Notes under the pieces: model-generated
What the model saw: the letters and a program-made list of their open reading frames with translations, nothing else
What the model was told of the DNA's origin: nothing
Databases searched by the model: none
Shown here: one piece after another, positions 1 to 53,886 of the stretch
Layout: each line of letters starts with the position of its first letter
How positions within the stretch are numbered: the stretch's first letter is position 1
Position numbers and translations under genes: made by a program
From: an uncultured Clostridia bacterium
GTDB taxonomy: Bacteria; Bacillota; Clostridia; Peptostreptococcales; Anaerovoracaceae
Assembly: GCA_944388495.1 (NCBI GenBank)
Contig: CALXIZ010000013.1
Span: 1 to 53,886 of the forward strand
Length of the DNA: 53,886 bases
Direction of reading: 5' to 3'

Positions 1-162
1 CGGACCCTCAACGTTTTCAAAATAGAACCCTGTTATCTTAGGTCCTTCTCCGCCTGCCTGTCCCTCAGCCGCAGACACAGAGATCGTCATGCACCCCAGT
101 ATAGTGGTGAAAATCATCGCCACAGCCAGGATGAGACTTATCGCTTTTTTCGTTTTCGTCAT
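1..162 (-). CDS. Secreted protein, N-terminal fragment (cut by window edge)
   Basis: Only the first 54 codons lie in the window; the frame is open to the edge. The translation starts MTKTKKAISLILAVAMIF and shows a basic n-region, a hydrophobic core of about 18 residues and a plausible signal peptidase site near VSAAEG. There is a Cys at residue 24, but its context is a poor lipobox. The mature start (EGPKITGFYFENVEGP) is too short to assign a family. It is the last visible gene of the minus-strand ABC uptake cluster, 187 nt after the ATPase gene, so it could be a surface or secreted partner of that system or a separate unit. A weak GGGAG lies 12 nt before the ATG. Confidence 0.6.
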   Translation of the reverse strand, partial: MTKTKKAISLILAVAMIFTTILGCMTISVSAAEGQAGGEGPKITGFYFENVEGP

Positions 163-349
163 TTTCTCAATCAACTCCCAAAGCTAATCTCAAAGTAATT
201 TTCAAATCTTTTTCTGACTATATATGATCACGCGTGCTCCCGCATCCGCGCGCCATGCCGGCGCACAGCGTTACCATCTGAATATTTTGAATATGAAATA
301 CACAAGAGTCTGCGTCCGGATATGCCGGGCGCTTTTCTCTGCCGTTTTT

Positions 350-1138
350 CTACAGATAACCGACAGCCGTCTTTACCCTGCGGCCGTCCGGCGCCGTGGT
401 CTCCGCCACGCCGGTACGGATGCCGTAGATCTCGTCCATCAGACTGCAGGTAAGGATTTCATTCGTGGGACCCGTCATATAATCGCGGCCGTTCTTTATC
501 ACAGTCACCTTCGACGCCACCGAAAAGGCGTGATCCGGGTCGTGCGTCGTCATGATGACGCCTCTGCCCGTCTCCGCCAGCTGTCTTACTCTCCTCAGCA
601 CCCGGATGCGGTTGCCGAAATCGAGATTCGACGTCGGCTCGTCCATGATCAGATAATCCGATTCCTGTGCGATGGCTCTGGCGATCAGAACCAGCTGACG
701 CTCGCCGCCGCTGATCTCGGTATAGGGCTCGTCCTTCAGATGATCGATGCCCATGAGAGCAAGAGCCCGCTCCGCCGCCTCCAGATCGCCTGCGGAAGGC
801 GCGGCGAACATCTGCATGTGAGCCGTCCTGCCCATCACCGCCACCTGCATGACGGTGAACGGAAAAGGAGGCGTATGAGACTGGGGAACGTATCCGATTT
901 TCCTCGCCCGTTCCCGGATCGACATATCGGAAAGATCCTTTCCGTCTGCCTTTACCGATCCGCCCAGCAGAGGGATTCCTCCCAGAACCGACCGGAAGAG
1001 CGTCGTTTTCCCGATGCCGTTGGATCCGAGGATGCACATGATCTCACCCCGGTCGACGGAAAGAGAGATTCCCTCTATGACTGTTTTCGTCTTTTTTCCC
1101 CGTCTGTATCCGCAGACGGCATTCTTTATCTCCAGCAT
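350..1138 (-). CDS. ABC transporter ATP-binding protein, iron/heme/cobalamin (FecE/BtuD-like) class
   Basis: A 262-residue cytoplasmic ATPase that powers the adjacent FecCD-type permease. Visible motifs in order are: Walker A GSNGIGKT (about 38-45), Q-loop VPQS (about 84-87), signature SGGER (143-147), Walker B YLIMDEP (162-168) with D-loop SNLD, and the switch histidine in TTHDPDH. Length and motif spacing fit the FecE/FhuC/BtuD family. It is the fourth gene of the minus-strand cluster, 71 nt after the binding-protein gene. The substrate cannot be read from the ATPase; siderophore-iron, heme or a corrinoid are the family options. Confidence 0.93.
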   Translation of the reverse strand: MLEIKNAVCGYRRGKKTKTVIEGISLSVDRGEIMCILGSNGIGKTTLFRSVLGGIPLLGGSVKADGKDLSDMSIRERARKIGYVPQSHTPPFPFTVMQVAVMGRTAHMQMFAAPSAGDLEAAERALALMGIDHLKDEPYTEISGGERQLVLIARAIAQESDYLIMDEPTSNLDFGNRIRVLRRVRQLAETGRGVIMTTHDPDHAFSVASKVTVIKNGRDYMTGPTNEILTCSLMDEIYGIRTGVAETTAPDGRRVKTAVGYL

Positions 1139-1209
1139 ATCTGATCTTCCTGTCGTTTTTCCCTGTAAACTTCTCTTTACCGGACGGTCATTTCCCGATC
1201 CGGAAAAGC

Positions 1210-2715
1210 TTACGAAGGATCCTCTCTCGCCAGAATCTGACGGGCTTCCTCCCTCGTCAGACCGTATCCGTAAAATTCACTGTAAAATTCCATGACTTCC
1301 TGTTCCATATCCAGGTCCGCAAATTCGTCCGGATGGATCGTCTTCGCCATATACATGACCAGCAGGATTTTCTGCAGGCCCATATCCCAGTAAAAGACGC
1401 CGCTCGGCGTCAGATAGAGCTGATCATTCTTTACGGCGCTGATCGCCGCGTATTTTTCATCGCCGGCTGTAGTTTCCCTGATCTCCTCCGCCGTATCGCG
1501 GTCGTTCATGCTGCCGTGATCGATGAAGATATAGTCCGGATTCCAGGCCGCCAGCTGTTCAAAATTGATCTGTGTGTGATTTCCCGCTTCCAGATCCGCG
1601 GTGACGGAACGTCCGCCCGCCGCTTCGATCACTTCGCACAGATCGGAATATTTTCCGTAAGTCGTCAGAATATCGATACCGGCATAATATACCGCAGGTC
1701 TTTCCGATTCCGGTATCTGTGAAGTGATGTCGGTGACCGTTTTCATCTTCTCATCGAAATAGTCCGCATAAGCCTGCGCCCGTTCCTCTGCCCCGCCGCC
1801 GACCGCTTCGGCATAGACGGCGAGCTGCTCCTTCACATCGTCCAGAGACCGTGAAGTCACGCCCCAGACCGCCGGAATATTCAGAGCCTCCAGCTTTTTC
1901 AGCTCGTTCGGCCGGTTGAATGTCAGAGCCAGGTCCGGATCATATTTCTTTAATTCCTCCGTGCTGACGGAACTGTGTACGTTTTTCAGATATGGCAGCT
2001 CCGTAATCCCGGAAAAAATTTTCTGCGCCCACGGAAAATTTTCAAACTGAACGTCGGCGCATACCGAGATGCGGTCCTCCGCTCCCAGAACGACGAGCGC
2101 CTCATAGGCGGGACCGTAAATCGCCGCGATACTCTGCGGTTCATCCGCAAAGACTTCCATTTCTGATCCGTCGATATTGGTGACCGTCTTCATCTCCCGG
2201 CTTCCTGCCGCTCCGTAGGAAGAATCGTTTTCCGCGCTTTCCTGATCGCCGGAAACCGCCATCGTTCCCGCCGCATGGAATTCTCCCGTCAGCGTAAGAC
2301 CGGCCGGCGCGGAAAGCTCCGGTTCCTCCGTCACGCTGCCCGCCGTTTTTTCCTGAAGGACGAGCTTCGTTCCCGAGCTTTCCGTCACCTCCCAGATATC
2401 GTCAGCCCTTTCCACGGCTTCCGCCATGGAAGCTATCGTATTATCTGCATCTGTTCCCACATAGATACTGACCGGCTGATCCGGACAGTCTCCGCAGGGA
2501 TTTGACGCCTGATCTCTGTATACATTCATGTCCATACCGGCGAACGTGATGACGCCGCTCTCCTGCGCAGCGCCCTGTGCCGTAATCGTATAGATCGCTT
2601 TTTCATTCTTTTCCTGGCCGCAGGAACACGCCAGCAGCAGAGCGCAGATCAGCACTGCCGCCGCAGTCAGCGCGTGCATCCGGCGCCCGCGGTATCTCTT
2701 CCCGTCAAAACTCAT
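1210..2715 (-). CDS. ABC transporter substrate-binding lipoprotein with extra N-terminal module
   Basis: A 501-residue lipoprotein: basic start, hydrophobic segment and lipobox LLAC with Cys30 as lipidation site. Residues about 173-490 resemble the FecB/BtuF-type binding fold (DEPQSIAAIYGPAYEALVVL near the start of the fold, then ELKKYDPDLALTF, then WNPDYIFIDHG). Family members are usually near 300-350 residues; the excess is a region at about 31-172 with a PCGDCP motif (about 72-77). It also carries a segment at about 88-125 that resembles the C-terminal part of the lipoprotein encoded at 3772-4665. The ATG overlaps the permease stop (ATGA), implying translational coupling. The ligand is unknown; the CxxC suggests redox or metal/heme contact, which is inference. 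Confidence 0.88.
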   Translation of the reverse strand: MSFDGKRYRGRRMHALTAAAVLICALLLACSCGQEKNEKAIYTITAQGAAQESGVITFAGMDMNVYRDQASNPCGDCPDQPVSIYVGTDADNTIASMAEAVERADDIWEVTESSGTKLVLQEKTAGSVTEEPELSAPAGLTLTGEFHAAGTMAVSGDQESAENDSSYGAAGSREMKTVTNIDGSEMEVFADEPQSIAAIYGPAYEALVVLGAEDRISVCADVQFENFPWAQKIFSGITELPYLKNVHSSVSTEELKKYDPDLALTFNRPNELKKLEALNIPAVWGVTSRSLDDVKEQLAVYAEAVGGGAEERAQAYADYFDEKMKTVTDITSQIPESERPAVYYAGIDILTTYGKYSDLCEVIEAAGGRSVTADLEAGNHTQINFEQLAAWNPDYIFIDHGSMNDRDTAEEIRETTAGDEKYAAISAVKNDQLYLTPSGVFYWDMGLQKILLVMYMAKTIHPDEFADLDMEQEVMEFYSEFYGYGLTREEARQILAREDPS

Positions 2716-3767
2716 AAAAAACTCTTCTTTCCTTTAAACATCAGATACAGGAAAAACGGCGCTCCGATAATAGCCGTCAGCACGCCCAGCGGGATCTCCT
2801 GCGCGAACAGGCATCTCGCCAGATCGTCCACCGCCAGCAGAAACAGTCCGCCTATGAGCACCGAGCAGGGCAGCATTTTCGAGTAATCCGGCCCAGCAAT
2901 CATTCTCGCGATGTGCGGAACGATCAGTCCCACCCAGCCGATCATGCCTCCCACCGCCACGGCGGAAGAAGACATCAGCGTCGGGCACAGGATGATGATT
3001 CCGCGCATTTTTTTCGTGTCCAGCCCCAGCGACGAGGATTCCTCATCGTCGAGAGACAGCACATTCAGCCGCCACCTCAGAAGCATCAGCGGAATCATTC
3101 CCGCCGCGAAAGGGACGAGCATGATGAAAATATCGCTCTTCGTCACATACGTCAGGCCTCCCATCAGCCAGAAGGTGATCGTCGGCAGTGTATCGTACGG
3201 GTCGCCTACAAATTTTACGATAGAAATGAAAGCGGAAAACAGCGCCGCGATGACCATGCCTGTCAGCACCAGCGTCAGCGTCGCTCCGCCCGACTGAGCC
3301 GTCAGAGCCGAGCTGATAAAGTAAGCGGCCGCCACGGCCACCAGGCCGAAGCAGAACGCAGATATCTGAATGACAAGGGCGTTTCCTTCCAGAAGAATCG
3401 CCAGCGCCGCGCCGAAGCTCGCTCCCGTAGCCGCTCCGAGAATATCGGGCGAAACCATGGGATTGCGGAAAATTCCCTGGTAAGCTGCGCCGGCCGCGGC
3501 AAGAGCCGCTCCGATGAGAACCGCCGCCGCTATGCGCGCCAGCCTCGATTCGAAGAGAACGAGAGCCGCCGCTTCCGTCTCCTCGCTGTCATACGGTCCT
3601 CCGAAATCTGTGATAATGTCCAGCAGCGTCGGCAGGGTGATGGAATATCTTCCGACCATGACTGATATCACCGCTGCCGCGGCGAGAAGAAGCAGCAGCA
3701 CAGAAGTGACTGCCGGCATTCTGTTCTTTTCCGGTCTTTTCATCATTCTCTTCCGGCTCTCTTCCAT
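2712..3767 (-). CDS. FecCD-family ABC permease
   Basis: An integral membrane permease of the iron-siderophore/heme/cobalamin importer family. After a short basic start there are about nine to ten hydrophobic segments. Family landmarks visible are GAALAAAGAAYQGIFRNPMVSPDILGAATGAS cut into its typical pieces (GAAYQGIFRNP, LGAATGASFG) and the C-terminal GWVGLIVPHIARMIAG, the contact region for the ATPase. I chose the ATG at 3767 (MEESRKRMM), 4 nt after the upstream stop, because the frame further upstream lies inside the lipoprotein gene. A second ATG pair at about 3743-3746 is possible. About 351 residues, normal for the family. It is translationally coupled to the binding-protein gene. Confidence 0.92.
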   Translation of the reverse strand: MEESRKRMMKRPEKNRMPAVTSVLLLLLAAAAVISVMVGRYSITLPTLLDIITDFGGPYDSEETEAAALVLFESRLARIAAAVLIGAALAAAGAAYQGIFRNPMVSPDILGAATGASFGAALAILLEGNALVIQISAFCFGLVAVAAAYFISSALTAQSGGATLTLVLTGMVIAALFSAFISIVKFVGDPYDTLPTITFWLMGGLTYVTKSDIFIMLVPFAAGMIPLMLLRWRLNVLSLDDEESSSLGLDTKKMRGIIILCPTLMSSSAVAVGGMIGWVGLIVPHIARMIAGPDYSKMLPCSVLIGGLFLLAVDDLARCLFAQEIPLGVLTAIIGAPFFLYLMFKGKKSFL

Positions 3768-3771
3768 ACAA

Positions 3772-4665
3772 TCATTCCGCCTCCTCCGCGTCTCTGTCCG
3801 TATCAGCCTTCTCTGCAGCCTGTCCGCCTTCCGCGCCGGCTGCCGCACTGCCGCCCGCCATGTCGTCTCCCGTATAAATTTCCAGCTTCAGCTGACTCTG
3901 TTTTCCCGTCTTCTCACGGATCGTCAGCCTGTTTCCGTCGGCAGACGCCTCCAGGTCAGAGGAATAGTAACGGTTGATCGTCTCCGCCATATCCGCAGCC
4001 GTCGATTCCGGCGTCGCCCACAGGAATTCGTGCTCGTGAACGGCGGCCGCATCGTCCATCACATCCGTCGTATCCGTCTCATCTGGTATTACGACCTGAC
4101 CGTCGCGCAGAATCCGCAGCCAGATGATACTGCGGTGCGTCACGACACTGTCCACCTGACAGACGGTACTTCCCGCGCCTTCCTCTATCGTACTTACAGA
4201 AGCTCCGCTCGGAATGAGCTGCTTTATTTCAAGCTTCTCCACACAGTTTTTTCCCTCTTTATCCGTGAGTCCTGACAGCATTTCGCTGTCAGGAGCATTG
4301 GTGATTTCCATCATCCCGTCGTTTACCTGCACCACGGGAACGCTGATCTCGACAGTGTCGTCCCCGCTCTGCGAGACCGTCACATCCTCCGGGTCAATCC
4401 GCTGACCGCCGATGACGATGCGCAGCTGTTCCGCCAGATTTTCATCGAAGGCGACAGCTCTGTCAAATGTGAGATCCGCTATGATTCTCTGATCCTGTAT
4501 GCCTCCGCTGCACTCTCCTCTCATCTCACACCCCGTAAGAACAGGAGAGTCCGCTCCCGGCTCCGCCCCGCCGCCTGCGCCGCATCCGGCACACAGCAAA
4601 GCGATGATACAGATAAATACGATATTTAATATCCGTCTTTGTTTTCTTTTTTTCAGCTTATGCAT
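3772..4665 (-). CDS. Lipoprotein of the ABC uptake cluster, unknown function
   Basis: A 297-residue predicted lipoprotein, first gene of the minus-strand cluster. The N-terminus is very basic (MHKLKKRKQRRIL), followed by a hydrophobic stretch and lipobox LCAGC. The middle (about 50-150) looks beta-rich, with an Ig-like rhythm (ADLTFDRAVAF, RIVIGGQRIDPEDVTV, VEISVPVVQV). Residues about 217-253 (STAADMAETIN then GNRLTIREKTG) resemble a segment of the neighbouring binding protein and the pattern of flagellin hook IN-type motifs. The last 40 residues are Ala/Glu/Gly-rich. I do not recognise the family. Its position between a regulated promoter and the permease suggests a surface capture or docking role, which is inference. 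Confidence 0.75.
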   Translation of the reverse strand: MHKLKKRKQRRILNIVFICIIALLCAGCGAGGGAEPGADSPVLTGCEMRGECSGGIQDQRIIADLTFDRAVAFDENLAEQLRIVIGGQRIDPEDVTVSQSGDDTVEISVPVVQVNDGMMEITNAPDSEMLSGLTDKEGKNCVEKLEIKQLIPSGASVSTIEEGAGSTVCQVDSVVTHRSIIWLRILRDGQVVIPDETDTTDVMDDAAAVHEHEFLWATPESTAADMAETINRYYSSDLEASADGNRLTIREKTGKQSQLKLEIYTGDDMAGGSAAAGAEGGQAAEKADTDRDAEEAE

Positions 4666-4766
4666 ATTGACCTGATTTCTAAAATAATCTATTATAATAT
4701 AAATGTGTATTAAATTTTTATATTTCTTTTTGGTTTATTTGGTTTGATTATTTATTTGACGATACC

Positions 4767-4797
4767 AGTATAAACTTATAAGTAACTACCAAGTCAA
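4767..4797 (-). promoter_or_regulatory. MerR-type promoter and operator of the uptake cluster
   Basis: On the minus strand a TTGACT -35 box (4797-4792) and a TATACT -10 box (4772-4767) are separated by 19 bp, the overlong spacer typical of MerR-activated promoters. The spacer holds a dyad centred between 4778 and 4779: GTA-n3-ACTTATAAGT-n3-TAC at 4768-4789. A MerR-family gene starts 18 nt away on the other strand, so autoregulation from the same operator is likely. A weaker plus-strand -35 candidate (TTGACG, 4756-4761) could serve the regulator. The predicted start near 4760 leaves a leader of about 95 nt. Confidence 0.75.
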
Positions 4798-4814
4798 TAC
4801 GAGTAGGTAAGAAA

Positions 4815-5765
4815 ATGACAGAAAATTACGAAAATAAAAAAAATAAATATATTACACTGGGAAATCTGGCAAAACTGGCCAATATCGGACGTGATACTCT
4901 GTCTTTTTACAGTCGTAAGGGATTAATACGTCCGGTGTACGTCGGAGATAACGGCTATAAATACTTTCTGCCGGAACAGGTGCAGACGATTCATTTCATA
5001 CGCTTTTACCGCAGACTCGATTTTCCGCTGGAGACGATTCAGAATATGCTCGACAGCTCCGAAAAGGAGGAACATACCGATCAGGATCAGACAGCAGCCT
5101 TCGAAAGACAGCTGGCATACCTGCAGCGAAAGATCGAAGATTTCCGTACGGCGGCGGCCTTTCTGGAAACGGAAAAAAATTTTCACCTTTATATCAGCAG
5201 TCACAGAAACGACAGTGTCTTTTTTTCACAGCTGGAGGAAAAAAATTTTTATCAGACGCCGATCCGTTTCTGCCATTCGCTGAATCAGGCGGAAAACGCA
5301 CAGAAAATCTCGGACTTTTTCTGCAGAGGCGGCAGCTTTCAGATCCCGGAATATCCGATCTGCTGCGTCATTCCCCGGCAGGCTCTTCTCGAGGGACATT
5401 TCTGCGCCTACGTCCGTCAGGAAAACATGGCGGAAATCTCCGGCTGCGGGAAAATGCCTGCGGACGAAGCATCTCAGACAGACGGACAGAATGATGACGC
5501 GTACCGGCACACCACTTCTTCTTATAGCTGCGAAAACGGTATCGTCACACGCAGCGCGGGAACATATGCCTGTTTTATCCATACCGGCGGTACGGGAAGT
5601 ATCTTCCCTTCCATCCGCAGGATTCTCGACGAGCTCGGGCAGAGCGGTATAAAGATCACAGGCGACGCTTACGTCATCAACTCTTACCATTTTCTGAATG
5701 TCACGGAATTTCAGCACTCCGACTATATCATTCAGATCCGGGTCGAAGACCTGCCGCAGGAATAG
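4815..5765 (+). CDS. MerR-family transcriptional regulator with GyrI-like effector domain
   Basis: A 316-residue regulator. The N-terminal winged helix (about 13-80) shows the MerR pattern: YITLGNLAKLANIGRDTLSFYSRKGLI, then the wing NGYKYF, then FIRFYRRLDFPLETIQNML. A dimerisation helix follows (about 85-125). The C-terminal half (about 150-316) has the look of a GyrI/BmrR-type ligand pocket, ending in EDLPQE. Such proteins twist a 19-bp-spacer promoter into an active form on ligand binding. The divergent ABC cluster has exactly such a promoter, making it the probable target. The ligand is unknown. The coding sequence is preceded by GAGTAGGTAAG rather than a strong GGAGG. Confidence 0.88.
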   Translation: MTENYENKKNKYITLGNLAKLANIGRDTLSFYSRKGLIRPVYVGDNGYKYFLPEQVQTIHFIRFYRRLDFPLETIQNMLDSSEKEEHTDQDQTAAFERQLAYLQRKIEDFRTAAAFLETEKNFHLYISSHRNDSVFFSQLEEKNFYQTPIRFCHSLNQAENAQKISDFFCRGGSFQIPEYPICCVIPRQALLEGHFCAYVRQENMAEISGCGKMPADEASQTDGQNDDAYRHTTSSYSCENGIVTRSAGTYACFIHTGGTGSIFPSIRRILDELGQSGIKITGDAYVINSYHFLNVTEFQHSDYIIQIRVEDLPQE

Positions 5766-5815
5766 ACTCGGTCCGGAGAGCGGAAACAGCCGCACAGCCG
5801 CCGGCAGAACAGAAA

Positions 5816-5873
5816 AAAGACAGACATTCTGAAGAAGAATATCTCCGGGGAGAACTTCAGAATGTCTGTCTTT
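5816..5873. terminator. Bidirectional intrinsic terminator
   Basis: A perfect 19-bp inverted repeat (5816-5834 with 5855-5873), 20-nt loop, flanked by T-rich tracts on both strands (TTTCTTTT on plus, TTTTTT on minus). It separates the convergent MerR gene and the cysteine desulfurase gene. Confidence 0.9.
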
Positions 5874-5963
5874 CTTTTCATCATGCGTATCGATTTATCG
5901 GTATTTCCGGAATAACCGCAAAAGCACTTTGCAGAGCCATGCGCTTTTCCGTTCCGCCGTTTT

Positions 5964-7127
5964 TTATCCGTTTCGCTTCACACGGCCGGCGCGCAGATCC
6001 TCCACGGCTTCCGTCACGCCCTTTACAATCCGTTCCGCTTCTTCCTCCGTATTATAGCGTCCCAGAGAGATGCGCAGCGAACCGTGCGCCAGCTGATACG
6101 GCACGCCGGCTGCCAGCAGCACGTGGCTCGGATCCACCGAACCGGAAGTGCAGGCGGAACCGGAAGAAGCCGCGATGCCTTTCAGATCCAGCTCAAACAG
6201 CAGCGCCTCTCCGTCGATCTTCTCAAAGGACACATTCAGAATGCCCGGAAGGCGGTCTGCTCCGCCGCCGTTGAGATAAGCTCCCGGGATTCTGAGAATT
6301 CTGGCCTGTATTTCATCCCGCATGGCAGCCATGCGCTCCGCTTTTTCCTTCATCATTCCGCAGGATTCTTCCAGAGCCGCAGCCATGCCGGCGATACAGG
6401 CCACATTTTCCGTTCCGGACCTGTGTCCTCTCTCCTGCGCGCCGCCGTCCAGAAGATTATCCGGACAGGCGCCCTTACGGCAGTACAGCACGCCGGTTCC
6501 CTTCGGACCGTTAAACTTGTGAGCCGATATCGACAGCATATCGATGTTCTGTTCTTTTACATCGATCGGAAGAATGCCCGCCGCCTGTACGGCATCCGTA
6601 TGAAAGAGCACGCCCGCTTCGCGGCAGACCGCTCCGATCTCCGCTATCGGCTGTATCGTGCCGATTTCGTTGTTGGCATACATCACAGAGACGAGCGCGG
6701 TATCCGGCCGGATGGCATCTCTGACCGCCTCCGCAGAAATCCGTCCGCCGGCGCCGACCGGAAGAAGGGTCACTTCAAAGCCGTCCTCCCGCAGCGATTC
6801 CGCCGCATGAAGAATCGCATGATGCTCGATTGCAGTGGTGACGATATGTTTCTTTCCTTCCTTCGCAAGCCTGCGCGCCGTTCCCTTCAGCGCCCAGTTA
6901 TCCGACTCCGTCCCGCAGGAGGTAAAATACACATCTCCCGCAGGCGCATGAAGCGCGGACGCTATTTTTTTCCGCGCATCCTCTATAGCTCTGTGTGCTT
7001 CTCTTCCGATGGCATAGAGGGAAGACGGATTTCCGTAATGCTCTTTCAGATACGGCGTCATCGCCTCCAGCGCATATTCCGACAATCTCGTCGTCGCCGC
7101 ATTATCCGCATAAATAAATTCTTTCAT
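5964..7127 (-). CDS. nifS: Cysteine desulfurase, NifS/IscS family
   Basis: A 387-residue PLP enzyme that converts cysteine to alanine and hands persulfide sulfur to acceptors. Motifs: N-terminal YADNAATT, TSCGTESDNWAL, PLP lysine in SAHKFNGPKG (Lys about 204), catalytic cysteine in SSGSACTSGS (Cys about 326), and the closing HGSLRISLGRYNTEEE. The loop after the cysteine is IscS/NifS-like (class I). No iscU/nifU scaffold or thiI-like gene is adjacent. Instead the gene follows an XdhC-like gene by 47 nt, presumably in one transcript. That pairing points to sulfuration of the molybdenum cofactor of xanthine dehydrogenase-type enzymes, by analogy with XdhC-NifS4, although a general Fe-S role cannot be excluded. 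Confidence 0.93.
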   Translation of the reverse strand: MKEFIYADNAATTRLSEYALEAMTPYLKEHYGNPSSLYAIGREAHRAIEDARKKIASALHAPAGDVYFTSCGTESDNWALKGTARRLAKEGKKHIVTTAIEHHAILHAAESLREDGFEVTLLPVGAGGRISAEAVRDAIRPDTALVSVMYANNEIGTIQPIAEIGAVCREAGVLFHTDAVQAAGILPIDVKEQNIDMLSISAHKFNGPKGTGVLYCRKGACPDNLLDGGAQERGHRSGTENVACIAGMAAALEESCGMMKEKAERMAAMRDEIQARILRIPGAYLNGGGADRLPGILNVSFEKIDGEALLFELDLKGIAASSGSACTSGSVDPSHVLLAAGVPYQLAHGSLRISLGRYNTEEEAERIVKGVTEAVEDLRAGRVKRNG

Positions 7128-7174
7128 TATATATACCTTTTCCGCAGATACAGATTCATGATCTTTCCGTTATC

Positions 7175-8215
7175 TCAGGCTTCCGTCCCGTCCTCGATCA
7201 GCGCATACATGACGCCGCCGCATACCATTCCGTCGGATTCCGCCACTTCACCCGTCATATCGATAAACACTGTCTTGTATTCTCCCGTACCGATGATATC
7301 GACCGCATCGCGGATCACCGCTCCTTCACTGCAGCCGCCGCCGATACTGCCGGTAACGCTTCCTCTTCTGTCCACCGCCATCTTGGCGCCGGCGCCGCGC
7401 GGCGTGGATCCCTTCGTCTGAATGACGGTCACGACAGCCTTCGGCTCGTGATTTTCCGCCAGGTACTCGATCATGTCCAGATCCAGATCAGATCCGTTCA
7501 CATACCGCGTATGTCCCGTGTTCTTTTCCGGCAGGCGCTTGTACGCGATAACCTCGGAGAGAATAGATACCGCGATTTCCTCCGGTGTCACAGCGCCGAT
7601 CTTCAGGCCGATCGGCGTCGCGATTCTCTCGATCTTATCCTTGTCAAAGCCTTCTTCCACGAGCATGTCCAGAAGGCCGCGCACTCTTCTTCTCGATCCG
7701 ATCATGCCCAGATAAGCCGGCTGTGCGCCCGGCAGAATCGCCCGCAGGCAGTCGGCATCGTGGCGGTGTCCTCTGGTGATGATGACGACAAAATCGTACG
7801 GCGTGATCTTCAGATCCGCGATGGCATTTTCAAAGGAATCGCAGATAACGCCTGCCGCCCACGGAAAACGTTCTTCATTGGCAAAGGCCGGTCTGTCGTC
7901 GACTACATAGACCTCAAATCCGCATTTTGCGGAAAATTCGCAGACGGGAAGCGCAATATGACCGCCTCCGAGCACGATCAGTCGTTCCTTTGGAAGGATC
8001 GGCTCGCTGATACGAAAATCATCACCTGTCTTTTCCGCTGTCGGGCTGATGACAGACAGCCCTTCATCCGACTGTTCTGCCGGCATGATCTTCAGCGAAC
8101 GCTTCAGGCCGTCTTCCATCCGTCCGCTTTCCCCGCAGATCTGTGTCTCGATGGATACACTCTCTCCCTCTTCAATCGCGTCGAGTATCTGAGCGTAAAT
8201 ATTTTTTTCTTCCAT
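7175..8215 (-). CDS. XdhC/CoxI-family protein, reordered domains
   Basis: A 346-residue protein of the XdhC/CoxI family, which binds molybdenum cofactor and assists its sulfuration and insertion into xanthine dehydrogenase-like hydroxylases. A Rossmann-like module comes first (LIVLGGGHIALPVCEF at about 80-95, then VVIITRGHRHDADCL and GMIGSRRR). The CoxI module follows at the C-terminal end (VVTVIQTKGSTPRGAGAKM, then GSIGGGCSEGAVI). In the usual XdhC layout the CoxI module is N-terminal. The first 50 residues look like a decayed copy of the CoxI start. A clear GGAGG lies 9 nt before the ATG and an extended -10 promoter about 55 nt upstream. No molybdoenzyme gene is in the window. Confidence 0.87.
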   Translation of the reverse strand: MEEKNIYAQILDAIEEGESVSIETQICGESGRMEDGLKRSLKIMPAEQSDEGLSVISPTAEKTGDDFRISEPILPKERLIVLGGGHIALPVCEFSAKCGFEVYVVDDRPAFANEERFPWAAGVICDSFENAIADLKITPYDFVVIITRGHRHDADCLRAILPGAQPAYLGMIGSRRRVRGLLDMLVEEGFDKDKIERIATPIGLKIGAVTPEEIAVSILSEVIAYKRLPEKNTGHTRYVNGSDLDLDMIEYLAENHEPKAVVTVIQTKGSTPRGAGAKMAVDRRGSVTGSIGGGCSEGAVIRDAVDIIGTGEYKTVFIDMTGEVAESDGMVCGGVMYALIEDGTEA

Positions 8216-8268
8216 ATCCGTTTACCTCCGTTTTCCTCAGACTTTATCCGTATCAATAAATCTATTGT

Positions 8269-8277
8269 ATTATATCA
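8269..8277 (-). promoter_or_regulatory. Extended -10 promoter of the xdhC-nifS pair
   Basis: Minus strand reads TTTGTGATATAATA: a perfect TATAAT (8274-8269) preceded by TG at the extended -10 position. No good -35 is present at 17 bp. The same 14 bases recur before the CoA-transferase gene at 15956. Confidence 0.65.
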
Positions 8278-8445
8278 CAAAGACGCTGCAAAAAAGGCAT
8301 TTTCCTCAGATCCGCCATATCCATATATACCCTCTCCCGCCCTCTTTCAAAAAGAACAAAAGAGCAGACAACGGATCCGGCGGGCTCTGCGGCGTACTTC
8401 TGATGTTATGCCCGAAATATCTCACCGACATCTCAGGCACAATAA

Positions 8446-8484
8446 AAGAGAACTCTGCCGTCTTTTCCGGGCCGGAGTTCTCTT
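8446..8484 (-). terminator. Intrinsic terminator after the cold-shock gene
   Basis: A 10-bp inverted repeat (AAGAGAACTC at 8446-8455 with GAGTTCTCTT at 8475-8484), loop 19 nt, with TTTTATT on the minus side. A T6 run on the plus side makes it potentially bidirectional. Confidence 0.65.
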
Positions 8485-8569
8485 CTTTTTTCCTTAATGA
8501 TAGCTTTTCCGAACTGTAACCTTTTTTATCCCAAATCTTTCCTGCGAAACCCGAAAACCGCGCGTCTGC

Positions 8570-8785
8570 CTACTCTACAGCGACGACATTCACCGCTCTG
8601 AGTTTATCCGCGTTTTTCGGATCCGGCTCTGTGGAGAACGTAACCTTCTGCCCTTCGTTCAGCGTCTTGAATCCGTCTGCCACGATCGCGGAAAAATGTA
8701 CGAAGACATCGCTGCCGCTCTCTTCGTCTTCAATAAATCCATAACCCTTCTCTGCGTTGAACCACTTAACTGTACCGTTGCTCAT
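8570..8785 (-). CDS. csp: Cold-shock protein (CspA family)
   Basis: A 71-residue single cold-shock domain that binds single-stranded nucleic acid and acts as an RNA chaperone. It begins [19 protein letters not shown], with RNP1 (KGYGFIE) and RNP2 (VFVHF) intact and the usual length. The ribosome site AGGAGG (8799-8794) is 9 nt from the ATG. The gene stands alone, with its own strong promoter, a leader of nearly 280 nt full of hairpins and its own terminator, the layout expected for post-transcriptional temperature control. Confidence 0.95.
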
Positions 8786-9064
8786 CTAAAATACCTCCTG
8801 TTGTGACATGCTCTCACCGTTCCCGGACCGGAAGTGAGAGCTTTCTGCTCTGCGGCCCCGGCAGGGCCGGACATCTGCAGACTATCCCCGCCTGTCCCGC
8901 GGTTCCTGTTCGATTCAGATGACAATTCGTCCCTTTTCTTCGCAAGAAGAAAAGATATCCTTGCCGGCAATTATGTTAAAATGTAAAAAATCCACACATT
9001 CCCGTAACTCATTAAATGCCTAATGACCTACAAAAACATGTGAATCAATATACATTTCGCTTAC
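8786..9064 (-). promoter_or_regulatory. Long structured 5' leader of the csp mRNA
   Basis: About 280 nt lie between the predicted transcription start and the csp ATG. On the minus strand there are at least three hairpins. TTTTCTTC/GAAGAAAA with a 4-nt loop is at 8953-8934. A GC-rich GGCCC/GGGCC structure is near 8875-8850. A perfect 8-bp stem GCTCTCAC/GTGAGAGC (8841-8810) ends 10 nt before the Shine-Dalgarno sequence. Cold-shock mRNAs of other bacteria carry long thermo-sensitive leaders; equivalence here is inferred from position and structure. Confidence 0.6.
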
Positions 9065-9070
9065 GTCTGC

Positions 9071-9099
9071 ATTTTAGCACAGAAATAGTATAGTGTCAA
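9071..9099 (-). promoter_or_regulatory. Sigma-A promoter of csp
   Basis: Minus strand: consensus -35 TTGACA (9099-9094), 17-bp spacer, -10 TAAAAT (9076-9071) with an extended TG motif directly upstream. Predicted start near 9064. Confidence 0.85.
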
Positions 9100-9322
9100 T
9101 CATTTTACATTATTTTAACAAAAAATTTTTAATTTTTTTCGTTTCTTACCGATAAAAACTTACAGAATACTACATACTTTTTCCATATAAATCCTGATTC
9201 CGGCGTCTTTCCCCGCATGGCAGACTCATAAACCGTTTTTTCCTGACGGAAGAACGATAGACCGATACGGCGAAAGAGCAAAGGATACACCGGAAATTTC
9301 GGATTTCCTTACACTCTTCCGG
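9100..9322. other. AT-rich spacer between the divergent csp and typA units
   Basis: The first 100 nt are strongly AT-rich, with A and T runs that may act as an UP-element for the csp promoter. The rest is unremarkable. No gene with a ribosome site was found. Confidence 0.5.
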
Positions 9323-9351
9323 TTGACTTTCCGACCTGCAGAGAATATCAT
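9323..9351 (+). promoter_or_regulatory. Sigma-A promoter upstream of typA
   Basis: -35 TTGACT (9323-9328), 17-bp spacer, -10 TATCAT (9346-9351). Predicted start near 9358, which leaves a leader of about 215 nt before typA containing a terminator-like hairpin. Confidence 0.7.
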
Positions 9352-9394
9352 AAATAGGAATAAGGAATGTGGCAATAATTCCATGTACTTACAC

Positions 9395-9432
9395 GAAAAC
9401 CCCTGAAGCGGCAACTTTAGGGGTTTTCTGTT
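9395..9432 (+). terminator. Terminator-like hairpin in the typA leader
   Basis: A 14-bp stem with one G-U pair (9395-9408 with 9415-9428), 6-nt loop, ending in GGGGTTTTC followed by TGTTCCGTTTT. It sits only about 40 nt after the predicted start. It either attenuates typA or ends a small RNA of roughly 75 nt. Confidence 0.6.
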
Positions 9433-9573
9433 CCGTTTTATGTAAGGCGGTTTCAACCTTCAGACTGTGCTGTTATTCCTCTTTCCCATTCTCTTCGGAA
9501 CCGGAAAGAGTGCACCCGGGCACAGCCATCAATTTACAGACCAGACATGGAGCCCGAAAAGGAGGCATTTTCA

Positions 9574-11415
9574 TTGATAAATCCAAATCTCAGAAACGTC
9601 GCCATCATCGCGCACGTCGATCATGGTAAGACGACACTCGTAGACGAAATGCTCAAGCAGAGCGGCGTTTACCGCGAAAATCAGACGGTGGTAGAAAGAG
9701 TCATGGATTCCAACGACCTCGAAAGAGAGAGAGGCATCACGATTCTTGCGAAAAATACCGCTGTAACATATAATGGTGTAAAGATCAATATCGTCGATAC
9801 GCCGGGCCATGCCGATTTCGGCGGAGAAGTCGAACGTATTCTCAAAATGGTCAACGGCGTCATTCTGCTCGTCGACGCGGCCGAGGGGCCGATGCCGCAG
9901 ACGCGTTTTGTCCTGTCCAAGGCGCTGGAGCTCGGACACAGAGTCATCATCGTCATCAATAAGATCGACCGTCCGGACCGCAGAATCGACGAAGTGATCG
10001 ACGAAATACTGGAACTTCTCATCGACCTGAACGCCACCGACGATCAGCTTGAGTCTCCGATTCTCTTCTGTTCGGCGCGCAGAGGCATCGCCTCTTCCGA
10101 TCAGAATGTCGAGGGAACCGATCTGCGTCCTCTCTTTGAAACGATTCTCAGCCATATTCCTGCTCCTCAGGCCGACTGCGATCAGCCGTTTCAGATGCTC
10201 GTCTCCTCTCTCGACTACAACGAATTTGTCGGCAGAATCGCGATCGGCAGAGTCGAACGCGGTACACTCCGTCAGAATCAGGATATCGTCGTCTGCAATT
10301 ATCACGATCATCAGACAGGCAAAAAGATCCGCGTCTCCAACATTTATGAGTTTGACGGACTCGCCAGAACAGCTGTCACACAGGCAGACGCCGGAAACAT
10401 CATCGCGATCTCCGGTATCGGCGATATCACGATAGGCGATACGATCTGCGATCCTGAAACACCGGAGCCGCTTCCGTTTGTCCGCATTTCCGCCCCGACG
10501 ATGGAAATGACCTTCGTCGTCAACGATTCGCCTTTTGCCGGCCGCGACGGAAAATATGTCACGTCCAGAAATCTGCGCGACCGTCTGATCCGTGAGACAC
10601 TGAAGGACGTCTCCCTCAGAGTCACCGAAACGGAGTCGACAGATGCTTTCAATGTGGCAGGCCGCGGTGAGATGCACCTGTCGATCCTCATGGAAAACAT
10701 GAGACGCGAAGGGTATGAATTCGCCGTATCTCCTCCGCGCGTACTGACGAAGACGATCGACGGCGTCCTCTGCGAACCGATCGAAAGACTGGTCGCAGAC
10801 GTCCCGGAAAGCGCAGTCGGATCCGTCATCGAAAAGCTCGGATCCAGAAAAGGCGAAATGGTTCAGATGACGCCGGTGGGAAGCCGCATGAAGCTCGAAT
10901 TCCTCGTTCCTTCCAGAGGTCTCTTCGGTTACCGCAACGAATTTCTGACCGATACGCGGGGTGAGGGCATCATGGCGTCTGTCTTTGACAGCTATGCGCC
11001 GTTTAAAGGAGAAGTAGCCAGAAGATCCTCGGGCAGTCTGGTGGCATTCGAGACAGGAGAGACAAACGCCTACGGCCTCTTCAACGCACAGGACCGCGGA
11101 ATGCTCTTCGTGGAAGCCGGCGTACCCGTATATGAGGGAATGATCGTCGGCGTGGCGCCGAAAGCCGGAGACATCAATGTAAATGTATGTAAAAAGAAAA
11201 ATCTCACAAATATGAGAGCCGCGGGGAGCGAAGAAGCTCTCCGGCTCGTACCAGCAAAAAAGATGAGTCTCGAACAGTGTCTCGAATTTCTGGCCGACGA
11301 CGAACTTCTCGAAGTGACGCCGAAACACCTTCGGCTCCGGAAATCGATTCTCAGCAATCAGGACAGAGCAAAAAGCCGCGCTTCCAAAGCGAGACTGGAG
11401 CATTCCCAGTCCTGA
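9574..11415 (+). CDS. typA: Translational GTPase TypA/BipA
   Basis: A ribosome-associated GTPase of the EF-G family, used in ribosome assembly and stress or cold growth. G1 is HVDHGKTT, G3 [14 protein letters not shown] and G4 NKIDR. EF-Tu-like, EF-G C-like and the TypA-specific C-terminal domain ([12 protein letters not shown], then [16 protein letters not shown]-like) follow. I place the start at the TTG 9574-9576, because AAAGGAGG ends 9 nt before it and the product then begins [18 protein letters not shown] like other TypA proteins. An in-frame ATG at 9547 would lie upstream of that ribosome site. 613 residues, normal. A DtxR-type gene follows after 45 nt without a terminator. Confidence 0.95.
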
Positions 11416-11460
11416 GCGCCGCCTCACGGGGACACATCGGAAACAAGACGGAGGTTAGAC

Positions 11461-11913
11461 ATGAAAATACAGGAATCAGCCGAAAATTATCTGGAAACCA
11501 TACTGATCCTGAAGCAGCGGCTCGGCCAGGTCCGCTCGATCGATATCGTCAACGAGCTCAATTTCTCTAAGCCGAGCATCAGCGTCGCCATGAAAAAGCT
11601 CCGTGAAAACGGACTGATCGAGATGGATTCCACCGGTCTGATCACACTTCTTCCTGAGGGAGAACGCATCGCGAAGACGATCTACGAAAGGCACGTTCTC
11701 CTCAGCGAATACCTCATCAACATCGGTGTCGACCCGAAGACGGCTACAGAGGACGCCTGCCGCATCGAACATGTCATCAGCGAGGAAAGCTTTGACCGGA
11801 TCAAACATCACGCCGCCGATATGAAGAGAAAAGTCGATGAACTGAAGGCGCCGGAAAAAGAACCCCGCGGCGATGAGGCCGGGCCGGCCGTAAACAGCGC
11901 GGAAAACAGATAA
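11461..11913 (+). CDS. DtxR-family metal-dependent regulator, iron type by its Cys
   Basis: A 150-residue regulator: winged helix at about 1-62 (SAENYLETILIL, then SIDIVNELNFSKPSISVAMKKLRENGLI), then the metal-binding/dimer domain to about 125. It has no SH3-like third domain, as in MntR. The core metal motif reads DACRIEH (Cys about 100, Glu 103, His 104), which matches the Cys-Glu-His of DtxR/IdeR rather than the Glu of MntR. Iron rather than manganese sensing is therefore suggested. The first-helix ligand position appears to be Asn9. The last 25 residues form a charged tail not seen in the family core. Ribosome site GGAGG, 6 nt spacing. Probably co-transcribed with typA. Confidence 0.88.
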   Translation: MKIQESAENYLETILILKQRLGQVRSIDIVNELNFSKPSISVAMKKLRENGLIEMDSTGLITLLPEGERIAKTIYERHVLLSEYLINIGVDPKTATEDACRIEHVISEESFDRIKHHAADMKRKVDELKAPEKEPRGDEAGPAVNSAENR

Positions 11914-11928
11914 ACAGAACAGAAAACA

Positions 11929-11952
11929 GAGAGCGCTCTGCTCTCCGTTTTT
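11929..11952 (+). terminator. Intrinsic terminator after the DtxR-type gene
   Basis: A 6-bp stem GAGAGC/GCTCTC (11929-11934 with 11940-11945), 5-nt loop, then CGTTTTTT. Confidence 0.75.
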
Positions 11953-11961
11953 TACCTGAAA

Positions 11962-12008
11962 AGATCCCCGCAGAAACCGGAAATACTTTCCGGCTTCTGC
12001 GGGGATCT
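11962..12008. terminator. Strong bidirectional terminator
   Basis: A 22-bp inverted repeat with one mismatch (11962-11983 with 11987-12008). On the minus strand it is followed by TTTTCAGG, ending the CoA-transferase transcript. Confidence 0.8.
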
Positions 12009-12020
12009 GCTTTCACACTC

Positions 12021-13349
12021 TTATTTCCGCGGGAAACGGTGACCGAAACGTTTTTCATACTCTTCGATGAGTTCGTCACGAAAACGCGGATCGGCGATGC
12101 GGATCAGTTCTTTCGCTCTGTCCTCCAGAGATTTTCCCTTCAGCTTTGCGATGCCGAACTCTGTCACGACATAGCAGACATCCTCACGCGTCATGCTGAC
12201 TTCCGCTCCGTGAGCGATAAACGGCGTGATTTTCGACACGAGCTTTCCGGAAAAGTCGGGAACGCTGGCCGTCATGGCGATGATGCCCTTGCCTTTTCTG
12301 TCGCGCGACATCGTAGCGCCGCGGATCAGGCTAGGCTGGCCGCCCACGCCGCTGAACTGGTATTCACCGATGCTCGCCGACACGATCTGACCCATCAGAT
12401 CGACTCCCACGCTGGAATTGACGATACACATCTGAGACTGCTGTGCGATCATATACGGATGATTCACGTACTCCGCCGTGCGGAAAGATACCGCCGGATT
12501 GCGGTCGACAAAATCGTACAGGCGCTTCGTCCCCATGACGAAGGATACCGCCATGACTCCCGGATCCGTGGTACAGTACTTATTTGTGATGACGCCGTCT
12601 TCATAAAGCTGGACGACACCGTCGGAAAACATATCGGAAAAGACACCCAGATCTTTTTTGTCGCCCAGGAATCTGCACACAGCATCCGGGATCGAGCCGA
12701 TTCCCAGAGAGATCGTCGCTCCGTCCGGAATGAGAGATGCACAGTATTCGCCGATTGCCATCTCCGCATCTCCGATATGAGGAGGCGCAAGCTCATACAG
12801 ATCCTGATCCGCTTCCACAAAGCGGTCTATCCTGCTCACATGTATGAGCGTATCCCCGTAGGTAAACGGCAGATTTCTGTTTACCTGAGCGATGAGGATC
12901 TTCGCGTTGTCTACCGCGGGACGGGTATAATCCACGGATACACCGATAGACACATAGCCCTTTTCGTTCGGCGGAGACACCATCACGAGCATGACATCGT
13001 CGCGGAAAGTTCCGTCCTCAAAAAACTGTGTCGCCTGATAATAATGGTTTACCGTCACGTCTCCGTAACCGTCGCTTACACACTTTCTGGTAGACGGGCT
13101 CAGAAACCATCCGTCAAAATGAAAATTGTCCTTATACTGCGGCTGAGCATATTTTCCGGGACCCAGAGTCTGCATGTGATGAATATGTACACCGCGGTAA
13201 GCATCCGCATTGGCGACCATCGCATCGATCAGCACTGTGGGCTCCGCCGCACAGTGGCCGAAAACGACGTGATCTCCAGATTTGATGAGGCTTACCGCCT
13301 CCTCCGCTGTGCAGAGCCGTTCTCTGTATATCTTTTTCCAGTCTTCCAT
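12021..13349 (-). CDS. Acetyl-CoA hydrolase/CoA-transferase family protein with atypical active site
   Basis: 442 residues, full length for the family that includes 4-hydroxybutyrate CoA-transferase and butyryl-CoA:acetate CoA-transferase. These swap CoA between acyl groups through a glutamyl-CoA intermediate. The fold landmarks are present (FGHCAAEPTVLIDAMV, VSPPNEKGYVSIG, LGIGSIPDAV, VGVDLMGQIVS). The catalytic segment reads LGVFSDMFSDG, so position 239 is Asp where the partner gene at 15956 and family members have Glu. The glycine-rich motif is GGQPSLIRGA instead of GGQxDFxRGA. It may be a slower or differently specific transferase or a hydrolase. It lies 45 nt downstream of metY, probably co-transcribed. 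Confidence 0.85.
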   Translation of the reverse strand: MEDWKKIYRERLCTAEEAVSLIKSGDHVVFGHCAAEPTVLIDAMVANADAYRGVHIHHMQTLGPGKYAQPQYKDNFHFDGWFLSPSTRKCVSDGYGDVTVNHYYQATQFFEDGTFRDDVMLVMVSPPNEKGYVSIGVSVDYTRPAVDNAKILIAQVNRNLPFTYGDTLIHVSRIDRFVEADQDLYELAPPHIGDAEMAIGEYCASLIPDGATISLGIGSIPDAVCRFLGDKKDLGVFSDMFSDGVVQLYEDGVITNKYCTTDPGVMAVSFVMGTKRLYDFVDRNPAVSFRTAEYVNHPYMIAQQSQMCIVNSSVGVDLMGQIVSASIGEYQFSGVGGQPSLIRGATMSRDRKGKGIIAMTASVPDFSGKLVSKITPFIAHGAEVSMTREDVCYVVTEFGIAKLKGKSLEDRAKELIRIADPRFRDELIEEYEKRFGHRFPRK

Positions 13350-13394
13350 TTTCCGGTATCCTCCGTTCTTACGGGCCGCTTCCCGCGGCCGTGC

Positions 13395-14675
13395 TTATAT
13401 CCGTTCGAGTGCCTGACGGATATCCGCGATGATATCCTCCACGTACTCAAGTCCTACCGACAGACGTACGAGATCCGGCGATACGCCGGCTTCCTGCAGC
13501 TGAACGTCGCTGAGCTGCCTGTGCGTCGTGCTCGCCGGATGAAGCACACAGGTCCGCGCATCCGCCACGTGTGTGACGATAGCCGCCATTTTCAGGCTGT
13601 CCATAAAGACTGTCGCCGCTTCTCTTCCGCCTCTGACGCCGAAAGATATGACGCCGCATGTGCCGTCCGGCATATACTTCTGCGCCAGCGCGTGATTCCT
13701 GCTGCTTTCGAGTCCCGGATACTCCACCCAGGCTACCTTTTCGTGCCCCTCGAGATATTCGGCCACAGCCTGCGCATTCTCACAGTGGCGCTTCATGCGC
13801 AGAAACAGCGTCTCCAGACCTACATTCAGGAGAAACGCATTGTGAGGGGACGGAATCGAGCCGAGATCTCTCATGACCTGAGCGGTAGCTTTGGTGATGA
13901 AGGCCTTTTCTCCGAAGGCCTCTGCATAGACGAGTCCGTGATAGGATTCGTCCGGTTCCGTCATTCCCGGGAACTTGTCTCTGTGAGCCATCCAGTCAAA
14001 CTTTCCGGACTCGACGATCGCTCCGCCCACGCTGGTCGCGTGGCCGTCCATATACTTCGTGGTACTGTGCGTCACGATATCCGCACCCCATTCAAACGGA
14101 CGGCAGTTGACCGGCGTCGGAAACGTATTGTCCACGATGAAAGGAACGCCGTGGCGGTGAGCCGCCGCCGCAAATTTGTCGAAGTCAAGCACGATCATCG
14201 ACGGATTGGAGATGCTCTCGGCAAAGACACATCTCGTGTTTTCCTGAAAGGCATTTTCCAGTTCCTCTTCCGTGCAGTCCGGCTCCACGAAGGTCACTTC
14301 GATGCCCATCTTTCTCATCGTCACATTCAGCAGGTTGAACGTTCCTCCGTAAATTGCGGAGGAACTCACCACATGCTGTCCCGCGCTGCAGATATTGAAA
14401 ATCGCGAAGAAATTGGCCGCCTGGCCGGACGATGTGAGCATCGCAGCCGTTCCTCCCTCGAGCGCTGCAATCTTCGCCGCCACCGCATCATTCGTCGGAT
14501 TCTGAAGTCTCGTATAAAAATAGCCTTCCGCCTCCAGATCGAACAGCTTCGCCATTTCTTCACTGGTATCGTATTTATATGTCGTCGACTGATAAATCGG
14601 AAGAACGCGCGGCTCCCCGTTCTTCGGGGTGTAGCCCGCCTGTATGCAATTCGTATTGATGTGTTTTTTGTCCAT
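13395..14675 (-). CDS. metY: O-acetylhomoserine aminocarboxypropyltransferase (sulfhydrylase)
   Basis: A 426-residue PLP enzyme of the Cys/Met metabolism family. It makes homocysteine from O-acetylhomoserine and sulfide and may also act as a cysteine synthase. Visible: YQSTTYKYDTSEEMAKLF, YTRLQNPTNDAV, the phosphate-site SSGQAANFF, FVEPD, and the PLP lysine in HSTTKYMDGHA. The length and the GYFYTRLQNPT signature separate it from cystathionine lyases (about 380). A good promoter lies 50-80 nt upstream; the leader is too short for a SAM riboswitch or T-box. The CoA-transferase gene follows after 45 nt. Confidence 0.95.
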   Translation of the reverse strand: MDKKHINTNCIQAGYTPKNGEPRVLPIYQSTTYKYDTSEEMAKLFDLEAEGYFYTRLQNPTNDAVAAKIAALEGGTAAMLTSSGQAANFFAIFNICSAGQHVVSSSAIYGGTFNLLNVTMRKMGIEVTFVEPDCTEEELENAFQENTRCVFAESISNPSMIVLDFDKFAAAAHRHGVPFIVDNTFPTPVNCRPFEWGADIVTHSTTKYMDGHATSVGGAIVESGKFDWMAHRDKFPGMTEPDESYHGLVYAEAFGEKAFITKATAQVMRDLGSIPSPHNAFLLNVGLETLFLRMKRHCENAQAVAEYLEGHEKVAWVEYPGLESSRNHALAQKYMPDGTCGVISFGVRGGREAATVFMDSLKMAAIVTHVADARTCVLHPASTTHRQLSDVQLQEAGVSPDLVRLSVGLEYVEDIIADIRQALERI

Positions 14676-14725
14676 TGATACCTCCCAGCATATCGGCTGA
14701 TTTCCACAAAAGATTTATTTCCGAT

Positions 14726-14754
14726 ATTTTATTACCGGGACGCGGCTTTGTCTA
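14726..14754 (-). promoter_or_regulatory. Sigma-A promoter of metY
   Basis: Minus strand -35 TAGACA (14754-14749), 17-bp spacer, -10 TAAAAT (14731-14726). Start near 14719, with a leader of only about 45 nt and GGGAGG before the ATG. Confidence 0.75.
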
Positions 14755-14881
14755 TCTTTATTCTATAGATTCTCCGCACTGCTCCGGTAAAAAAACAACC
14801 TGCACAGCCGGCGGCATGCCCGCTTCTCTGTCTTTTCTCCCGGTCGGTATCCCTGTGTGTTTTTTTCTGATTTCGCGCGCA

Positions 14882-15940
14882 TTATGCTTCGGCCACAAAC
14901 AGCTCCAGCGCCGTCTGCGGATCCGCTGCGCCTGTCTTGATATTCCGCTCAGCTTCGTATGCCTTCATCAGCGTGCGGCGTATCCCGTCCGCACCGCAGG
15001 AAGACGCGGGCCCCAGAGCCTTTCTGATACGATACTCATGTATGCCGAGAATGGATTTCATCTGCGGCAGAGTCATCCCTTCCGCCCGCATCTCGCTTAC
15101 GGCGAGAATCGTCTCATACTGCGCGCAGATCAGTCCCAGAAGCTTAAAGATATTTTCTCCGTATTCCATGAGCGAGTGAAGCATGCGCAGAGCCTCTCCT
15201 CTGCGTCCCGACGTCAGGGCATCGCTGAATGCGAAAACGTCACGCGAGATATTGCCGGCCACCGCATTTTCGATATCCTCCGCGGTGATCCGTTCTCCGC
15301 TGAGCGCCGTCACCTTGGCCGCATCGTTGACCAGATTATCCAGTGTGTAATCGGAGTCTCTGTCATAATATCCGGACAGATCGATGAACAATCCCGCCAG
15401 ATCCGGATCAAACGCCTTTTTTGCGGCGCGGAAACGCTTTGCGAGAAACGAGCGCAGAAGCGGCGCGGAAAGCCGGTCGAAATCATACGCGGAACCGTAT
15501 TTTACAGCCGCCTTATACAGCTTTTTCCTCTTATCCGGTGAATCGCATACCAGTATGAGGACAGAGCTTTCAGGAAATTCCTTCATATATTCTGCCAGCC
15601 GGTCTCCCCGTCCCTCCGTTTCGTCAAAATCCTCCACCAGAACGACTTTTTTCTCCGAAAGCATGGGGACTGTTTCACAGGCGCCGATGATTTCCTCTGT
15701 CTCCGCAGCCGTGCCGTCGATCTTCACGAAATCGAAAAACTCCGATTCCGGCCGGACATACGTCTCCTTTACTCTGCCGCAGGCCCAGCGTATCAGATAT
15801 CTCTCCCTGCCGTAAAAGAGCAGGATGTGCTTCAGGCTGCCCTCCGAAAGCTCCGACTGTATCCGCTTATAGCTGTGAGGCTCCTGTTTTTTTGCTTTTG
15901 AATAATATCCCGTCATGTTTGCCTCCGGCTTTCCTTTCAT
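14882..15940 (-). CDS. holA: DNA polymerase III subunit delta
   Basis: A 352-residue clamp-loader subunit that opens the beta sliding clamp. It shows the HolA pattern: HILLFYGRERYLIRWA near the N-terminus, LSEKKVVLVEDFDE, SSVLILVCDSPDKRKKLYK, and the C-terminal collar domain with ISRDVFAFSDAL, GENIFKLLGLICAQYE and MKSILGIHEYRIRKAL. In related bacteria holA follows comEC. Here it follows a CoA-transferase gene by 15 nt and must share its transcript. The start at 15940 has a weak ribosome site (GAAAGG); an internal ATG nine codons in is an alternative. Confidence 0.93.
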   Translation of the reverse strand: MKGKPEANMTGYYSKAKKQEPHSYKRIQSELSEGSLKHILLFYGRERYLIRWACGRVKETYVRPESEFFDFVKIDGTAAETEEIIGACETVPMLSEKKVVLVEDFDETEGRGDRLAEYMKEFPESSVLILVCDSPDKRKKLYKAAVKYGSAYDFDRLSAPLLRSFLAKRFRAAKKAFDPDLAGLFIDLSGYYDRDSDYTLDNLVNDAAKVTALSGERITAEDIENAVAGNISRDVFAFSDALTSGRRGEALRMLHSLMEYGENIFKLLGLICAQYETILAVSEMRAEGMTLPQMKSILGIHEYRIRKALGPASSCGADGIRRTLMKAYEAERNIKTGAADPQTALELFVAEA

Positions 15941-15955
15941 GCGTTAACGCGATGA

Positions 15956-17275
15956 TTAATAGGGTACTTTAAAGCGTCTCTCGTATTCCGCGATCAGCTC
16001 CGGACGGAAATCAGGATGCGCGATTTCGATCAGGCTGCGCGCTCTCTCTTTCAGCGTCTTTCCGCGGACATTGGCGATGCCGTATTCCGTCACAAAATAT
16101 TCGGCGTCCTGACGCGGGACTGTCACCGACGATCCGTCCGTGATAAAAGGCTTGATTCTTGAAGTGCGCACACCGTTCTTTTCGTGAACCGATGTCATGG
16201 CGATAATCGCCTTGCCCTTTCTGTCGACGGAAATCGCCGCACCCCGTATGAAGTCCAGCTGACCGCCGGCTCCGCTGATATTGCGCAGTCCGTGAGAGCT
16301 GGAAACAACCTGGCCCATCAGATCCACTTCAATACAGGTGTTGATGGAGACAAGCTTTGAACACTTTCCGATGGTAAACGGACCGTTCGTATAGGCCGCC
16401 CGGCGCAGCGTAATCGCACGGTTATTGTCCGCAAAATCATACAGCTCCTGCGTTCCCATCAGAAAGACGGCTACCATCGTTCTTTTTTCACGGGATTTTT
16501 CCAGATTCGTGATCGCTCCCGCCTTGTACAGATCCATGATTCCGTCGGAAATCAGCTCTGAATGGACGCCGAGGTTTTTCTTTCCCTTCAGCGCATCACA
16601 GACAGCATCCGGAATCGAGCCGATACCGATCTGGATCGTGCTTCCGTCCTCGACCAGCGAAGCGCAGTTTTCTCCGATCTTTCTCTCCACGTCGGTGATC
16701 TCCGTACGCGGAAAAACGGGAAGAGGATCGTCATATTCCACGATTCTGTCCGCTTCGCTGACATGGATGACGGTATCCAGACTGAAATTTCTCGGCATAT
16801 TGCGGTTGACCTGAAGGATCACCCGGTCCGCCGTTTCGATGCCCTCTCTGACAAAGTCAGCCATGAGGCCGCAGCTGCAGTATCCGTGCTCATCCGGCGG
16901 AGACGCCTGAAACATGAATACGTTCACCGGGATATCCCCGTCCTTGAGCAGATGGCCGATTTCGTAATAATAGCACGGATAGACAGATGCCCGTCCCTCG
17001 TTTACCGCTTTCCTCGTGGAAGCGGAGACGAACAGCGTCTCAAAGATGAAATTGTCTTTATATTTTTCATCGGTATACTCTTCTCCTCCCGAACTCAGGC
17101 CGTGCATGATCCGGACCCCGTGAAAATCCGAAGCGTTGCGCACCAGCGCCCGGATCAGTTCCTCCGGCCGCGCCGCAACACCTCCCACGAGAACGCGTTC
17201 CCCGTCTCTGATCAGACGGACCGCCTCGTCAGCAGTACAGAGTTTTTCTCTGTATATAGTTTTCCAGTCACTCAT
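15956..17275 (-). CDS. Acyl-CoA:acetate CoA-transferase family protein
   Basis: 439 residues from the ATG at 17275, chosen because GGGGG precedes it by 8 nt; a TTG six codons upstream is possible but has no ribosome site. Same family as the gene at 12021, but with the canonical active site: LGVHSELISDG with Glu about 240 as the probable acyl acceptor, and GAGGQLDFIRGA. Members are butyryl-CoA:acetate, 4-hydroxybutyrate or succinyl-type CoA-transferases of fermenting anaerobes. The substrate cannot be decided from the sequence. It sits between comEC and holA with its own extended -10 promoter. Confidence 0.9.
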   Translation of the reverse strand: MSDWKTIYREKLCTADEAVRLIRDGERVLVGGVAARPEELIRALVRNASDFHGVRIMHGLSSGGEEYTDEKYKDNFIFETLFVSASTRKAVNEGRASVYPCYYYEIGHLLKDGDIPVNVFMFQASPPDEHGYCSCGLMADFVREGIETADRVILQVNRNMPRNFSLDTVIHVSEADRIVEYDDPLPVFPRTEITDVERKIGENCASLVEDGSTIQIGIGSIPDAVCDALKGKKNLGVHSELISDGIMDLYKAGAITNLEKSREKRTMVAVFLMGTQELYDFADNNRAITLRRAAYTNGPFTIGKCSKLVSINTCIEVDLMGQVVSSSHGLRNISGAGGQLDFIRGAAISVDRKGKAIIAMTSVHEKNGVRTSRIKPFITDGSSVTVPRQDAEYFVTEYGIANVRGKTLKERARSLIEIAHPDFRPELIAEYERRFKVPY

Positions 17276-17441
17276 TATGAAAACCCCCGTCAATATGGTA
17301 TTTGCAGTCCGCTATTCCGCCGCATCCTCTGTCTTCGGATCCGGCCGGCAAAACCTCCCGTCCGTCGTCTTGCCTCTCCTTCATCCGTCTCTTTTTCCGG
17401 AGAAAAACGGGCGCAGCGACCTCAGGCGTCTTACTTTGTTT

Positions 17442-17450
17442 ATTATATCA
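17442..17450 (-). promoter_or_regulatory. Extended -10 promoter of the CoA-transferase-holA unit
   Basis: Minus strand TTTGTGATATAATA: perfect TATAAT (17447-17442) with extended TG, identical over 14 bases to the xdhC promoter core at 8269. The -35 region (TTTTGG at 17 bp) is poor. It leaves a leader of about 160 nt. Confidence 0.65.
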
Positions 17451-17507
17451 CAAACCTTTCTCCGCCAAAATATAAAGATACTTCGTCTGCCAAGTATTTT
17501 ATTGTAT

Positions 17508-20120
17508 TTATTTCAGTACATCAACAGAGAGATTTTCTCCGAACCGGAAGAGAATCGCTCCGTGAAGATCGTTGCGGAATATCTCCGCGCCGGCGTCCGA
17601 AAGTCTCTGTATCGTCTCCTGAGCGGGATGCCCGTAATAGTTGCGCCCCACCTGAATGACGGCGGCTTTCGGAGCAGCTGCGGACAGAAAAGCCTCGCAG
17701 GAAGAATATCTGCTGCCGTGATGAGCCACCTTCAGAATATCGGAACGCATCGTCACCGGCCCTTCTGCCGCGTATTGCTCCGCCAGCTCTTTTTCAAGAG
17801 GTTCTCCGATGTCGCCCGTAAACAGCACGCTCGTTTTGCGGTATTCCACTCTGACGATCAGACTCAGCCTGTTTTCATCCTCACTGTCCTGCAGAAGCCG
17901 CCTGTAAGTCTCTTCATCCGCCCGGTCAGGCTTCAGAACGGTCAGCTTCGCTCCGCCGACCGTCAGCACATCTCCCGCCGCCGCAAAGATCATATTTTCC
18001 CGCGGGATTCCGAATTCCGCCGCGATGCTTTCCGCCTGCGGCTCGTATACTGCCGAAAGCAGCAGCTTTTTCACTTTTACGCCCTCCGTCATCGTCCGCA
18101 GACCTCCGCAGTGATCCTGATGCAGATGACTGATGACAGCCAGATCGATATCCGATACTCCGCCGGCCAGAAAATACGGAATCAGCGTCTTTTTTCCCAC
18201 GTCGTAAGTGTCGCTTCCTCCGCTGTCAAACATCAGATCTGTTCCTCCGTCCGCTTTCAGGTGCGCACAGTCTCCCTGCCCGACATCGACGAAAATCATA
18301 TCCGCCCTCATCATATCCTGCTGCAGAAAGATTCCGGCGGTCAGACAGACCAGAGCACCCGCCGCCAGAATGACTGCCGCTTTCTTTGCCGATTTTCTGA
18401 CAATCTCCCGGCCCGCTTCGCTGCACAGGAAAAACAAAATAAAATAGTACAGAAAAAATACGGCGTCAGGCGGCGAGGCCATATAACGATACGACAGCGG
18501 CGTATCGGCAAACAGAGCATTCAGATCTGTCAGAGCCGACAGCAGCATTTCCTCCGTACGGCACACAGCAGCGAGCAGAAATTCCGCAGGATCGCCGTCT
18601 GCGGCGGAAACGGGAATCCACTCTGCCAGAACGGACAGAGGTATCAGCGCCGTTCCCGCCGGCACGATCAGATCCGACAGAGCGATAGCCGGAATATTCA
18701 GAAAGAAAGCTCCTATCGAAATATAATGAAAGTGGTAGAGACTCAGAGGCACCATTCCCAGCTGCATGAGGACAGTTCCCTGAACCTGATCCCGGCAGGC
18801 TGTATACAGTCTGCGCTTCCGCCCGTCCGCATGTTTTTCCGGCAGGATTTCCGCGTGTTTTTTCTTATCCTCCGGCAGTTCTGCGTGCCGGTATCCCCCG
18901 CCCTTCGGCATGACGATGCCGAGTGTGAGAACAGCGAGAAAGGACAGCTGAAAGCCGGCTGCAAAGAGAACGTCCGGACGGTATATCATCATGCAGAAGG
19001 CACAGACGGAGATGCTCGACAGAAAATCATATCTGCGAAAAGTTATTTTCGCCGCGATATGAATGTAAATCATGATGACAGCCCTTACGACAGACGGAGA
19101 AAAGCCGCACATCGCGGCATACATGGCTAAAATGACGGCGATCGGCAGATTGCCTGCCAGGCCGGACGGATTGCGGAACGCGACATTCAGTATCCCGTAA
19201 ATCATGGAAATATGCATCCCGGAAACGGCCAGCAGATGAGCGATTCCGTTTTTCTGAAAATCCTCATACTCCGCTTCATCGAGATCATTTTTGTCTCCGA
19301 ACATGATGCCCGACAGCAGAGCCGCCGCTTCCGCATCCATGTGACTCTCTGTCTGCGAGAGAAAGACGGACTTCAGCGCCGCCAGACGCTCCAGAATATA
19401 AAAAAGGCCCGCCGGTTTTTCTCCGCACTGCAGCTTGGACCACTCGGCATACATCGTCATGCGTATTCCTCTGGTTCTCAGATACTGTGCATAATCGAAG
19501 CCTTTCGGATTGCCCGCCTCCGCAGGGCGGTACACCGCTCCTGTCACCGTCACATACCATCCCGTAAGGCTGCGGATCTTCTCCGCTTCATTCCTGTCCG
19601 CTCCTTCATCTCCGCCGCCTCCGCTCTGACCGCTTCCGCTGTTTCGCACGGTCACCTGCAGCTTTTCTCTGCGGGTCCGCTTTTTTCCGTCCTCCCCGGG
19701 CGCCGGAGATTCAGGAACCGCATCGATGATGAGAACAGCGCCGTCCTCCTGCGGTGAAGCGGACAGAACACGCCCGCTCACCGTCACCGTTTCACCGTCC
19801 ATTCCGTCAAAAACGGAGATATACCCGTCAGCCAGCCCGTACCTGAGTCCTCCTGTCAGAAAGCACAATACGAACAGAAAAACCGCCAGACGCCGTCCCG
19901 CCGACTCTCTGCCGCGCCGGAATATCTCTTCCTCCCGGCTGTGATCGTCATCTCCGGAATTATATTTTATTTCCTTATTTTCATTTTTTTTACATCTTAG
20001 AGCAAAACAGAACAGCAGAAATCCCGCCGTCATCACGGCGAAGCCTTCCGCTCCGGCCGCTTTCCGGACGGCGATCCCTGCTGTCAGTCCCGCTGCACAT
20101 ACAGCTGCAGGTCGTCTCAT
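17508..20120 (-). CDS. comEC: ComEC/Rec2 DNA-uptake channel protein
   Basis: An 870-residue membrane protein that forms the channel for single-stranded DNA entry during transformation. Order of parts: N-terminal hydrophobic region and extracytoplasmic DUF4131-like/OB segment (to about 250), the Competence multi-helix domain (GIMFGDKNDLDEAEYEDF, then HLLAVSGMHISMIYGIL, about 270-560), and a C-terminal metallo-beta-lactamase-like domain (MIFVDVGQGDCAHL, then SHLHQDHCGGL with the HxHxDH metal motif, then HHGSRYSSCEAF). The length is at the upper end of the family. No comEA is next to it. The ATG is preceded only by AAAAAAGG, a poor ribosome site. Confidence 0.95.
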   Translation of the reverse strand: MRRPAAVCAAGLTAGIAVRKAAGAEGFAVMTAGFLLFCFALRCKKNENKEIKYNSGDDDHSREEEIFRRGRESAGRRLAVFLFVLCFLTGGLRYGLADGYISVFDGMDGETVTVSGRVLSASPQEDGAVLIIDAVPESPAPGEDGKKRTRREKLQVTVRNSGSGQSGGGGDEGADRNEAEKIRSLTGWYVTVTGAVYRPAEAGNPKGFDYAQYLRTRGIRMTMYAEWSKLQCGEKPAGLFYILERLAALKSVFLSQTESHMDAEAAALLSGIMFGDKNDLDEAEYEDFQKNGIAHLLAVSGMHISMIYGILNVAFRNPSGLAGNLPIAVILAMYAAMCGFSPSVVRAVIMIYIHIAAKITFRRYDFLSSISVCAFCMMIYRPDVLFAAGFQLSFLAVLTLGIVMPKGGGYRHAELPEDKKKHAEILPEKHADGRKRRLYTACRDQVQGTVLMQLGMVPLSLYHFHYISIGAFFLNIPAIALSDLIVPAGTALIPLSVLAEWIPVSAADGDPAEFLLAAVCRTEEMLLSALTDLNALFADTPLSYRYMASPPDAVFFLYYFILFFLCSEAGREIVRKSAKKAAVILAAGALVCLTAGIFLQQDMMRADMIFVDVGQGDCAHLKADGGTDLMFDSGGSDTYDVGKKTLIPYFLAGGVSDIDLAVISHLHQDHCGGLRTMTEGVKVKKLLLSAVYEPQAESIAAEFGIPRENMIFAAAGDVLTVGGAKLTVLKPDRADEETYRRLLQDSEDENRLSLIVRVEYRKTSVLFTGDIGEPLEKELAEQYAAEGPVTMRSDILKVAHHGSRYSSCEAFLSAAAPKAAVIQVGRNYYGHPAQETIQRLSDAGAEIFRNDLHGAILFRFGENLSVDVLK

Positions 20121-20206
20121 CCTTTTTTACTGTCAAAACTGCATTTTCCGTATCTTTCAGCTTCCGTAAAAGGTCCGCCGCAATCCTCCTGCGGCAGATA
20201 CCTCTC

Positions 20207-20629
20207 TCACTCTCTGCCTCTCATAATATACAGGCCTCTTCCTACCTTTCTGACGCCGTCCATCTTCTGGAGCAGATTATCGACATAGACGTCGATATCC
20301 GCATAGTGCATATTGATCCCCTTGCGCTTGAGATACTTCAGGATCGTCAGCAGACGGATCGGATAGTCGCACGGATTTTTAAAATACGGATGCTTCGCGA
20401 TGAGCTCCATGATACGCCGCTGATCCGGAAGCGGAGCATTTCCCTCATCAAACTCCCGTATCTGCTCCTCGAGATTCCGGATGATAAAATCCAGATCATC
20501 CACGGGCTTGTCATACAGCCTGAACTGTTCTTTCAGGCTGCGGTAGAAATTGAGCTCTTCTCTTATATTTTCCGTGGAGACGGGGATTCGGATCACCGCC
20601 TCCCGCCCCGGTATGTGACTGTCCTCCAT
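20207..20629 (-). CDS. Conserved-looking hypothetical protein, unknown function
   Basis: 140 residues from the ATG at 20629, chosen because AAGGAGAA precedes it by 8 nt; an in-frame ATG seven codons upstream contains that ribosome site. I do not recognise a family. The N-terminal half is charged and helical (ELNFYRSLKEQFRLYDKPVDDLDFIIRNLEEQI), probably a coiled coil. The C-terminal part (PIRLLTILKYLKRKGINMHYADIDVYVDNLLQ, then VGRGLYIMRG) resembles a small winged-helix layout. No signal or membrane segment. A perfect consensus sigma-A promoter drives it and comEC lies 86 nt downstream, so it is probably well expressed. Confidence 0.7.
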   Translation of the reverse strand: MEDSHIPGREAVIRIPVSTENIREELNFYRSLKEQFRLYDKPVDDLDFIIRNLEEQIREFDEGNAPLPDQRRIMELIAKHPYFKNPCDYPIRLLTILKYLKRKGINMHYADIDVYVDNLLQKMDGVRKVGRGLYIMRGRE

Positions 20630-20765
20630 TGCAGTTTTTCTCCTTACCATTATTTTACATCATTTTTTAAATTCTGTCACTTCTATTTTGAAAATAAATG
20701 TAATATAAATTTCACATTAAGCCTGAAACAGCTGTAAACGCTGAAAAGTCTGACATTTACCATAC

Positions 20766-20794
20766 ATTATAGTAAACACGCATTTGCCTGTCAA
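20766..20794 (-). promoter_or_regulatory. Perfect consensus promoter of the 20207-20629 gene
   Basis: Minus strand TTGACA (20794-20789), exactly 17 bp, TATAAT (20771-20766). Start near 20759, leader about 130 nt. Its -35 shares one base pair with the -35 of the plus-strand promoter. Confidence 0.85.
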
Positions 20795-20812
20795 CTTGAC
20801 GTATGGTATAAT
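20784..20812 (+). promoter_or_regulatory. Promoter of the class A PBP gene
   Basis: -35 TTGCCT (20784-20789), 17-bp spacer, -10 TATAAT (20807-20812) with an extended TG one base upstream. It overlaps the divergent consensus promoter, so the two units should compete for polymerase. Confidence 0.75.
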
Positions 20813-20860
20813 TTTTTAACTATTGTTTGGAAGATACTATGCCATCAGGCAGGTGATAAT

Positions 20861-23800
20861 ATGGCAGAAAAATTCGATAAACACACAGATAAAAATGACC
20901 GCAGTCCGGAAGGATCCTCCGATCTGTCGAAGGACTGGGACGATTTTCTCGCTGAATTCCGCAACGATGACGATATCGAAGTCCACAGTCTGGAAGACCT
21001 CGGGATAGACGACGATATGGATCTGACCGCGCTCAGTGAAGGCGGCGTAAGTTCCGATACGATCACCTTCCCTTCTGCAGAGGCCCGGGGCAGGCGTTTT
21101 AGCTCTTCTGATTCCGTCTCTTCCGCAGAGGAAAATACCTCCTCTGAAGCCGCGGACGCTGCGGATTCCGGCATAAGAGAGGTTGCAGGCCGTACAGACG
21201 GTCCGGACGGCTCCTTTTCAGAACCGGAAGAGTCCGATCTCGATCTGAGCATTTTCGACGAGCTCGATGAAATGCTGTACGATGAAGAAAACTCCGGTAT
21301 CCGGCCGGAACAGGAATCCGGTATCCCGGAAGACGCCGGCACGAAAGACGCTGCAGACGTGAGGGACGCGGAAAATGCGGAGGAAAATCAGCAGAACGTT
21401 CCGTCGGAAGAATATGCCGGGATTTCTCCGGAAAGAGAGACGCAGACGGAAGAGCCGCAAGAAGCGGAAAAACAGACTGAACAGGAAGGTCCGGAAGACA
21501 GCACTCCGGATACTCCGGATACTCCGGTACAGCTGACAGCACAGGAGGCAGAGCCTTCCGCCGGAGAAGATCCGCCCGGGGATACATCATTCCCGGCAGA
21601 TCCCGCCGCTGTTTCTCTTTCTCTCCTCTCCGACGAAGAAGAACAGACCGGCACAGAGCAGAACACAGAATCCGACAAAGACAGGGACGGCGAACAGATG
21701 ACAGCAAAGAAAAAGAAAAAATCAGAAAAGGGCGGAAAAAAGCCTCTCCGGAGGCGGATCCTGCGCTGGATACTGGCGGTCATTCTCGCCTGTATTGCAG
21801 CAGGCATCGCTTATGTGGCTTTCGTCATCATCACGACGCCGGAGATCGATCCTGATGATCTCTATTCCGAGCTTGATCAGACATCCGTCATTTATGACGA
21901 CGGCGGAGAAGTCCTGGAATATATCAATTCCTCCAGCGCCCGGACAAATGTCACTTACGACGAACTGCCCCAGGATCTCATCGACGCCTTTGTCGCGATC
22001 GAAGACAAGACGTTTTTCGAGCATCACGGCTTCAACTTCGTGCGGATCGCCGGAGCCATCGCAGAGAGTATGTTCACCGACAAGGATGTCGGCGGTACGA
22101 GTACCATAACGCAGCAGCTGGCGAGAAATCTGTATCTCTCGAATGAACGGACGATGACGCGTAAGATCAAGGAGGCCTATTACACGCTCATACTGGAGCA
22201 CAATCTCACCAAGGAGCAGATCATAGAGGCTTACCTCAATACGATCGACTTCGGATATAACTCCAGCGGCGTTCAGGCAGCGGCCAACGCCTATTTCGGA
22301 TGCGACGTGGGAGATCTCACCATCGCGCAGTGCGCGACGCTGGCTTCCATCCCGAAGAGTCCGTCCAAATATTCTCCGCTGAAGACCTATTACAATGAAG
22401 AGGTTTCCGCTGACAGCGAAGATATTCTTCTCGTCGGCGACACCTACACCATCGTGTACAACGACGCCTATATTCCGCGTCAGCGCACTGTCCTGAAGAA
22501 TATGTACGATCAGGGACTGATTACGGAAGAGGAATATCAGACAGCGCTGGCGGAGGATATCAAGAGTGAGCTCAGACCTTCCGAGGACACACAGCATGTC
22601 TCCTCCTACTTCGCGGACTACTGTCTCGATGAAGTGGAGGCCGATCTCATGGAGGCATACGATCTCAACGAAGACGGTGTACGCCGTCTGGTGAGACAGG
22701 GACTGCGCATCTACAGTACGCTGAACGTACAGATGCAGCAGACTGCGGAGCAGGAATTCAGCGACAGTTCCAATTTCCCGGGCGTCAGCCCGCGCAGAGA
22801 CAGATCCGGAAATATCGTCAACTCCTCCGGCTCCGTCATGCTGTACCGGAAATCCTCCTACTTCAATTCGGACGACACCTTCACGCTCACATCGGATGAG
22901 TTTGAATTTGACGGATCCGGAAATCTCGTTCTTCTGGCAGGCAAACGTCTCTCCTTCTACACTGTGTCGGGAGCGGAAGATACCAAAGAAGAACAGATTG
23001 AATTCAAGCCGCTTTATTATATGGAAGGCGGTATTCTGTACAGCATCAACGGCGGTGTCATCGGCGGCATCGACGGAAAATACAAATCGAGGGATGCGGA
23101 CGGAAATCTCGTCATCAGCAAAGAATTCCTCGACAGTGATAAGAACATCTTCATTCTGGGCGACGGCACCGTCTCGGTCGGTCCGGAGCACTATACACTC
23201 CGTCAGGCTACGATCCAGCCTCAGGGCTCCATGGTCGTCACGGAGTTTGAAACGGGACAGATCAAGGTCATGGTGGGCGGCCGCAGCCTTGAAGGCAGAC
23301 TTCTGTACAACCGTGCGAACAATCCTCGTCAGCCCGGCTCCTCCATCAAACCGATCGGAGTCTACGGACCGGCCATTCAGTCCGGCGTCGATCTCGACAG
23401 CGGATGGACCGCCGGCAGTACGATCGAGGATTCCCCGAACTACCTGAACGGACGTCTGTGGCCGAGAAACTCCTATTCCGGTTATCTGGGATGGATCACA
23501 CTGCGGACCGCCGTGGAGCGTTCCGCCAATGTTCCGGCGGTACGGCTTCTGGAAGACATCGGAATCAGCTATTCCATCGACTTCCTGAAGAAGAACGGCA
23601 TATCCTCCATCGTGGAAAGCAGCGATGACAGCTCCACCAACGATGAAAATCTGTCGGCTCTGGCGCTTGGCGGCATGACACGCGGTATCTCACCGATTGA
23701 AATGGCGTCCGCTTACGGAACCTTCCCGAACGGAGGTGTCTATGTGGAACCGACGACATACACGAAGGTTACCGATGCACAGGGCAACGTGCTTCTCGAA

Positions 23801-24529
23801 AGCGAAGCGGAAGGAACACGCGTATACGATGAGGGCGTCGCCTTCATCATGACGGACGTCCTGCGCACCACCGTCACGGACGGTATCGGCCGCCGTGCCT
23901 CGATCGGCATCCAGCCTGTCGGCGGTAAGACGGGTACCACCACAGACAACTATGACGCCTGGTTTGTAGGATTTACACCGCAGTACGCCGCATCCGTCTG
24001 GATCGGAAACGATGTAAATATCGAACTGACGCAGGGAAGTGCGGCGGCAGCATCTCTCTGGAGCACCGTCATGCGTCAGCTCGCCGTAAACGCGACGACC
24101 ACGTCCTTCCGCTCCAGGCCGGACAACGTCTATTATTCCGGCGGCGAATATTACGTCAAAGGAACTTATCCTACCGGCAGACCTGTCTCCGCTTATGAGG
24201 AAGAAGAGGAGGAGGAAGAAGAACCTGAGGTTCTCTACGACGAACAGGGAAGAGCATACACCGTCGATCCGGATACCGGAGAGCGGGTATATGCCGACGG
24301 AGGCGGCACAGAGGAGACTCCTTCACAGGGTACGGAACAGACTCCTTCTTCCGATCCGAACAGCGGAGGTACGAATTCCGGCACCTCCTCCGGCCAGGGA
24401 TCAGGCACTTCGGGCGGAAATCAGGGATCCGGCGGTACACAGACTCCTTCGGAAACACCGTCCGGAGGAAATGACACATCTTCTGACGCGAACAGCGGAC
24501 AGAACCCTCCGGGTGTCGTAGATGACTGA
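20861..24529 (+). CDS. Class A penicillin-binding protein with giant acidic N-terminal extension
   Basis: 1222 residues; typical class A PBPs have about 650-900. Residues 1 to about 270 are acidic, Ser/Glu/Asp-rich and probably disordered. A lysine-rich patch (AKKKKKSEKGGKKPLRRR) and one membrane segment (about 302-325) follow. Next comes the glycosyltransferase domain (EDKTFFEHHGFN, GGTSTITQQLARNLYLS, RKIKEAYYTLILE). The transpeptidase domain has SSIK (Ser about 827), SAN in VERSANVPA and KTGT (Lys about 1023). The tail has an E-run and a Gly/Ser/Thr-rich repeat-like end. It polymerises and cross-links peptidoglycan outside the membrane. It stands alone with its own promoter and terminator. 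Confidence 0.95.
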   Translation: MAEKFDKHTDKNDRSPEGSSDLSKDWDDFLAEFRNDDDIEVHSLEDLGIDDDMDLTALSEGGVSSDTITFPSAEARGRRFSSSDSVSSAEENTSSEAADAADSGIREVAGRTDGPDGSFSEPEESDLDLSIFDELDEMLYDEENSGIRPEQESGIPEDAGTKDAADVRDAENAEENQQNVPSEEYAGISPERETQTEEPQEAEKQTEQEGPEDSTPDTPDTPVQLTAQEAEPSAGEDPPGDTSFPADPAAVSLSLLSDEEEQTGTEQNTESDKDRDGEQMTAKKKKKSEKGGKKPLRRRILRWILAVILACIAAGIAYVAFVIITTPEIDPDDLYSELDQTSVIYDDGGEVLEYINSSSARTNVTYDELPQDLIDAFVAIEDKTFFEHHGFNFVRIAGAIAESMFTDKDVGGTSTITQQLARNLYLSNERTMTRKIKEAYYTLILEHNLTKEQIIEAYLNTIDFGYNSSGVQAAANAYFGCDVGDLTIAQCATLASIPKSPSKYSPLKTYYNEEVSADSEDILLVGDTYTIVYNDAYIPRQRTVLKNMYDQGLITEEEYQTALAEDIKSELRPSEDTQHVSSYFADYCLDEVEADLMEAYDLNEDGVRRLVRQGLRIYSTLNVQMQQTAEQEFSDSSNFPGVSPRRDRSGNIVNSSGSVMLYRKSSYFNSDDTFTLTSDEFEFDGSGNLVLLAGKRLSFYTVSGAEDTKEEQIEFKPLYYMEGGILYSINGGVIGGIDGKYKSRDADGNLVISKEFLDSDKNIFILGDGTVSVGPEHYTLRQATIQPQGSMVVTEFETGQIKVMVGGRSLEGRLLYNRANNPRQPGSSIKPIGVYGPAIQSGVDLDSGWTAGSTIEDSPNYLNGRLWPRNSYSGYLGWITLRTAVERSANVPAVRLLEDIGISYSIDFLKKNGISSIVESSDDSSTNDENLSALALGGMTRGISPIEMASAYGTFPNGGVYVEPTTYTKVTDAQGNVLLESEAEGTRVYDEGVAFIMTDVLRTTVTDGIGRRASIGIQPVGGKTGTTTDNYDAWFVGFTPQYAASVWIGNDVNIELTQGSAAAASLWSTVMRQLAVNATTTSFRSRPDNVYYSGGEYYVKGTYPTGRPVSAYEEEEEEEEEPEVLYDEQGRAYTVDPDTGERVYADGGGTEETPSQGTEQTPSSDPNSGGTNSGTSSGQGSGTSGGNQGSGGTQTPSETPSGGNDTSSDANSGQNPPGVVDD

Positions 24530-24584
24530 AGGCGCTGAACAGCGCCCGGTCTCCGGCTGAAGCCGGAAAAATCATATCCCGCAG

Positions 24585-24636
24585 AAAAAAACGGCGGAGA
24601 AAGCTTTGATGAGAAAGCTTTCTCCGCCGTTTTTTT
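24585..24636. terminator. Strong bidirectional terminator
   Basis: A perfect 17-bp stem (24591-24607 with 24614-24630), 6-nt loop GATGAG, flanked by A7 and T7 runs. It separates the convergent PBP and glmS genes. Confidence 0.93.
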
Positions 24637-24683
24637 CTTTTTTCTCTTTTTCTGACTGCGTCAGAGCTCCGGATGCGTTCCGT

Positions 24684-26513
24684 CTATTCCACTGTCACGC
24701 TCTTGGCGAGATTTTTCGGTTTATCGATATCGCATCCTCTCTGCTTCGCGATATAATATGCGAAAATCTGCAGCGGTACGATAGAGACGAGAGGTGTGAT
24801 CTCATCCAGGCAGTCCGGTATATAGATGACGTCCTCCGCCTGCTGCTCCGTTTCTCTCCTGCTTTCCTTTGTGACAGCCAGGACATCCGCTCCTCTCGCC
24901 TTTACCTCCTGAATGTTGGAAATCATCTTGTCAAACAGGCGGTCCTGCGTCGCCAGCGCCACTACCAGCGTTCCCTCTTCGATCAGAGCTATCGTGCCGT
25001 GCTTGAGTTCTCCCGCAGCGATGGCAAAGGAATTGATGTAGGAGATTTCCTTCAGTTTGAGAGATCCCTCATAGGAGACAGCGGAATCGAGTCCCCGCCC
25101 TATAAAAAAGATATTGTCTCTCCGGTAAAACTTTTTTGCCAGCTTTTCGATCTCTTTTTCATGGCGAAGCACCTCCTCGATCTTTTCCGGTACCGACAGG
25201 AGTTCATCGATACAGCGGCGGTATATCTCCTCCGACAGGGTGCCCTTCTCTCTTCCCATGTAAAGGCCGATCAGATACATGCAGACCAGCTGTGTCGTAT
25301 AAGCTTTCGTAGAGGCTACGGCAATCTCCGGCCCTGCCCAGGTGTAAAAGACATCGTCCGATTCCCGCGCTACGGAGCTTCCCACTACATTTACCACGGA
25401 AAGAATGCGGGCTCCCCGGCGCTTTGCCTCACGCAGCGCCGCCAGTGTATCGAGCGTTTCTCCCGACTGGCTGATTGCGATAAACAGTGTCCTGTCATCG
25501 ACAAAAGGATCCCGGTAACGGAACTCGGAAGCGATATCCACCTCCACGCTGATGCCTGCCAGCTTTTCGATCACCGCCTTGCCGATCAGACCCGCGTGAT
25601 ATGCCGTCCCGCAGGCGACGATATAAATCTTATTGAAATTTTCGATCTCATCTTTTGTCATGCGGATACCGTCGAGCACGATCCTGCCGTCCGCATCCAT
25701 GCGCCGGCGGACAGTATCGAGGATTCCTTTCGGCTGCTCGTGGATCTCCTTGAGCATGAAATGATCGTATCCCTCTTTTTCCGCAGCGTCCGCGTCCCAG
25801 GTGACGTTGAAGACCTCTCTGTGCACTTCCTGACGGTCCGCATTATAAATTCTGACATCGTTTTTCGTCAGTACCACAGTTTCGTTATTTTCGATCAGAT
25901 AGATCTTTCTCACATGACGCAGAATTGCGGGAATATCGGAAGCGATAAAATTGCATCCCTCGCCGAGCCCCACGATGAGAGGACTGTCTCTGCGGACGGC
26001 GACCAGCTTGTCGGGTTCTTCGGAGCAGATAATGCCGAGACCGTAGGATCCTTCCATCTTTTCCACCGCGCGGTGTACAGCGTCTTCGAGATCCCCTTCA
26101 TAAAATACGCCGACGAGCTGAGCGATCACTTCTGTGTCCGTATCTGACTGAAATTCGATGCCATGTTCCTTTTCCAGCCAGTCTCTGAGAACCATGAAAT
26201 TTTCCACAATACCGTTATGTACGACAGCGATCCTTCCGCTTCTGTCGCAGTGCGGATGCGCATTTCTGTCGGACGGCGCTCCGTGCGTCGCCCATCTCGT
26301 ATGGCCGATGCCGAGATTTCCGTAAAGATTCTCGCCTGCAATCAGATCCTCCAGATTCCGGATCCGTCCCTGCCGCTTTCTCACGACCAGACCGTCCGGC
26401 GTACAGAGTGCGATTCCGGCCGAATCATAACCCCGGTATTCGAGACGCTTCAGGCCGTCTATGATAATATCTCTGGCGTTTTCATCGCCGATATAGCCCA
26501 CGATTCCACACAT
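24684..26513 (-). CDS. glmS: Glutamine-fructose-6-phosphate aminotransferase (isomerizing)
   Basis: A 609-residue cytoplasmic enzyme making glucosamine-6-phosphate, the first step to UDP-GlcNAc. N-terminal glutaminase with nucleophile Cys2 (MCGIVGYIG), RLEYRGYDSAGIA, GHTRWATHG; then two SIS sugar-isomerase domains (AISQSGETLDTLAAL, ASTKAYTTQ, GELKHGTIALIEEGT) and the conserved end KPKNLAKSVTVE. It is complete and of normal length. The leader is under 90 nt and carries no glmS ribozyme, so feedback control must differ from many Firmicutes. A plain sigma-A promoter sits directly upstream. Confidence 0.97.
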   Translation of the reverse strand: MCGIVGYIGDENARDIIIDGLKRLEYRGYDSAGIALCTPDGLVVRKRQGRIRNLEDLIAGENLYGNLGIGHTRWATHGAPSDRNAHPHCDRSGRIAVVHNGIVENFMVLRDWLEKEHGIEFQSDTDTEVIAQLVGVFYEGDLEDAVHRAVEKMEGSYGLGIICSEEPDKLVAVRRDSPLIVGLGEGCNFIASDIPAILRHVRKIYLIENNETVVLTKNDVRIYNADRQEVHREVFNVTWDADAAEKEGYDHFMLKEIHEQPKGILDTVRRRMDADGRIVLDGIRMTKDEIENFNKIYIVACGTAYHAGLIGKAVIEKLAGISVEVDIASEFRYRDPFVDDRTLFIAISQSGETLDTLAALREAKRRGARILSVVNVVGSSVARESDDVFYTWAGPEIAVASTKAYTTQLVCMYLIGLYMGREKGTLSEEIYRRCIDELLSVPEKIEEVLRHEKEIEKLAKKFYRRDNIFFIGRGLDSAVSYEGSLKLKEISYINSFAIAAGELKHGTIALIEEGTLVVALATQDRLFDKMISNIQEVKARGADVLAVTKESRRETEQQAEDVIYIPDCLDEITPLVSIVPLQIFAYYIAKQRGCDIDKPKNLAKSVTVE

Positions 26514-26556
26514 GATAAAACCCCCTGCAATGTTTTTCCTTTTCTTTTTTTGACTC

Positions 26557-26585
26557 AGTATATCAGATTCTTTTTTTCCTTACAA
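26557..26585 (-). promoter_or_regulatory. Sigma-A promoter of glmS
   Basis: Minus strand -35 TTGTAA (26585-26580), 17-bp A-rich spacer, -10 TATACT (26562-26557) with extended TG (TGATATACT). GGGGG lies before the ATG. No terminator for dnaE is visible upstream, so read-through is possible. Confidence 0.7.
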
Positions 26586-26601
26586 TGTACATATTTTCTA
26601 T

Positions 26602-29600
26602 TCAGTCGCTGCGTTCCACTCCGCCTGTCAGATCAAACAGAGCCATATAAAGATCATCGCACGGCCGTACGCCGCCCTCCGCACGAAGGATCTGCACGGC
26701 CTGCTGTCCGTCTCTGAGTTCGACGGCGACAGGACGGTTTCCGGGATACGACGCCGCGATTTCATCGAGTTCCTTCTGTACCTGAGCAGCATCGCGTCCG
26801 GCCGACACTGACAGTCTGATCTCTCTTTCCGGCACGGCCGCGCCGGCAGAACGCCTGTCTTTCGGATCATCCGTATCGTTCTTTACGACGTTTTCCGCAG
26901 CGTTTTCCGCGCCGGCGCCGTTTCCGGCGTCTCTCTCATCCGAGTATTCTCCGATCTCCCGGATGTCCGCTGCCAGTATCTTCGGCTGCTCATCGTCCCG
27001 GAACTGAAGTGTGCCGCGGACGACGACGATGCTGTCTTCTCTCAGCTTCTGATGAAGTCTCTCATAGACATTCGGAAAAACGATGATTTCCGCCATCCCG
27101 TAGAGATCCTCCAGCTGAAGAAAGGCCATCATCGTATTTTTTCTGGTGATCATCGTTCTCATGGATACGATCATTCCCGCCAGAGTTACGCGTCTGCCGT
27201 CGTATTCCGCAGCCTGCTCTCCGCTCAGATCCATGACGTCCGTGCTGATATTCGAAAGCTCCCGCAGACGTTTTTCATATCCCTCCAGAGGATGTCCGGA
27301 GACGTATACTCCCAGCATTTCCTTTTCCATCGCCAGAAGAACGGGTTTGTCGAAGTTGCGGATGTCCGGCATCGGCGTCTTGACGTCAGCGCTTCTGACG
27401 GCTTCCGCAAAGCCTGCGCCCAGGTCCCCCGCATCGCCGAAGAGAGAGAGCTGTCCCGCTACATTTTTCCTCGAGGTATTGTGCGCGGATTCCAGCAGAA
27501 GCTCATATACCGCCAGAAGCTGTGCTCTGTTCGGGTTCAGTCTGTCGAAGGCGCCCGAGCGTATCAGGCTTTCCACCGCTTTTTTGTTTATCTTCGAAAT
27601 GTCCAGTGAATTGATGAAGTCCTCGAAATCTCCCGTAATGCCCTGATTTCTTCTCACACGCAGGATTTCATCGATGACGGCTTCTCCCACATTCTTTATT
27701 CCCGACAGGCCGAAGCGCACCGCGCCGTCCTGGACGGAAAACTGTTTTTCACTGGCTGTCACATCGGGAGGCAGAACATCGATTCCCATCTCCCTGCAGT
27801 TTCTGATATATTTTGAAATCTGGCGTGCATCTCCTCTGACGCTCGTCATCAGCGCCGACATGAATTCCGCCGGATAGTATTTCTTCAGCCAGGCCGTTTC
27901 ATACGCCAGCACGGCGTAGGCGGCTGCATGCGACTTGTTGAACGCATAAGCGGCAAATTTGACCATATCGTGAAAGATTTCCTTTGCCGTTTCACGCGGT
28001 ACGCCGTTTCTCACGCAGCCCGGCACATCGACCGTTCCGTCCTCGTTATACTTTCCGTTTATGAAATATTCTTCCTCCTGAGCCATCACGTCAGCCTTCT
28101 TTTTGCTCATGGCACGCCGCACGAGATCACTCCGGCCGTAGGAATATCCGGCGAGATCCCGCACGATCTGCATGACCTGTTCCTGGTACACCAGGCAGCC
28201 GTAAGTGACTGACAGTATCGGTCTCAGCGACTCGTGAAGGTATGTGATGTTCTGCGGATTTTTTTTGTTTGCGATATAGTCCGGGATGGAATCCATCGGA
28301 CCGGGACGGTACAGTGAGATACCCGCGATGATATCCTCAAAACAGTCGGGAGCCAGATTCTTCATGAACTGTGTCATACCCAGAGATTCCATCTGAAAGA
28401 CGCCCAGCGTATTTCCGGATGCGATCAGCTCGTACACGGCGTGATCGTCGTATTCCATCCGGCTGAAATCTATACGGACGCCGTGTATCTTTTCGATGGT
28501 GTCCAGTGCGTCCCGGATCACCGTCAGATTCCGCAGTCCCAGAAAATCCATCTTGAGCAGACCCAGCTCCTCGATCGTCGTCATGTTGAACTGGGCACTG
28601 ACACCTTTGTCAGACATGTAAAGCGGCACATAATCGTCCAGAGGGTCTCTGGAAATGACTACGCCCGCCGCGTGCGTCGACGCATGGCGCGGCATTCCCT
28701 CGATCGCTTTCGAGATATCGATCAGGTATTTCACCTGCGGATCGCTGTCGTATGCCTGCTTCAGCTCCGGATTCAGCGAGAGTGCCTTGTCGATCGTCAT
28801 ATGCAGATCGAAAGGTATCATCCTGGCGATGGCGTCTGTCTGAGCATACCCCATCTGAAGTACGCGTCCCACATCCCGCACGGCGGCCTTCGCCTTCATC
28901 GTTCCGAAGGTTATGATCTGCGAAACACGCTCTTTTCCGTATTTTTCGATGACATAGTCGATGACTTCGCCCCGCCTTTCATAGCAGAAATCCACATCGA
29001 TATCCGGCATGCTGACTCTCTCCGGATTCAGGAAACGCTCGAAAATCAGTCCGTAACGGATCGGATCGATATCGGTGATATGGAGACAGTATGCCACGAT
29101 GCTGCCGGCCGCCGATCCTCTTCCCGGACCCACCACGATTCCTCTGCGTCTGGCATAGTTGATAAAATCCCAGACGATGAGAAAATACTCCACATATCCC
29201 ATATTTTCTATGGTTCCGATCTCATATTCCAGACGTGAGCGGAGGCCTGGCGTAATCTCGTCGTATCGTTCCGAAAGACCGTCCTCACACAGCTTTCTCA
29301 GGTAGGAGCGGTTGTCGTATCCCTGCGGGGGAAGAAACTCCGGCAGATGCAGATGTCCGAATTCGAACTGCACATCGCACCGCTCTGCAATTCTGTGCGT
29401 ATTTTCGATGGCCTCCGGAATGTCTGCGAAGATGCGGCGCATCTCCTCCTCTGATTTCAGATAAAACTGATCGTTCGGAAAGCGCATCCTGTCTTCATCA
29501 TCTGCAAAAGCTCCCGTCTGGATGCACAGGAGAATATCATGAAATTCCGCATCCTCACGCCGGATATAATGGACATCGTTCGTCGCCACGAGCCCGATGC

Positions 29601-30189
29601 CCGTTTCCGCGCTGAGACGCTTCAGCAGAGGATTGATCGCCGCCTCTTCCTTCAGACCCTGATCCTGTATTTCAAGGAAAAAATTATCTTTTCCGAAGAT
29701 GTCGAGATACTCCAGCGCCTGTGCTCTGGCTCCCTCATAATCGCCGCGGAGAAGGGCCTGCTGCACGCGGCCCGCGAGGCAGGCGCTGGTAGCGATGATA
29801 CCTCCGCTGTAGCGGCGCAGAAGTTCGTTGTCCACCCTCGGTTTATAATAAAAGCCTTCCGTATATCCCCGGGAGACTATTTTTATCAGATTTTTATAGC
29901 CCTCATTTGATTCTGCCAGGAGAATCAGATGGCCGTTTCTCTTGTCGAGATCCGCATTTCTGTCAAAACGCGTGCGCGCTGCCGTATAGACCTCACAGCC
30001 GATGATCGGTCTGATTCCGGCCTTCCTCGCAGCCCGGTAAAAATCCACGACGCCGAACATGGCGCCGTGATCCGTAATGGCGAGAGAATCCATACCCAGC
30101 TCTCCGGCCCGTTTCACCAGAGCTTCGATGCGCGCGGCTCCGTCGAGCAGGCTGTATTCCGTATGAACATGCAGATGTGTAAAGCTCAT
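26602..30189 (-). CDS. dnaE: DNA polymerase III subunit alpha (DnaE)
   Basis: A 1195-residue C-family replicative polymerase. N-terminal PHP domain (HLHVHTEYSLLDGA, ITDHGAMFG), palm with catalytic acids in PDIDVDF (about 393-399), thumb/fingers, tandem HhH region, and a C-terminal OB domain (RVTLAGMIVSMRTM, then LEDLYGMAEIIVFP). A final region of about 90 residues contains an acidic linker and a tau-binding-like end. In PolC-bearing Firmicutes DnaE extends primers; no polC is in the window. Its ATG overlaps the stop of the upstream DUF5662 gene (ATGA). Confidence 0.97.
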   Translation of the reverse strand: MSFTHLHVHTEYSLLDGAARIEALVKRAGELGMDSLAITDHGAMFGVVDFYRAARKAGIRPIIGCEVYTAARTRFDRNADLDKRNGHLILLAESNEGYKNLIKIVSRGYTEGFYYKPRVDNELLRRYSGGIIATSACLAGRVQQALLRGDYEGARAQALEYLDIFGKDNFFLEIQDQGLKEEAAINPLLKRLSAETGIGLVATNDVHYIRREDAEFHDILLCIQTGAFADDEDRMRFPNDQFYLKSEEEMRRIFADIPEAIENTHRIAERCDVQFEFGHLHLPEFLPPQGYDNRSYLRKLCEDGLSERYDEITPGLRSRLEYEIGTIENMGYVEYFLIVWDFINYARRRGIVVGPGRGSAAGSIVAYCLHITDIDPIRYGLIFERFLNPERVSMPDIDVDFCYERRGEVIDYVIEKYGKERVSQIITFGTMKAKAAVRDVGRVLQMGYAQTDAIARMIPFDLHMTIDKALSLNPELKQAYDSDPQVKYLIDISKAIEGMPRHASTHAAGVVISRDPLDDYVPLYMSDKGVSAQFNMTTIEELGLLKMDFLGLRNLTVIRDALDTIEKIHGVRIDFSRMEYDDHAVYELIASGNTLGVFQMESLGMTQFMKNLAPDCFEDIIAGISLYRPGPMDSIPDYIANKKNPQNITYLHESLRPILSVTYGCLVYQEQVMQIVRDLAGYSYGRSDLVRRAMSKKKADVMAQEEEYFINGKYNEDGTVDVPGCVRNGVPRETAKEIFHDMVKFAAYAFNKSHAAAYAVLAYETAWLKKYYPAEFMSALMTSVRGDARQISKYIRNCREMGIDVLPPDVTASEKQFSVQDGAVRFGLSGIKNVGEAVIDEILRVRRNQGITGDFEDFINSLDISKINKKAVESLIRSGAFDRLNPNRAQLLAVYELLLESAHNTSRKNVAGQLSLFGDAGDLGAGFAEAVRSADVKTPMPDIRNFDKPVLLAMEKEMLGVYVSGHPLEGYEKRLRELSNISTDVMDLSGEQAAEYDGRRVTLAGMIVSMRTMITRKNTMMAFLQLEDLYGMAEIIVFPNVYERLHQKLREDSIVVVRGTLQFRDDEQPKILAADIREIGEYSDERDAGNGAGAENAAENVVKNDTDDPKDRRSAGAAVPEREIRLSVSAGRDAAQVQKELDEIAASYPGNRPVAVELRDGQQAVQILRAEGGVRPCDDLYMALFDLTGGVERSD

Positions 30190-30788
30190 GATTCCACTCC
30201 GTTTGCCGCGTCAAATTCGGCCAGACTGTCATATTCTCTGTAACTGTCCGGTATCGGCGCGCCCTTCAGATATTTCTCGCGGATATAGCGTTCCGTCGCC
30301 TTTCCGCCCTTTTCTGCCAGCATTCCGAGAAGAAATCCGATGTCCCTCCGGGTAGCCGGGTGCATCAGCTGTTTTCCCGCGCCTCTGTAAAAATAACGCG
30401 CCGGGCTGAGATCGCTGTAAGCATCCTTCTGATAAGTGATACAGGCCGCTACCCGGTCGCAGTACATCTCCGCAATATAGCGGCGCGGCATCGGCATTCC
30501 TCTCACGCTTCCGCTCTTATGCTCGTTATAATCCAGCCAGTATTCAAAATGGTGCTTGTTCCGGCCCTTGTGATGCAGCCAGGAGAGGGAAAAGCCTCTG
30601 ACTTCTCTCTCGTAGTTGTTCGGACTCCGGTTTCCCTGATAATAACGGCATCCGCGTGAAAACTCCGTCCAGGAATATTTTGACAGATCGTGCAGAAGTC
30701 CCTGGCGGTACAGGCCGATACGGAAACACATCTTCATCACGAGATGTCTGTGCTTTGTGATCGTCTTAAAATGTTTCCAAGGATGCAT
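30186..30788 (-). CDS. DUF5662-family protein
   Basis: 200 residues, soluble, very basic and aromatic. It matches the DUF5662 pattern as I know it: ITKHRHLVMKMCFRIGLYRQGLLHDLSKYS, then HHKGRNKHHFEYWLDY, then MPRRYIAEMYCDRVAACITY. The HxxxV, HDxSK and HHxGRNxHHxE series is reminiscent of an HD-type metal site, but no activity is established to my knowledge. It overlaps the dnaE start by four bases, so the two are translationally coupled. GGGAG lies about 12 nt before the ATG. Confidence 0.8.
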   Translation of the reverse strand: MHPWKHFKTITKHRHLVMKMCFRIGLYRQGLLHDLSKYSWTEFSRGCRYYQGNRSPNNYEREVRGFSLSWLHHKGRNKHHFEYWLDYNEHKSGSVRGMPMPRRYIAEMYCDRVAACITYQKDAYSDLSPARYFYRGAGKQLMHPATRRDIGFLLGMLAEKGGKATERYIREKYLKGAPIPDSYREYDSLAEFDAANGVES

Positions 30789-30831
30789 CTTTTCTTTTTT
30801 CTCCCATTAAAGTAAATTCTGTCTGTTAAAG

Positions 30832-30908
30832 TCTCTGCAGCCGCGTCCGACGGCTGCAGAGATCTGTTTTCCGCCGGGCCGGCACTGAAACCGGCAGCGC
30901 CGGCCCGG
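30832..30908. terminator. Two tandem GC-rich hairpins
   Basis: A 12-bp perfect stem (30832-30843 with 30851-30862) and a 10-bp stem CCGGGCCGGC/GCCGGCCCGG (30874-30883 with 30899-30908) lie directly after the lipoprotein gene. T-runs are short (TTTT on plus, CTTTAA on minus), so termination is likely but not textbook. Confidence 0.6.
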
Positions 30909-30916
30909 TATCTTTC

Positions 30917-31540
30917 CTACTCGATGACTGACATGTTTTCCTTGATGTCATCGAGCTTTTCTTCATACATGTCGCTGTAAAGCAGGTAATAGATCTCTCC
31001 CAGAGCCTCATCCAGAGTTTCCTGCCCGAAGTCCTCCCGGTGCTTCTCGTAGTACGCTTCCGCTTCTCCGTAAAGTGCCTCGTCGCTGTTTTCCTCCTGA
31101 ATCTCATTGAAACACAGCTGTGTCAGATACTGCGAGCGGTAATAGAACGTGATATCCTCATCACTGATGCCGCTGCTGTCGATAAACTCTCCGTTGTCCT
31201 GCTTTGTCTGTGTGAGATAAGCCTGCAGCCCGCTCTGATAGGTATCGGAGAAAACCGACGGATCATTCTTCTCATAATACTGCGTCAGCACCTCCGCGTC
31301 GACCATATCGCCGAGCATCTCCTCTTCCTCTTCTCCGGTCAGCTTCTCTGACGGATCGTATCCCATCGTATAGAGGCAGAGCATCGTGTAATTGTCAAAC
31401 TGCCCCTTCGTGATCACCGTATCGTTGACCTTTGCAACCTGTGATTCCGGATCATCTGCTCCGCATCCTGCGGCTGCCGCCGCAAGTACTGCCATCAGCA
31501 GAACCGCTGCTGTCTTTTTCCAAAGCCGGCTTTTCATCAT
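30917..31540 (-). CDS. SurA-N/PrsA-like lipoprotein without PPIase domain
   Basis: 207 residues from the ATG at 31540, 6 nt after GGAGG; the following ATG is also possible. Signal MMKSRLWKKTAAVLLMAVLAAAAAGC with lipobox AAGC. The mature part begins VAKVNDTVITKGQFDNYT, the pattern of SurA/PrsA N-terminal chaperone domains, and continues with acidic helices (LTGEEEEEMLGDMVDAEVL). No parvulin motif follows and the protein ends at about 207 residues. It may chaperone exported proteins without isomerase activity. It lies downstream of mfd, with its own promoter. Confidence 0.8.
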   Translation of the reverse strand: MMKSRLWKKTAAVLLMAVLAAAAAGCGADDPESQVAKVNDTVITKGQFDNYTMLCLYTMGYDPSEKLTGEEEEEMLGDMVDAEVLTQYYEKNDPSVFSDTYQSGLQAYLTQTKQDNGEFIDSSGISDEDITFYYRSQYLTQLCFNEIQEENSDEALYGEAEAYYEKHREDFGQETLDEALGEIYYLLYSDMYEEKLDDIKENMSVIE

Positions 31541-31635
31541 ATCATTCCTCCGTACATCAATTTCACCGGGATGATCTGCCATCCTTCCCGTAGTGGCTTT
31601 TTCTGGCTGAATCTGCTTTTCAGGCAGTTTCTTTT

Positions 31636-31644
31636 ATCATACCA
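31636..31644 (-). promoter_or_regulatory. Extended -10 promoter of the SurA-N-like lipoprotein gene
   Basis: Minus strand TGGTATGAT: -10 TATGAT (31641-31636) with extended TG; no convincing -35. It lies between the mfd stop and the lipoprotein gene, about 95 nt upstream of the ATG. Confidence 0.45.
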
Positions 31645-31659
31645 TATCCCGTATTCTTT

Positions 31660-34600
31660 TTATCCGAAAACACCGAGAAAGTCTATGATTTCTGACAGCA
31701 TTTCCCGCGGTTTTCCGACAGGCATTTTAATAAACGGATGTTTGCTCATATTTATGATGAGCTTCATGCCGTACGCTTCCGACAGGCGCAGAAGTGTTCC
31801 GGGATTCAGACCGTTGTGCTCCGGCTCGAATTCAAACAGGATCTTATCGCCGTCCGGAGTCACTTTCCGTATCCCCGCTTCCTTACACTTCGCCTTGATC
31901 AGAGCCACTTTCATCAGAGCCTCTGTCTCCGCCGGCACGTCTCCGAAACGGTCGATCAGCTCGTCGGTGACATCTGAAATATCACCCTCCGTACGGATTT
32001 CCGCAATCCGCTTGTACATGTCGAGCTTCAGCTTTTCGTCCTCGATATAGTCCGATGAAATGTAAGCATTGACTTTGATCTCCAGAGCCACCTCCAGCTC
32101 CTCTTCCGTGACCGCTTCACCGCGCAGCTTGCGCACGGCGTTGTCGATCAGCTTGCAGTAAAGCTCATAGCCGATCATCATCATATGTCCCGACTGCTCC
32201 GTTCCCAGAAGGTTTCCCGCACCGCGTATCTCCAGATCCTTCATCGCAATCTTAAAGCTGGAACCGAACTCCGTAAATTCCCTTATCGCTTTCAGGCGCT
32301 TCTCCGCCACTTCAGAGAGAATCTTGTCTTTGCGGTACATGAAATAAGCATACGCCACCCGGCTGGAGCGGCCGACACGGCCCCTCAGCTGATACAGCTG
32401 CGCCAGGCCGAAATGATCCGCATCGAGAATGATCAGTGTATTGGCATTCGGCACATCAATCCCGGACTCGATAATCGTCGTGGCCACCAGGACATCGATT
32501 TCATGTTCCGTGAAAGAGAGCATGATCTCCTCCAGCCTGTGCTCCGACATCTGGCCGTGCCCCACGGCGATTCGCGCCTCCGGAATCAGGCTGCGCAGTC
32601 CCTCTGCGATCTGGTTGATCCCCTTCACGCGGTTAAAGACGACGAATGCCTGGCCTCCCCGGTCGAGCTCTCTGAGAATGATCTCCCGGATCAGCTGATC
32701 ATCCTGCTCCAGAACATAGGTCTGCACCGGATAACGGTCTTCGATCGGCTCATCCAGCGTACTCATGCTGCGGATTCCCGACAGTGACATATGGAGCGTC
32801 CTCGGGATCGGCGTCGCCGACAGCGTGAGAACATCCACATTTTTTTTGATATATTTGATCGCTTCTTTATGCTGGACGCCAAATCGCTGTTCCTCATCGA
32901 TGACCAGAAGACCCAGATCATTGAATTTCACATCTTTTGACAGAATGCGGTGCGTCCCGATCAGCACATCAATCCGTCCGTCCGCAACTCTCTGTGCGAT
33001 TTCCTTCTGTTCGCTCTCGCTTCTGAAGCGGCTCATCATCTCGACTGTGCATGGGAATTTCTCAAAACGCTCCTTAAAGGTATGGTAATGCTGATTGGCC
33101 AGGATCGTCGTCGGCACGAGCACCGCCGCCTGCTTCCCGTCCATGACACACTTGAACACCGCCCGGGCGGCGATTTCCGTCTTGCCGAATCCCACATCGC
33201 CGCACAGCAGACGATCCATCGGAAACGGCATTTCCATATCGGCCTTGATCTCCTCGATACAGCGCAGCTGATTGTCTGTCTCCACATAAGGGAACATCTG
33301 CTCAAATTCTCTCTGCCATACCGTGTCGGGAGCAAAAGCATGGCCGCGCTGCATCGTCCGTTCGGCGCTCAGCTTTACCAGCTCCTCCGCCATATTTTCG
33401 ATCGCTGCCTTTGCACGTGCCTTCGTCTTTTTCCAGTCTCCTCCGGAAAGCTTGTTCAGCTTCGGCGCCGCTCCGCCCGAACCGATATATTTCTGTACCA
33501 GATCCATCTGTTCCACCGGAACGTACAGCACATCATTTCCGGCATAGCGGATCTTCAGATAATCCTTGCGGTTGCCTTCGACCTTCAGCGGTTCGATGCC
33601 GATGAATCTTCCGATTCCGTGATTTTCATGAACCACATAGTCGCCTTCTCTGAGGTCGGCGAACAGGCTCAGATCGCCCGCCTTCTTCTTCTTTTTCTTT
33701 TTCTTTTTCTTTTTCTTGACAAATCTGAAAATGTCATTGTCGGAGATATATGCCTCGGCCGTCTCCGGAAGCAGGATGCCGGCAGGCAGAAAGCCCTCCT
33801 GATATTCGATCTGCCCCGGAGCAGAGGCGATTTCCATCCGTTCGGCAAAATCCGAAAGGTTTTTGACTCTCTCTCCGCTGACACAGGCGATCGTGATATG
33901 ATACCCTTCTCTGACGAGACGGCGCAGTTCCTCCGCATAATGGTCCATCCTTCCGCCGAACTCCGGAACGGACTCTGCGTTCAGCGACGCGGAAAAAGAC
34001 AGCTCTCCGATAAACATCGGCGTCTTCTGAAACGGTACTGTCACCGCACCGCCGCATCGCTTTATCGCATCTGTCAGACCATACATGTCGGCAAAGTATT
34101 CCGGCCGGCGCCTCATTTTCTCCGCATATTCCTCATCCCATCGCTTCCGGGCTTCAGAACAGTCCTTTCCTCCGGACGGGATCTCTTCCGCCTGCCGGGA
34201 GGCGTAATCCCGTTCCTGCCCGGTTCCGGCTTCCGGTTCCCGGGCGATATCCGCTCTTCCCGATACTCCCGCAATCCAGTCGCGTTCGGCCAGATCACGC
34301 TGTTCGCAGATCCGGTCCCAGTCATCGGCGATGATCAGTCTGCCGTCTGACATATAGTCCCACAGAAACGATGCGGTCTCCTCACTTTCGGGATTCGGCA
34401 CGTCCGCCGGAATGATGCGGACGCGATCGACAGAGCGCAGAGATCTCTGGGAAAGCGGATCAAAAATTTTCAGCGCATCGATCTCATCGCCGAAGAGATC
34501 GATACGGTACGGATATTCACAGTCCGGCGGAAAGACATCGATGATGCCTCCGCGGATGCTGAACTGTCCTTTGACTTCCGTCACTTCTGTCCGCTCATAT

Positions 34601-35067
34601 CCCGTGAAGAGAAGATTCCTGCGGATATCGTCATAATCGACACGATCCGACTGATGCAGATCGATGCACGCATCGCGGAAGCGCTCTACGGCAGGCATTC
34701 CCTTGACGGCGGCCATGACGGGAGCCACAAAGATGCAGGACTCTCCGGAAAGAGCCGCTGACAGGCACTGAAGCCTGCGGTAGCTCAGCACGCGGCTCTT
34801 CGCATCATACAGAAACGTGCTTCTCTCTTCATCCGGCAGTACATATATTTTTCTTTCCTCTGCAAAGAATGTCAGAAATTCTTCCATCTGCTTCGCCCGT
34901 TCCCGCGATGAAACGATGAGCAGAAGCTGTCCGCCGTTTTTTTTCAGCAGCCGCGCGCATTCCAGGGCTGTCGCACCGCCTGTCATGCCCAATATACAGG
35001 CAGCCTTTCCGCTCTTTTGCAGGGCGGAAAGATTTTCAGTCAGTTCTCTGATTCCGGGAGCATTCAT
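31660..35067 (-). CDS. mfd: Transcription-repair coupling factor
   Basis: A 1135-residue DNA translocase that removes stalled RNA polymerase and recruits UvrA. UvrB-like N-terminal domains occupy about 1-350. The CarD-like RNA polymerase-interacting domain starts near 475 (DLREGDYVVHENHGIGRFIGIE). Helicase motifs follow: GDVGFGKTEIAARAVF, VIDEEQRFG, LSATPIPRTLH, ATTIIESGIDVPNANT. The C-terminal TRCF domain ends the protein. A run of twelve lysines (about 451-462), encoded by a hexanucleotide repeat, sits just before the RNA polymerase-interacting domain and is unusual. The ATG overlaps the pth stop (ATGA). glmU-prs-pth-mfd matches Bacillus synteny. Confidence 0.97.
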   Translation of the reverse strand: MNAPGIRELTENLSALQKSGKAACILGMTGGATALECARLLKKNGGQLLLIVSSRERAKQMEEFLTFFAEERKIYVLPDEERSTFLYDAKSRVLSYRRLQCLSAALSGESCIFVAPVMAAVKGMPAVERFRDACIDLHQSDRVDYDDIRRNLLFTGYERTEVTEVKGQFSIRGGIIDVFPPDCEYPYRIDLFGDEIDALKIFDPLSQRSLRSVDRVRIIPADVPNPESEETASFLWDYMSDGRLIIADDWDRICEQRDLAERDWIAGVSGRADIAREPEAGTGQERDYASRQAEEIPSGGKDCSEARKRWDEEYAEKMRRRPEYFADMYGLTDAIKRCGGAVTVPFQKTPMFIGELSFSASLNAESVPEFGGRMDHYAEELRRLVREGYHITIACVSGERVKNLSDFAERMEIASAPGQIEYQEGFLPAGILLPETAEAYISDNDIFRFVKKKKKKKKKKKKAGDLSLFADLREGDYVVHENHGIGRFIGIEPLKVEGNRKDYLKIRYAGNDVLYVPVEQMDLVQKYIGSGGAAPKLNKLSGGDWKKTKARAKAAIENMAEELVKLSAERTMQRGHAFAPDTVWQREFEQMFPYVETDNQLRCIEEIKADMEMPFPMDRLLCGDVGFGKTEIAARAVFKCVMDGKQAAVLVPTTILANQHYHTFKERFEKFPCTVEMMSRFRSESEQKEIAQRVADGRIDVLIGTHRILSKDVKFNDLGLLVIDEEQRFGVQHKEAIKYIKKNVDVLTLSATPIPRTLHMSLSGIRSMSTLDEPIEDRYPVQTYVLEQDDQLIREIILRELDRGGQAFVVFNRVKGINQIAEGLRSLIPEARIAVGHGQMSEHRLEEIMLSFTEHEIDVLVATTIIESGIDVPNANTLIILDADHFGLAQLYQLRGRVGRSSRVAYAYFMYRKDKILSEVAEKRLKAIREFTEFGSSFKIAMKDLEIRGAGNLLGTEQSGHMMMIGYELYCKLIDNAVRKLRGEAVTEEELEVALEIKVNAYISSDYIEDEKLKLDMYKRIAEIRTEGDISDVTDELIDRFGDVPAETEALMKVALIKAKCKEAGIRKVTPDGDKILFEFEPEHNGLNPGTLLRLSEAYGMKLIINMSKHPFIKMPVGKPREMLSEIIDFLGVFG
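33682..33717 (-). repeat. Microsatellite in mfd encoding (Lys)12
   Basis: On the coding strand (AAGAAA) four times followed by AAG four times, 36 nt, in frame. A hexamer unit gained or lost changes the protein by two lysines without breaking the frame. Confidence 0.97.
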
Positions 35068-35660
35068 CTTTTTTCTTCCTCCGCTTTTTTTACCGTTTTC
35101 GCTTTAGAATTATATTCTCCCATCGCCGCTTCTATTCCCTTCTCCACGATGCAGACCGCCGCGTCGGCCGCGCGCAGAATCGCCTCTTCGACCGTCTCTC
35201 TGTCCTCTTTCGAAAATCCGCTGATCACATAATCCGCCAGATCGCCTTTGCGTTCCTTTCCGATACCGATCCGGATCCTCGGAAAATCCTCGGAGCCGAT
35301 CTGATATATGACGGAACGCATCCCGTTATGCGTCCCGGCGCTCCCTTTCTTGCGTATCCTGAGAGTACCGATCGGAATATCGATATCATCATAGATCACG
35401 ATGAGATGGTGCGGTTCCTCACGGTAAAAAGACAGGATTTCCCTCACGCTCTCTCCGCTGAGATTCATGTAGGTCTGCGGCTTGACGAGAAGCACCTTCT
35501 CTCCGCCGCACATGCCCTCTCCGGTGAGAGCTCTGTGACGGATTCTGCTTACACGTATACCCAGTTTTTCCGCAAGAATATCCACCGTAAGAAAACCCAT
35601 GTTATGTTTTGTATTTTCATATTTTTTCCCCGGATTCCCGAGACCTGCTATAATATACAT
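35064..35660 (-). CDS. pth: Peptidyl-tRNA hydrolase
   Basis: 198 residues from the ATG at 35660, chosen for the AAGGAG 8 nt upstream and the canonical start MYIIAGLGNPGKKYENTKHNMGF; the frame is open further upstream but without a ribosome site. Recycles peptidyl-tRNA released from ribosomes. It shows the catalytic His in TKHNMGF and the motif KPQTYMNLSGESV, then YDDIDIPIGTLRIRKKGSAGTHNGMRS. The stop overlaps mfd. The leader of about 120 nt shows no clear promoter. Confidence 0.95.
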   Translation of the reverse strand: MYIIAGLGNPGKKYENTKHNMGFLTVDILAEKLGIRVSRIRHRALTGEGMCGGEKVLLVKPQTYMNLSGESVREILSFYREEPHHLIVIYDDIDIPIGTLRIRKKGSAGTHNGMRSVIYQIGSEDFPRIRIGIGKERKGDLADYVISGFSKEDRETVEEAILRAADAAVCIVEKGIEAAMGEYNSKAKTVKKAEEEKR

Positions 35661-35780
35661 TCTTTCACTCCTTTTTCCGCTCCGAAAGCCCCGGAAACTC
35701 TGAAAATTTCTGAACTCTTCCGAAAGAGGCGATCTTTTCGCTTTTCTCCGGAAACAGATTCTATGCCTGCACACAATCAA

Positions 35781-35834
35781 ATTTCCCCCGCGTGACCCGC
35801 GGTACCGAAATTCGGAGCGGGCAGCGGGGGAAAT
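35781..35834 (-). terminator. Large hairpin after prs
   Basis: An 11-bp perfect outer stem ATTTCCCCCGC/GCGGGGGAAAT (35781-35791 with 35824-35834) encloses inner pairs CCCGC/GCGGG and CCGAA/TTCGG. On the minus strand it is followed by TTTGATTG. Probable prs terminator, partly leaky into pth. Confidence 0.65.
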
Positions 35835-35910
35835 GTTACAGTTCCGTGAAAAATGCCGGATGAAAGCAGACCGGCCGCAGTCATGTGATCAGATCTGTCC
35901 GACTGCACGA

Positions 35911-36876
35911 TCAGTCGAAAAGCTTGCTGACGGATTCGTTGTTAAATACTCTCATCATGGCTTCCGCAAAGAGAGGAGCGACGGAGAGAATCTTCATCTT
36001 CTCCAGTTTCTTTTCCGGCGGAACAGGAATCGTATTCAGCAGAATCATCTGCTTGATCTCGGAATCCTGAATCCGCTGAATAGCCGGACCTGAGAGAACA
36101 GGGTGTGTCGCGCAGGCATATACTTCCGCTGCGCCCAGCTTTTTCAGAGCGTTTGCCGCATTGGTGATCGTGCCGGCCGTATCTACCATATCGTCTACGA
36201 GAATCGCCGTCTTTCCTTCGATCTCACCGATGATATTCATGATCTCGGAGACGTTCGGCTTCGGTCTTCTCTTGTCTACGATAGCGATCGGGCATTCGAG
36301 AATATTGGATAGTGATCTCGTTCTCGTCACACTTCCCAGATCCGGAGAGACGACGACGATATCGTTATTTATCGTTCCGTTTTTGATCAGTTCCTTGAAA
36401 TACTTTCCGAGAATCGGCATACCCACGAGATGATCCACAGGAATATCGAAATATCCCTGGATCTGTGCGGCATGAAGATCCATGGTGATCACGCGGTCCA
36501 CACCGGCAACGCTGAGAATGTCAGCGGTGAGCTTGGCTGTGATCGGATCTCTCGATTTCGCTTTTCTGTCCTGTCTGGCATATCCGTAGTAAGGAATAAC
36601 CGCATTGATACGGGATGCCGAAGCTCTCTTCATCGCATCGATCATGATGAGCAGTTCCATCAGATTGTCATTCGTCGGGTTGCAGGTGGACTGGATGATA
36701 TAGACGTCTTCACCCCGCACGCTCTCCCACAGGCTTACTGAAATTTCACCGTCGCTGAACTTGCTGACCGTAGACTTTCCGAGAGGCTTGCCCATGATCG
36801 CCGCGATCTCCTCTGCAAGCGCCGGATTGGAATTGCCTGCAAATATCTTATACTCACTAAATACGCCGTTTTTCAT
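35911..36876 (-). CDS. prs: Ribose-phosphate pyrophosphokinase (PRPP synthase)
   Basis: 321 residues, class I PRPP synthase making PRPP from ribose-5-phosphate and ATP for purine, pyrimidine, His and Trp synthesis. Visible: [79 protein letters not shown], and the PRPP loop [11 protein letters not shown]. It lies 112 nt downstream of glmU with GGAGG before the ATG, and so is probably in the glmU transcript. Confidence 0.97.
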
Positions 36877-36988
36877 TCTCGTTGTCCTCCGAATATTTTT
36901 GGATAGAATTTTCCGATCCCGATACTTCCCTTTTCTTTCCCCTGTATTTTTCTGCCGACAGATCCGAATCCTGTTTTCGGTCCTTTTT

Positions 36989-38386
36989 TCAGTCTCCCGC
37001 CTGTTTTTTCTTCCGGCTCAGGCCTTTTTTCTCGACCCAGCCCTCCTCCACAGTCTCACGGGCCCGTCCCACGCAGAGCGCGCCTTCCGGAACGGGAACC
37101 GTCACCGTCGTGCCGGCCGCTACATAAGCGTCATCTGCAAGCTCCACCGGAGCGACGAGATTTGCGTTACTACCGATAAACGCACGGTCGCCCACTGTCG
37201 TGCGGAACTTTTTCACACCGTTGTAATTCGCAAAGACGACGCCGCATCCTACGTTGACATCTCTGCCCACGTCCGCGTCGCCGATATAAGCCAGATGTGA
37301 TGCTTTGGAGCCGTCGCCGAAGCGCGCGTTCTTGATCTCCACAAAATCGCCCACCTTACAGCTTTCTCCCACATCGCTGTCAGGACGCAGATAGGCAAAC
37401 GGTCCCACCGTCGTCTTCGCGCCGACTCTGCTTCTGCGGATCACCGATTTCATGATATCACAGCCGTCGCCGACGACGCTGTCCTCTATGACGGTGTCCT
37501 TTCCTATCACACACCCGCAGCCGATCTCCGTCTTTCCGCGGAGTACGGCGCCCGGCCAGATTTCCGTGTCGCGGCCGATCTTCACATCTTCCTCTATATA
37601 TACATTTTCCGGATCCAGAATCGTGACACCTTCCGTCATATGTCTTTCGGCGATGCGTCTTCTCATGATCCCCGACGCTTCCGCGAGCTGAATCCGGTTG
37701 TTTACTCCCATAATCTCATCCGCATCGCTGACGGTGAAAGCGCCGGCGCCGGCGCCGCTGTCCACAGCCATGCTGATCAGATCTGTAATATAATACTCAT
37801 TCTGAGCGTTGTCATTACTGAGTTTTTTCACATTTTCACGGAAGAAGGCGGCATTGAAGCAGTACATTCCGGCATTGATCTCTTTTACTGCCTTTTCCTC
37901 ACTGCAGGCATCCTTTTCCTCAACGATTTTTTCCAGACTTCCGTCCTCTCCGCGGATAATCCGCCCGTAGCCGAACGGGTCGTCAAAAATCGCCGTCAGG
38001 ACGGTCACCGCATTGCCTCCAGATTCATGAAAAGCCGCAAAGCGGGAAAGCGTGTCAGCCGTAATCAGAGGCGTATCTCCGCAGAGCACAAACAGATCTC
38101 CGTCCCCGGGAATATATTCTGATGCTGTCATGGCCGCATGCCCCGTTCCGAGCTGCTTTTCCTGAAGCGAAAAGACGACGCCGCTCTCACCGGACAGCGT
38201 TTTTTCCACTTCCTCCGCGCCGTGTCCGACGACTGCGACGATGTGCTCCACACCCGCCTTCTTCGCCTGTGATATGACATGTGATACCATCGGCCTGCCG
38301 CATACCTCATGAAGTACCTTCGGCCTGTCCGACTTCATGCGTGTTCCGGCGCCAGCCGCCAGAATCACCGCTGTTCTGCAATTCAT
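36989..38386 (-). CDS. glmU: Bifunctional GlmU (GlcN-1-P acetyltransferase / GlcNAc-1-P uridyltransferase)
   Basis: About 465 residues. The start is one of two adjacent ATGs (38389 or 38386); the second is 7 nt from AAGGAG. Makes UDP-GlcNAc. N-terminal pyrophosphorylase ([31 protein letters not shown]); C-terminal left-handed beta-helix with hexapeptide repeats ([63 protein letters not shown]) and the acetyltransferase end. With glmS in the same window this supplies the precursor used by MurA. An extended -10 promoter is about 90 nt upstream. Confidence 0.96.
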
Positions 38387-38472
38387 CATTCTGCTCCTTT
38401 GCGTCCGCGGACGGCACGCCAAAACCGGCGGTCCCCGCCTCCGCTTTCTGTTTCAAACTTACATTCGTAGAA

Positions 38473-38481
38473 ATTATATCA
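38473..38481 (-). promoter_or_regulatory. Extended -10 promoter of glmU-prs
   Basis: Minus strand TGATATAAT: perfect TATAAT (38478-38473) with extended TG; -35 at 17 bp is only TTTTAA. Same core as before xdhC and the second CoA-transferase. Confidence 0.65.
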
Positions 38482-38592
38482 TCATCCCACTCTCTTTAAA
38501 AGAAAAACACCTGTGATTAACAAAATTTTAATATCATATTTTCCCTTTCTCCCTTCTTTCCTTTACCTTCTCAGCCCGTTCTCTTTTTTCGC

Positions 38593-38621
38593 TTGACTTT
38601 TTCAGATTCCGACGCTAAGAT
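38593..38621 (+). promoter_or_regulatory. Promoter of the T-box/trpXYZ unit
   Basis: -35 TTGACT (38593-38598), 17-bp spacer, -10 TAAGAT (38616-38621); start near 38628. Confidence 0.75.
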
Positions 38622-38627
38622 AGAAAA

Positions 38628-38966
38628 TGTATAAACAGCAAAATCCGTACGAACAGAAAGTAAGTAGCTCTGAAATACGGTGACAAGCGAGCCGGCAGGC
38701 GGTGGAAGGCCGGTACATACGCTTCAGAGTGAATGGGTTCTGTCAGGAGCGAGGGGAAAGGTATTTTCCGGAAGAGTGCATTCTTTTCCGAAGGAAAATT
38801 CCGAGTATCCGGGCCGCGTCTTTCGCGTTACAGAAAGGAGATATCATCCGTCCGTCCCGGCACGGCTGCGGATCGTATCAGAAGAGATGGATGGGAATTT
38901 TTCCCGTCCGAATCAGGGTGGCACCGCGAATCTATCGTCCTTGTGTGGATGATGGATTTTTTTATT
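38628..38966 (+). promoter_or_regulatory. T-box riboswitch, tryptophan (UGG) specifier
   Basis: The diagnostic T-box core AGGGTGGCACCGCG is at 38915-38928. Stem I is seen as ACAGAA/TTCTGT (38653-38658 with 38738-38743) and GCTCTGAA/TTCAGAGT (38667-38674 with 38723-38730). Between them is the loop-E pattern AGTA opposite GAA, and the specifier TGG at 38734-38736 is followed by a purine. The acceptor-binding bulge TGGC would pair with GCCA, fitting the discriminator G of bacterial tRNA-Trp. The terminator is an 11-bp stem with two G-U pairs (38930-38940 with 38947-38957) followed by T7. Uncharged tRNA-Trp should switch on the downstream transporter. Confidence 0.92.
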
Positions 38967-39062
38967 ATGCAGAAAAAAAGAGCGCCGAAACCGCTCCGTA
39001 TACCCCGGCAGCCCGCAGAACAGCTCACGATCGGAACACCACAGATTTCAAGGAGGTACACC

Positions 39063-40085
39063 ATGAAAAAGAAAAAATTTCTCGCCGCGGCGCTCGCCGC
39101 TCTGACAGCTCTCGCCGCTCTGACAGGATGCGGCGGCTCCGGATCCGGCACATCCGGTTCCGATTCCGACGGATATGTCGTCGGCATTTCTCAGTTTGCG
39201 GAGCACGGTTCTCTCGATAACTGCAGAGAAGGCTTCCTCGCCGGACTGGAGGAAGAGGGCATCGTCGAGGGAGAAAATCTGACGGTGGAATATGACAACG
39301 CTCAGTCGGATACCTCGACTACGGCTACGATCGCCAGCAGTCTGATCTCCCAGAAGGTCGATCTGATCGCAGCCATCGCCACACCGAGCGCCGCAGCAGC
39401 CTATAACGCTGCCAGAAATACCGACATCCCCGTCGTCTATACGGCAATCAACGATCCGGTAGCCGCCGGACTGGCAAAGGAAGACGGTACGGGCACAGGA
39501 AATGTCACGGGATCCTCCGACGTCCTTCCCGTGGAAGAACAGCTGAAGATGATCCGCCGGATTCTTCCGGACGCCGAAAAAATCGGTATCATCTATACGA
39601 CCAGCGAAGCTAATTCTGTCAGCACCATCGAGACCTATAAGGAGCTGGCCGGCGAATACGGTTTCGAAATCGTAGAGACCGGAATCAACACGATCTCTGA
39701 CGTCGACCTGGCGGCCTCCAATCTCGCACAGCAGGTGGACTGCCTGTGCAATCTCACCGACAATACGGTCGTTCAGGCGCTGCAGACTGTTCTCGAGAGA
39801 GCGAATGCTCAGAACATTCCGGTATTCGGCAGTGAAATCGAACAGGTTAAAAACGGATGTGTCGCTTCGATGGGAATCGACTATTACGAGCTCGGCAGAC
39901 AGACAGGCATCATGGCGGCAAAGATTCTGAAGGGAGAGGCCTCCGCTCAGGAGACGCCTTTCATCACAGCGGAAAGCGCACAGCTGTACGTGAACACAGC
40001 CGCTGCAGATAAAATCGGCCTGACACTCGACGAATCTTATCTGTCGGGCGCAGCAGAAGTATTCGATGAAATCACGACAGACTGA
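39063..40085 (+). CDS. trpX: TrpX-like ABC transporter substrate-binding lipoprotein
   Basis: 340 residues from the ATG at 39063, 6 nt after AAGGAGG; the same frame is open back into the T-box but that part is not translated. Lipobox LTGC with Cys23. The fold is of the ABC_sub_bind (PF04392) type: GISQFAEHGSLDNCREGFLAGLEEEGIVEGENL, LIAAIATPSAAAAYNAARNTDIPVVYTAINDPVAAGL, NLTDNTVVQAL, VASMGIDYYELGRQTG. The family includes the T-box-controlled tryptophan transporters of Firmicutes. The UGG T-box in front supports tryptophan or a precursor as the substrate. First gene of three. Confidence 0.88.
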   Translation: MKKKKFLAAALAALTALAALTGCGGSGSGTSGSDSDGYVVGISQFAEHGSLDNCREGFLAGLEEEGIVEGENLTVEYDNAQSDTSTTATIASSLISQKVDLIAAIATPSAAAAYNAARNTDIPVVYTAINDPVAAGLAKEDGTGTGNVTGSSDVLPVEEQLKMIRRILPDAEKIGIIYTTSEANSVSTIETYKELAGEYGFEIVETGINTISDVDLAASNLAQQVDCLCNLTDNTVVQALQTVLERANAQNIPVFGSEIEQVKNGCVASMGIDYYELGRQTGIMAAKILKGEASAQETPFITAESAQLYVNTAAADKIGLTLDESYLSGAAEVFDEITTD

Positions 40086-40105
40086 TCTGTTCCGGAGGAA
40101 AAACG

Positions 40106-40996
40106 ATGGCTTTAATTCTGAGCGTACTCGAACAGGGCATGATCTACGCGATCATGGGTCTGGGCGTATATATCACTTATAAAATACTCGATTTTCCTGA
40201 TCTCACCGTCGATGGCAGTTTCCCTCTGGGAGCTGCCATCGGCGCGATACTGATCTCTAAAGGATTCAATCCGCTCCTGGCTATTCTTGCGGCTTTCGGA
40301 GCGGGAATCATCGTGGGATTTCTGACAGGAATCATTCACGTCAAGCTGAAGGTCAGAGATCTGCTCTCCGGCATCATCATGATGACAGCGCTTTACACGG
40401 TAAACCTGCGAATCGCAGGGCGGGCAAACCTTCCGATTTATGACAAGACGACGATCTTCGATAATTCTCTCACCGACAGCATATTTCAGGGACCGCTTGC
40501 GCAATATAAGACGGTGATCATCATCTTCATCATCACGATGATTTCCAAATATCTGCTCGACTGGTATCTGACCACAAAATCAGGCTTCATGCTCCGCGCC
40601 GTCGGCGACAACGAGACAATCGTCACCTCTCAGGGAGTGGACAAGGGCAAAGTCAAAATCGTCGGTCTCGCCATCTCCAACGCGCTCGTGACCATGAGCG
40701 GATGTCTCTTCGCACAGCATCAGAGATTCTTTGACGCCTCCATGGGGACGGGAACAGTGGTAATCGGCCTGGCCAGTGTCATCATCGGCACCAGTCTTTT
40801 CCGCCGTGTAACACTGCTGCGCGTCACTTCCAGTGTCATCATCGGTTCGATCATCTACAGAGCATGCGTGGCCGCAGCCATACGTCTCGGCATGCCGTCG
40901 CAGGATCTCAAACTCATCACGGCGGTGCTCTTCCTGATCATCCTCGTCATCAGCATGGAAAGAAAGGCCAAGGTGAAGAAAAATGCTGGAGCTTAA
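40106..40996 (+). CDS. trpY: TrpY-like ABC transporter permease
   Basis: 296 residues with about eight to nine membrane segments, of the branched-chain/ribose-type permease superfamily. Characteristic stretches are GMIYAIMGLGVYITYKILDFPDLTVDGSFPLGAA at the start (shown in part), VRDLLSGIIMMTALYTVNL, the ATPase-contact loop SGFMLRAVGDNETIV and GKVKIVGLAISNALV. A single permease gene implies a homodimer. It starts 20 nt after trpX behind GGAGG and overlaps the ATPase gene by 14 nt. Confidence 0.9.
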   Translation: MALILSVLEQGMIYAIMGLGVYITYKILDFPDLTVDGSFPLGAAIGAILISKGFNPLLAILAAFGAGIIVGFLTGIIHVKLKVRDLLSGIIMMTALYTVNLRIAGRANLPIYDKTTIFDNSLTDSIFQGPLAQYKTVIIIFIITMISKYLLDWYLTTKSGFMLRAVGDNETIVTSQGVDKGKVKIVGLAISNALVTMSGCLFAQHQRFFDASMGTGTVVIGLASVIIGTSLFRRVTLLRVTSSVIIGSIIYRACVAAAIRLGMPSQDLKLITAVLFLIILVISMERKAKVKKNAGA

Positions 40997-41756
40997 ACAC
41001 ATCTTCAAAACCTATAACGCCGGAACAGTAAACGAACAGGTTCTGTATCAGGATTTCAGTCTTTCGATTCCCGAAGGACAGTTTGTCTCCGTCGTCGGCA
41101 GCAACGGATCCGGAAAGACATCCATGCTCAATCTCATCTGCGGAACGATCCTCGCCGACAGCGGCCAGATTCTCATCAATAATACCGATGTGGCAAATCA
41201 GAAAGACTACGTCCGCCACAGACGCATCGGACGCGTCTATCAGGATCCCGCAAAGGGAACCTGCCCGAGCATGAATATCCTCGAGAATCTTTCCATCGCC
41301 GACAATAAGGGAAAATTCTACGGGCTTTCCAGAGGCACCAATAAAGCGAGAATTTCATACTATAAAGAAATGCTTCACGGCCTGAACCTCGGCCTGGAGG
41401 ACAAAATCAACGTTCCGGTCGGTTCGCTCTCCGGCGGTCAGCGCCAGGCTCTGGCCCTGCTGATGGCTACCATGCAGCCCATAGAATTTCTCATTCTCGA
41501 CGAACACACGGCCGCCCTGGATCCGAAAACGGCGGAAATCATCATGGAGCTCACGGATAAAATTGTACGGGAAAAACAGGTGACGACCATCATGGTGACT
41601 CATAATCTCAGATATGCCGTGCAGTACGGAAATCGTCTCTTGATGATGCATCAGGGGAGTGTTATATTGGATAAAGATGAAGAAGAGAAGCGAAACATCA
41701 CAGTAGACGATATACTCTCCATCTTCAACGAAATCAGCATCGAATGCGGCAACTGA
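40983..41756 (+). CDS. trpZ: TrpZ-like ABC transporter ATP-binding protein
   Basis: 257 residues. Walker A GSNGSGKTS (about 39-47), signature LSGGQRQALALLMAT, Walker B EFLILDEHTAALDPKT, H-loop MVTHNLRYA. The DEHTAALDP variant (His for the usual Pro) is what I know from this transporter subfamily. It overlaps the permease gene by 14 nt, so the two are translationally coupled. No terminator is obvious before murC, 104 nt downstream. Confidence 0.92.
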   Translation: MLELKHIFKTYNAGTVNEQVLYQDFSLSIPEGQFVSVVGSNGSGKTSMLNLICGTILADSGQILINNTDVANQKDYVRHRRIGRVYQDPAKGTCPSMNILENLSIADNKGKFYGLSRGTNKARISYYKEMLHGLNLGLEDKINVPVGSLSGGQRQALALLMATMQPIEFLILDEHTAALDPKTAEIIMELTDKIVREKQVTTIMVTHNLRYAVQYGNRLLMMHQGSVILDKDEEEKRNITVDDILSIFNEISIECGN

Positions 41757-41860
41757 ACGGCCGGAAAACGGCATGTATGCGGCATCGGATATCACCGTGA
41801 CTTTTTTCCGTCCGTCATTTACGGAACTTCACAGATCACGGATTCAGAGAGAGGTTATAA

Positions 41861-43240
41861 ATGTTAGATATCACAAAATATAAACACATTCACTGCATCG
41901 GCATCGGAGGCATCGGACTCAGCGCCGTAGCCGAAATTTTTCATTCGCGCGGATATACCGTATCCGGATCTGACATGAAACTTTCAGACACCACAACCCA
42001 TCTCACCTCGAAAGGCATTACCGTCTTCGAAGGTCACGACGCCGCCAACATCGCCGGCGCCGATCTCGTCGTCTATTCAGCCGCAGTATCGCGGGAAAAT
42101 CCAGAGATTCTCGCCGCGAGAGAAGCCGGTATCCCGACCGTGACGAGAGCAGAAGCTCTGGGAGCGCTCATGCATGACTATCCTGTCAGCATCGCTGTCT
42201 CCGGTACTCACGGAAAGACGACCACCACCTCGATGGTTTCTCTGATCCTTGATCATGCGCAAAAAGACCCCACTATCCTCGTCGGCGGAAATCTGAACGA
42301 ATTTCACGGTAATGTCAAGATCGGTCAGAGCGATCTGTTCGTAACGGAAGCCTGCGAATATATGGACAGCTTTCTCAGCCTGAGACCGAAAATCGAAATC
42401 ATCCTCAATATCGATTCCGATCATCTCGATTATTTCAAGGATCTCGATCATATCGTCGCATCCTTCGACCGTTTCGTAAAGCTGGTGCCGAGAGACGGCT
42501 GCATCATCGCTTATGAGGCGAATCCTTTCGTCAGCAGAGTCATCGCCGACGCAGACTGCCGCGTGATCACTTTCGGATTTAATGAAAATTCCGACTTTTA
42601 CGCAGCCAACATCGAATTCAATTCCGACGGTCATCCGCTCTTCGACGTCTGCAGCAAAGGTGAAAAGCTCGGCAGAGTACAGCTTGAGATTCCCGGCGAA
42701 CATAACATCAGCAACGCGCTCGCTTCCTTCGCCACCTGTTACACGCTCGGCGTCTCGCCGCAGGACATCATCGAAACGCTGCGCGGCTTTCACGGTACCC
42801 AGAGAAGGTTTGACGTCATCGGCACGACGAAAAAGAACGTCACTGTCATCGACGACTACGCTCACCATCCGACAGAGATCCGCGCTACGCTGAAGGCATG
42901 CCGCAACATTCCGCATAAGCGTCTGTGGTGCCTTTTCCAACCGCATACCTATACACGCACGCTGGCGCTCTTCGATGAATTTCTGACAGCTTTCGACGAT
43001 ACGGATATCCTCATCATGGCCGAAATCTACGCTGCCAGAGAAAAAAATATCTACAAGATCAGCTCCGAACGCCTGATCTCAGAGATCAGACAGCGGCAGC
43101 CCGATAAAGAAGCTTATTATTTCAGCACTCTCGAGGAAATCGCTGCCTTCGTCAGAGAAAACGCAGAAGACGGCGACATGGTTCTCACCATGGGAGCCGG
43201 CGATATCTACAAGGTGGCTGAAATGCTGATGGAGGACTGA
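41861..43240 (+). CDS. murC: UDP-N-acetylmuramate--L-alanine ligase
   Basis: A 459-residue cytoplasmic ligase adding the first amino acid of the peptidoglycan stem peptide. N-terminal UDP-sugar Rossmann motif HCIGIGGIGLSAVAEI, ATP loop SGTHGKTTTT, central EACEYMDSFL and NIDSDHLDYF, C-terminal DDYAHHPTEI and FQPHTYTRT. Length normal. Ribosome site GAGAGG before the ATG. It lies downstream of trpXYZ, possibly read from its T-box promoter as well as an unseen own one, and is followed by a strong terminator. Confidence 0.96.
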   Translation: MLDITKYKHIHCIGIGGIGLSAVAEIFHSRGYTVSGSDMKLSDTTTHLTSKGITVFEGHDAANIAGADLVVYSAAVSRENPEILAAREAGIPTVTRAEALGALMHDYPVSIAVSGTHGKTTTTSMVSLILDHAQKDPTILVGGNLNEFHGNVKIGQSDLFVTEACEYMDSFLSLRPKIEIILNIDSDHLDYFKDLDHIVASFDRFVKLVPRDGCIIAYEANPFVSRVIADADCRVITFGFNENSDFYAANIEFNSDGHPLFDVCSKGEKLGRVQLEIPGEHNISNALASFATCYTLGVSPQDIIETLRGFHGTQRRFDVIGTTKKNVTVIDDYAHHPTEIRATLKACRNIPHKRLWCLFQPHTYTRTLALFDEFLTAFDDTDILIMAEIYAAREKNIYKISSERLISEIRQRQPDKEAYYFSTLEEIAAFVRENAEDGDMVLTMGAGDIYKVAEMLMED

Positions 43241-43286
43241 AAACCGTCACGACGGACACGACAAAACGGCTCCTTCCAAGATCAGG

Positions 43287-43334
43287 AACGCTGTGCGGCG
43301 CGCAGAGACAGACTGCGCCGCACAGCGTTTTTTT
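43287..43334. terminator. Strong terminator after murC
   Basis: A perfect 15-bp stem (43287-43301 with 43315-43329), 13-nt loop, then T7. The upstream side has few T residues on the minus strand, so it mainly serves the plus strand. Confidence 0.92.
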
Positions 43335-43400
43335 ATCATTCCGTCTGTCTCGCGCCCGTTTCACGCCCGGCTCGGTTTTTTTGTGTCTGTCTTTTCCGCG

Positions 43401-44519
43401 TCAGATCTGTCCGATCTCCACGCCGGAATAGTAATGACTGAGAATCTCCCGGTAATCCCTGCCCTGCTCCGCCATTCCGTCAGCGCCGTACTGACTCAGG
43501 CCGACTCCGTGTCCGCTTCCCGTCGTCACAAAAGTCAGCGTGTCGCCCGAAACGTCAACCTCAAAGTCAGCCGACTTCAGGCCCAGCAGCTCTCTCGTCT
43601 GCCTGCCCGTCAGCGTCAGCTCACCGAAGCGTATCTGAGATACCGAACCCCCGTCCGTTCTTCCGAGAATGCTGATATTTTCCGAAGTCACAGTCTGCGC
43701 CCCCGCTTCTCCGTATTCCGCGGCCAGCTTTGTCTTCAGTTCCTGCAGAGTGATCTGCGTCTCTACACCCTGATAGGGCGAATCCTCTTCATAATCTCCG
43801 CTTTCGACACTCCTCAGATAGGGAATGGCACTGACAAAGACATCCTCCGAATTCTCCGTTCTCTCGCCTCCGGAGGAGAAGAAAAGCGGCTGTTCCACCA
43901 GTTTTCCGTCGTAATAGAGCACCTCTCCCTCAGTCTGTCCGACCGCGCCGAGAATTTTCGGGAAGCTCTCCTCCATCCACTGATCTCCCTTTATCTCTTT
44001 CAGAGCCGTTTCGTCACGGTAAACCTGGCAGTGCGTGGTATCGCATACATATGCTCCTTCATCGGAATGAGCGCAGCCGCCCTCTTCAAACTGAGCCTTC
44101 CGCGCCGCGGCATACGTACGCGCCGCTACCGCCTGCGCCTTCAGCGCCTCCGTTTCAAATTCAGCCGGCATCTCCGAAGCGACGACGCAGGCGATATATT
44201 CCTCCAGAGGAATCTCCCTCACCTCACCGGTCTCCGAGATCAGCACATTCACCTTTTCCTGCGATTCCTCCGAAAGCTCCTGAAGCGTGACTCCGTCGTC
44301 CCTTTCTGATCCCTGATTCCTGCCGCTGCCGTCCTTTCCGTCCGTCTGAGAAAAATGAACCGGCAGACAGAGAGCCAGCAGAATGAGAAATACAGCGACA
44401 GGAATCATATTTTTTATTCCGCTGTATCCGCGCCGGTATCTTTCACTGCGTCTTCCGCCTCCCGCCGTCCTGCGGCGTGAGGACTGCATTCTCCGGAATA
44501 AACCTGTCCTTCTTCTCAT
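43401..44519 (-). CDS. spoIID: Stage II sporulation protein D (SpoIID/LytB family)
   Basis: 372 residues: a long basic cytoplasmic start, one membrane segment (about 38-55) and an extracytoplasmic SpoIID domain with LEEYIACVVASEMPAEFETEALKAQAVAARTYA (shown partly), THCQVY and the end GSGHGVGLSQYGADGMAEQGRDYREIL. SpoIID is a lytic transglycosylase acting with SpoIIM/SpoIIP during forespore engulfment. It lies directly downstream of murA, as in Bacillus, but a terminator separates them, implying its own sporulation promoter. GGAGG is 9 nt from the ATG. Confidence 0.92.
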   Translation of the reverse strand: MRRRTGLFRRMQSSRRRTAGGGRRSERYRRGYSGIKNMIPVAVFLILLALCLPVHFSQTDGKDGSGRNQGSERDDGVTLQELSEESQEKVNVLISETGEVREIPLEEYIACVVASEMPAEFETEALKAQAVAARTYAAARKAQFEEGGCAHSDEGAYVCDTTHCQVYRDETALKEIKGDQWMEESFPKILGAVGQTEGEVLYYDGKLVEQPLFFSSGGERTENSEDVFVSAIPYLRSVESGDYEEDSPYQGVETQITLQELKTKLAAEYGEAGAQTVTSENISILGRTDGGSVSQIRFGELTLTGRQTRELLGLKSADFEVDVSGDTLTFVTTGSGHGVGLSQYGADGMAEQGRDYREILSHYYSGVEIGQI

Positions 44520-44563
44520 ATCCGTCTTCCTCCTGTCCGTAATATATATGACGGTACGGCGTA

Positions 44564-44609
44564 AAAAATCCCTTTCATCAGACGTTTCTGTCTGACGAAA
44601 GGGATTTTT
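44564..44609. terminator. Bidirectional terminator between murA and spoIID
   Basis: A 13-bp stem AAAAATCCCTTTC/GAAAGGGATTTTT (44564-44576 with 44597-44609) and inner stem CAGAC/GTCTG. T5-6 runs on both sides. Confidence 0.9.
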
Positions 44610-44675
44610 CCGGATTCCGTTCTCTGTTTTTCCGTGCTCTTCACTTCCCGCCGGGATGTCTTTTCGCCGCTTCTC

Positions 44676-45935
44676 TCAGTCGACGCGGCTGATATCGGCT
44701 CCGATTCTGCGAAGCTTTTCGACAAACTGAGAATATCCTCTTTCGATATGATAAATCTCGGAGATCTCCGTCGTGCCCTCTGCGGCCAGCCCCGCCAGAA
44801 CGAGAGCCGCTCCGGCGCGCAGATCGGTCGACATCACCTGACATCCGACCAGGTGCGTGCTGCCCGGAATGACGGCGCTTCTGCCTTCGATCGTAATATT
44901 GGCGCCCATACGATTGAGTTCGCTGATATGCATGTAGCGGTTCTCAAACACCGTCTCGATGACAGTACTTCTTCCCTCTACCGTAGTCAGAAGCGCCATA
45001 AACTGTGACTGCATATCCGTCGGGAATCCCGGATACGGAAGCGTCTTGATATCGGTAGCCACAAGCGGCGCCGCATCCGCTCTGACACGCAGCCCCTCCT
45101 GTGTATCCTCCACCAGGCAGCCGCATTCGCGCAGCTTTGCGATAACGGGACGCACGTGATCCGGCACGACGTTGCGGATGAGCAGATCTCCCCTGGTGAT
45201 AGCTGCGGCCACCATGAAGGTTCCCATCTCGATCCGGTCCGGAATGACGATATGTTTCGTGCCGTGCAGATGCTCCACGCCTTCTATCTTGATCGTGTCC
45301 GTTCCTGCGCCCTTGATGCGGGCGCCCATTTTATTGAGGAAGCTGGCGAGATCCACGATTTCCGGCTCCTTGGCTACGTTTTCGATCACAGTCGTGCCCT
45401 CGGCCAGAGAAGCGGCCGCCATGATATTTTCCGTAGCCCCGACACTCGGGTAATCGAGATAGATCTTCGCTCCATGCAGTCTGTCCGCTCTCGCCTCCAC
45501 GTAATTGGCCCCGTACTCCAGCTCCGCGCCCATGAGCTCGAAACCCTTCAGATGAAGGTCGATCGGTCTGGCGCCGATCGCACATCCGCCCGGAAGAGCC
45601 GCTCTCGCACTGCCCAGCCGTGCCAGAAGAGGGCCCATCGTAAGGATCGAAGCTCTCATACGCTTTGCCAGATCAAACGGGACTTCATTGCGCGTCACGC
45701 TGAGGGCGCGCAGAGAGAGAACATTTTCCTTAAAATCGGCTTTTACGTCCACATCCAGGCCTTCCAGAAGCCTGCACATAACATCGACGTCCCGAAGATC
45801 CGGGACATCGCAGATCACACATTCCTCGTCTGACAGCAGCGTCGCCGCCATGATCGGAAGAACCGAATTTTTCGATCCGCTGATCGTAACCTCGCCTTTC
45901 AGCGGTCCGTTATTTTTAACTAAAAACTTAGCCAC
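44676..45935 (-). CDS. murA: UDP-N-acetylglucosamine 1-carboxyvinyltransferase
   Basis: A 419-residue first committed enzyme of peptidoglycan synthesis, transferring enolpyruvate to UDP-GlcNAc, the product of GlmU. Conserved Lys in the KNSVLP loop (GSKNSVLPIMAATLL), catalytic Cys in LPGGCAIGARPID (Cys about 118; the fosfomycin-target position), and the end ISEIYHIERGYSQFVEKL. The start codon is GTG (45935-45933) behind GGAGGAG. Two promoters and a leader with hairpins lie upstream. Confidence 0.97.
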   Translation of the reverse strand: MAKFLVKNNGPLKGEVTISGSKNSVLPIMAATLLSDEECVICDVPDLRDVDVMCRLLEGLDVDVKADFKENVLSLRALSVTRNEVPFDLAKRMRASILTMGPLLARLGSARAALPGGCAIGARPIDLHLKGFELMGAELEYGANYVEARADRLHGAKIYLDYPSVGATENIMAAASLAEGTTVIENVAKEPEIVDLASFLNKMGARIKGAGTDTIKIEGVEHLHGTKHIVIPDRIEMGTFMVAAAITRGDLLIRNVVPDHVRPVIAKLRECGCLVEDTQEGLRVRADAAPLVATDIKTLPYPGFPTDMQSQFMALLTTVEGRSTVIETVFENRYMHISELNRMGANITIEGRSAVIPGSTHLVGCQVMSTDLRAGAALVLAGLAAEGTTEISEIYHIERGYSQFVEKLRRIGADISRVD

Positions 45936-46168
45936 TTTTCTCCTCCAAAATGTATTTCACAGGATCTCCGAAATACATGTTATCTGTAGAGCTCCTTCAG
46001 AGCATCGCTATTATTCTATGCGATTCCGACTGCCGTGTCAAGGCAGAGCGTGTCTGGAAAAGGATTCTTCCCGTCAGACCCTCCCTGACGGATTCAGCTC
46101 CGTATCAGAAAGAAAACAACCGATATTACTCAAGATTTTCCGGAGCCGGGGAAATTTACCGTATTTTT
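45936..46168 (-). promoter_or_regulatory. Leader region of murA
   Basis: About 230 nt of untranslated leader from the distal promoter. It contains a 7-bp hairpin GTATTTC/GAAATAC (45952-45976) just before the ribosome site. A second hairpin CCGTCAG/CTGACGG lies at 46069-46089. I recognise no riboswitch class in it. The rest of the gap to spmB, 46198-46290, shows nothing else. Confidence 0.5.
46013..46041 (-). promoter_or_regulatory. Proximal murA promoter (P2)
   Basis: Minus strand TTGACA (46041-46036), 17 bp, TAGAAT (46018-46013). Start near 46006, leader about 70 nt. Confidence 0.75.
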
Positions 46169-46197
46169 ATTATACACCAGAAAAGAACGGCGGGCAA
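46169..46197 (-). promoter_or_regulatory. Distal murA promoter (P1)
   Basis: Minus strand TTGCCC (46197-46192), 17 bp, TATAAT (46174-46169). Start near 46162, leader about 227 nt. Confidence 0.65.
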
Positions 46198-46290
46198 TCG
46201 GGCGGAAACGTGTAAAAGCTCTTCCGGCGGCATTTTAAGAGAAATTAAGACATTTTCTGTCGGAGTTCTTCATCCGGCCTCCGGCCCGGG

Positions 46291-46818
46291 CTACATGATT
46301 CTGCACAGCAGAACGGCCAGCCATACGCCTACCGCATAACCCGCCACTCCGGACGCTACAGTATGCCTCATTTTTTTCACATGAGTCGCACCGAAATAGA
46401 CGGCTACCGCATACAGAATCGTCTCACTGCTCCCCATCATGACAGACGCACACCGGCACAGAAAACTGTCGGGGCCGTAGACGCCGGCGATCTTTTCAAC
46501 GATCGCCAGCGTTCCGCTTCCGGATACAGGCCGCATGATCATAAAGGAAATCAGCTCTTTCGGAATCCCAAGCGGCGTCAGCAGCGGCGCGCACAGTTTT
46601 TCCAGAAGGCCGAGCGCGCCCGAATCCGTCATGATCTGGATGACCACAAAGACAGCGATAATATACGGTGTAATCTCTACAGCAGACTGAATCCCTTCTC
46701 TGCATCCGTCGACAAAGAGATCATATACCGGCGCTTTTTTCACAAAGCCGTGGAGGAGAATCAGCAGCAGAAGCGCCGGCAGAAAAAATCCGGAAACTGC
46801 AGCAAAGATCTCATTCAT
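46291..46818 (-). CDS. spmB: Spore maturation protein B
   Basis: A 175-residue membrane protein with the Gate/nucleoside-recognition pattern: VDGCREGIQSAVEITPYIIAVFVVIQIMTDSGAL (partly shown), ISFMIMRPVSGSGTLAIVEKI, GSSETILYAVAVYFGATHVKKMRHT. SpmA and SpmB are needed for full dehydration of the spore core in Bacillus and Clostridium. It overlaps spmA by four bases. Confidence 0.92.
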   Translation of the reverse strand: MNEIFAAVSGFFLPALLLLILLHGFVKKAPVYDLFVDGCREGIQSAVEITPYIIAVFVVIQIMTDSGALGLLEKLCAPLLTPLGIPKELISFMIMRPVSGSGTLAIVEKIAGVYGPDSFLCRCASVMMGSSETILYAVAVYFGATHVKKMRHTVASGVAGYAVGVWLAVLLCRIM

Positions 46819-47432
46819 CGCGCCGAAAGCCTCCCTCTGCCGCGCACCGCGGCGCGCCGTTCACAGCAGCGGCACAGGAGAATGCTGACCGCCGTAGCCG
46901 CCGCACCGGACAGGACAGATGGCAGAATGATATCCTCGGGAGCAGCCGACCCGGCGTCCGCTCTGATCTGAATCACCGTAATGGGAACCAGCTGAAGCAT
47001 CGACATATTGACGGCCGCAAACATACACATCTCGTCGCTCGCCTCTTCGCGTCCGCCGTTTTCCTCATCGAGCATTCTCATCGCCTGCAGGCTGAATACG
47101 GTCGCACTGTTTCCCGCACCGAAAATATTTGCCGCAAATCCCATCAGCATCATCATGATCGTCTCTTCATTTTTTTCCTTCGGAAAAAGATACTTCATAA
47201 AAGACCGGCTCCTGTTTGCAAGAGCATGGATCAGGCCGGATCCTCTCGCAATATTCATGAATCCGCTCCACAGCCCCATGATTCCCACCAGGCCCAGTAC
47301 AAAATACACCGCATCCTCGCAGCTTTGGAGCATTCCCTGTGTAAAATTCCCGAATCCCTCTCCGGAGGGACTCTGGCCGGCCGCATAGCAGAGAAATCCC
47401 ATGGCCAGCATTCCGAACCATATTTTGTTCAA
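46815..47432 (-). CDS. spmA: Spore maturation protein A
   Basis: 205 residues if translation starts at the TTG at 47432 (product LNKIWFGMLAMGFLCYAAG with Met first), 6 nt after GGGGTG. An ATG six codons upstream (47450) is the alternative; the frame is open further but without a ribosome site. Membrane protein with VYFVLGLVGIMGLWSGFMNIARGSG, FAANIFGAGNSATVFSLQAMRML and VPITVIQIRADAGSAAP, typical of SpmA. A CATAAACAT box at 47478-47470 with GCAATTTT 13 nt upstream is a loose sigma-E-like promoter, as expected for a mother-cell gene. Confidence 0.88.
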   Translation of the reverse strand: MNKIWFGMLAMGFLCYAAGQSPSGEGFGNFTQGMLQSCEDAVYFVLGLVGIMGLWSGFMNIARGSGLIHALANRSRSFMKYLFPKEKNEETIMMMLMGFAANIFGAGNSATVFSLQAMRMLDEENGGREEASDEMCMFAAVNMSMLQLVPITVIQIRADAGSAAPEDIILPSVLSGAAATAVSILLCRCCERRAAVRGRGRLSAR

Positions 47433-47509
47433 ACAGCTCACCCCGCTCATCTCACATTTTTTCTCATAAATGTTTATGCAGATGTTGCCAAAAAATTGCT
47501 CTAAAATGG

Positions 47510-47537
47510 TTGTAAAAAACAGGAAAATGAGTAATAA
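47510..47537 (+). promoter_or_regulatory. Probable promoter of the small membrane protein/AbrB unit
   Basis: -35 TTGTAA (47510-47515), 16-bp spacer, -10 TAATAA (47532-47537), in an AT-rich stretch shared with the upstream region of spmA. Confidence 0.45.
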
Positions 47538-47635
47538 TAAAGTATGCGGATATTTCTTCCGCACAGGAATATAATTTTTTCCGTCCGGCGAGCCGGACAG
47601 TCTGCGTTTCGGCAGACAGCAATCAGGAGTTATTT

Positions 47636-47950
47636 ATGAATACAACCATAACGATCGGTGACGCCCTGCTGATTTTAGTCGGCGTCTGTGCCGCGGTCCT
47701 GCTGATCTATCTCATCAGAGCAGTCAGGCACCTCATTCCGGCATTAAAGGCTCTCAGCAAGATTCTCGAAGACACTCAGGTAGTGACCGGCATGATTTCA
47801 AACGCTTCCAGAGGTGTTGAGGATGTCGTCACTTCCGTTTCAGAGTCTTCTGCGGATATGGCTGAATTCATCAGGGAAAATCAGAGCTCTTTCAAGGCAC
47901 TGGTCAGCCTGGTCAATGCACTCGTTGCTATCAAAAAATTATTTTCATAG
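47636..47950 (+). CDS. Small membrane-anchored protein, unknown (DUF948-like pattern)
   Basis: 104 residues: one N-terminal membrane segment (about 9-28, ALLILVGVCAAVLLIYLI), then a helical cytoplasmic part (HLIPALKALSKILEDTQVVTGMISNASRGVEDVVTSVSES, shown in part). This is the layout of DUF948/YtxG-type proteins, although I cannot confirm the family. AGGAG precedes the ATG by 6 nt. It is followed after 31 nt by the AbrB-type gene, with which it is probably co-transcribed. Confidence 0.75.
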   Translation: MNTTITIGDALLILVGVCAAVLLIYLIRAVRHLIPALKALSKILEDTQVVTGMISNASRGVEDVVTSVSESSADMAEFIRENQSSFKALVSLVNALVAIKKLFS

Positions 47951-47981
47951 TCAGATTAATTAAAAGTAAAGGAGAAAATTC

Positions 47982-48224
47982 ATGAAAGCTACCGGAATTG
48001 TAAGAAAAGTCGATGAACTCGGAAGAATCGTACTTCCGATCGAACTGCGCAGAACGCTCAACATTCAGCACGAGGATCCTATTGAAATCTTCGTCGACGG
48101 TGAATACATCATGCTCAAAAAGTATGAACCTGCCTGCATCTTCTGCGGAAACGCAAAAGATGTCGTGACGATTCACGGAAAAAATGTATGTGCCGACTGT
48201 ATCAGAGAGATCAAGGGTGAATAA
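47982..48224 (+). CDS. AbrB-family transition-state regulator
   Basis: 80 residues. N-terminal swapped-hairpin DNA-binding domain (KATGIVRKVDELGRIVLPIELRRTL, residues 2-50) as in AbrB/Abh/SpoVT. The C-terminal part carries two CxxC pairs, CIFC and CADC, as in the zinc-ribbon-like end common in clostridial AbrB homologues. The short length fits AbrB (about 90) rather than SpoVT (about 178). Likely represses stationary-phase or sporulation genes. Strong ribosome site AAAGGAG. Confidence 0.92.
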   Translation: MKATGIVRKVDELGRIVLPIELRRTLNIQHEDPIEIFVDGEYIMLKKYEPACIFCGNAKDVVTIHGKNVCADCIREIKGE

Positions 48225-48275
48225 GCCTCATCAGCCGGATTTCGGAAAACTGTGATTCTTACAGTCAGAAAAAGC

Positions 48276-48303
48276 AAAAAGCTGCGGTGCGCCGCAGCTT
48301 TTT
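48276..48303. terminator. Bidirectional terminator
   Basis: A 12-bp stem AAAAAGCTGCGG/CCGCAGCTTTTT (48276-48287 with 48292-48303) and a 4-nt loop, between the convergent abrB-like and deoC genes. Confidence 0.93.
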
Positions 48304-48331
48304 TTATTCCGGTGCGATTCCCGGTCTTTTC

Positions 48332-48979
48332 CTATTCTTCGTCGAATTTGATCAGTGTGCTCGTCCCGATCGTATCCGCGCCCGCACGGATCATCTCTTC
48401 CACGGCCTTCGCATCCCGGATGCCGCCTGCCGCTTTGATCTTACAGTCCTTTCCGACCGTCTTTCTGATCAATTTCACCATATCCGGCGTTGTCGGGCCT
48501 TCAAATCCGGAAGCCGTCTTGATATAGTCCGCACCTTCTTCCGCCGCCATCTGGGAAACTCTTACGATTTCCTCCTGTGTGAGCAGCGGCGCTTCGATGA
48601 TGATCTTGCACTGAGCCAGACCCTTTGTGTTGCGGACGACGTGGCGGATCTCCTCACGGACTTCTCTGTCCTTGCGCTCTTTGAGCAGACCGACGTTGAT
48701 CATGAAATCGATTTCTCTGGCGCCTTCTTCCGCTGCCGAAATCGCCTCATAGATTTTCGCCCTGAAGGAGCCGCCTCCGCCTGGAAATCCCGCCGTGGAG
48801 ACGATAACGATATCGCGGTTGCTTCTGAATTCCTCGAGACAGTATCTCACCATACCGGAATTGACACAGACCGCCCGGTAATGATTGATCATGGCCTGCT
48901 TGCACAGACTTCTGATGTCGCCGATCGTAGCCGTCTTCTTTACATTCGTATATTCGATTACACTGCTTAAATTTTCCAC
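48332..48979 (-). CDS. deoC: Deoxyribose-phosphate aldolase
   Basis: 215 residues, class I aldolase splitting 2-deoxyribose-5-phosphate to glyceraldehyde-3-phosphate and acetaldehyde. It shows VCVNSGMV, VSTAGFPGG, GAREIDFMINVG, the Schiff-base lysine in ADYIKTASGF, and VKLIRK with the second lysine in KIKAAGGIRD. Length normal. It follows pduL by 46 nt. No other deoxynucleoside genes (deoA, deoB, cdd) are adjacent. Confidence 0.95.
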   Translation of the reverse strand: MENLSSVIEYTNVKKTATIGDIRSLCKQAMINHYRAVCVNSGMVRYCLEEFRSNRDIVIVSTAGFPGGGGSFRAKIYEAISAAEEGAREIDFMINVGLLKERKDREVREEIRHVVRNTKGLAQCKIIIEAPLLTQEEIVRVSQMAAEEGADYIKTASGFEGPTTPDMVKLIRKTVGKDCKIKAAGGIRDAKAVEEMIRAGADTIGTSTLIKFDEE

Positions 48980-49025
48980 CTGGAAGCCTCTCTTTTTCTA
49001 TGTATTTTTTCTGCCGGAAGCCGGA

Positions 49026-49598
49026 TTATTTGATGATTTCGCCCAGCTGTCCGTTCTTCAGACCTGCCGCGTTGGCTTCGTCCGTATCGAGATGCATGTC
49101 GCGCTCATGTGTATCGCCGGCTCTTACTACAACATCATCGAAAATGAGAGATCTCGGGCCGTCAAACTTAACCTTGACGACATCCCCGTTCTTTACGCCC
49201 GCTTCCTCTGCCTGCGCAGTGGAGAGGTGAATGTGTCTCTGAGCTACGATAACGCCTTCCGTAAGCTCCACTTCACCCTTCGGACCTACCAGCTTGCAGC
49301 CCGGAGTGCCTTCCAGCTTGCCGGATTCTCTGAGAACTCCCTGGATACCGGTCGTAAAGCAGTCGGTCTGAGAGAGCTCCACCTGAGTCTGCTTTCTGTA
49401 AGGTCCGAGAATACGGATATTCTTCAGCGTTCCGATCGGTCCTACGATATCAACTTTTTCATCTGTCGCAAACTGACCCGGCTGGGAGAGCTTCTTGAAA
49501 AACGACATTTCGGCATCTTCACCGAAAAGAGTCTTGAAATCCGCTTCAGAAAGATGTACGTGTTTGTTGGAAATGCCTGCAGGTACTGTATAACCCAT
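49026..49598 (-). CDS. pduL: PduL-type phosphate acyltransferase
   Basis: 190 residues, the PduL family that interconverts acyl-CoA and acyl-phosphate, unrelated to Pta. The zinc-binding histidines are visible in NKHVHLS (about 11-17), AQRHIHLS and HERDMHLDTDEANAAG. The two beta-barrel halves repeat the KHVHLS/RHIHLS pattern. There is no N-terminal microcompartment-targeting extension, and no shell protein genes are nearby, so it is probably a free cytosolic phosphotransacetylase. AAGGAGG lies before the ATG. It is followed by deoC. Confidence 0.94.
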   Translation of the reverse strand: MGYTVPAGISNKHVHLSEADFKTLFGEDAEMSFFKKLSQPGQFATDEKVDIVGPIGTLKNIRILGPYRKQTQVELSQTDCFTTGIQGVLRESGKLEGTPGCKLVGPKGEVELTEGVIVAQRHIHLSTAQAEEAGVKNGDVVKVKFDGPRSLIFDDVVVRAGDTHERDMHLDTDEANAAGLKNGQLGEIIK

Positions 49599-49654
49599 TT
49601 CGTCCTCCTTAATAATAGCTTATCCGTTATGTATATTGACTGATGACACTCCCT

Positions 49655-49788
49655 CCGGCAGACTGCCGGCGGATTCCCGGTCGCTCCGGCACCGGCTGCG
49701 GGAAACAGACGGACGGATCTTTCCGGGCATATGGGTTCGGGCGTGTCCCGCCCTACCGTAAAGGTTATGCCGTGCCCCGGGGCACGGC
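49655..49788 (-). promoter_or_regulatory. GC-rich structured leader upstream of pduL
   Basis: A 20-bp perfect palindrome GCCGTGCCCCGGGGCACGGC lies at 49769-49788. Overlapping it by three bases is a possible three-way junction: TATGCC/GGCATA (49766-49771 with 49726-49731) encloses ACC/GGT (49755-49757 with 49763-49765) and CGCCC/GGGCG (49749-49753 with 49739-49743). A further hairpin CCGGCA/TGCCGG is at 49655-49669. The palindrome and the junction exclude each other. No known riboswitch core or terminator T-run was recognised. Confidence 0.4.
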
Positions 49789-49872
49789 CCTCCTTCAATC
49801 ATATTCAGAAGCCCGCGCCGCAGCTGCGGAGCGCGCTTTGCAGCGGACAGATTTTCCCTCCGCTTTCATGCA

Positions 49873-50415
49873 TCACTTCTCGATGAGATATGTAATGTGC
49901 GAAAGCTGACGGAAATGCTCCTGATAATCGAGACCGTATCCCACGATGAACATGTCGTCCACCGTAAAGCCCTTGTAATCCGGCGTGACATCCGTCATCC
50001 TTCTCGCAGGCTTGTCGAGAAGAGAACAGATCCTGACCGATTTGATATTCCTGTCCGCAAAATAAGTATCTTTCAGATATTTCAGCGTGATGCCCGAATC
50101 CACGATGTCCTCCACCAGCAGCACGTGCCGTCCCTGAGGACTGATTCCCGGCTCTCTGGTGATGCGCACCTGTCCCGAAGATTCTGTACCGCTGCCGTAG
50201 CTGGAAGCCGCCATAAAATCGGTTTCGATATCGAGATCGATTTCACGGATCAGATCCGACATGAAGACAAATGCTCCTTTCAAGATTCCGATGACGAGGA
50301 GCTTTTCCCCCGCATAGTCTTCTGTGATCCTGCGTCCGAGCTCTTTCACCCGGTCCCTGATCTCATCCTCCGACAGCAGAATGCCGCCGACTTCATATCC
50401 TGGAACACTGATCAA
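49873..50415 (-). CDS. hpt: Hypoxanthine(-guanine) phosphoribosyltransferase
   Basis: 180 residues from a TTG at 50415, which follows AAGGGAGG; this start gives the usual HPRT length and avoids a 41-nt overlap with the YkvA-type gene. Purine salvage with PRPP (made by prs). It shows ILKGAFVFMSDLIREID, FMAASSYGSGTESSGQV, the PRPP loop VLLVEDIVDSGITL, SLLDKPARR and VGYGLDYQEHFRQL. It is part of the lon-ysxC-ykvA-hpt array. In Bacillus, hpt is instead beside tilS-ftsH. Confidence 0.95.
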   Translation of the reverse strand: MISVPGYEVGGILLSEDEIRDRVKELGRRITEDYAGEKLLVIGILKGAFVFMSDLIREIDLDIETDFMAASSYGSGTESSGQVRITREPGISPQGRHVLLVEDIVDSGITLKYLKDTYFADRNIKSVRICSLLDKPARRMTDVTPDYKGFTVDDMFIVGYGLDYQEHFRQLSHITYLIEK

Positions 50416-50431
50416 TTTTCGATATCCTCCC

Positions 50432-50782
50432 TTACCTTGTGCTGTCCGACCGTTCTTCCTCCTCCGCGTCATACTCCGTCGCCGTACTCTCGACGACGTT
50501 CTTTCCTTTCAGATCCTTTTCCGCTGAAAAAGATCCGTCGTCATCCTTCCAGTAACGATCCAGCTCATCGCGCAGATATGTCAGAATGAACAGCCAGAGT
50601 ACCGCATCGTCGACCAGTCCGAACAGCAGAACCGGCGCAGGAATCAGATCGATCGGCATGAGCAGATATATTATACCAAATATGACGAGTAATTTCCTGC
50701 GTTTTGGAACTTTCGGGTCCTTTAAAAATGATTTTATCGATCTGATGCGCTTTATGAGTACGGCAAATGATATGAACTGCAT
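50432..50782 (-). CDS. YkvA-family (DUF1232) membrane protein
   Basis: 116 residues. The core matches DUF1232: KVPKRRKLLVIFGIIYLLMPIDLIP, then FGLVDDAVLWLFILTYL, with one re-entrant/two short hydrophobic segments. The C-terminal 40 residues are charged and probably cytoplasmic. Function unknown in the family. It lies 33 nt after ysxC and 16 nt before hpt. Confidence 0.85.
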   Translation of the reverse strand: MQFISFAVLIKRIRSIKSFLKDPKVPKRRKLLVIFGIIYLLMPIDLIPAPVLLFGLVDDAVLWLFILTYLRDELDRYWKDDDGSFSAEKDLKGKNVVESTATEYDAEEEERSDSTR

Positions 50783-50815
50783 GATATACTCCTGAATCCG
50801 GCATTTCCCGCAGCA

Positions 50816-51418
50816 TTACAGAGCAGAAGCCGCAGAGTCCAGAAGATTCTCCAGCCGGTCGAGAAGTTCGCTGTCCCCCGTCTTCTTCAGGGAGGATACC
50901 GGAACGATGGCATCCTCCGCCTTCATTCCCAGCGTTCTGCGGATCAGAGCCGTATTTTTCGCCATGGCATTTCTCGAGATCTTATCCGCTTTCGTAGCGA
51001 CCACGATACCGTCAAGTCCGTGATATTTCAGATAGTCGTACATCTGAACATCCTGCTTTGTCGGCTGATGGCGTATATCGACGAGCAGAACCACCTTCAG
51101 CAGATTCGGTCTGTTTTCGAGATAGTATTCCATCATCGAGCCCCACTCTCTGCTGACAGACTTTGACACCCTCGCATAACCGTACCCCGGCAGGTCGACA
51201 ATGCGGAAAGCTTCATTGATCTCAAAGAAATTGATCGTCCTCGTCTTTCCCGGGCTGCCGCTGACCCTCGCAAAATTGCGCCGGTTGACGAGCATATTGA
51301 AAAGAGAGGATTTTCCGACATTGGACCTGCCGGCAAAGGCGATCTCCGGCAGATCCTCCGGCGGATACTGTTCTTTTTTTACAGCAACCGCCGCGAGTTC
51401 CGCTTTCTTTATTTTCAT
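50816..51418 (-). CDS. ysxC: Ribosome-assembly GTPase YsxC/EngB
   Basis: 200 residues; assists maturation of the large ribosomal subunit. G1 GRSNVGKSS (about 30-38), G2 region with T in PGKTRTINFF, G3 DLPGYGYA, G4 TKADK, G5 VSSLKKTG. Located 1 nt after the lon stop, the same lon-ysxC pairing as in Bacillus, and so translationally coupled to lon. Confidence 0.96.
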   Translation of the reverse strand: MKIKKAELAAVAVKKEQYPPEDLPEIAFAGRSNVGKSSLFNMLVNRRNFARVSGSPGKTRTINFFEINEAFRIVDLPGYGYARVSKSVSREWGSMMEYYLENRPNLLKVVLLVDIRHQPTKQDVQMYDYLKYHGLDGIVVATKADKISRNAMAKNTALIRRTLGMKAEDAIVPVSSLKKTGDSELLDRLENLLDSAASAL

Positions 51419-51419
51419 A

Positions 51420-53882
51420 TCACTCCGCCTCTTTGACGAGAGCCTCCTCGAGAACCTCGTCTATGGTATCGATCTCTCTGAATTCGAGATCGTGTCTCAC
51501 GTTCTGCGGAAGCTCATCGATATCCTTCATATTTTCACGCGGAAGCAGAACCTTTTTGACGCCGGCTCTGTGCGCCGCGATGACTTTTTCCTTGATGCCT
51601 CCCACAGGCAGCACCTTTCCCCTCAGAGTGATCTCGCCTGTCATCGCCAGATCTCTGCGCACCGGCGTATCCGTGAGTGCGGAAACCATGGATGTACACA
51701 TGGTAACACCGGCGGAAGGGCCGTCCTTCGGCGTCGCTCCTTCCGGAATATGAATATGGATGTCTCTGTTCTTGTAGAACTCCTCATCGATGCCCAGCGC
51801 TTCGCTTCTGGCACGGATGACAGAGAGCCCCGCCTTTGCGGATTCCTGCATCACATCTCCCAGTTGCCCGGTCAGAACCAGCTTGCCGCTGCCTTTCATG
51901 ACCGTCGTTTCGATGAAGAGCGTATCGCCGCCGACAGCCGTCCAGGCCATGCCTGTGGTCACTCCCACTTCACTGCCGCCTTCCACGATATCGTAGCTCG
52001 TCTTTTTCCTGCCGAGATAAGATTCCAGATTTCCCGCTGTCACGCGGTAGGAAGCGCTGCGCTTTCCGCTCTCCACGACCTTTCTTGCCGCTTTCCGGCA
52101 GATGCTTCCGATCTCCCGCTCGAGATTCCGCACGCCGGATTCACGGGTATAGTAGTTGATCACGTTGCGGATCGCGCTTTCTGAAATGCTGATCTGTTTC
52201 TTTTTCAGACCGTTTTCTCTGATCTGCTTCGGAACGAGATGACGCTGCGCGATCTTGACCTTTTCCTCTTCCGTATATCCCGTAAGACTGATGAGCTCCA
52301 TGCGGTCCAGCAGCGGACGCGGTATCGTGTCCGTGGAATTGGCTGTCGTGATAAAGAGGACCTTCGACAGATCAAACGGCAGATCGAGATAGTGATCCTT
52401 AAAGTCTCTGTTCTGTTCCGGGTCGAGAACTTCCAGCAGAGCGGATGCAGGATCTCCGCGGTAATCCGACGCTACCTTGTCGATCTCGTCGAGCAGAAAT
52501 ACAGGATTGTTGACGCCCACGTCGCGGATCGATGTGACGATTCTGCCCGGAATAGCTCCCACATAGGTTCTCCGGTGACCGCGGATCTCCGCCTCGTCGT
52601 GAACGCCGCCCAGAGACATGCGCACGAATTCTCTGCCGATGGAGCGCGCGATGGAACGCGCGATCGATGTCTTTCCCACACCCGGAGGACCTACCAGGCA
52701 GAGGATCGGCCCCTTGTAGTTTTCCGACAGACTCATGACCGCCAGATATTCCAGGATTCTGTCCTTGACCTTCTGCAGACCGTAGTGATCCTCGTCGAGG
52801 ATCTTTTTCGTCTTCTTCAGATCGATATCATCTTCTGTGGATTTATTCCACGGAAGCTCCAGCACACATTCGATGTACGTACGGAGTACGGAAGCATCTG
52901 CGGATGCCGGCTGAATGCGCAGCATACGTTTGATTTCCTTTTCGACCTTATCATGAGTCTTCTTTTCAAGGTTCAGCTCTTCCAGCTGTTTCAGCCAGCC
53001 TTCGACTTCGTCTTCGATCGATTCGTCCTGACCCAGCTCACCCTGAATCGTCTTCATCTGCTCGCGCAGATAATATTCTCTCTGGTTTTCATTCAGACGG
53101 CTCTTGACCTTCTGCGAGATCTCCTGTTCGATCTTTAAAACTTCGTTTTCTCTGCGCAGAAACTCACTGACCTTTTCCAGACGTTCGACCACATCGACAG
53201 CCTCGAGAATCTGCTGCTTTTCCTCGACCTTCAGATCAAGGTTGGAGGTGATCACATCCGCCAGTCTGCCCGGTGAAGCGATCGCCTCGATGCCCGGCAG
53301 AATCTCGGCCGTCAGCTTCTGCGATACCTCCACATACTCGACAAACTGCTGCAATACGGCTCTGCGGAGCGCCTCCGCATTCGGATCGTCCATTCTGACA
53401 GACTTTTCCCTGATATATTCGATCTTTGCTCTGAAGTACGGAACCTCGTGGATCATATCCGTGATTTTTCCGCGCGAAACGCCTTCCACAAGAACCCGGA
53501 TCGCATTGCCCGGCAGGCGCAGCATCTGTTTGATACGCGCCACTGTTCCGAACCGGAAGAAATCCTCCGGTGTAGGCAGATCTGTCTCGGAATTTTTCTG
53601 CGTGACGAGAAAGACGGTCTGATCCGAAAGCATCGCATGCTCCAGCGCGCTGACCGATTTTTCCCTTCCCACATCAAAATGTATGACCATCGTCGGGAAA
53701 ATCGAAATTCCTCTCAGAGGAATTACCGGCATCTCATCCGACGGCATGCTTTCCACATGGACAAGATCCTCGATCATCTTGTCATATCTCTCATCGGAGC
53801 TCTCTCTGTCTTCCGCTCCGCTGACTTTTTCTTCTTCATTATCCGGGGTACCTTTCAACATGTCTTTTTCATTTTCTGACAT
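51420..53882 (-). CDS. lon: ATP-dependent protease Lon
   Basis: An 820-residue complete cytosolic protease; its ATG is 4 nt from the window end. N-terminal substrate-binding domain starts near 50 (MPVIPLRGISIFPTMVIHFDVG), after an acidic 48-residue extension. AAA+ module has Walker A GPPGVGKTS and VFLLDEIDK. The Ser-Lys protease domain has PKDGPSAGVTM (Ser about 723) and the lysine in GGIKEKVIAAHRAG. It degrades misfolded and regulatory proteins. The promoter lies outside the window. Confidence 0.97.
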   Translation of the reverse strand: MSENEKDMLKGTPDNEEEKVSGAEDRESSDERYDKMIEDLVHVESMPSDEMPVIPLRGISIFPTMVIHFDVGREKSVSALEHAMLSDQTVFLVTQKNSETDLPTPEDFFRFGTVARIKQMLRLPGNAIRVLVEGVSRGKITDMIHEVPYFRAKIEYIREKSVRMDDPNAEALRRAVLQQFVEYVEVSQKLTAEILPGIEAIASPGRLADVITSNLDLKVEEKQQILEAVDVVERLEKVSEFLRRENEVLKIEQEISQKVKSRLNENQREYYLREQMKTIQGELGQDESIEDEVEGWLKQLEELNLEKKTHDKVEKEIKRMLRIQPASADASVLRTYIECVLELPWNKSTEDDIDLKKTKKILDEDHYGLQKVKDRILEYLAVMSLSENYKGPILCLVGPPGVGKTSIARSIARSIGREFVRMSLGGVHDEAEIRGHRRTYVGAIPGRIVTSIRDVGVNNPVFLLDEIDKVASDYRGDPASALLEVLDPEQNRDFKDHYLDLPFDLSKVLFITTANSTDTIPRPLLDRMELISLTGYTEEEKVKIAQRHLVPKQIRENGLKKKQISISESAIRNVINYYTRESGVRNLEREIGSICRKAARKVVESGKRSASYRVTAGNLESYLGRKKTSYDIVEGGSEVGVTTGMAWTAVGGDTLFIETTVMKGSGKLVLTGQLGDVMQESAKAGLSVIRARSEALGIDEEFYKNRDIHIHIPEGATPKDGPSAGVTMCTSMVSALTDTPVRRDLAMTGEITLRGKVLPVGGIKEKVIAAHRAGVKKVLLPRENMKDIDELPQNVRHDLEFREIDTIDEVLEEALVKEAE

Positions 53883-53886
53883 ATTT

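Follow-up and report, generated by a model that had tools for sequence, protein, structure and literature searches.

A putative MerR-type switch upstream of a FecCD-class importer operon in uncultured gut Clostridia

Results

Genes at the locus

We analyzed a stretch of 53,886 nucleotides (the window) from an uncultured Clostridia bacterium (contig CALXIZ010000013.1 of assembly GCA_944388495.1). Near its start, minus-strand genes encode a lipoprotein, a FecCD permease, a substrate-binding lipoprotein, and an ABC ATPase (Table 1). A MerR-family regulator is encoded divergently, and a putative promoter lies between the regulator and the lipoprotein. The contig ends within a gene for a surface protein, which is probably the next gene of the operon. 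(Over 46 amino acids, it shares 33% identity with the SLH surface protein that occupies the corresponding position in locus L044, which is described below.) Beyond the regulator and convergent with it are genes for a cysteine desulfurase (NifS-like) and a maturation factor for aldehyde oxidoreductase (XdhC family), at 5964-8215. This arrangement is repeated in the sister species.

The first lipoprotein of the operon has no Pfam family. Its AlphaFold model has a mean pLDDT of 81, and a fold search returned generic Ig-like matches only, with no clue to the substrate. The ATPase matches NCBIfam models for corrinoid, F420-0, and heme ATPases, none of them over the cut-off. By eye, the N-terminal domain of the binding protein (NPCGDCPDQPVSIYVG; gene at 1210-2715), the second domain of the lipoprotein (VHEHEFLWAT; gene at 3772-4665), and a stretch of the surface protein from L044 (VHTHMYLTG; L044 1877-4918) look like versions of one domain. 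A second, conserved module adjoins the importer (L045 11722-15929, L090 3986-10343, L046 1295-5735, and L049 8290-12261). It comprises an Ig-like surface protein, an ATPase, and a large permease of about 740-760 amino acids, the latter two of ABC type.

Table 1. Features of the locus and of related loci. Positions are those of the window unless another locus is given.
Feature	Position	Strand	Evidence or remarks
Start of secreted surface protein, truncated where the contig stops	1-162	-	Signal-peptide-like N-terminus
ABC ATPase of the importer	350-1138	-	Pfam ABC_tran, 4.7e-29
Substrate-binding lipoprotein, Peripla_BP_2 with an additional N-terminal domain	1210-2715	-	Pfam Peripla_BP_2, 7.2e-21
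FecCD permease	2712-3848	-	Pfam FecCD, 3.7e-83; likely ATG at 3767
Lipoprotein, operon gene 1, two Ig-like domains	3772-4665	-	Family alignment; HEHEFLWAT motif conserved
Putative MerR-type promoter	4767-4797	-	-35 TTGACT at 4797-4792, 19-bp spacer, -10 TATACT at 4772-4767
Candidate operator dyad ACTTGGTAGTTACTTATAAGT (minus-strand reading), 21 bp	4774-4794		Centre 4784; conserved in four loci
MerR-family regulator, 316 aa	4815-5765	+	HTH 14-81, dimerisation helix about 89-121, C-terminal domain
modD beside the importer in MerR-less relatives	L046 437-1270; L048 3691-4566; L049 12271-13101; L050 3764-4609

The promoter as seen in the window

A sequence-only reading of this DNA had placed a TTGACT and a TATACT box 19 bp apart on the minus strand and a regulator gene 18 nt away. 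Both statements are exact, in bases and in coordinates. From 4797 to 4767 the minus strand reads TTGACT-TGGTAGTTACTTATAAGTT-TATACT, with a 19-bp spacer, and the divergent MerR gene has its ATG at 4815, 18 nt from the promoter edge at 4797. Between the promoter and the lipoprotein gene (4665-3772) is an AT-rich leader of about 95 nt. The pattern TTGACT-N18-20-TATACT occurs just once in the 2.06-Mb genome, at this site. Our scan with 16-18-bp spacers, which excludes the 19-bp site by design, gave chance-level sites only, and an Rfam search of the whole window found no riboswitch or other match.

Taken alone, the window's promoter exceeds chance by a moderate margin only. (In dinucleotide shuffles of the 149-bp region, 8% had a 10/12 promoter with a spacer of 19/20 bp on the same strand.) The 22-bp dyad that had been reported in the spacer does exist, at 4768-4789, with 8 of 11 pairs and its centre at 4778.5, and it is built on the 10-bp ACTTATAAGT. 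Dyads of 22 bp and equal quality are present elsewhere in the AT-rich region, and nothing in the window alone sets this dyad apart from what AT-rich sequence yields by chance. We rejected ACTTATAAGT, the obvious palindrome, as the operator core: it is absent from L044 and L045. From the window alone, the promoter and the palindrome could be put down to chance in intergenic DNA that is AT-rich, but the site is conserved in three other genomes, in the same place and orientation, which makes coincidence very improbable.

Conservation of the promoter and the operator

Four genomes from three genera have the divergent MerR/lipoprotein pair: the window's genome, its sister species Candidatus Alangreenwoodia gallinarii (L043), a member of another genus (L044), and a member of a third genus (L045). 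(Scanning genome contigs for the lipoprotein gave two loci only, both among those already recovered.) The pattern TTGAC-19 bp-TAnAnT is kept in all four loci, in the same place and orientation. In L043, L044, and L045, the promoter scores 11/12 with a 19-bp spacer, a result matched by 0.6-0.9% of shuffles in each case, and no promoter of equal score with a 16-18-bp spacer was found in these three intergenic regions. The best match to the window's 31-mer is 30/31 in L043, 24/31 in L044, and 23/31 in L045; shuffles reached these values in 0/2000, 0/2000, and 1/2000 cases, respectively. The letters that are invariant across the four loci are TTGAC.T..TAG..ACT...AAGTTTA.A.T, of which AC.T..TAG..ACT...AAGT is the dyad part.

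A caveat is that the L043 intergenic region resembles the window's along its entire length, so the evidence for a footprint comes from L044 and L045, whose intergenic regions have diverged outside the promoter site. When we searched all four whole genomes for the motif, allowing up to 3 mismatches, we found one site per genome and none besides. The regulator therefore looks dedicated and local.

Comparing the dyad across orthologous loci was a check that the sequence-only reading had itself proposed, and it showed that a palindrome is conserved in four of four loci along with the 19-bp spacer. What is conserved, however, is the 21-bp dyad at 4774-4794 with its centre at 4784, rather than the 22-bp dyad of the sequence-only reading. 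The symmetry of the 21-bp dyad is incomplete: 7 of its 10 pairs match in the window, and fewer in L045. In every one of the four species, the same five pairs around promoter position 14 (4784 in the window) are complementary; this position is the register of the CueR, BmrR, and MerR sites. With the centre fixed at 4784, the symmetry has P = 0.007 if columns are shuffled and P = 0.0007 if only the dyad's own columns are shuffled, but with the centre left free, P = 0.13, which is not significant. Overall, the proposed MerR-type promoter architecture is supported: a 19-bp spacer, near-consensus hexamers, and an internal palindrome are found at four of four loci.

The regulator

The N-terminal winged helix-turn-helix domain of the regulator is plainly that of a MerR protein by its Pfam matches (MerR_1, 2.2e-11, and MerR-DNA-bind, 6.7e-11, both over the cut-off). 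Among the NCBIfam equivalogs for metal sensors (CueR, ZntR, and MerR), no cut-off was reached; the best was ZntR, with 57.5 bits vs. 143.

The GyrI-like part of the earlier description is harder to see. Pfam has no match to the C-terminal half of the window's regulator, and the L044 regulator (45% identical) has a sub-threshold match to GyrI-like (E = 0.2, 12.3 bits vs. a cut-off of 26). A profile of the C-terminal domain, built from the three full-length orthologs, matched proteins from 17 further genomes at E ≤ 1e-3. All five of the ORFs that we scanned from this search are MerR proteins with a Pfam GyrI-like domain, which is over the cut-off in four of them. Against the PDB, the top rows for the profile are BmrR (E = 0.07-0.18), and once intermediates are included in the alignment, BmrR is matched along its full length at 1.2e-36. 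These profiles suggest that the C-terminal domain is remotely GyrI/BmrR-like. An AlphaFold model of the regulator, built with three sequences, has a mean pLDDT of 47 and gives no usable fold for the C-terminal half.

In BmrR, Glu253 contacts cationic drugs. The corresponding residue in the window's regulator is Val287, which is invariant in the three full-length orthologs. Because Glu253 is replaced, we predict that the regulator, though BmrR-like in plan, probably senses something other than cationic drugs. The description as a MerR/GyrI-like regulator stands for the DNA-binding domain and, by remote profile, for the ligand domain, but the key glutamate has been replaced, and from one ortholog the ligand domain is missing altogether. 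That ortholog, from L045 (6860-7306), has just 148 amino acids. By eye, it has a cysteine near the place of the metal-binding cysteine of ZntR and MerR. Its ribosome-binding site (AGGAG) falls within the conserved operator. Because the ligand domain is lost and the ribosome-binding site lies inside the operator, control of the L045 operon may be different, and what L045 senses would have to differ as well.

A model for the switch

The targets of MerR proteins are marked by a 19-20-bp spacer and a palindrome, and the regulators act as dimers that bind the spacer and, with ligand, distort the DNA (PMC9909328, PMC1526738). Since the 19-bp spacer and near-consensus hexamers have persisted in four loci even though the L044 and L045 regions have otherwise diverged, we read 4767-4797 as a MerR switch. 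We consider it likely that a dedicated switch has its promoter and operator here, that it is activated by ligand through the adjacent regulator, and that it drives the importer operon. By analogy to the family's mechanism, from which ligand activation is inferred, the regulator most likely responds to a compound by switching on uptake. In the proposed mechanism, a dimer of the regulator would bind the 21-bp dyad within the 19-bp spacer. As long as no ligand is present, the bound regulator would keep the -35 box misaligned with the -10 box. The GyrI-like C-terminal domain would bind the ligand, which is probably the imported compound or its product. The ligand-bound regulator would then kink the DNA, presenting RNA polymerase with the equivalent of a promoter with a 17-bp spacer, and the lipoprotein, permease, binding protein, and ATPase (and the downstream surface protein) would be switched on.

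Several observations count against the switch. The dyad's symmetry is imperfect and loses significance when the centre is free, the regulator of L045 has no ligand domain, Val287 stands in place of Glu253, and most relatives of the importer within the family (L046-L050) have no MerR gene. In L046, L048, L049, and L050, we found no comparable MerR-like promoter ahead of the permease.

The regulator might instead be mainly a repressor or autoregulator, with the 19-bp spacer simply making a weak constitutive promoter. The L045 ortholog, with its missing ligand domain and its ribosome-binding site inside the operator, would fit simple repression or autoregulation. But a plain repressor needs neither the exact 19-bp spacing nor the strong hexamers that are found in all four loci, and which suit activation by distortion, so we view this alternative as unlikely.

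What does the importer carry?

The sequence-only reading had described an iron-family importer. The proteins are of the FecCD class, but FecCD and Peripla_BP_2 systems also carry B12, heme, and molybdate. The matches to these families are not specific for import of iron-siderophores or heme, because B12 and molybdate importers share both families. When we compared iron- or heme-specific models to the importer's proteins, all were far below the cut-off, including weak matches of the binding protein to IsdE, SstD, and FecB. The binding protein's best matches in the PDB are binding proteins without an assigned substrate. Its solved relatives include HI_1472 (MolA, E = 1.2e-11), nickel binders, and siderophore binders. 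MolA belongs to MolBC-A, a BtuCD-like (type II) molybdate importer (PMC4031551).

Relatives of the importer point away from iron. In four of the four intact relatives that lack MerR, the importer adjoins modD (NCBIfam TIGR01334, over the cut-off), and the clusters next to modD (permease, binding protein, ATPase, lipoprotein) are related to the window's. This linkage hints that the importer subfamily may carry molybdate or tungstate. If so, the switch would be the same, the cargo would be molybdate, tungstate, or a chelate of one of them, and the regulator would report molybdenum, tungsten, or the need for cofactor. Besides modD, the MolA match and the NifS and XdhC maturation genes that flank the regulator in the window and its sister species favor this idea. 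On the other hand, modD is absent from the window's genome and from a second genome (G022), and in a third (G177) it is unlinked; ModD's own role is uncertain; the binding protein's closest structures have no assigned substrate; and the surface protein of the L044 operon has a Shr-like domain, which is named for heme-protein binding. We regard a molybdate or tungstate cargo as quite plausible, but short of probable.

The Shr-like domain, the FecCD/Peripla_BP_2 classification, and the weak IsdE, SstD, and FecB matches would fit ligand-activated uptake of an iron-siderophore or heme instead. This is possible but doubtful, given the scores of the iron-specific models, the modD linkage in relatives, and the result for Fur: in the four intergenic regions, the best Fur boxes by a consensus test matched 11-12 of 19 positions, no better than shuffles. 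(The window's genome has one FUR-family gene, and a gene for an MntR/DtxR-like metalloregulator is on the same contig at 11461-11913, 7 kb from the promoter.) So the iron-family label holds for the protein class and not for the cargo. We infer that the substrate is a metal chelate or an oxyanion. Iron is no more likely than molybdate or tungstate, which we place slightly ahead, and we claim neither.

Discussion

Comparison to known systems

The closest parallels to the regulator are BmrR and Mta from B. subtilis, which share the MerR helix-turn-helix, the long dimer helix, a GyrI-like C-terminal domain (by profile), and a promoter with a 19-bp spacer and an internal dyad. In contrast to the window's importer, their target is a drug exporter, and the C-terminal domains match remotely in sequence and differ at Glu253 (Val287). 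MerR, CueR, and ZntR also have a 19/20-bp spacer with a palindrome, and the regulator is divergent in mer too (PMC1526738). These proteins control efflux or detoxification via metal sites made of cysteines, whereas the window's regulator is below the cut-offs for their equivalogs.

Two precedents bear on the expectation that such control of an importer would be unusual, as importers of this kind had been presumed to be normally under Fur or DtxR control. NimR from H. influenzae is a MerR-family protein that regulates a nickel importer, NikKLMQO (PMC9909328, PMC7055735). NimR binds Ni(II), while the system in the window has a FecCD-class importer and a GyrI-like sensor. The importer that NimR controls is ECF-type. 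In B. subtilis, the FecCD-class importer feuABC has a dedicated activator, Btr, which is AraC-type and senses ferri-bacillibactin. Because feuABC is repressed by Fur as well as activated by Btr, an activated importer can also be under repression. To our knowledge, no MerR gene is known for MolBC-A (HI1470-1472 in H. influenzae), whose BtuCD-like importer and Peripla_BP_2 binder resemble the window's and whose binder is related. MolBC-A is not known to have lipoprotein or surface partners. The regulator of the mol genes was not identified (PMC4031551).

Our search of the open-licence literature turned up no account of a MerR protein that controls a siderophore or FecCD importer, which is weak evidence. 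The expectation survives in part: no MerR/FecCD precedent came up in the papers searched, but MerR control of a metal importer and activation of a FecCD-class importer were both known already. The switch would be ordinary in mechanism, and its target somewhat unusual.

Implications

Tentatively, a previously undescribed MerR/GyrI-like activator may sense an imported metal chelate or oxyanion (possibly related to molybdenum or tungsten) and switch on a FecCD-class importer that has its own surface proteins, with one lineage having shed the ligand domain and kept the operator. The known mechanism of MerR proteins would be unchanged by this case. If the proposal is true, then distortion-type activation by MerR proteins, which is mostly known for efflux and stress, reaches a FecCD-class importer in uncultured gut Clostridia. 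The operator motif from four species would be a handle to screen for the ligand and hence for the importer's substrate.

Follow-up and report, generated by a model that had tools for sequence, protein, structure and literature searches.

In the 53,886-nucleotide stretch of DNA analysed here (the window), which comes from an uncultured Clostridia bacterium, the gene at 12021-13349 encodes a homologue of the 4-hydroxybutyrate (4HB) CoA-transferase of Clostridium aminobutyricum (PDB 3gk7) in which aspartate takes the place of the catalytic glutamate. This replacement and the change of the hallmark GGQxDFxRGA to GGQPSLIRGA had been pointed out in an original prediction made from the letters alone. 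Beyond it, we found that five neighbouring residues have changed along with the Glu in a clade of seven proteins, here called D-type, and that a nearby Glu-bearing paralogue (P0002-type) carries complementary losses. We tentatively propose that the D-type proteins could be natural short-chain acyl-CoA hydrolases, an offshoot of the 4-hydroxybutyrate/butyrate CoA-transferases in which transfer would have been traded for hydrolysis, a reading inferred from the comparisons below that we regard as possible rather than probable.

The features referred to in the text are the following.

12021..13349, minus strand, D-type CoA-transferase-like protein P0001, 442 aa (open reading frame, Pfam, match to 3gk7, AlphaFold2 model)
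12321..12344, minus strand, codons 336-343, GGQPSLIR where relatives have GGQ(V/L)D(F/Y)xR; Gly337 (AarC Gly388, oxyanion hole) kept
12633..12635, minus strand, codon GAT of Asp239, in the column of the catalytic Glu (3gk7 Glu238, AarC Glu294)
12708..12710, minus strand, codon TCT of Ser214, replacing the Gln of the QXGhG gate loop (AarC Gln267); Gln in 100/100 canonical-type, Ser in 7/7 D-type proteins
13254..13256, minus strand, codon of His32, equivalent to His31 of the 4-hydroxybutyrate pocket of 3gk7; kept in 7/7 D-type proteins, Gly in 6/6 full-length P0002-type proteins
13395..14675, minus strand, O-acetylhomoserine sulfhydrylase-like PLP enzyme (TIGR01326, 600.8 bits, above cut-off); at this place in 2/7 D-type genomes
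14882..15940, minus strand, holA, DNA polymerase III delta (TIGR01128, 234.2 bits), between the two CoA-transferase genes
15956..17275, minus strand, Glu-bearing paralogue (P0002-type), 439 aa from ATG, co-oriented, upstream member of the pair
17508..20120, minus strand, comEC/rec2 (TIGR00361), upstream of the pair

The D-type gene and its product

The reading frame at 12021-13349 starts with ATG, which is preceded 10 bases upstream by the ribosome-binding-site-like GGAGG, and encodes 442 aa followed by a stop. Its product matches Pfam AcetylCoA_hydro (PF02550) and AcetylCoA_hyd_C (PF13336), both above cut-off, and thereby has the two-domain acetyl-CoA hydrolase/transferase architecture of family I at full length; its best solved relative in a phmmer search is 3gk7 (E 3.4e-161). 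Structure prediction, one of the checks originally suggested, gave an AlphaFold2 model with a mean pLDDT of 91.9 and a pTM of 0.89 from an alignment of 33 window and locus proteins, a subset of those available, and this model superimposes on 3gk7 over 441 residues with a Z of 57.3, an rmsd of 1.6 and 55% identity; residues 326-334, which adjoin the GGQPSL motif, have a pLDDT below 50. By fold and descent, the D-type protein is a full-length homologue of 3gk7 and belongs to family I, 4HB type. Placement by NCBIfam names was dropped, as the D-type matches lie far below the cut-offs: for butyryl-CoA:acetate CoA-transferase (TIGR03948, equivalog cut-off 674.8 bits) the D-type protein scores 262.8 bits, and the copy of the 3gk7 protein itself in genome G216 (L047) also stays below it, at 330.7 bits.

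The loss of a catalytic residue could by itself suggest a decaying gene or an assembly artefact, a reading that is contradicted by the data and to which we give practically no weight, given the open frame that is intact in 7/7 D-type genomes, the GGAGG and the confident fold. Because the identical change recurs in 7 genomes and dN/dS is 0.021, a sequencing error or a pseudogene was rejected. This dN/dS, measured against a 97%-identical congener by the Nei-Gojobori method, compares with 0.035 for the P0002-type gene, 0.022 for the sulfhydrylase gene and 0.080 for holA, all rough figures since dS lies between 0.8 and 1.2; the D-type gene is under strong purifying selection. Long antisense frames over real genes can mislead simple ORF finders at this locus, as does the plus-strand frame at 12039-14678 (879 aa), and in L059 an antisense open frame masks holA.

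A nucleophile changed together with its neighbours

When the protein was aligned with 3gk7 by phmmer, Asp239 of LGVFSDMFSDG was matched with the Glu of LGIHSEMISDG, and GGQPSLIRGA with GGQVDFVRGA, in agreement with the original prediction on both points. Six substitutions, E239D, Q214S, H237F, V339P, D340S and F341L, are common to 7/7 D-type proteins, and GGQPSL and SxGhG accordingly stand in all seven where family I has GGQxD(F/Y) and QXGhG, the Gly residues and Gln338 being retained. For comparison we used 100 canonical-type homologues, nearly all of them uncharacterised proteins, which have E239, Q214, H237 and D340 in 100/100; this set includes 60 added homologues that were hand-picked among the matches listed so as to cover different families of the order (in 2/60 a stop occurs at one of the two final positions), and these agree at the four positions in 60/60. 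Three distant proteins with Glu in 3/3 (L003, L004, L025) were left out of the set. Asp at column 239 occurs in 0/100 of the canonical-type homologues outside the D-type clade, and among the 57 columns that are at least 98% invariant in the 100 rows, seven (107, 213, 214, 237, 239, 259 and 340) differ in 7/7 D-type proteins. Arg343 is further replaced by Leu in 4/7.

The remainder of the site is conserved. His32, Glu36, Gly216, Gly218, Asn296, Gly336, Gly337, Gln338 and Glu397 are kept in 7/7 D-type proteins, among them Gly337 and Asn296, the equivalents of the oxyanion-hole residues Gly388 and Asn347 of AarC, and Glu397, the equivalent of AarC Glu435. With AarC numbering counted through the alignment (L005, of Cat1 type, was used solely for this mapping), residues 214, 239, 337 and 341 correspond to AarC Gln267, Glu294, Gly388 and Phe392, and Asn296 to Asn347; passages of PMC4876117 place the first four around the thioester end of a bound CoA analogue and describe Gly388 and Asn347 as oxyanion-hole elements. 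In the C. aminobutyricum enzyme, Ile216 and Gln337 are reported to bond CoA and to drive the gate loop (excerpts of PMC11659651), and the substrate's 4-hydroxyl group is proposed to interact with His31 (excerpts of PMC3180442). Polarising and CoA-binding residues are thus retained, and the nucleophile has changed in concert with its neighbours. Judged by its residues, the D-type protein falls outside the CoA-transferases by the defining catalytic residue, which is Asp239 in 7/7 rather than the Glu of family I (3gk7 Glu238, AarC Glu294), and by motif.

Two findings that could have undone the original prediction, a catalytic Glu located elsewhere and Asp being common among characterised active members, were looked for in part. 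As to the first, there is no fixed Glu that would be an obvious substitute for the lost one, but new acidic residues, Glu389 and Asp420 in 7/7 and Glu329 in 6/7 D-type proteins, might still take its role. As to the second, Asp is absent from the 100 mostly uncharacterised homologues, and the solved 3gk7, 3eh7 and 3d3u have Glu in 3/3, so that the claim holds for the members covered here. Overall, the earlier reading is partly supported.

Distribution and phylogeny

When genome contigs were scanned, 20 relatives emerged, and 5 of them, at 65-97% identity, share the Asp and GGQPSL. With a D-type profile at E 1e-190, D-type genes were found in 7/349 genomes of the family; these 7 genomes represent three genera and encode 7 distinct proteins, with a more divergent member in G432. 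In sampled, non-exhaustive draws at E 1e-180, of 391 genomes from the class and 398 from the phylum, the only D-type gene was each time that of the window's own genome. The 97%-identical match is labelled Candidatus Alangreenwoodia gallinarii, Clostridia incertae sedis, and the window's organism is presumably, by name, its congener (G379, same genus).

The family tree with motif mapping that had been proposed as a check was built from 57 rows, and it bore out the distinctness of the altered proteins: the 7 D-type proteins, with their six fixed substitutions, form one clade (100/100). This clade stands beside 40 canonical proteins, namely 3gk7 and the remaining distinct proteins of the collected set, with a support of 94/68, which is not strong; the 7 P0002-type proteins form a separate group (100/100) that lies outside both others if the 94/68 fork is right. 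Between genera, D-type proteins are 63-68% identical and P0002-type paralogues 55-59%, the D-type thus being the more conserved of the two.

The Glu-bearing paralogue and a possible partnership

The paralogue at 15956-17275 is 49% identical to the D-type protein and has LGVHSELISDG with Glu240, as had been predicted, and GGQLDFIRGA. E239, H237, D340, F341 and R343 are kept in 6/6 full-length P0002-type members (L069, which is partial, was left out of these counts), while column 214 holds Gln in 5/6 and Glu in 1/6, and both H32G and E36R are found in 6/6. On the residue level, the two paralogues therefore carry complementary losses, the D-type in the catalytic half and the P0002-type in the pocket residues His32 and Glu36. 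Lacking this near-invariant His and Glu of the acyl pocket, which are Gly and Arg instead, the P0002-type may have a new specificity of its own.

The order P0002-type, holA, D-type on one strand is found in 6/7 D-type genomes, and the contig of the seventh (G510) breaks off within holA. The identity of holA is confirmed in the window by a family model and in six other loci by Pfam delta-subunit domains. In the six genomes with the complete order, this replication gene is sandwiched by two CoA-transferase genes. The gene comEC precedes the pair in the window (TIGR00361) and in G494 (Pfam Competence), as well as, by reading only, in L060, L062 and L064; in G432 a penicillin-binding protein gene takes its place, with no comEC between the pair and this neighbour. 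A sulfhydrylase gene separating holA from the D-type gene is confined to the window and its congener, that is, to the window's genus, and a functional link between the D-type protein and O-acetylhomoserine sulfhydrylase was dropped as a general feature because it is a neighbour in just 2/7; in another genus, two loci (L008, L010) have cysK-like genes, identified by reading, downstream.

These observations could also be explained if the D-type protein and the Glu-bearing paralogue formed a heteromer in which the former is a non-catalytic or modulating subunit, the two copies having degenerated in complementary places, an explanation that we find rather unlikely and nevertheless worth keeping in mind. 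The constant order and orientation of the two genes would fit such a partnership (in two of the six genomes with the sulfhydrylase gene also in between), as would the fact that in the only P0002-type genome where no D-type gene was seen (G494) the P0002-type gene is cut by the contig edge, so that its D-type status cannot be judged. The retention of H32 and E36 in one protein (7/7) and of E239, H237, D340, F341 and R343 in the other (6/6) points in the same direction, and position 111, which is acidic in 6/7 D-type proteins and Arg/Lys in 95/100 canonical rows, lies in or near the stretch corresponding, by approximate mapping, to the dimer interface of the N-domain described for RipA residues 99-123. 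However, the pair shares one ancestral locus and its adjacency may reflect plain inheritance; the catalytic half of the P0002-type is not fully canonical, given the Glu at 214 in 1/6; and the D-type is more conserved than its would-be partner. Moreover, the active site of a relative lies at the interface of the N- and C-terminal domains (excerpts of PMC3180442), which we read as lying within a monomer, and mixing of subunits alone would then not restore one site. The idea of an intact catalytic half and an intact pocket half re-forming one heterodimer site is weakened by this domain-interface position. An obligate heteromer in which the P0002-type would give the Glu/GGQxDF half and the D-type the His32/Glu36 half plus a water-activating Asp, coupling CoA transfer with hydrolysis of the CoA ester, appears quite improbable to us.

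A possible switch from transfer to hydrolysis

If the D-type protein is a hydrolase, as we tentatively favour, acyl-CoA would still bind between the two domains, and the shorter Asp239 would fall short of the thioester and form no anhydride. Instead, Asp239 might act as a general base on a water molecule, for which Gln214-to-Ser and Phe341-to-Leu would provide space, and the products would be free CoA and the acid. The kept His32 suggests that the substrate has a small, perhaps hydroxylated, acyl chain. The statement of the original prediction that shortening Glu to Asp cripples transfer is in line with the CtfB E46D variant of T. melanesiensis: according to passages of PMC12400318, this variant lost transferase activity and acquired the ability to hydrolyse acetoacetyl-CoA, a reaction in which the Asp is proposed to serve as general base; the same passages state that covalent adducts are no longer formed upon Glu-to-Asp exchange in family I CtfAB enzymes, and cite Mack and Buckel 1997 for glutaconate CoA-transferase. 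D-type proteins show the feature of these engineered hydrolases, namely Asp at the catalytic column with intact oxyanion-hole residues, and it is this Glu shortening, as in CtfAB E46D, together with the oxyanion-hole residues and the smaller neighbours, that ranks hydrolysis as the most likely of the activities considered.

Several points speak against a hydrolase. The published E-to-D hydrolases are single mutants of AB-type enzymes, whereas the D-type has five more neighbouring changes, and the excerpts of PMC12400318 describe T. melanesiensis E46D as no more than partially active. Arg343 is lost in 4/7 D-type proteins, the new acidic residues could substitute for Asp239, and the segment beside GGQPSL is the poorly predicted one (326-334). 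A partner role, too, would fit the way in which the D-type is constantly paired with a Glu-bearing paralogue, as well as the losses by which the two complement each other.

Alternatively, the D-type protein could still be a CoA-transferase with Asp239 as covalent nucleophile, the reshaped pocket admitting the substrate, probably with a new specificity. An Asp acts as nucleophile in the active site of family III CoA-transferases. The fold, the oxyanion-hole residues Gly337 and Asn296 and the CoA-contact Gln338 are all retained, and side chains next to the Glu shrank as it did (Q214S, F341L), so that the thioester could come closer. Against this stand the absence of Asp from the 100 canonical-type relatives and the reported lack of covalent adducts in the exchanged CtfAB enzymes, and we therefore regard an Asp nucleophile as unlikely.

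Transfer might, finally, proceed without a covalent enzyme adduct, directly or intramolecularly, or with a relocated carboxylate, for which E389, D420 and E329 would be candidates. ThnP, a Cat1-like protein of naphthalene degradation with Gly for Glu, is reported as an intramolecular CoA-transferase (excerpts of PMC11659651), and for MdcA, which has a related fold and no active-site acidic residue, direct transfer has been proposed (excerpts of PMC5534430). Unlike these two, the D-type keeps an acidic residue at the site itself, and we consider this route very unlikely.

Comparison with known enzymes

The hydrolase reading may be set against what is known of related proteins. With the C. aminobutyricum enzyme (3gk7/3qdq), the D-type shares the fold, His31, the Asn and Gly oxyanion elements, Gln337 and the second Glu; it differs in having Asp, Ser, GVF(S/T)D and GGQPSL(I/N/T)(R/L)G in place of Glu238, the gate Gln, GIHSE and GGQVDFVRG, and in that D-type genomes lack a PF11794 match. 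The T. melanesiensis CtfAB E46D variant and the Glu-to-Asp variant of Acidaminococcus fermentans glutaconate CoA-transferase, as far as described in the passages cited, involve the same one-carbon shortening of the catalytic residue, but they are single laboratory mutants of AB-type enzymes, whereas the D-type is a natural clade of fused, 4HB-type proteins with co-substituted neighbours, known from sequence. RipA E249D (PDB 4n8l) has, according to its PDB title, the catalytic Glu changed to Asp within the same subfamily, and it too is a laboratory mutant, of a fused relative. ThnP occurs naturally, resembles family I and lacks the catalytic Glu, but it has Gly instead of Asp and another substrate, lineage and operon. 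The P0002-type paralogue, in turn, is a neighbour of the same family that is inherited together with the D-type, and differs by retaining Glu and GGQLDF while lacking His32 and Glu36. In the open-access literature searched (titles, starts of abstracts and opened passages) no natural Asp member of the 4HB-type subfamily was reported, a weak negative. Glu-less relatives are already known.

Pathway context and implications

The domain PF11794 (HpaB_N), which we take to represent 4-hydroxybutyryl-CoA dehydratase, the companion expected for an AbfT enzyme, had a match in 0/8 genomes with D-type or P0002-type genes, which are 57-93% complete. The control genome G216, which encodes the 3gk7 protein, has 3 PF11794 matches, one of them about 1 kb from the CoA-transferase gene; this genome belongs to the same family as the window, and one match lies at G216:C1:442567-443379. 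The absence of PF11794 from the eight genomes makes the classical 4-hydroxybutyrate pathway, and with it a role in 4-aminobutyrate fermentation, unlikely, and in the surroundings of the D-type genes nothing points to an acyl-CoA that needs hydrolysis.

The D-type may represent a natural version of the laboratory Glu-to-Asp switch. If so, evolution would have used the same route from transferase to hydrolase as the laboratory, and the companion residues that make it work would be exposed, with consequences for where the line between hydrolases and transferases is drawn in this family and for the engineering of selective acyl-CoA hydrolases. If these proteins are annotated as butyrate or 4-hydroxybutyrate CoA-transferase, this fermentation step could be attributed to these gut bacteria in error.

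Two further observations concern the same genome. A third member of the family, with GGANDF and SEMFTPSM motifs, is encoded on contig C12 (L003 1486-2778), where it adjoins enoyl-CoA hydratase-like and permease-like genes, recognised by reading without a model. In the window itself, the genes at 7175-8215 and 5964-7127 encode an XdhC/CoxI-family protein beside a class-V aminotransferase.
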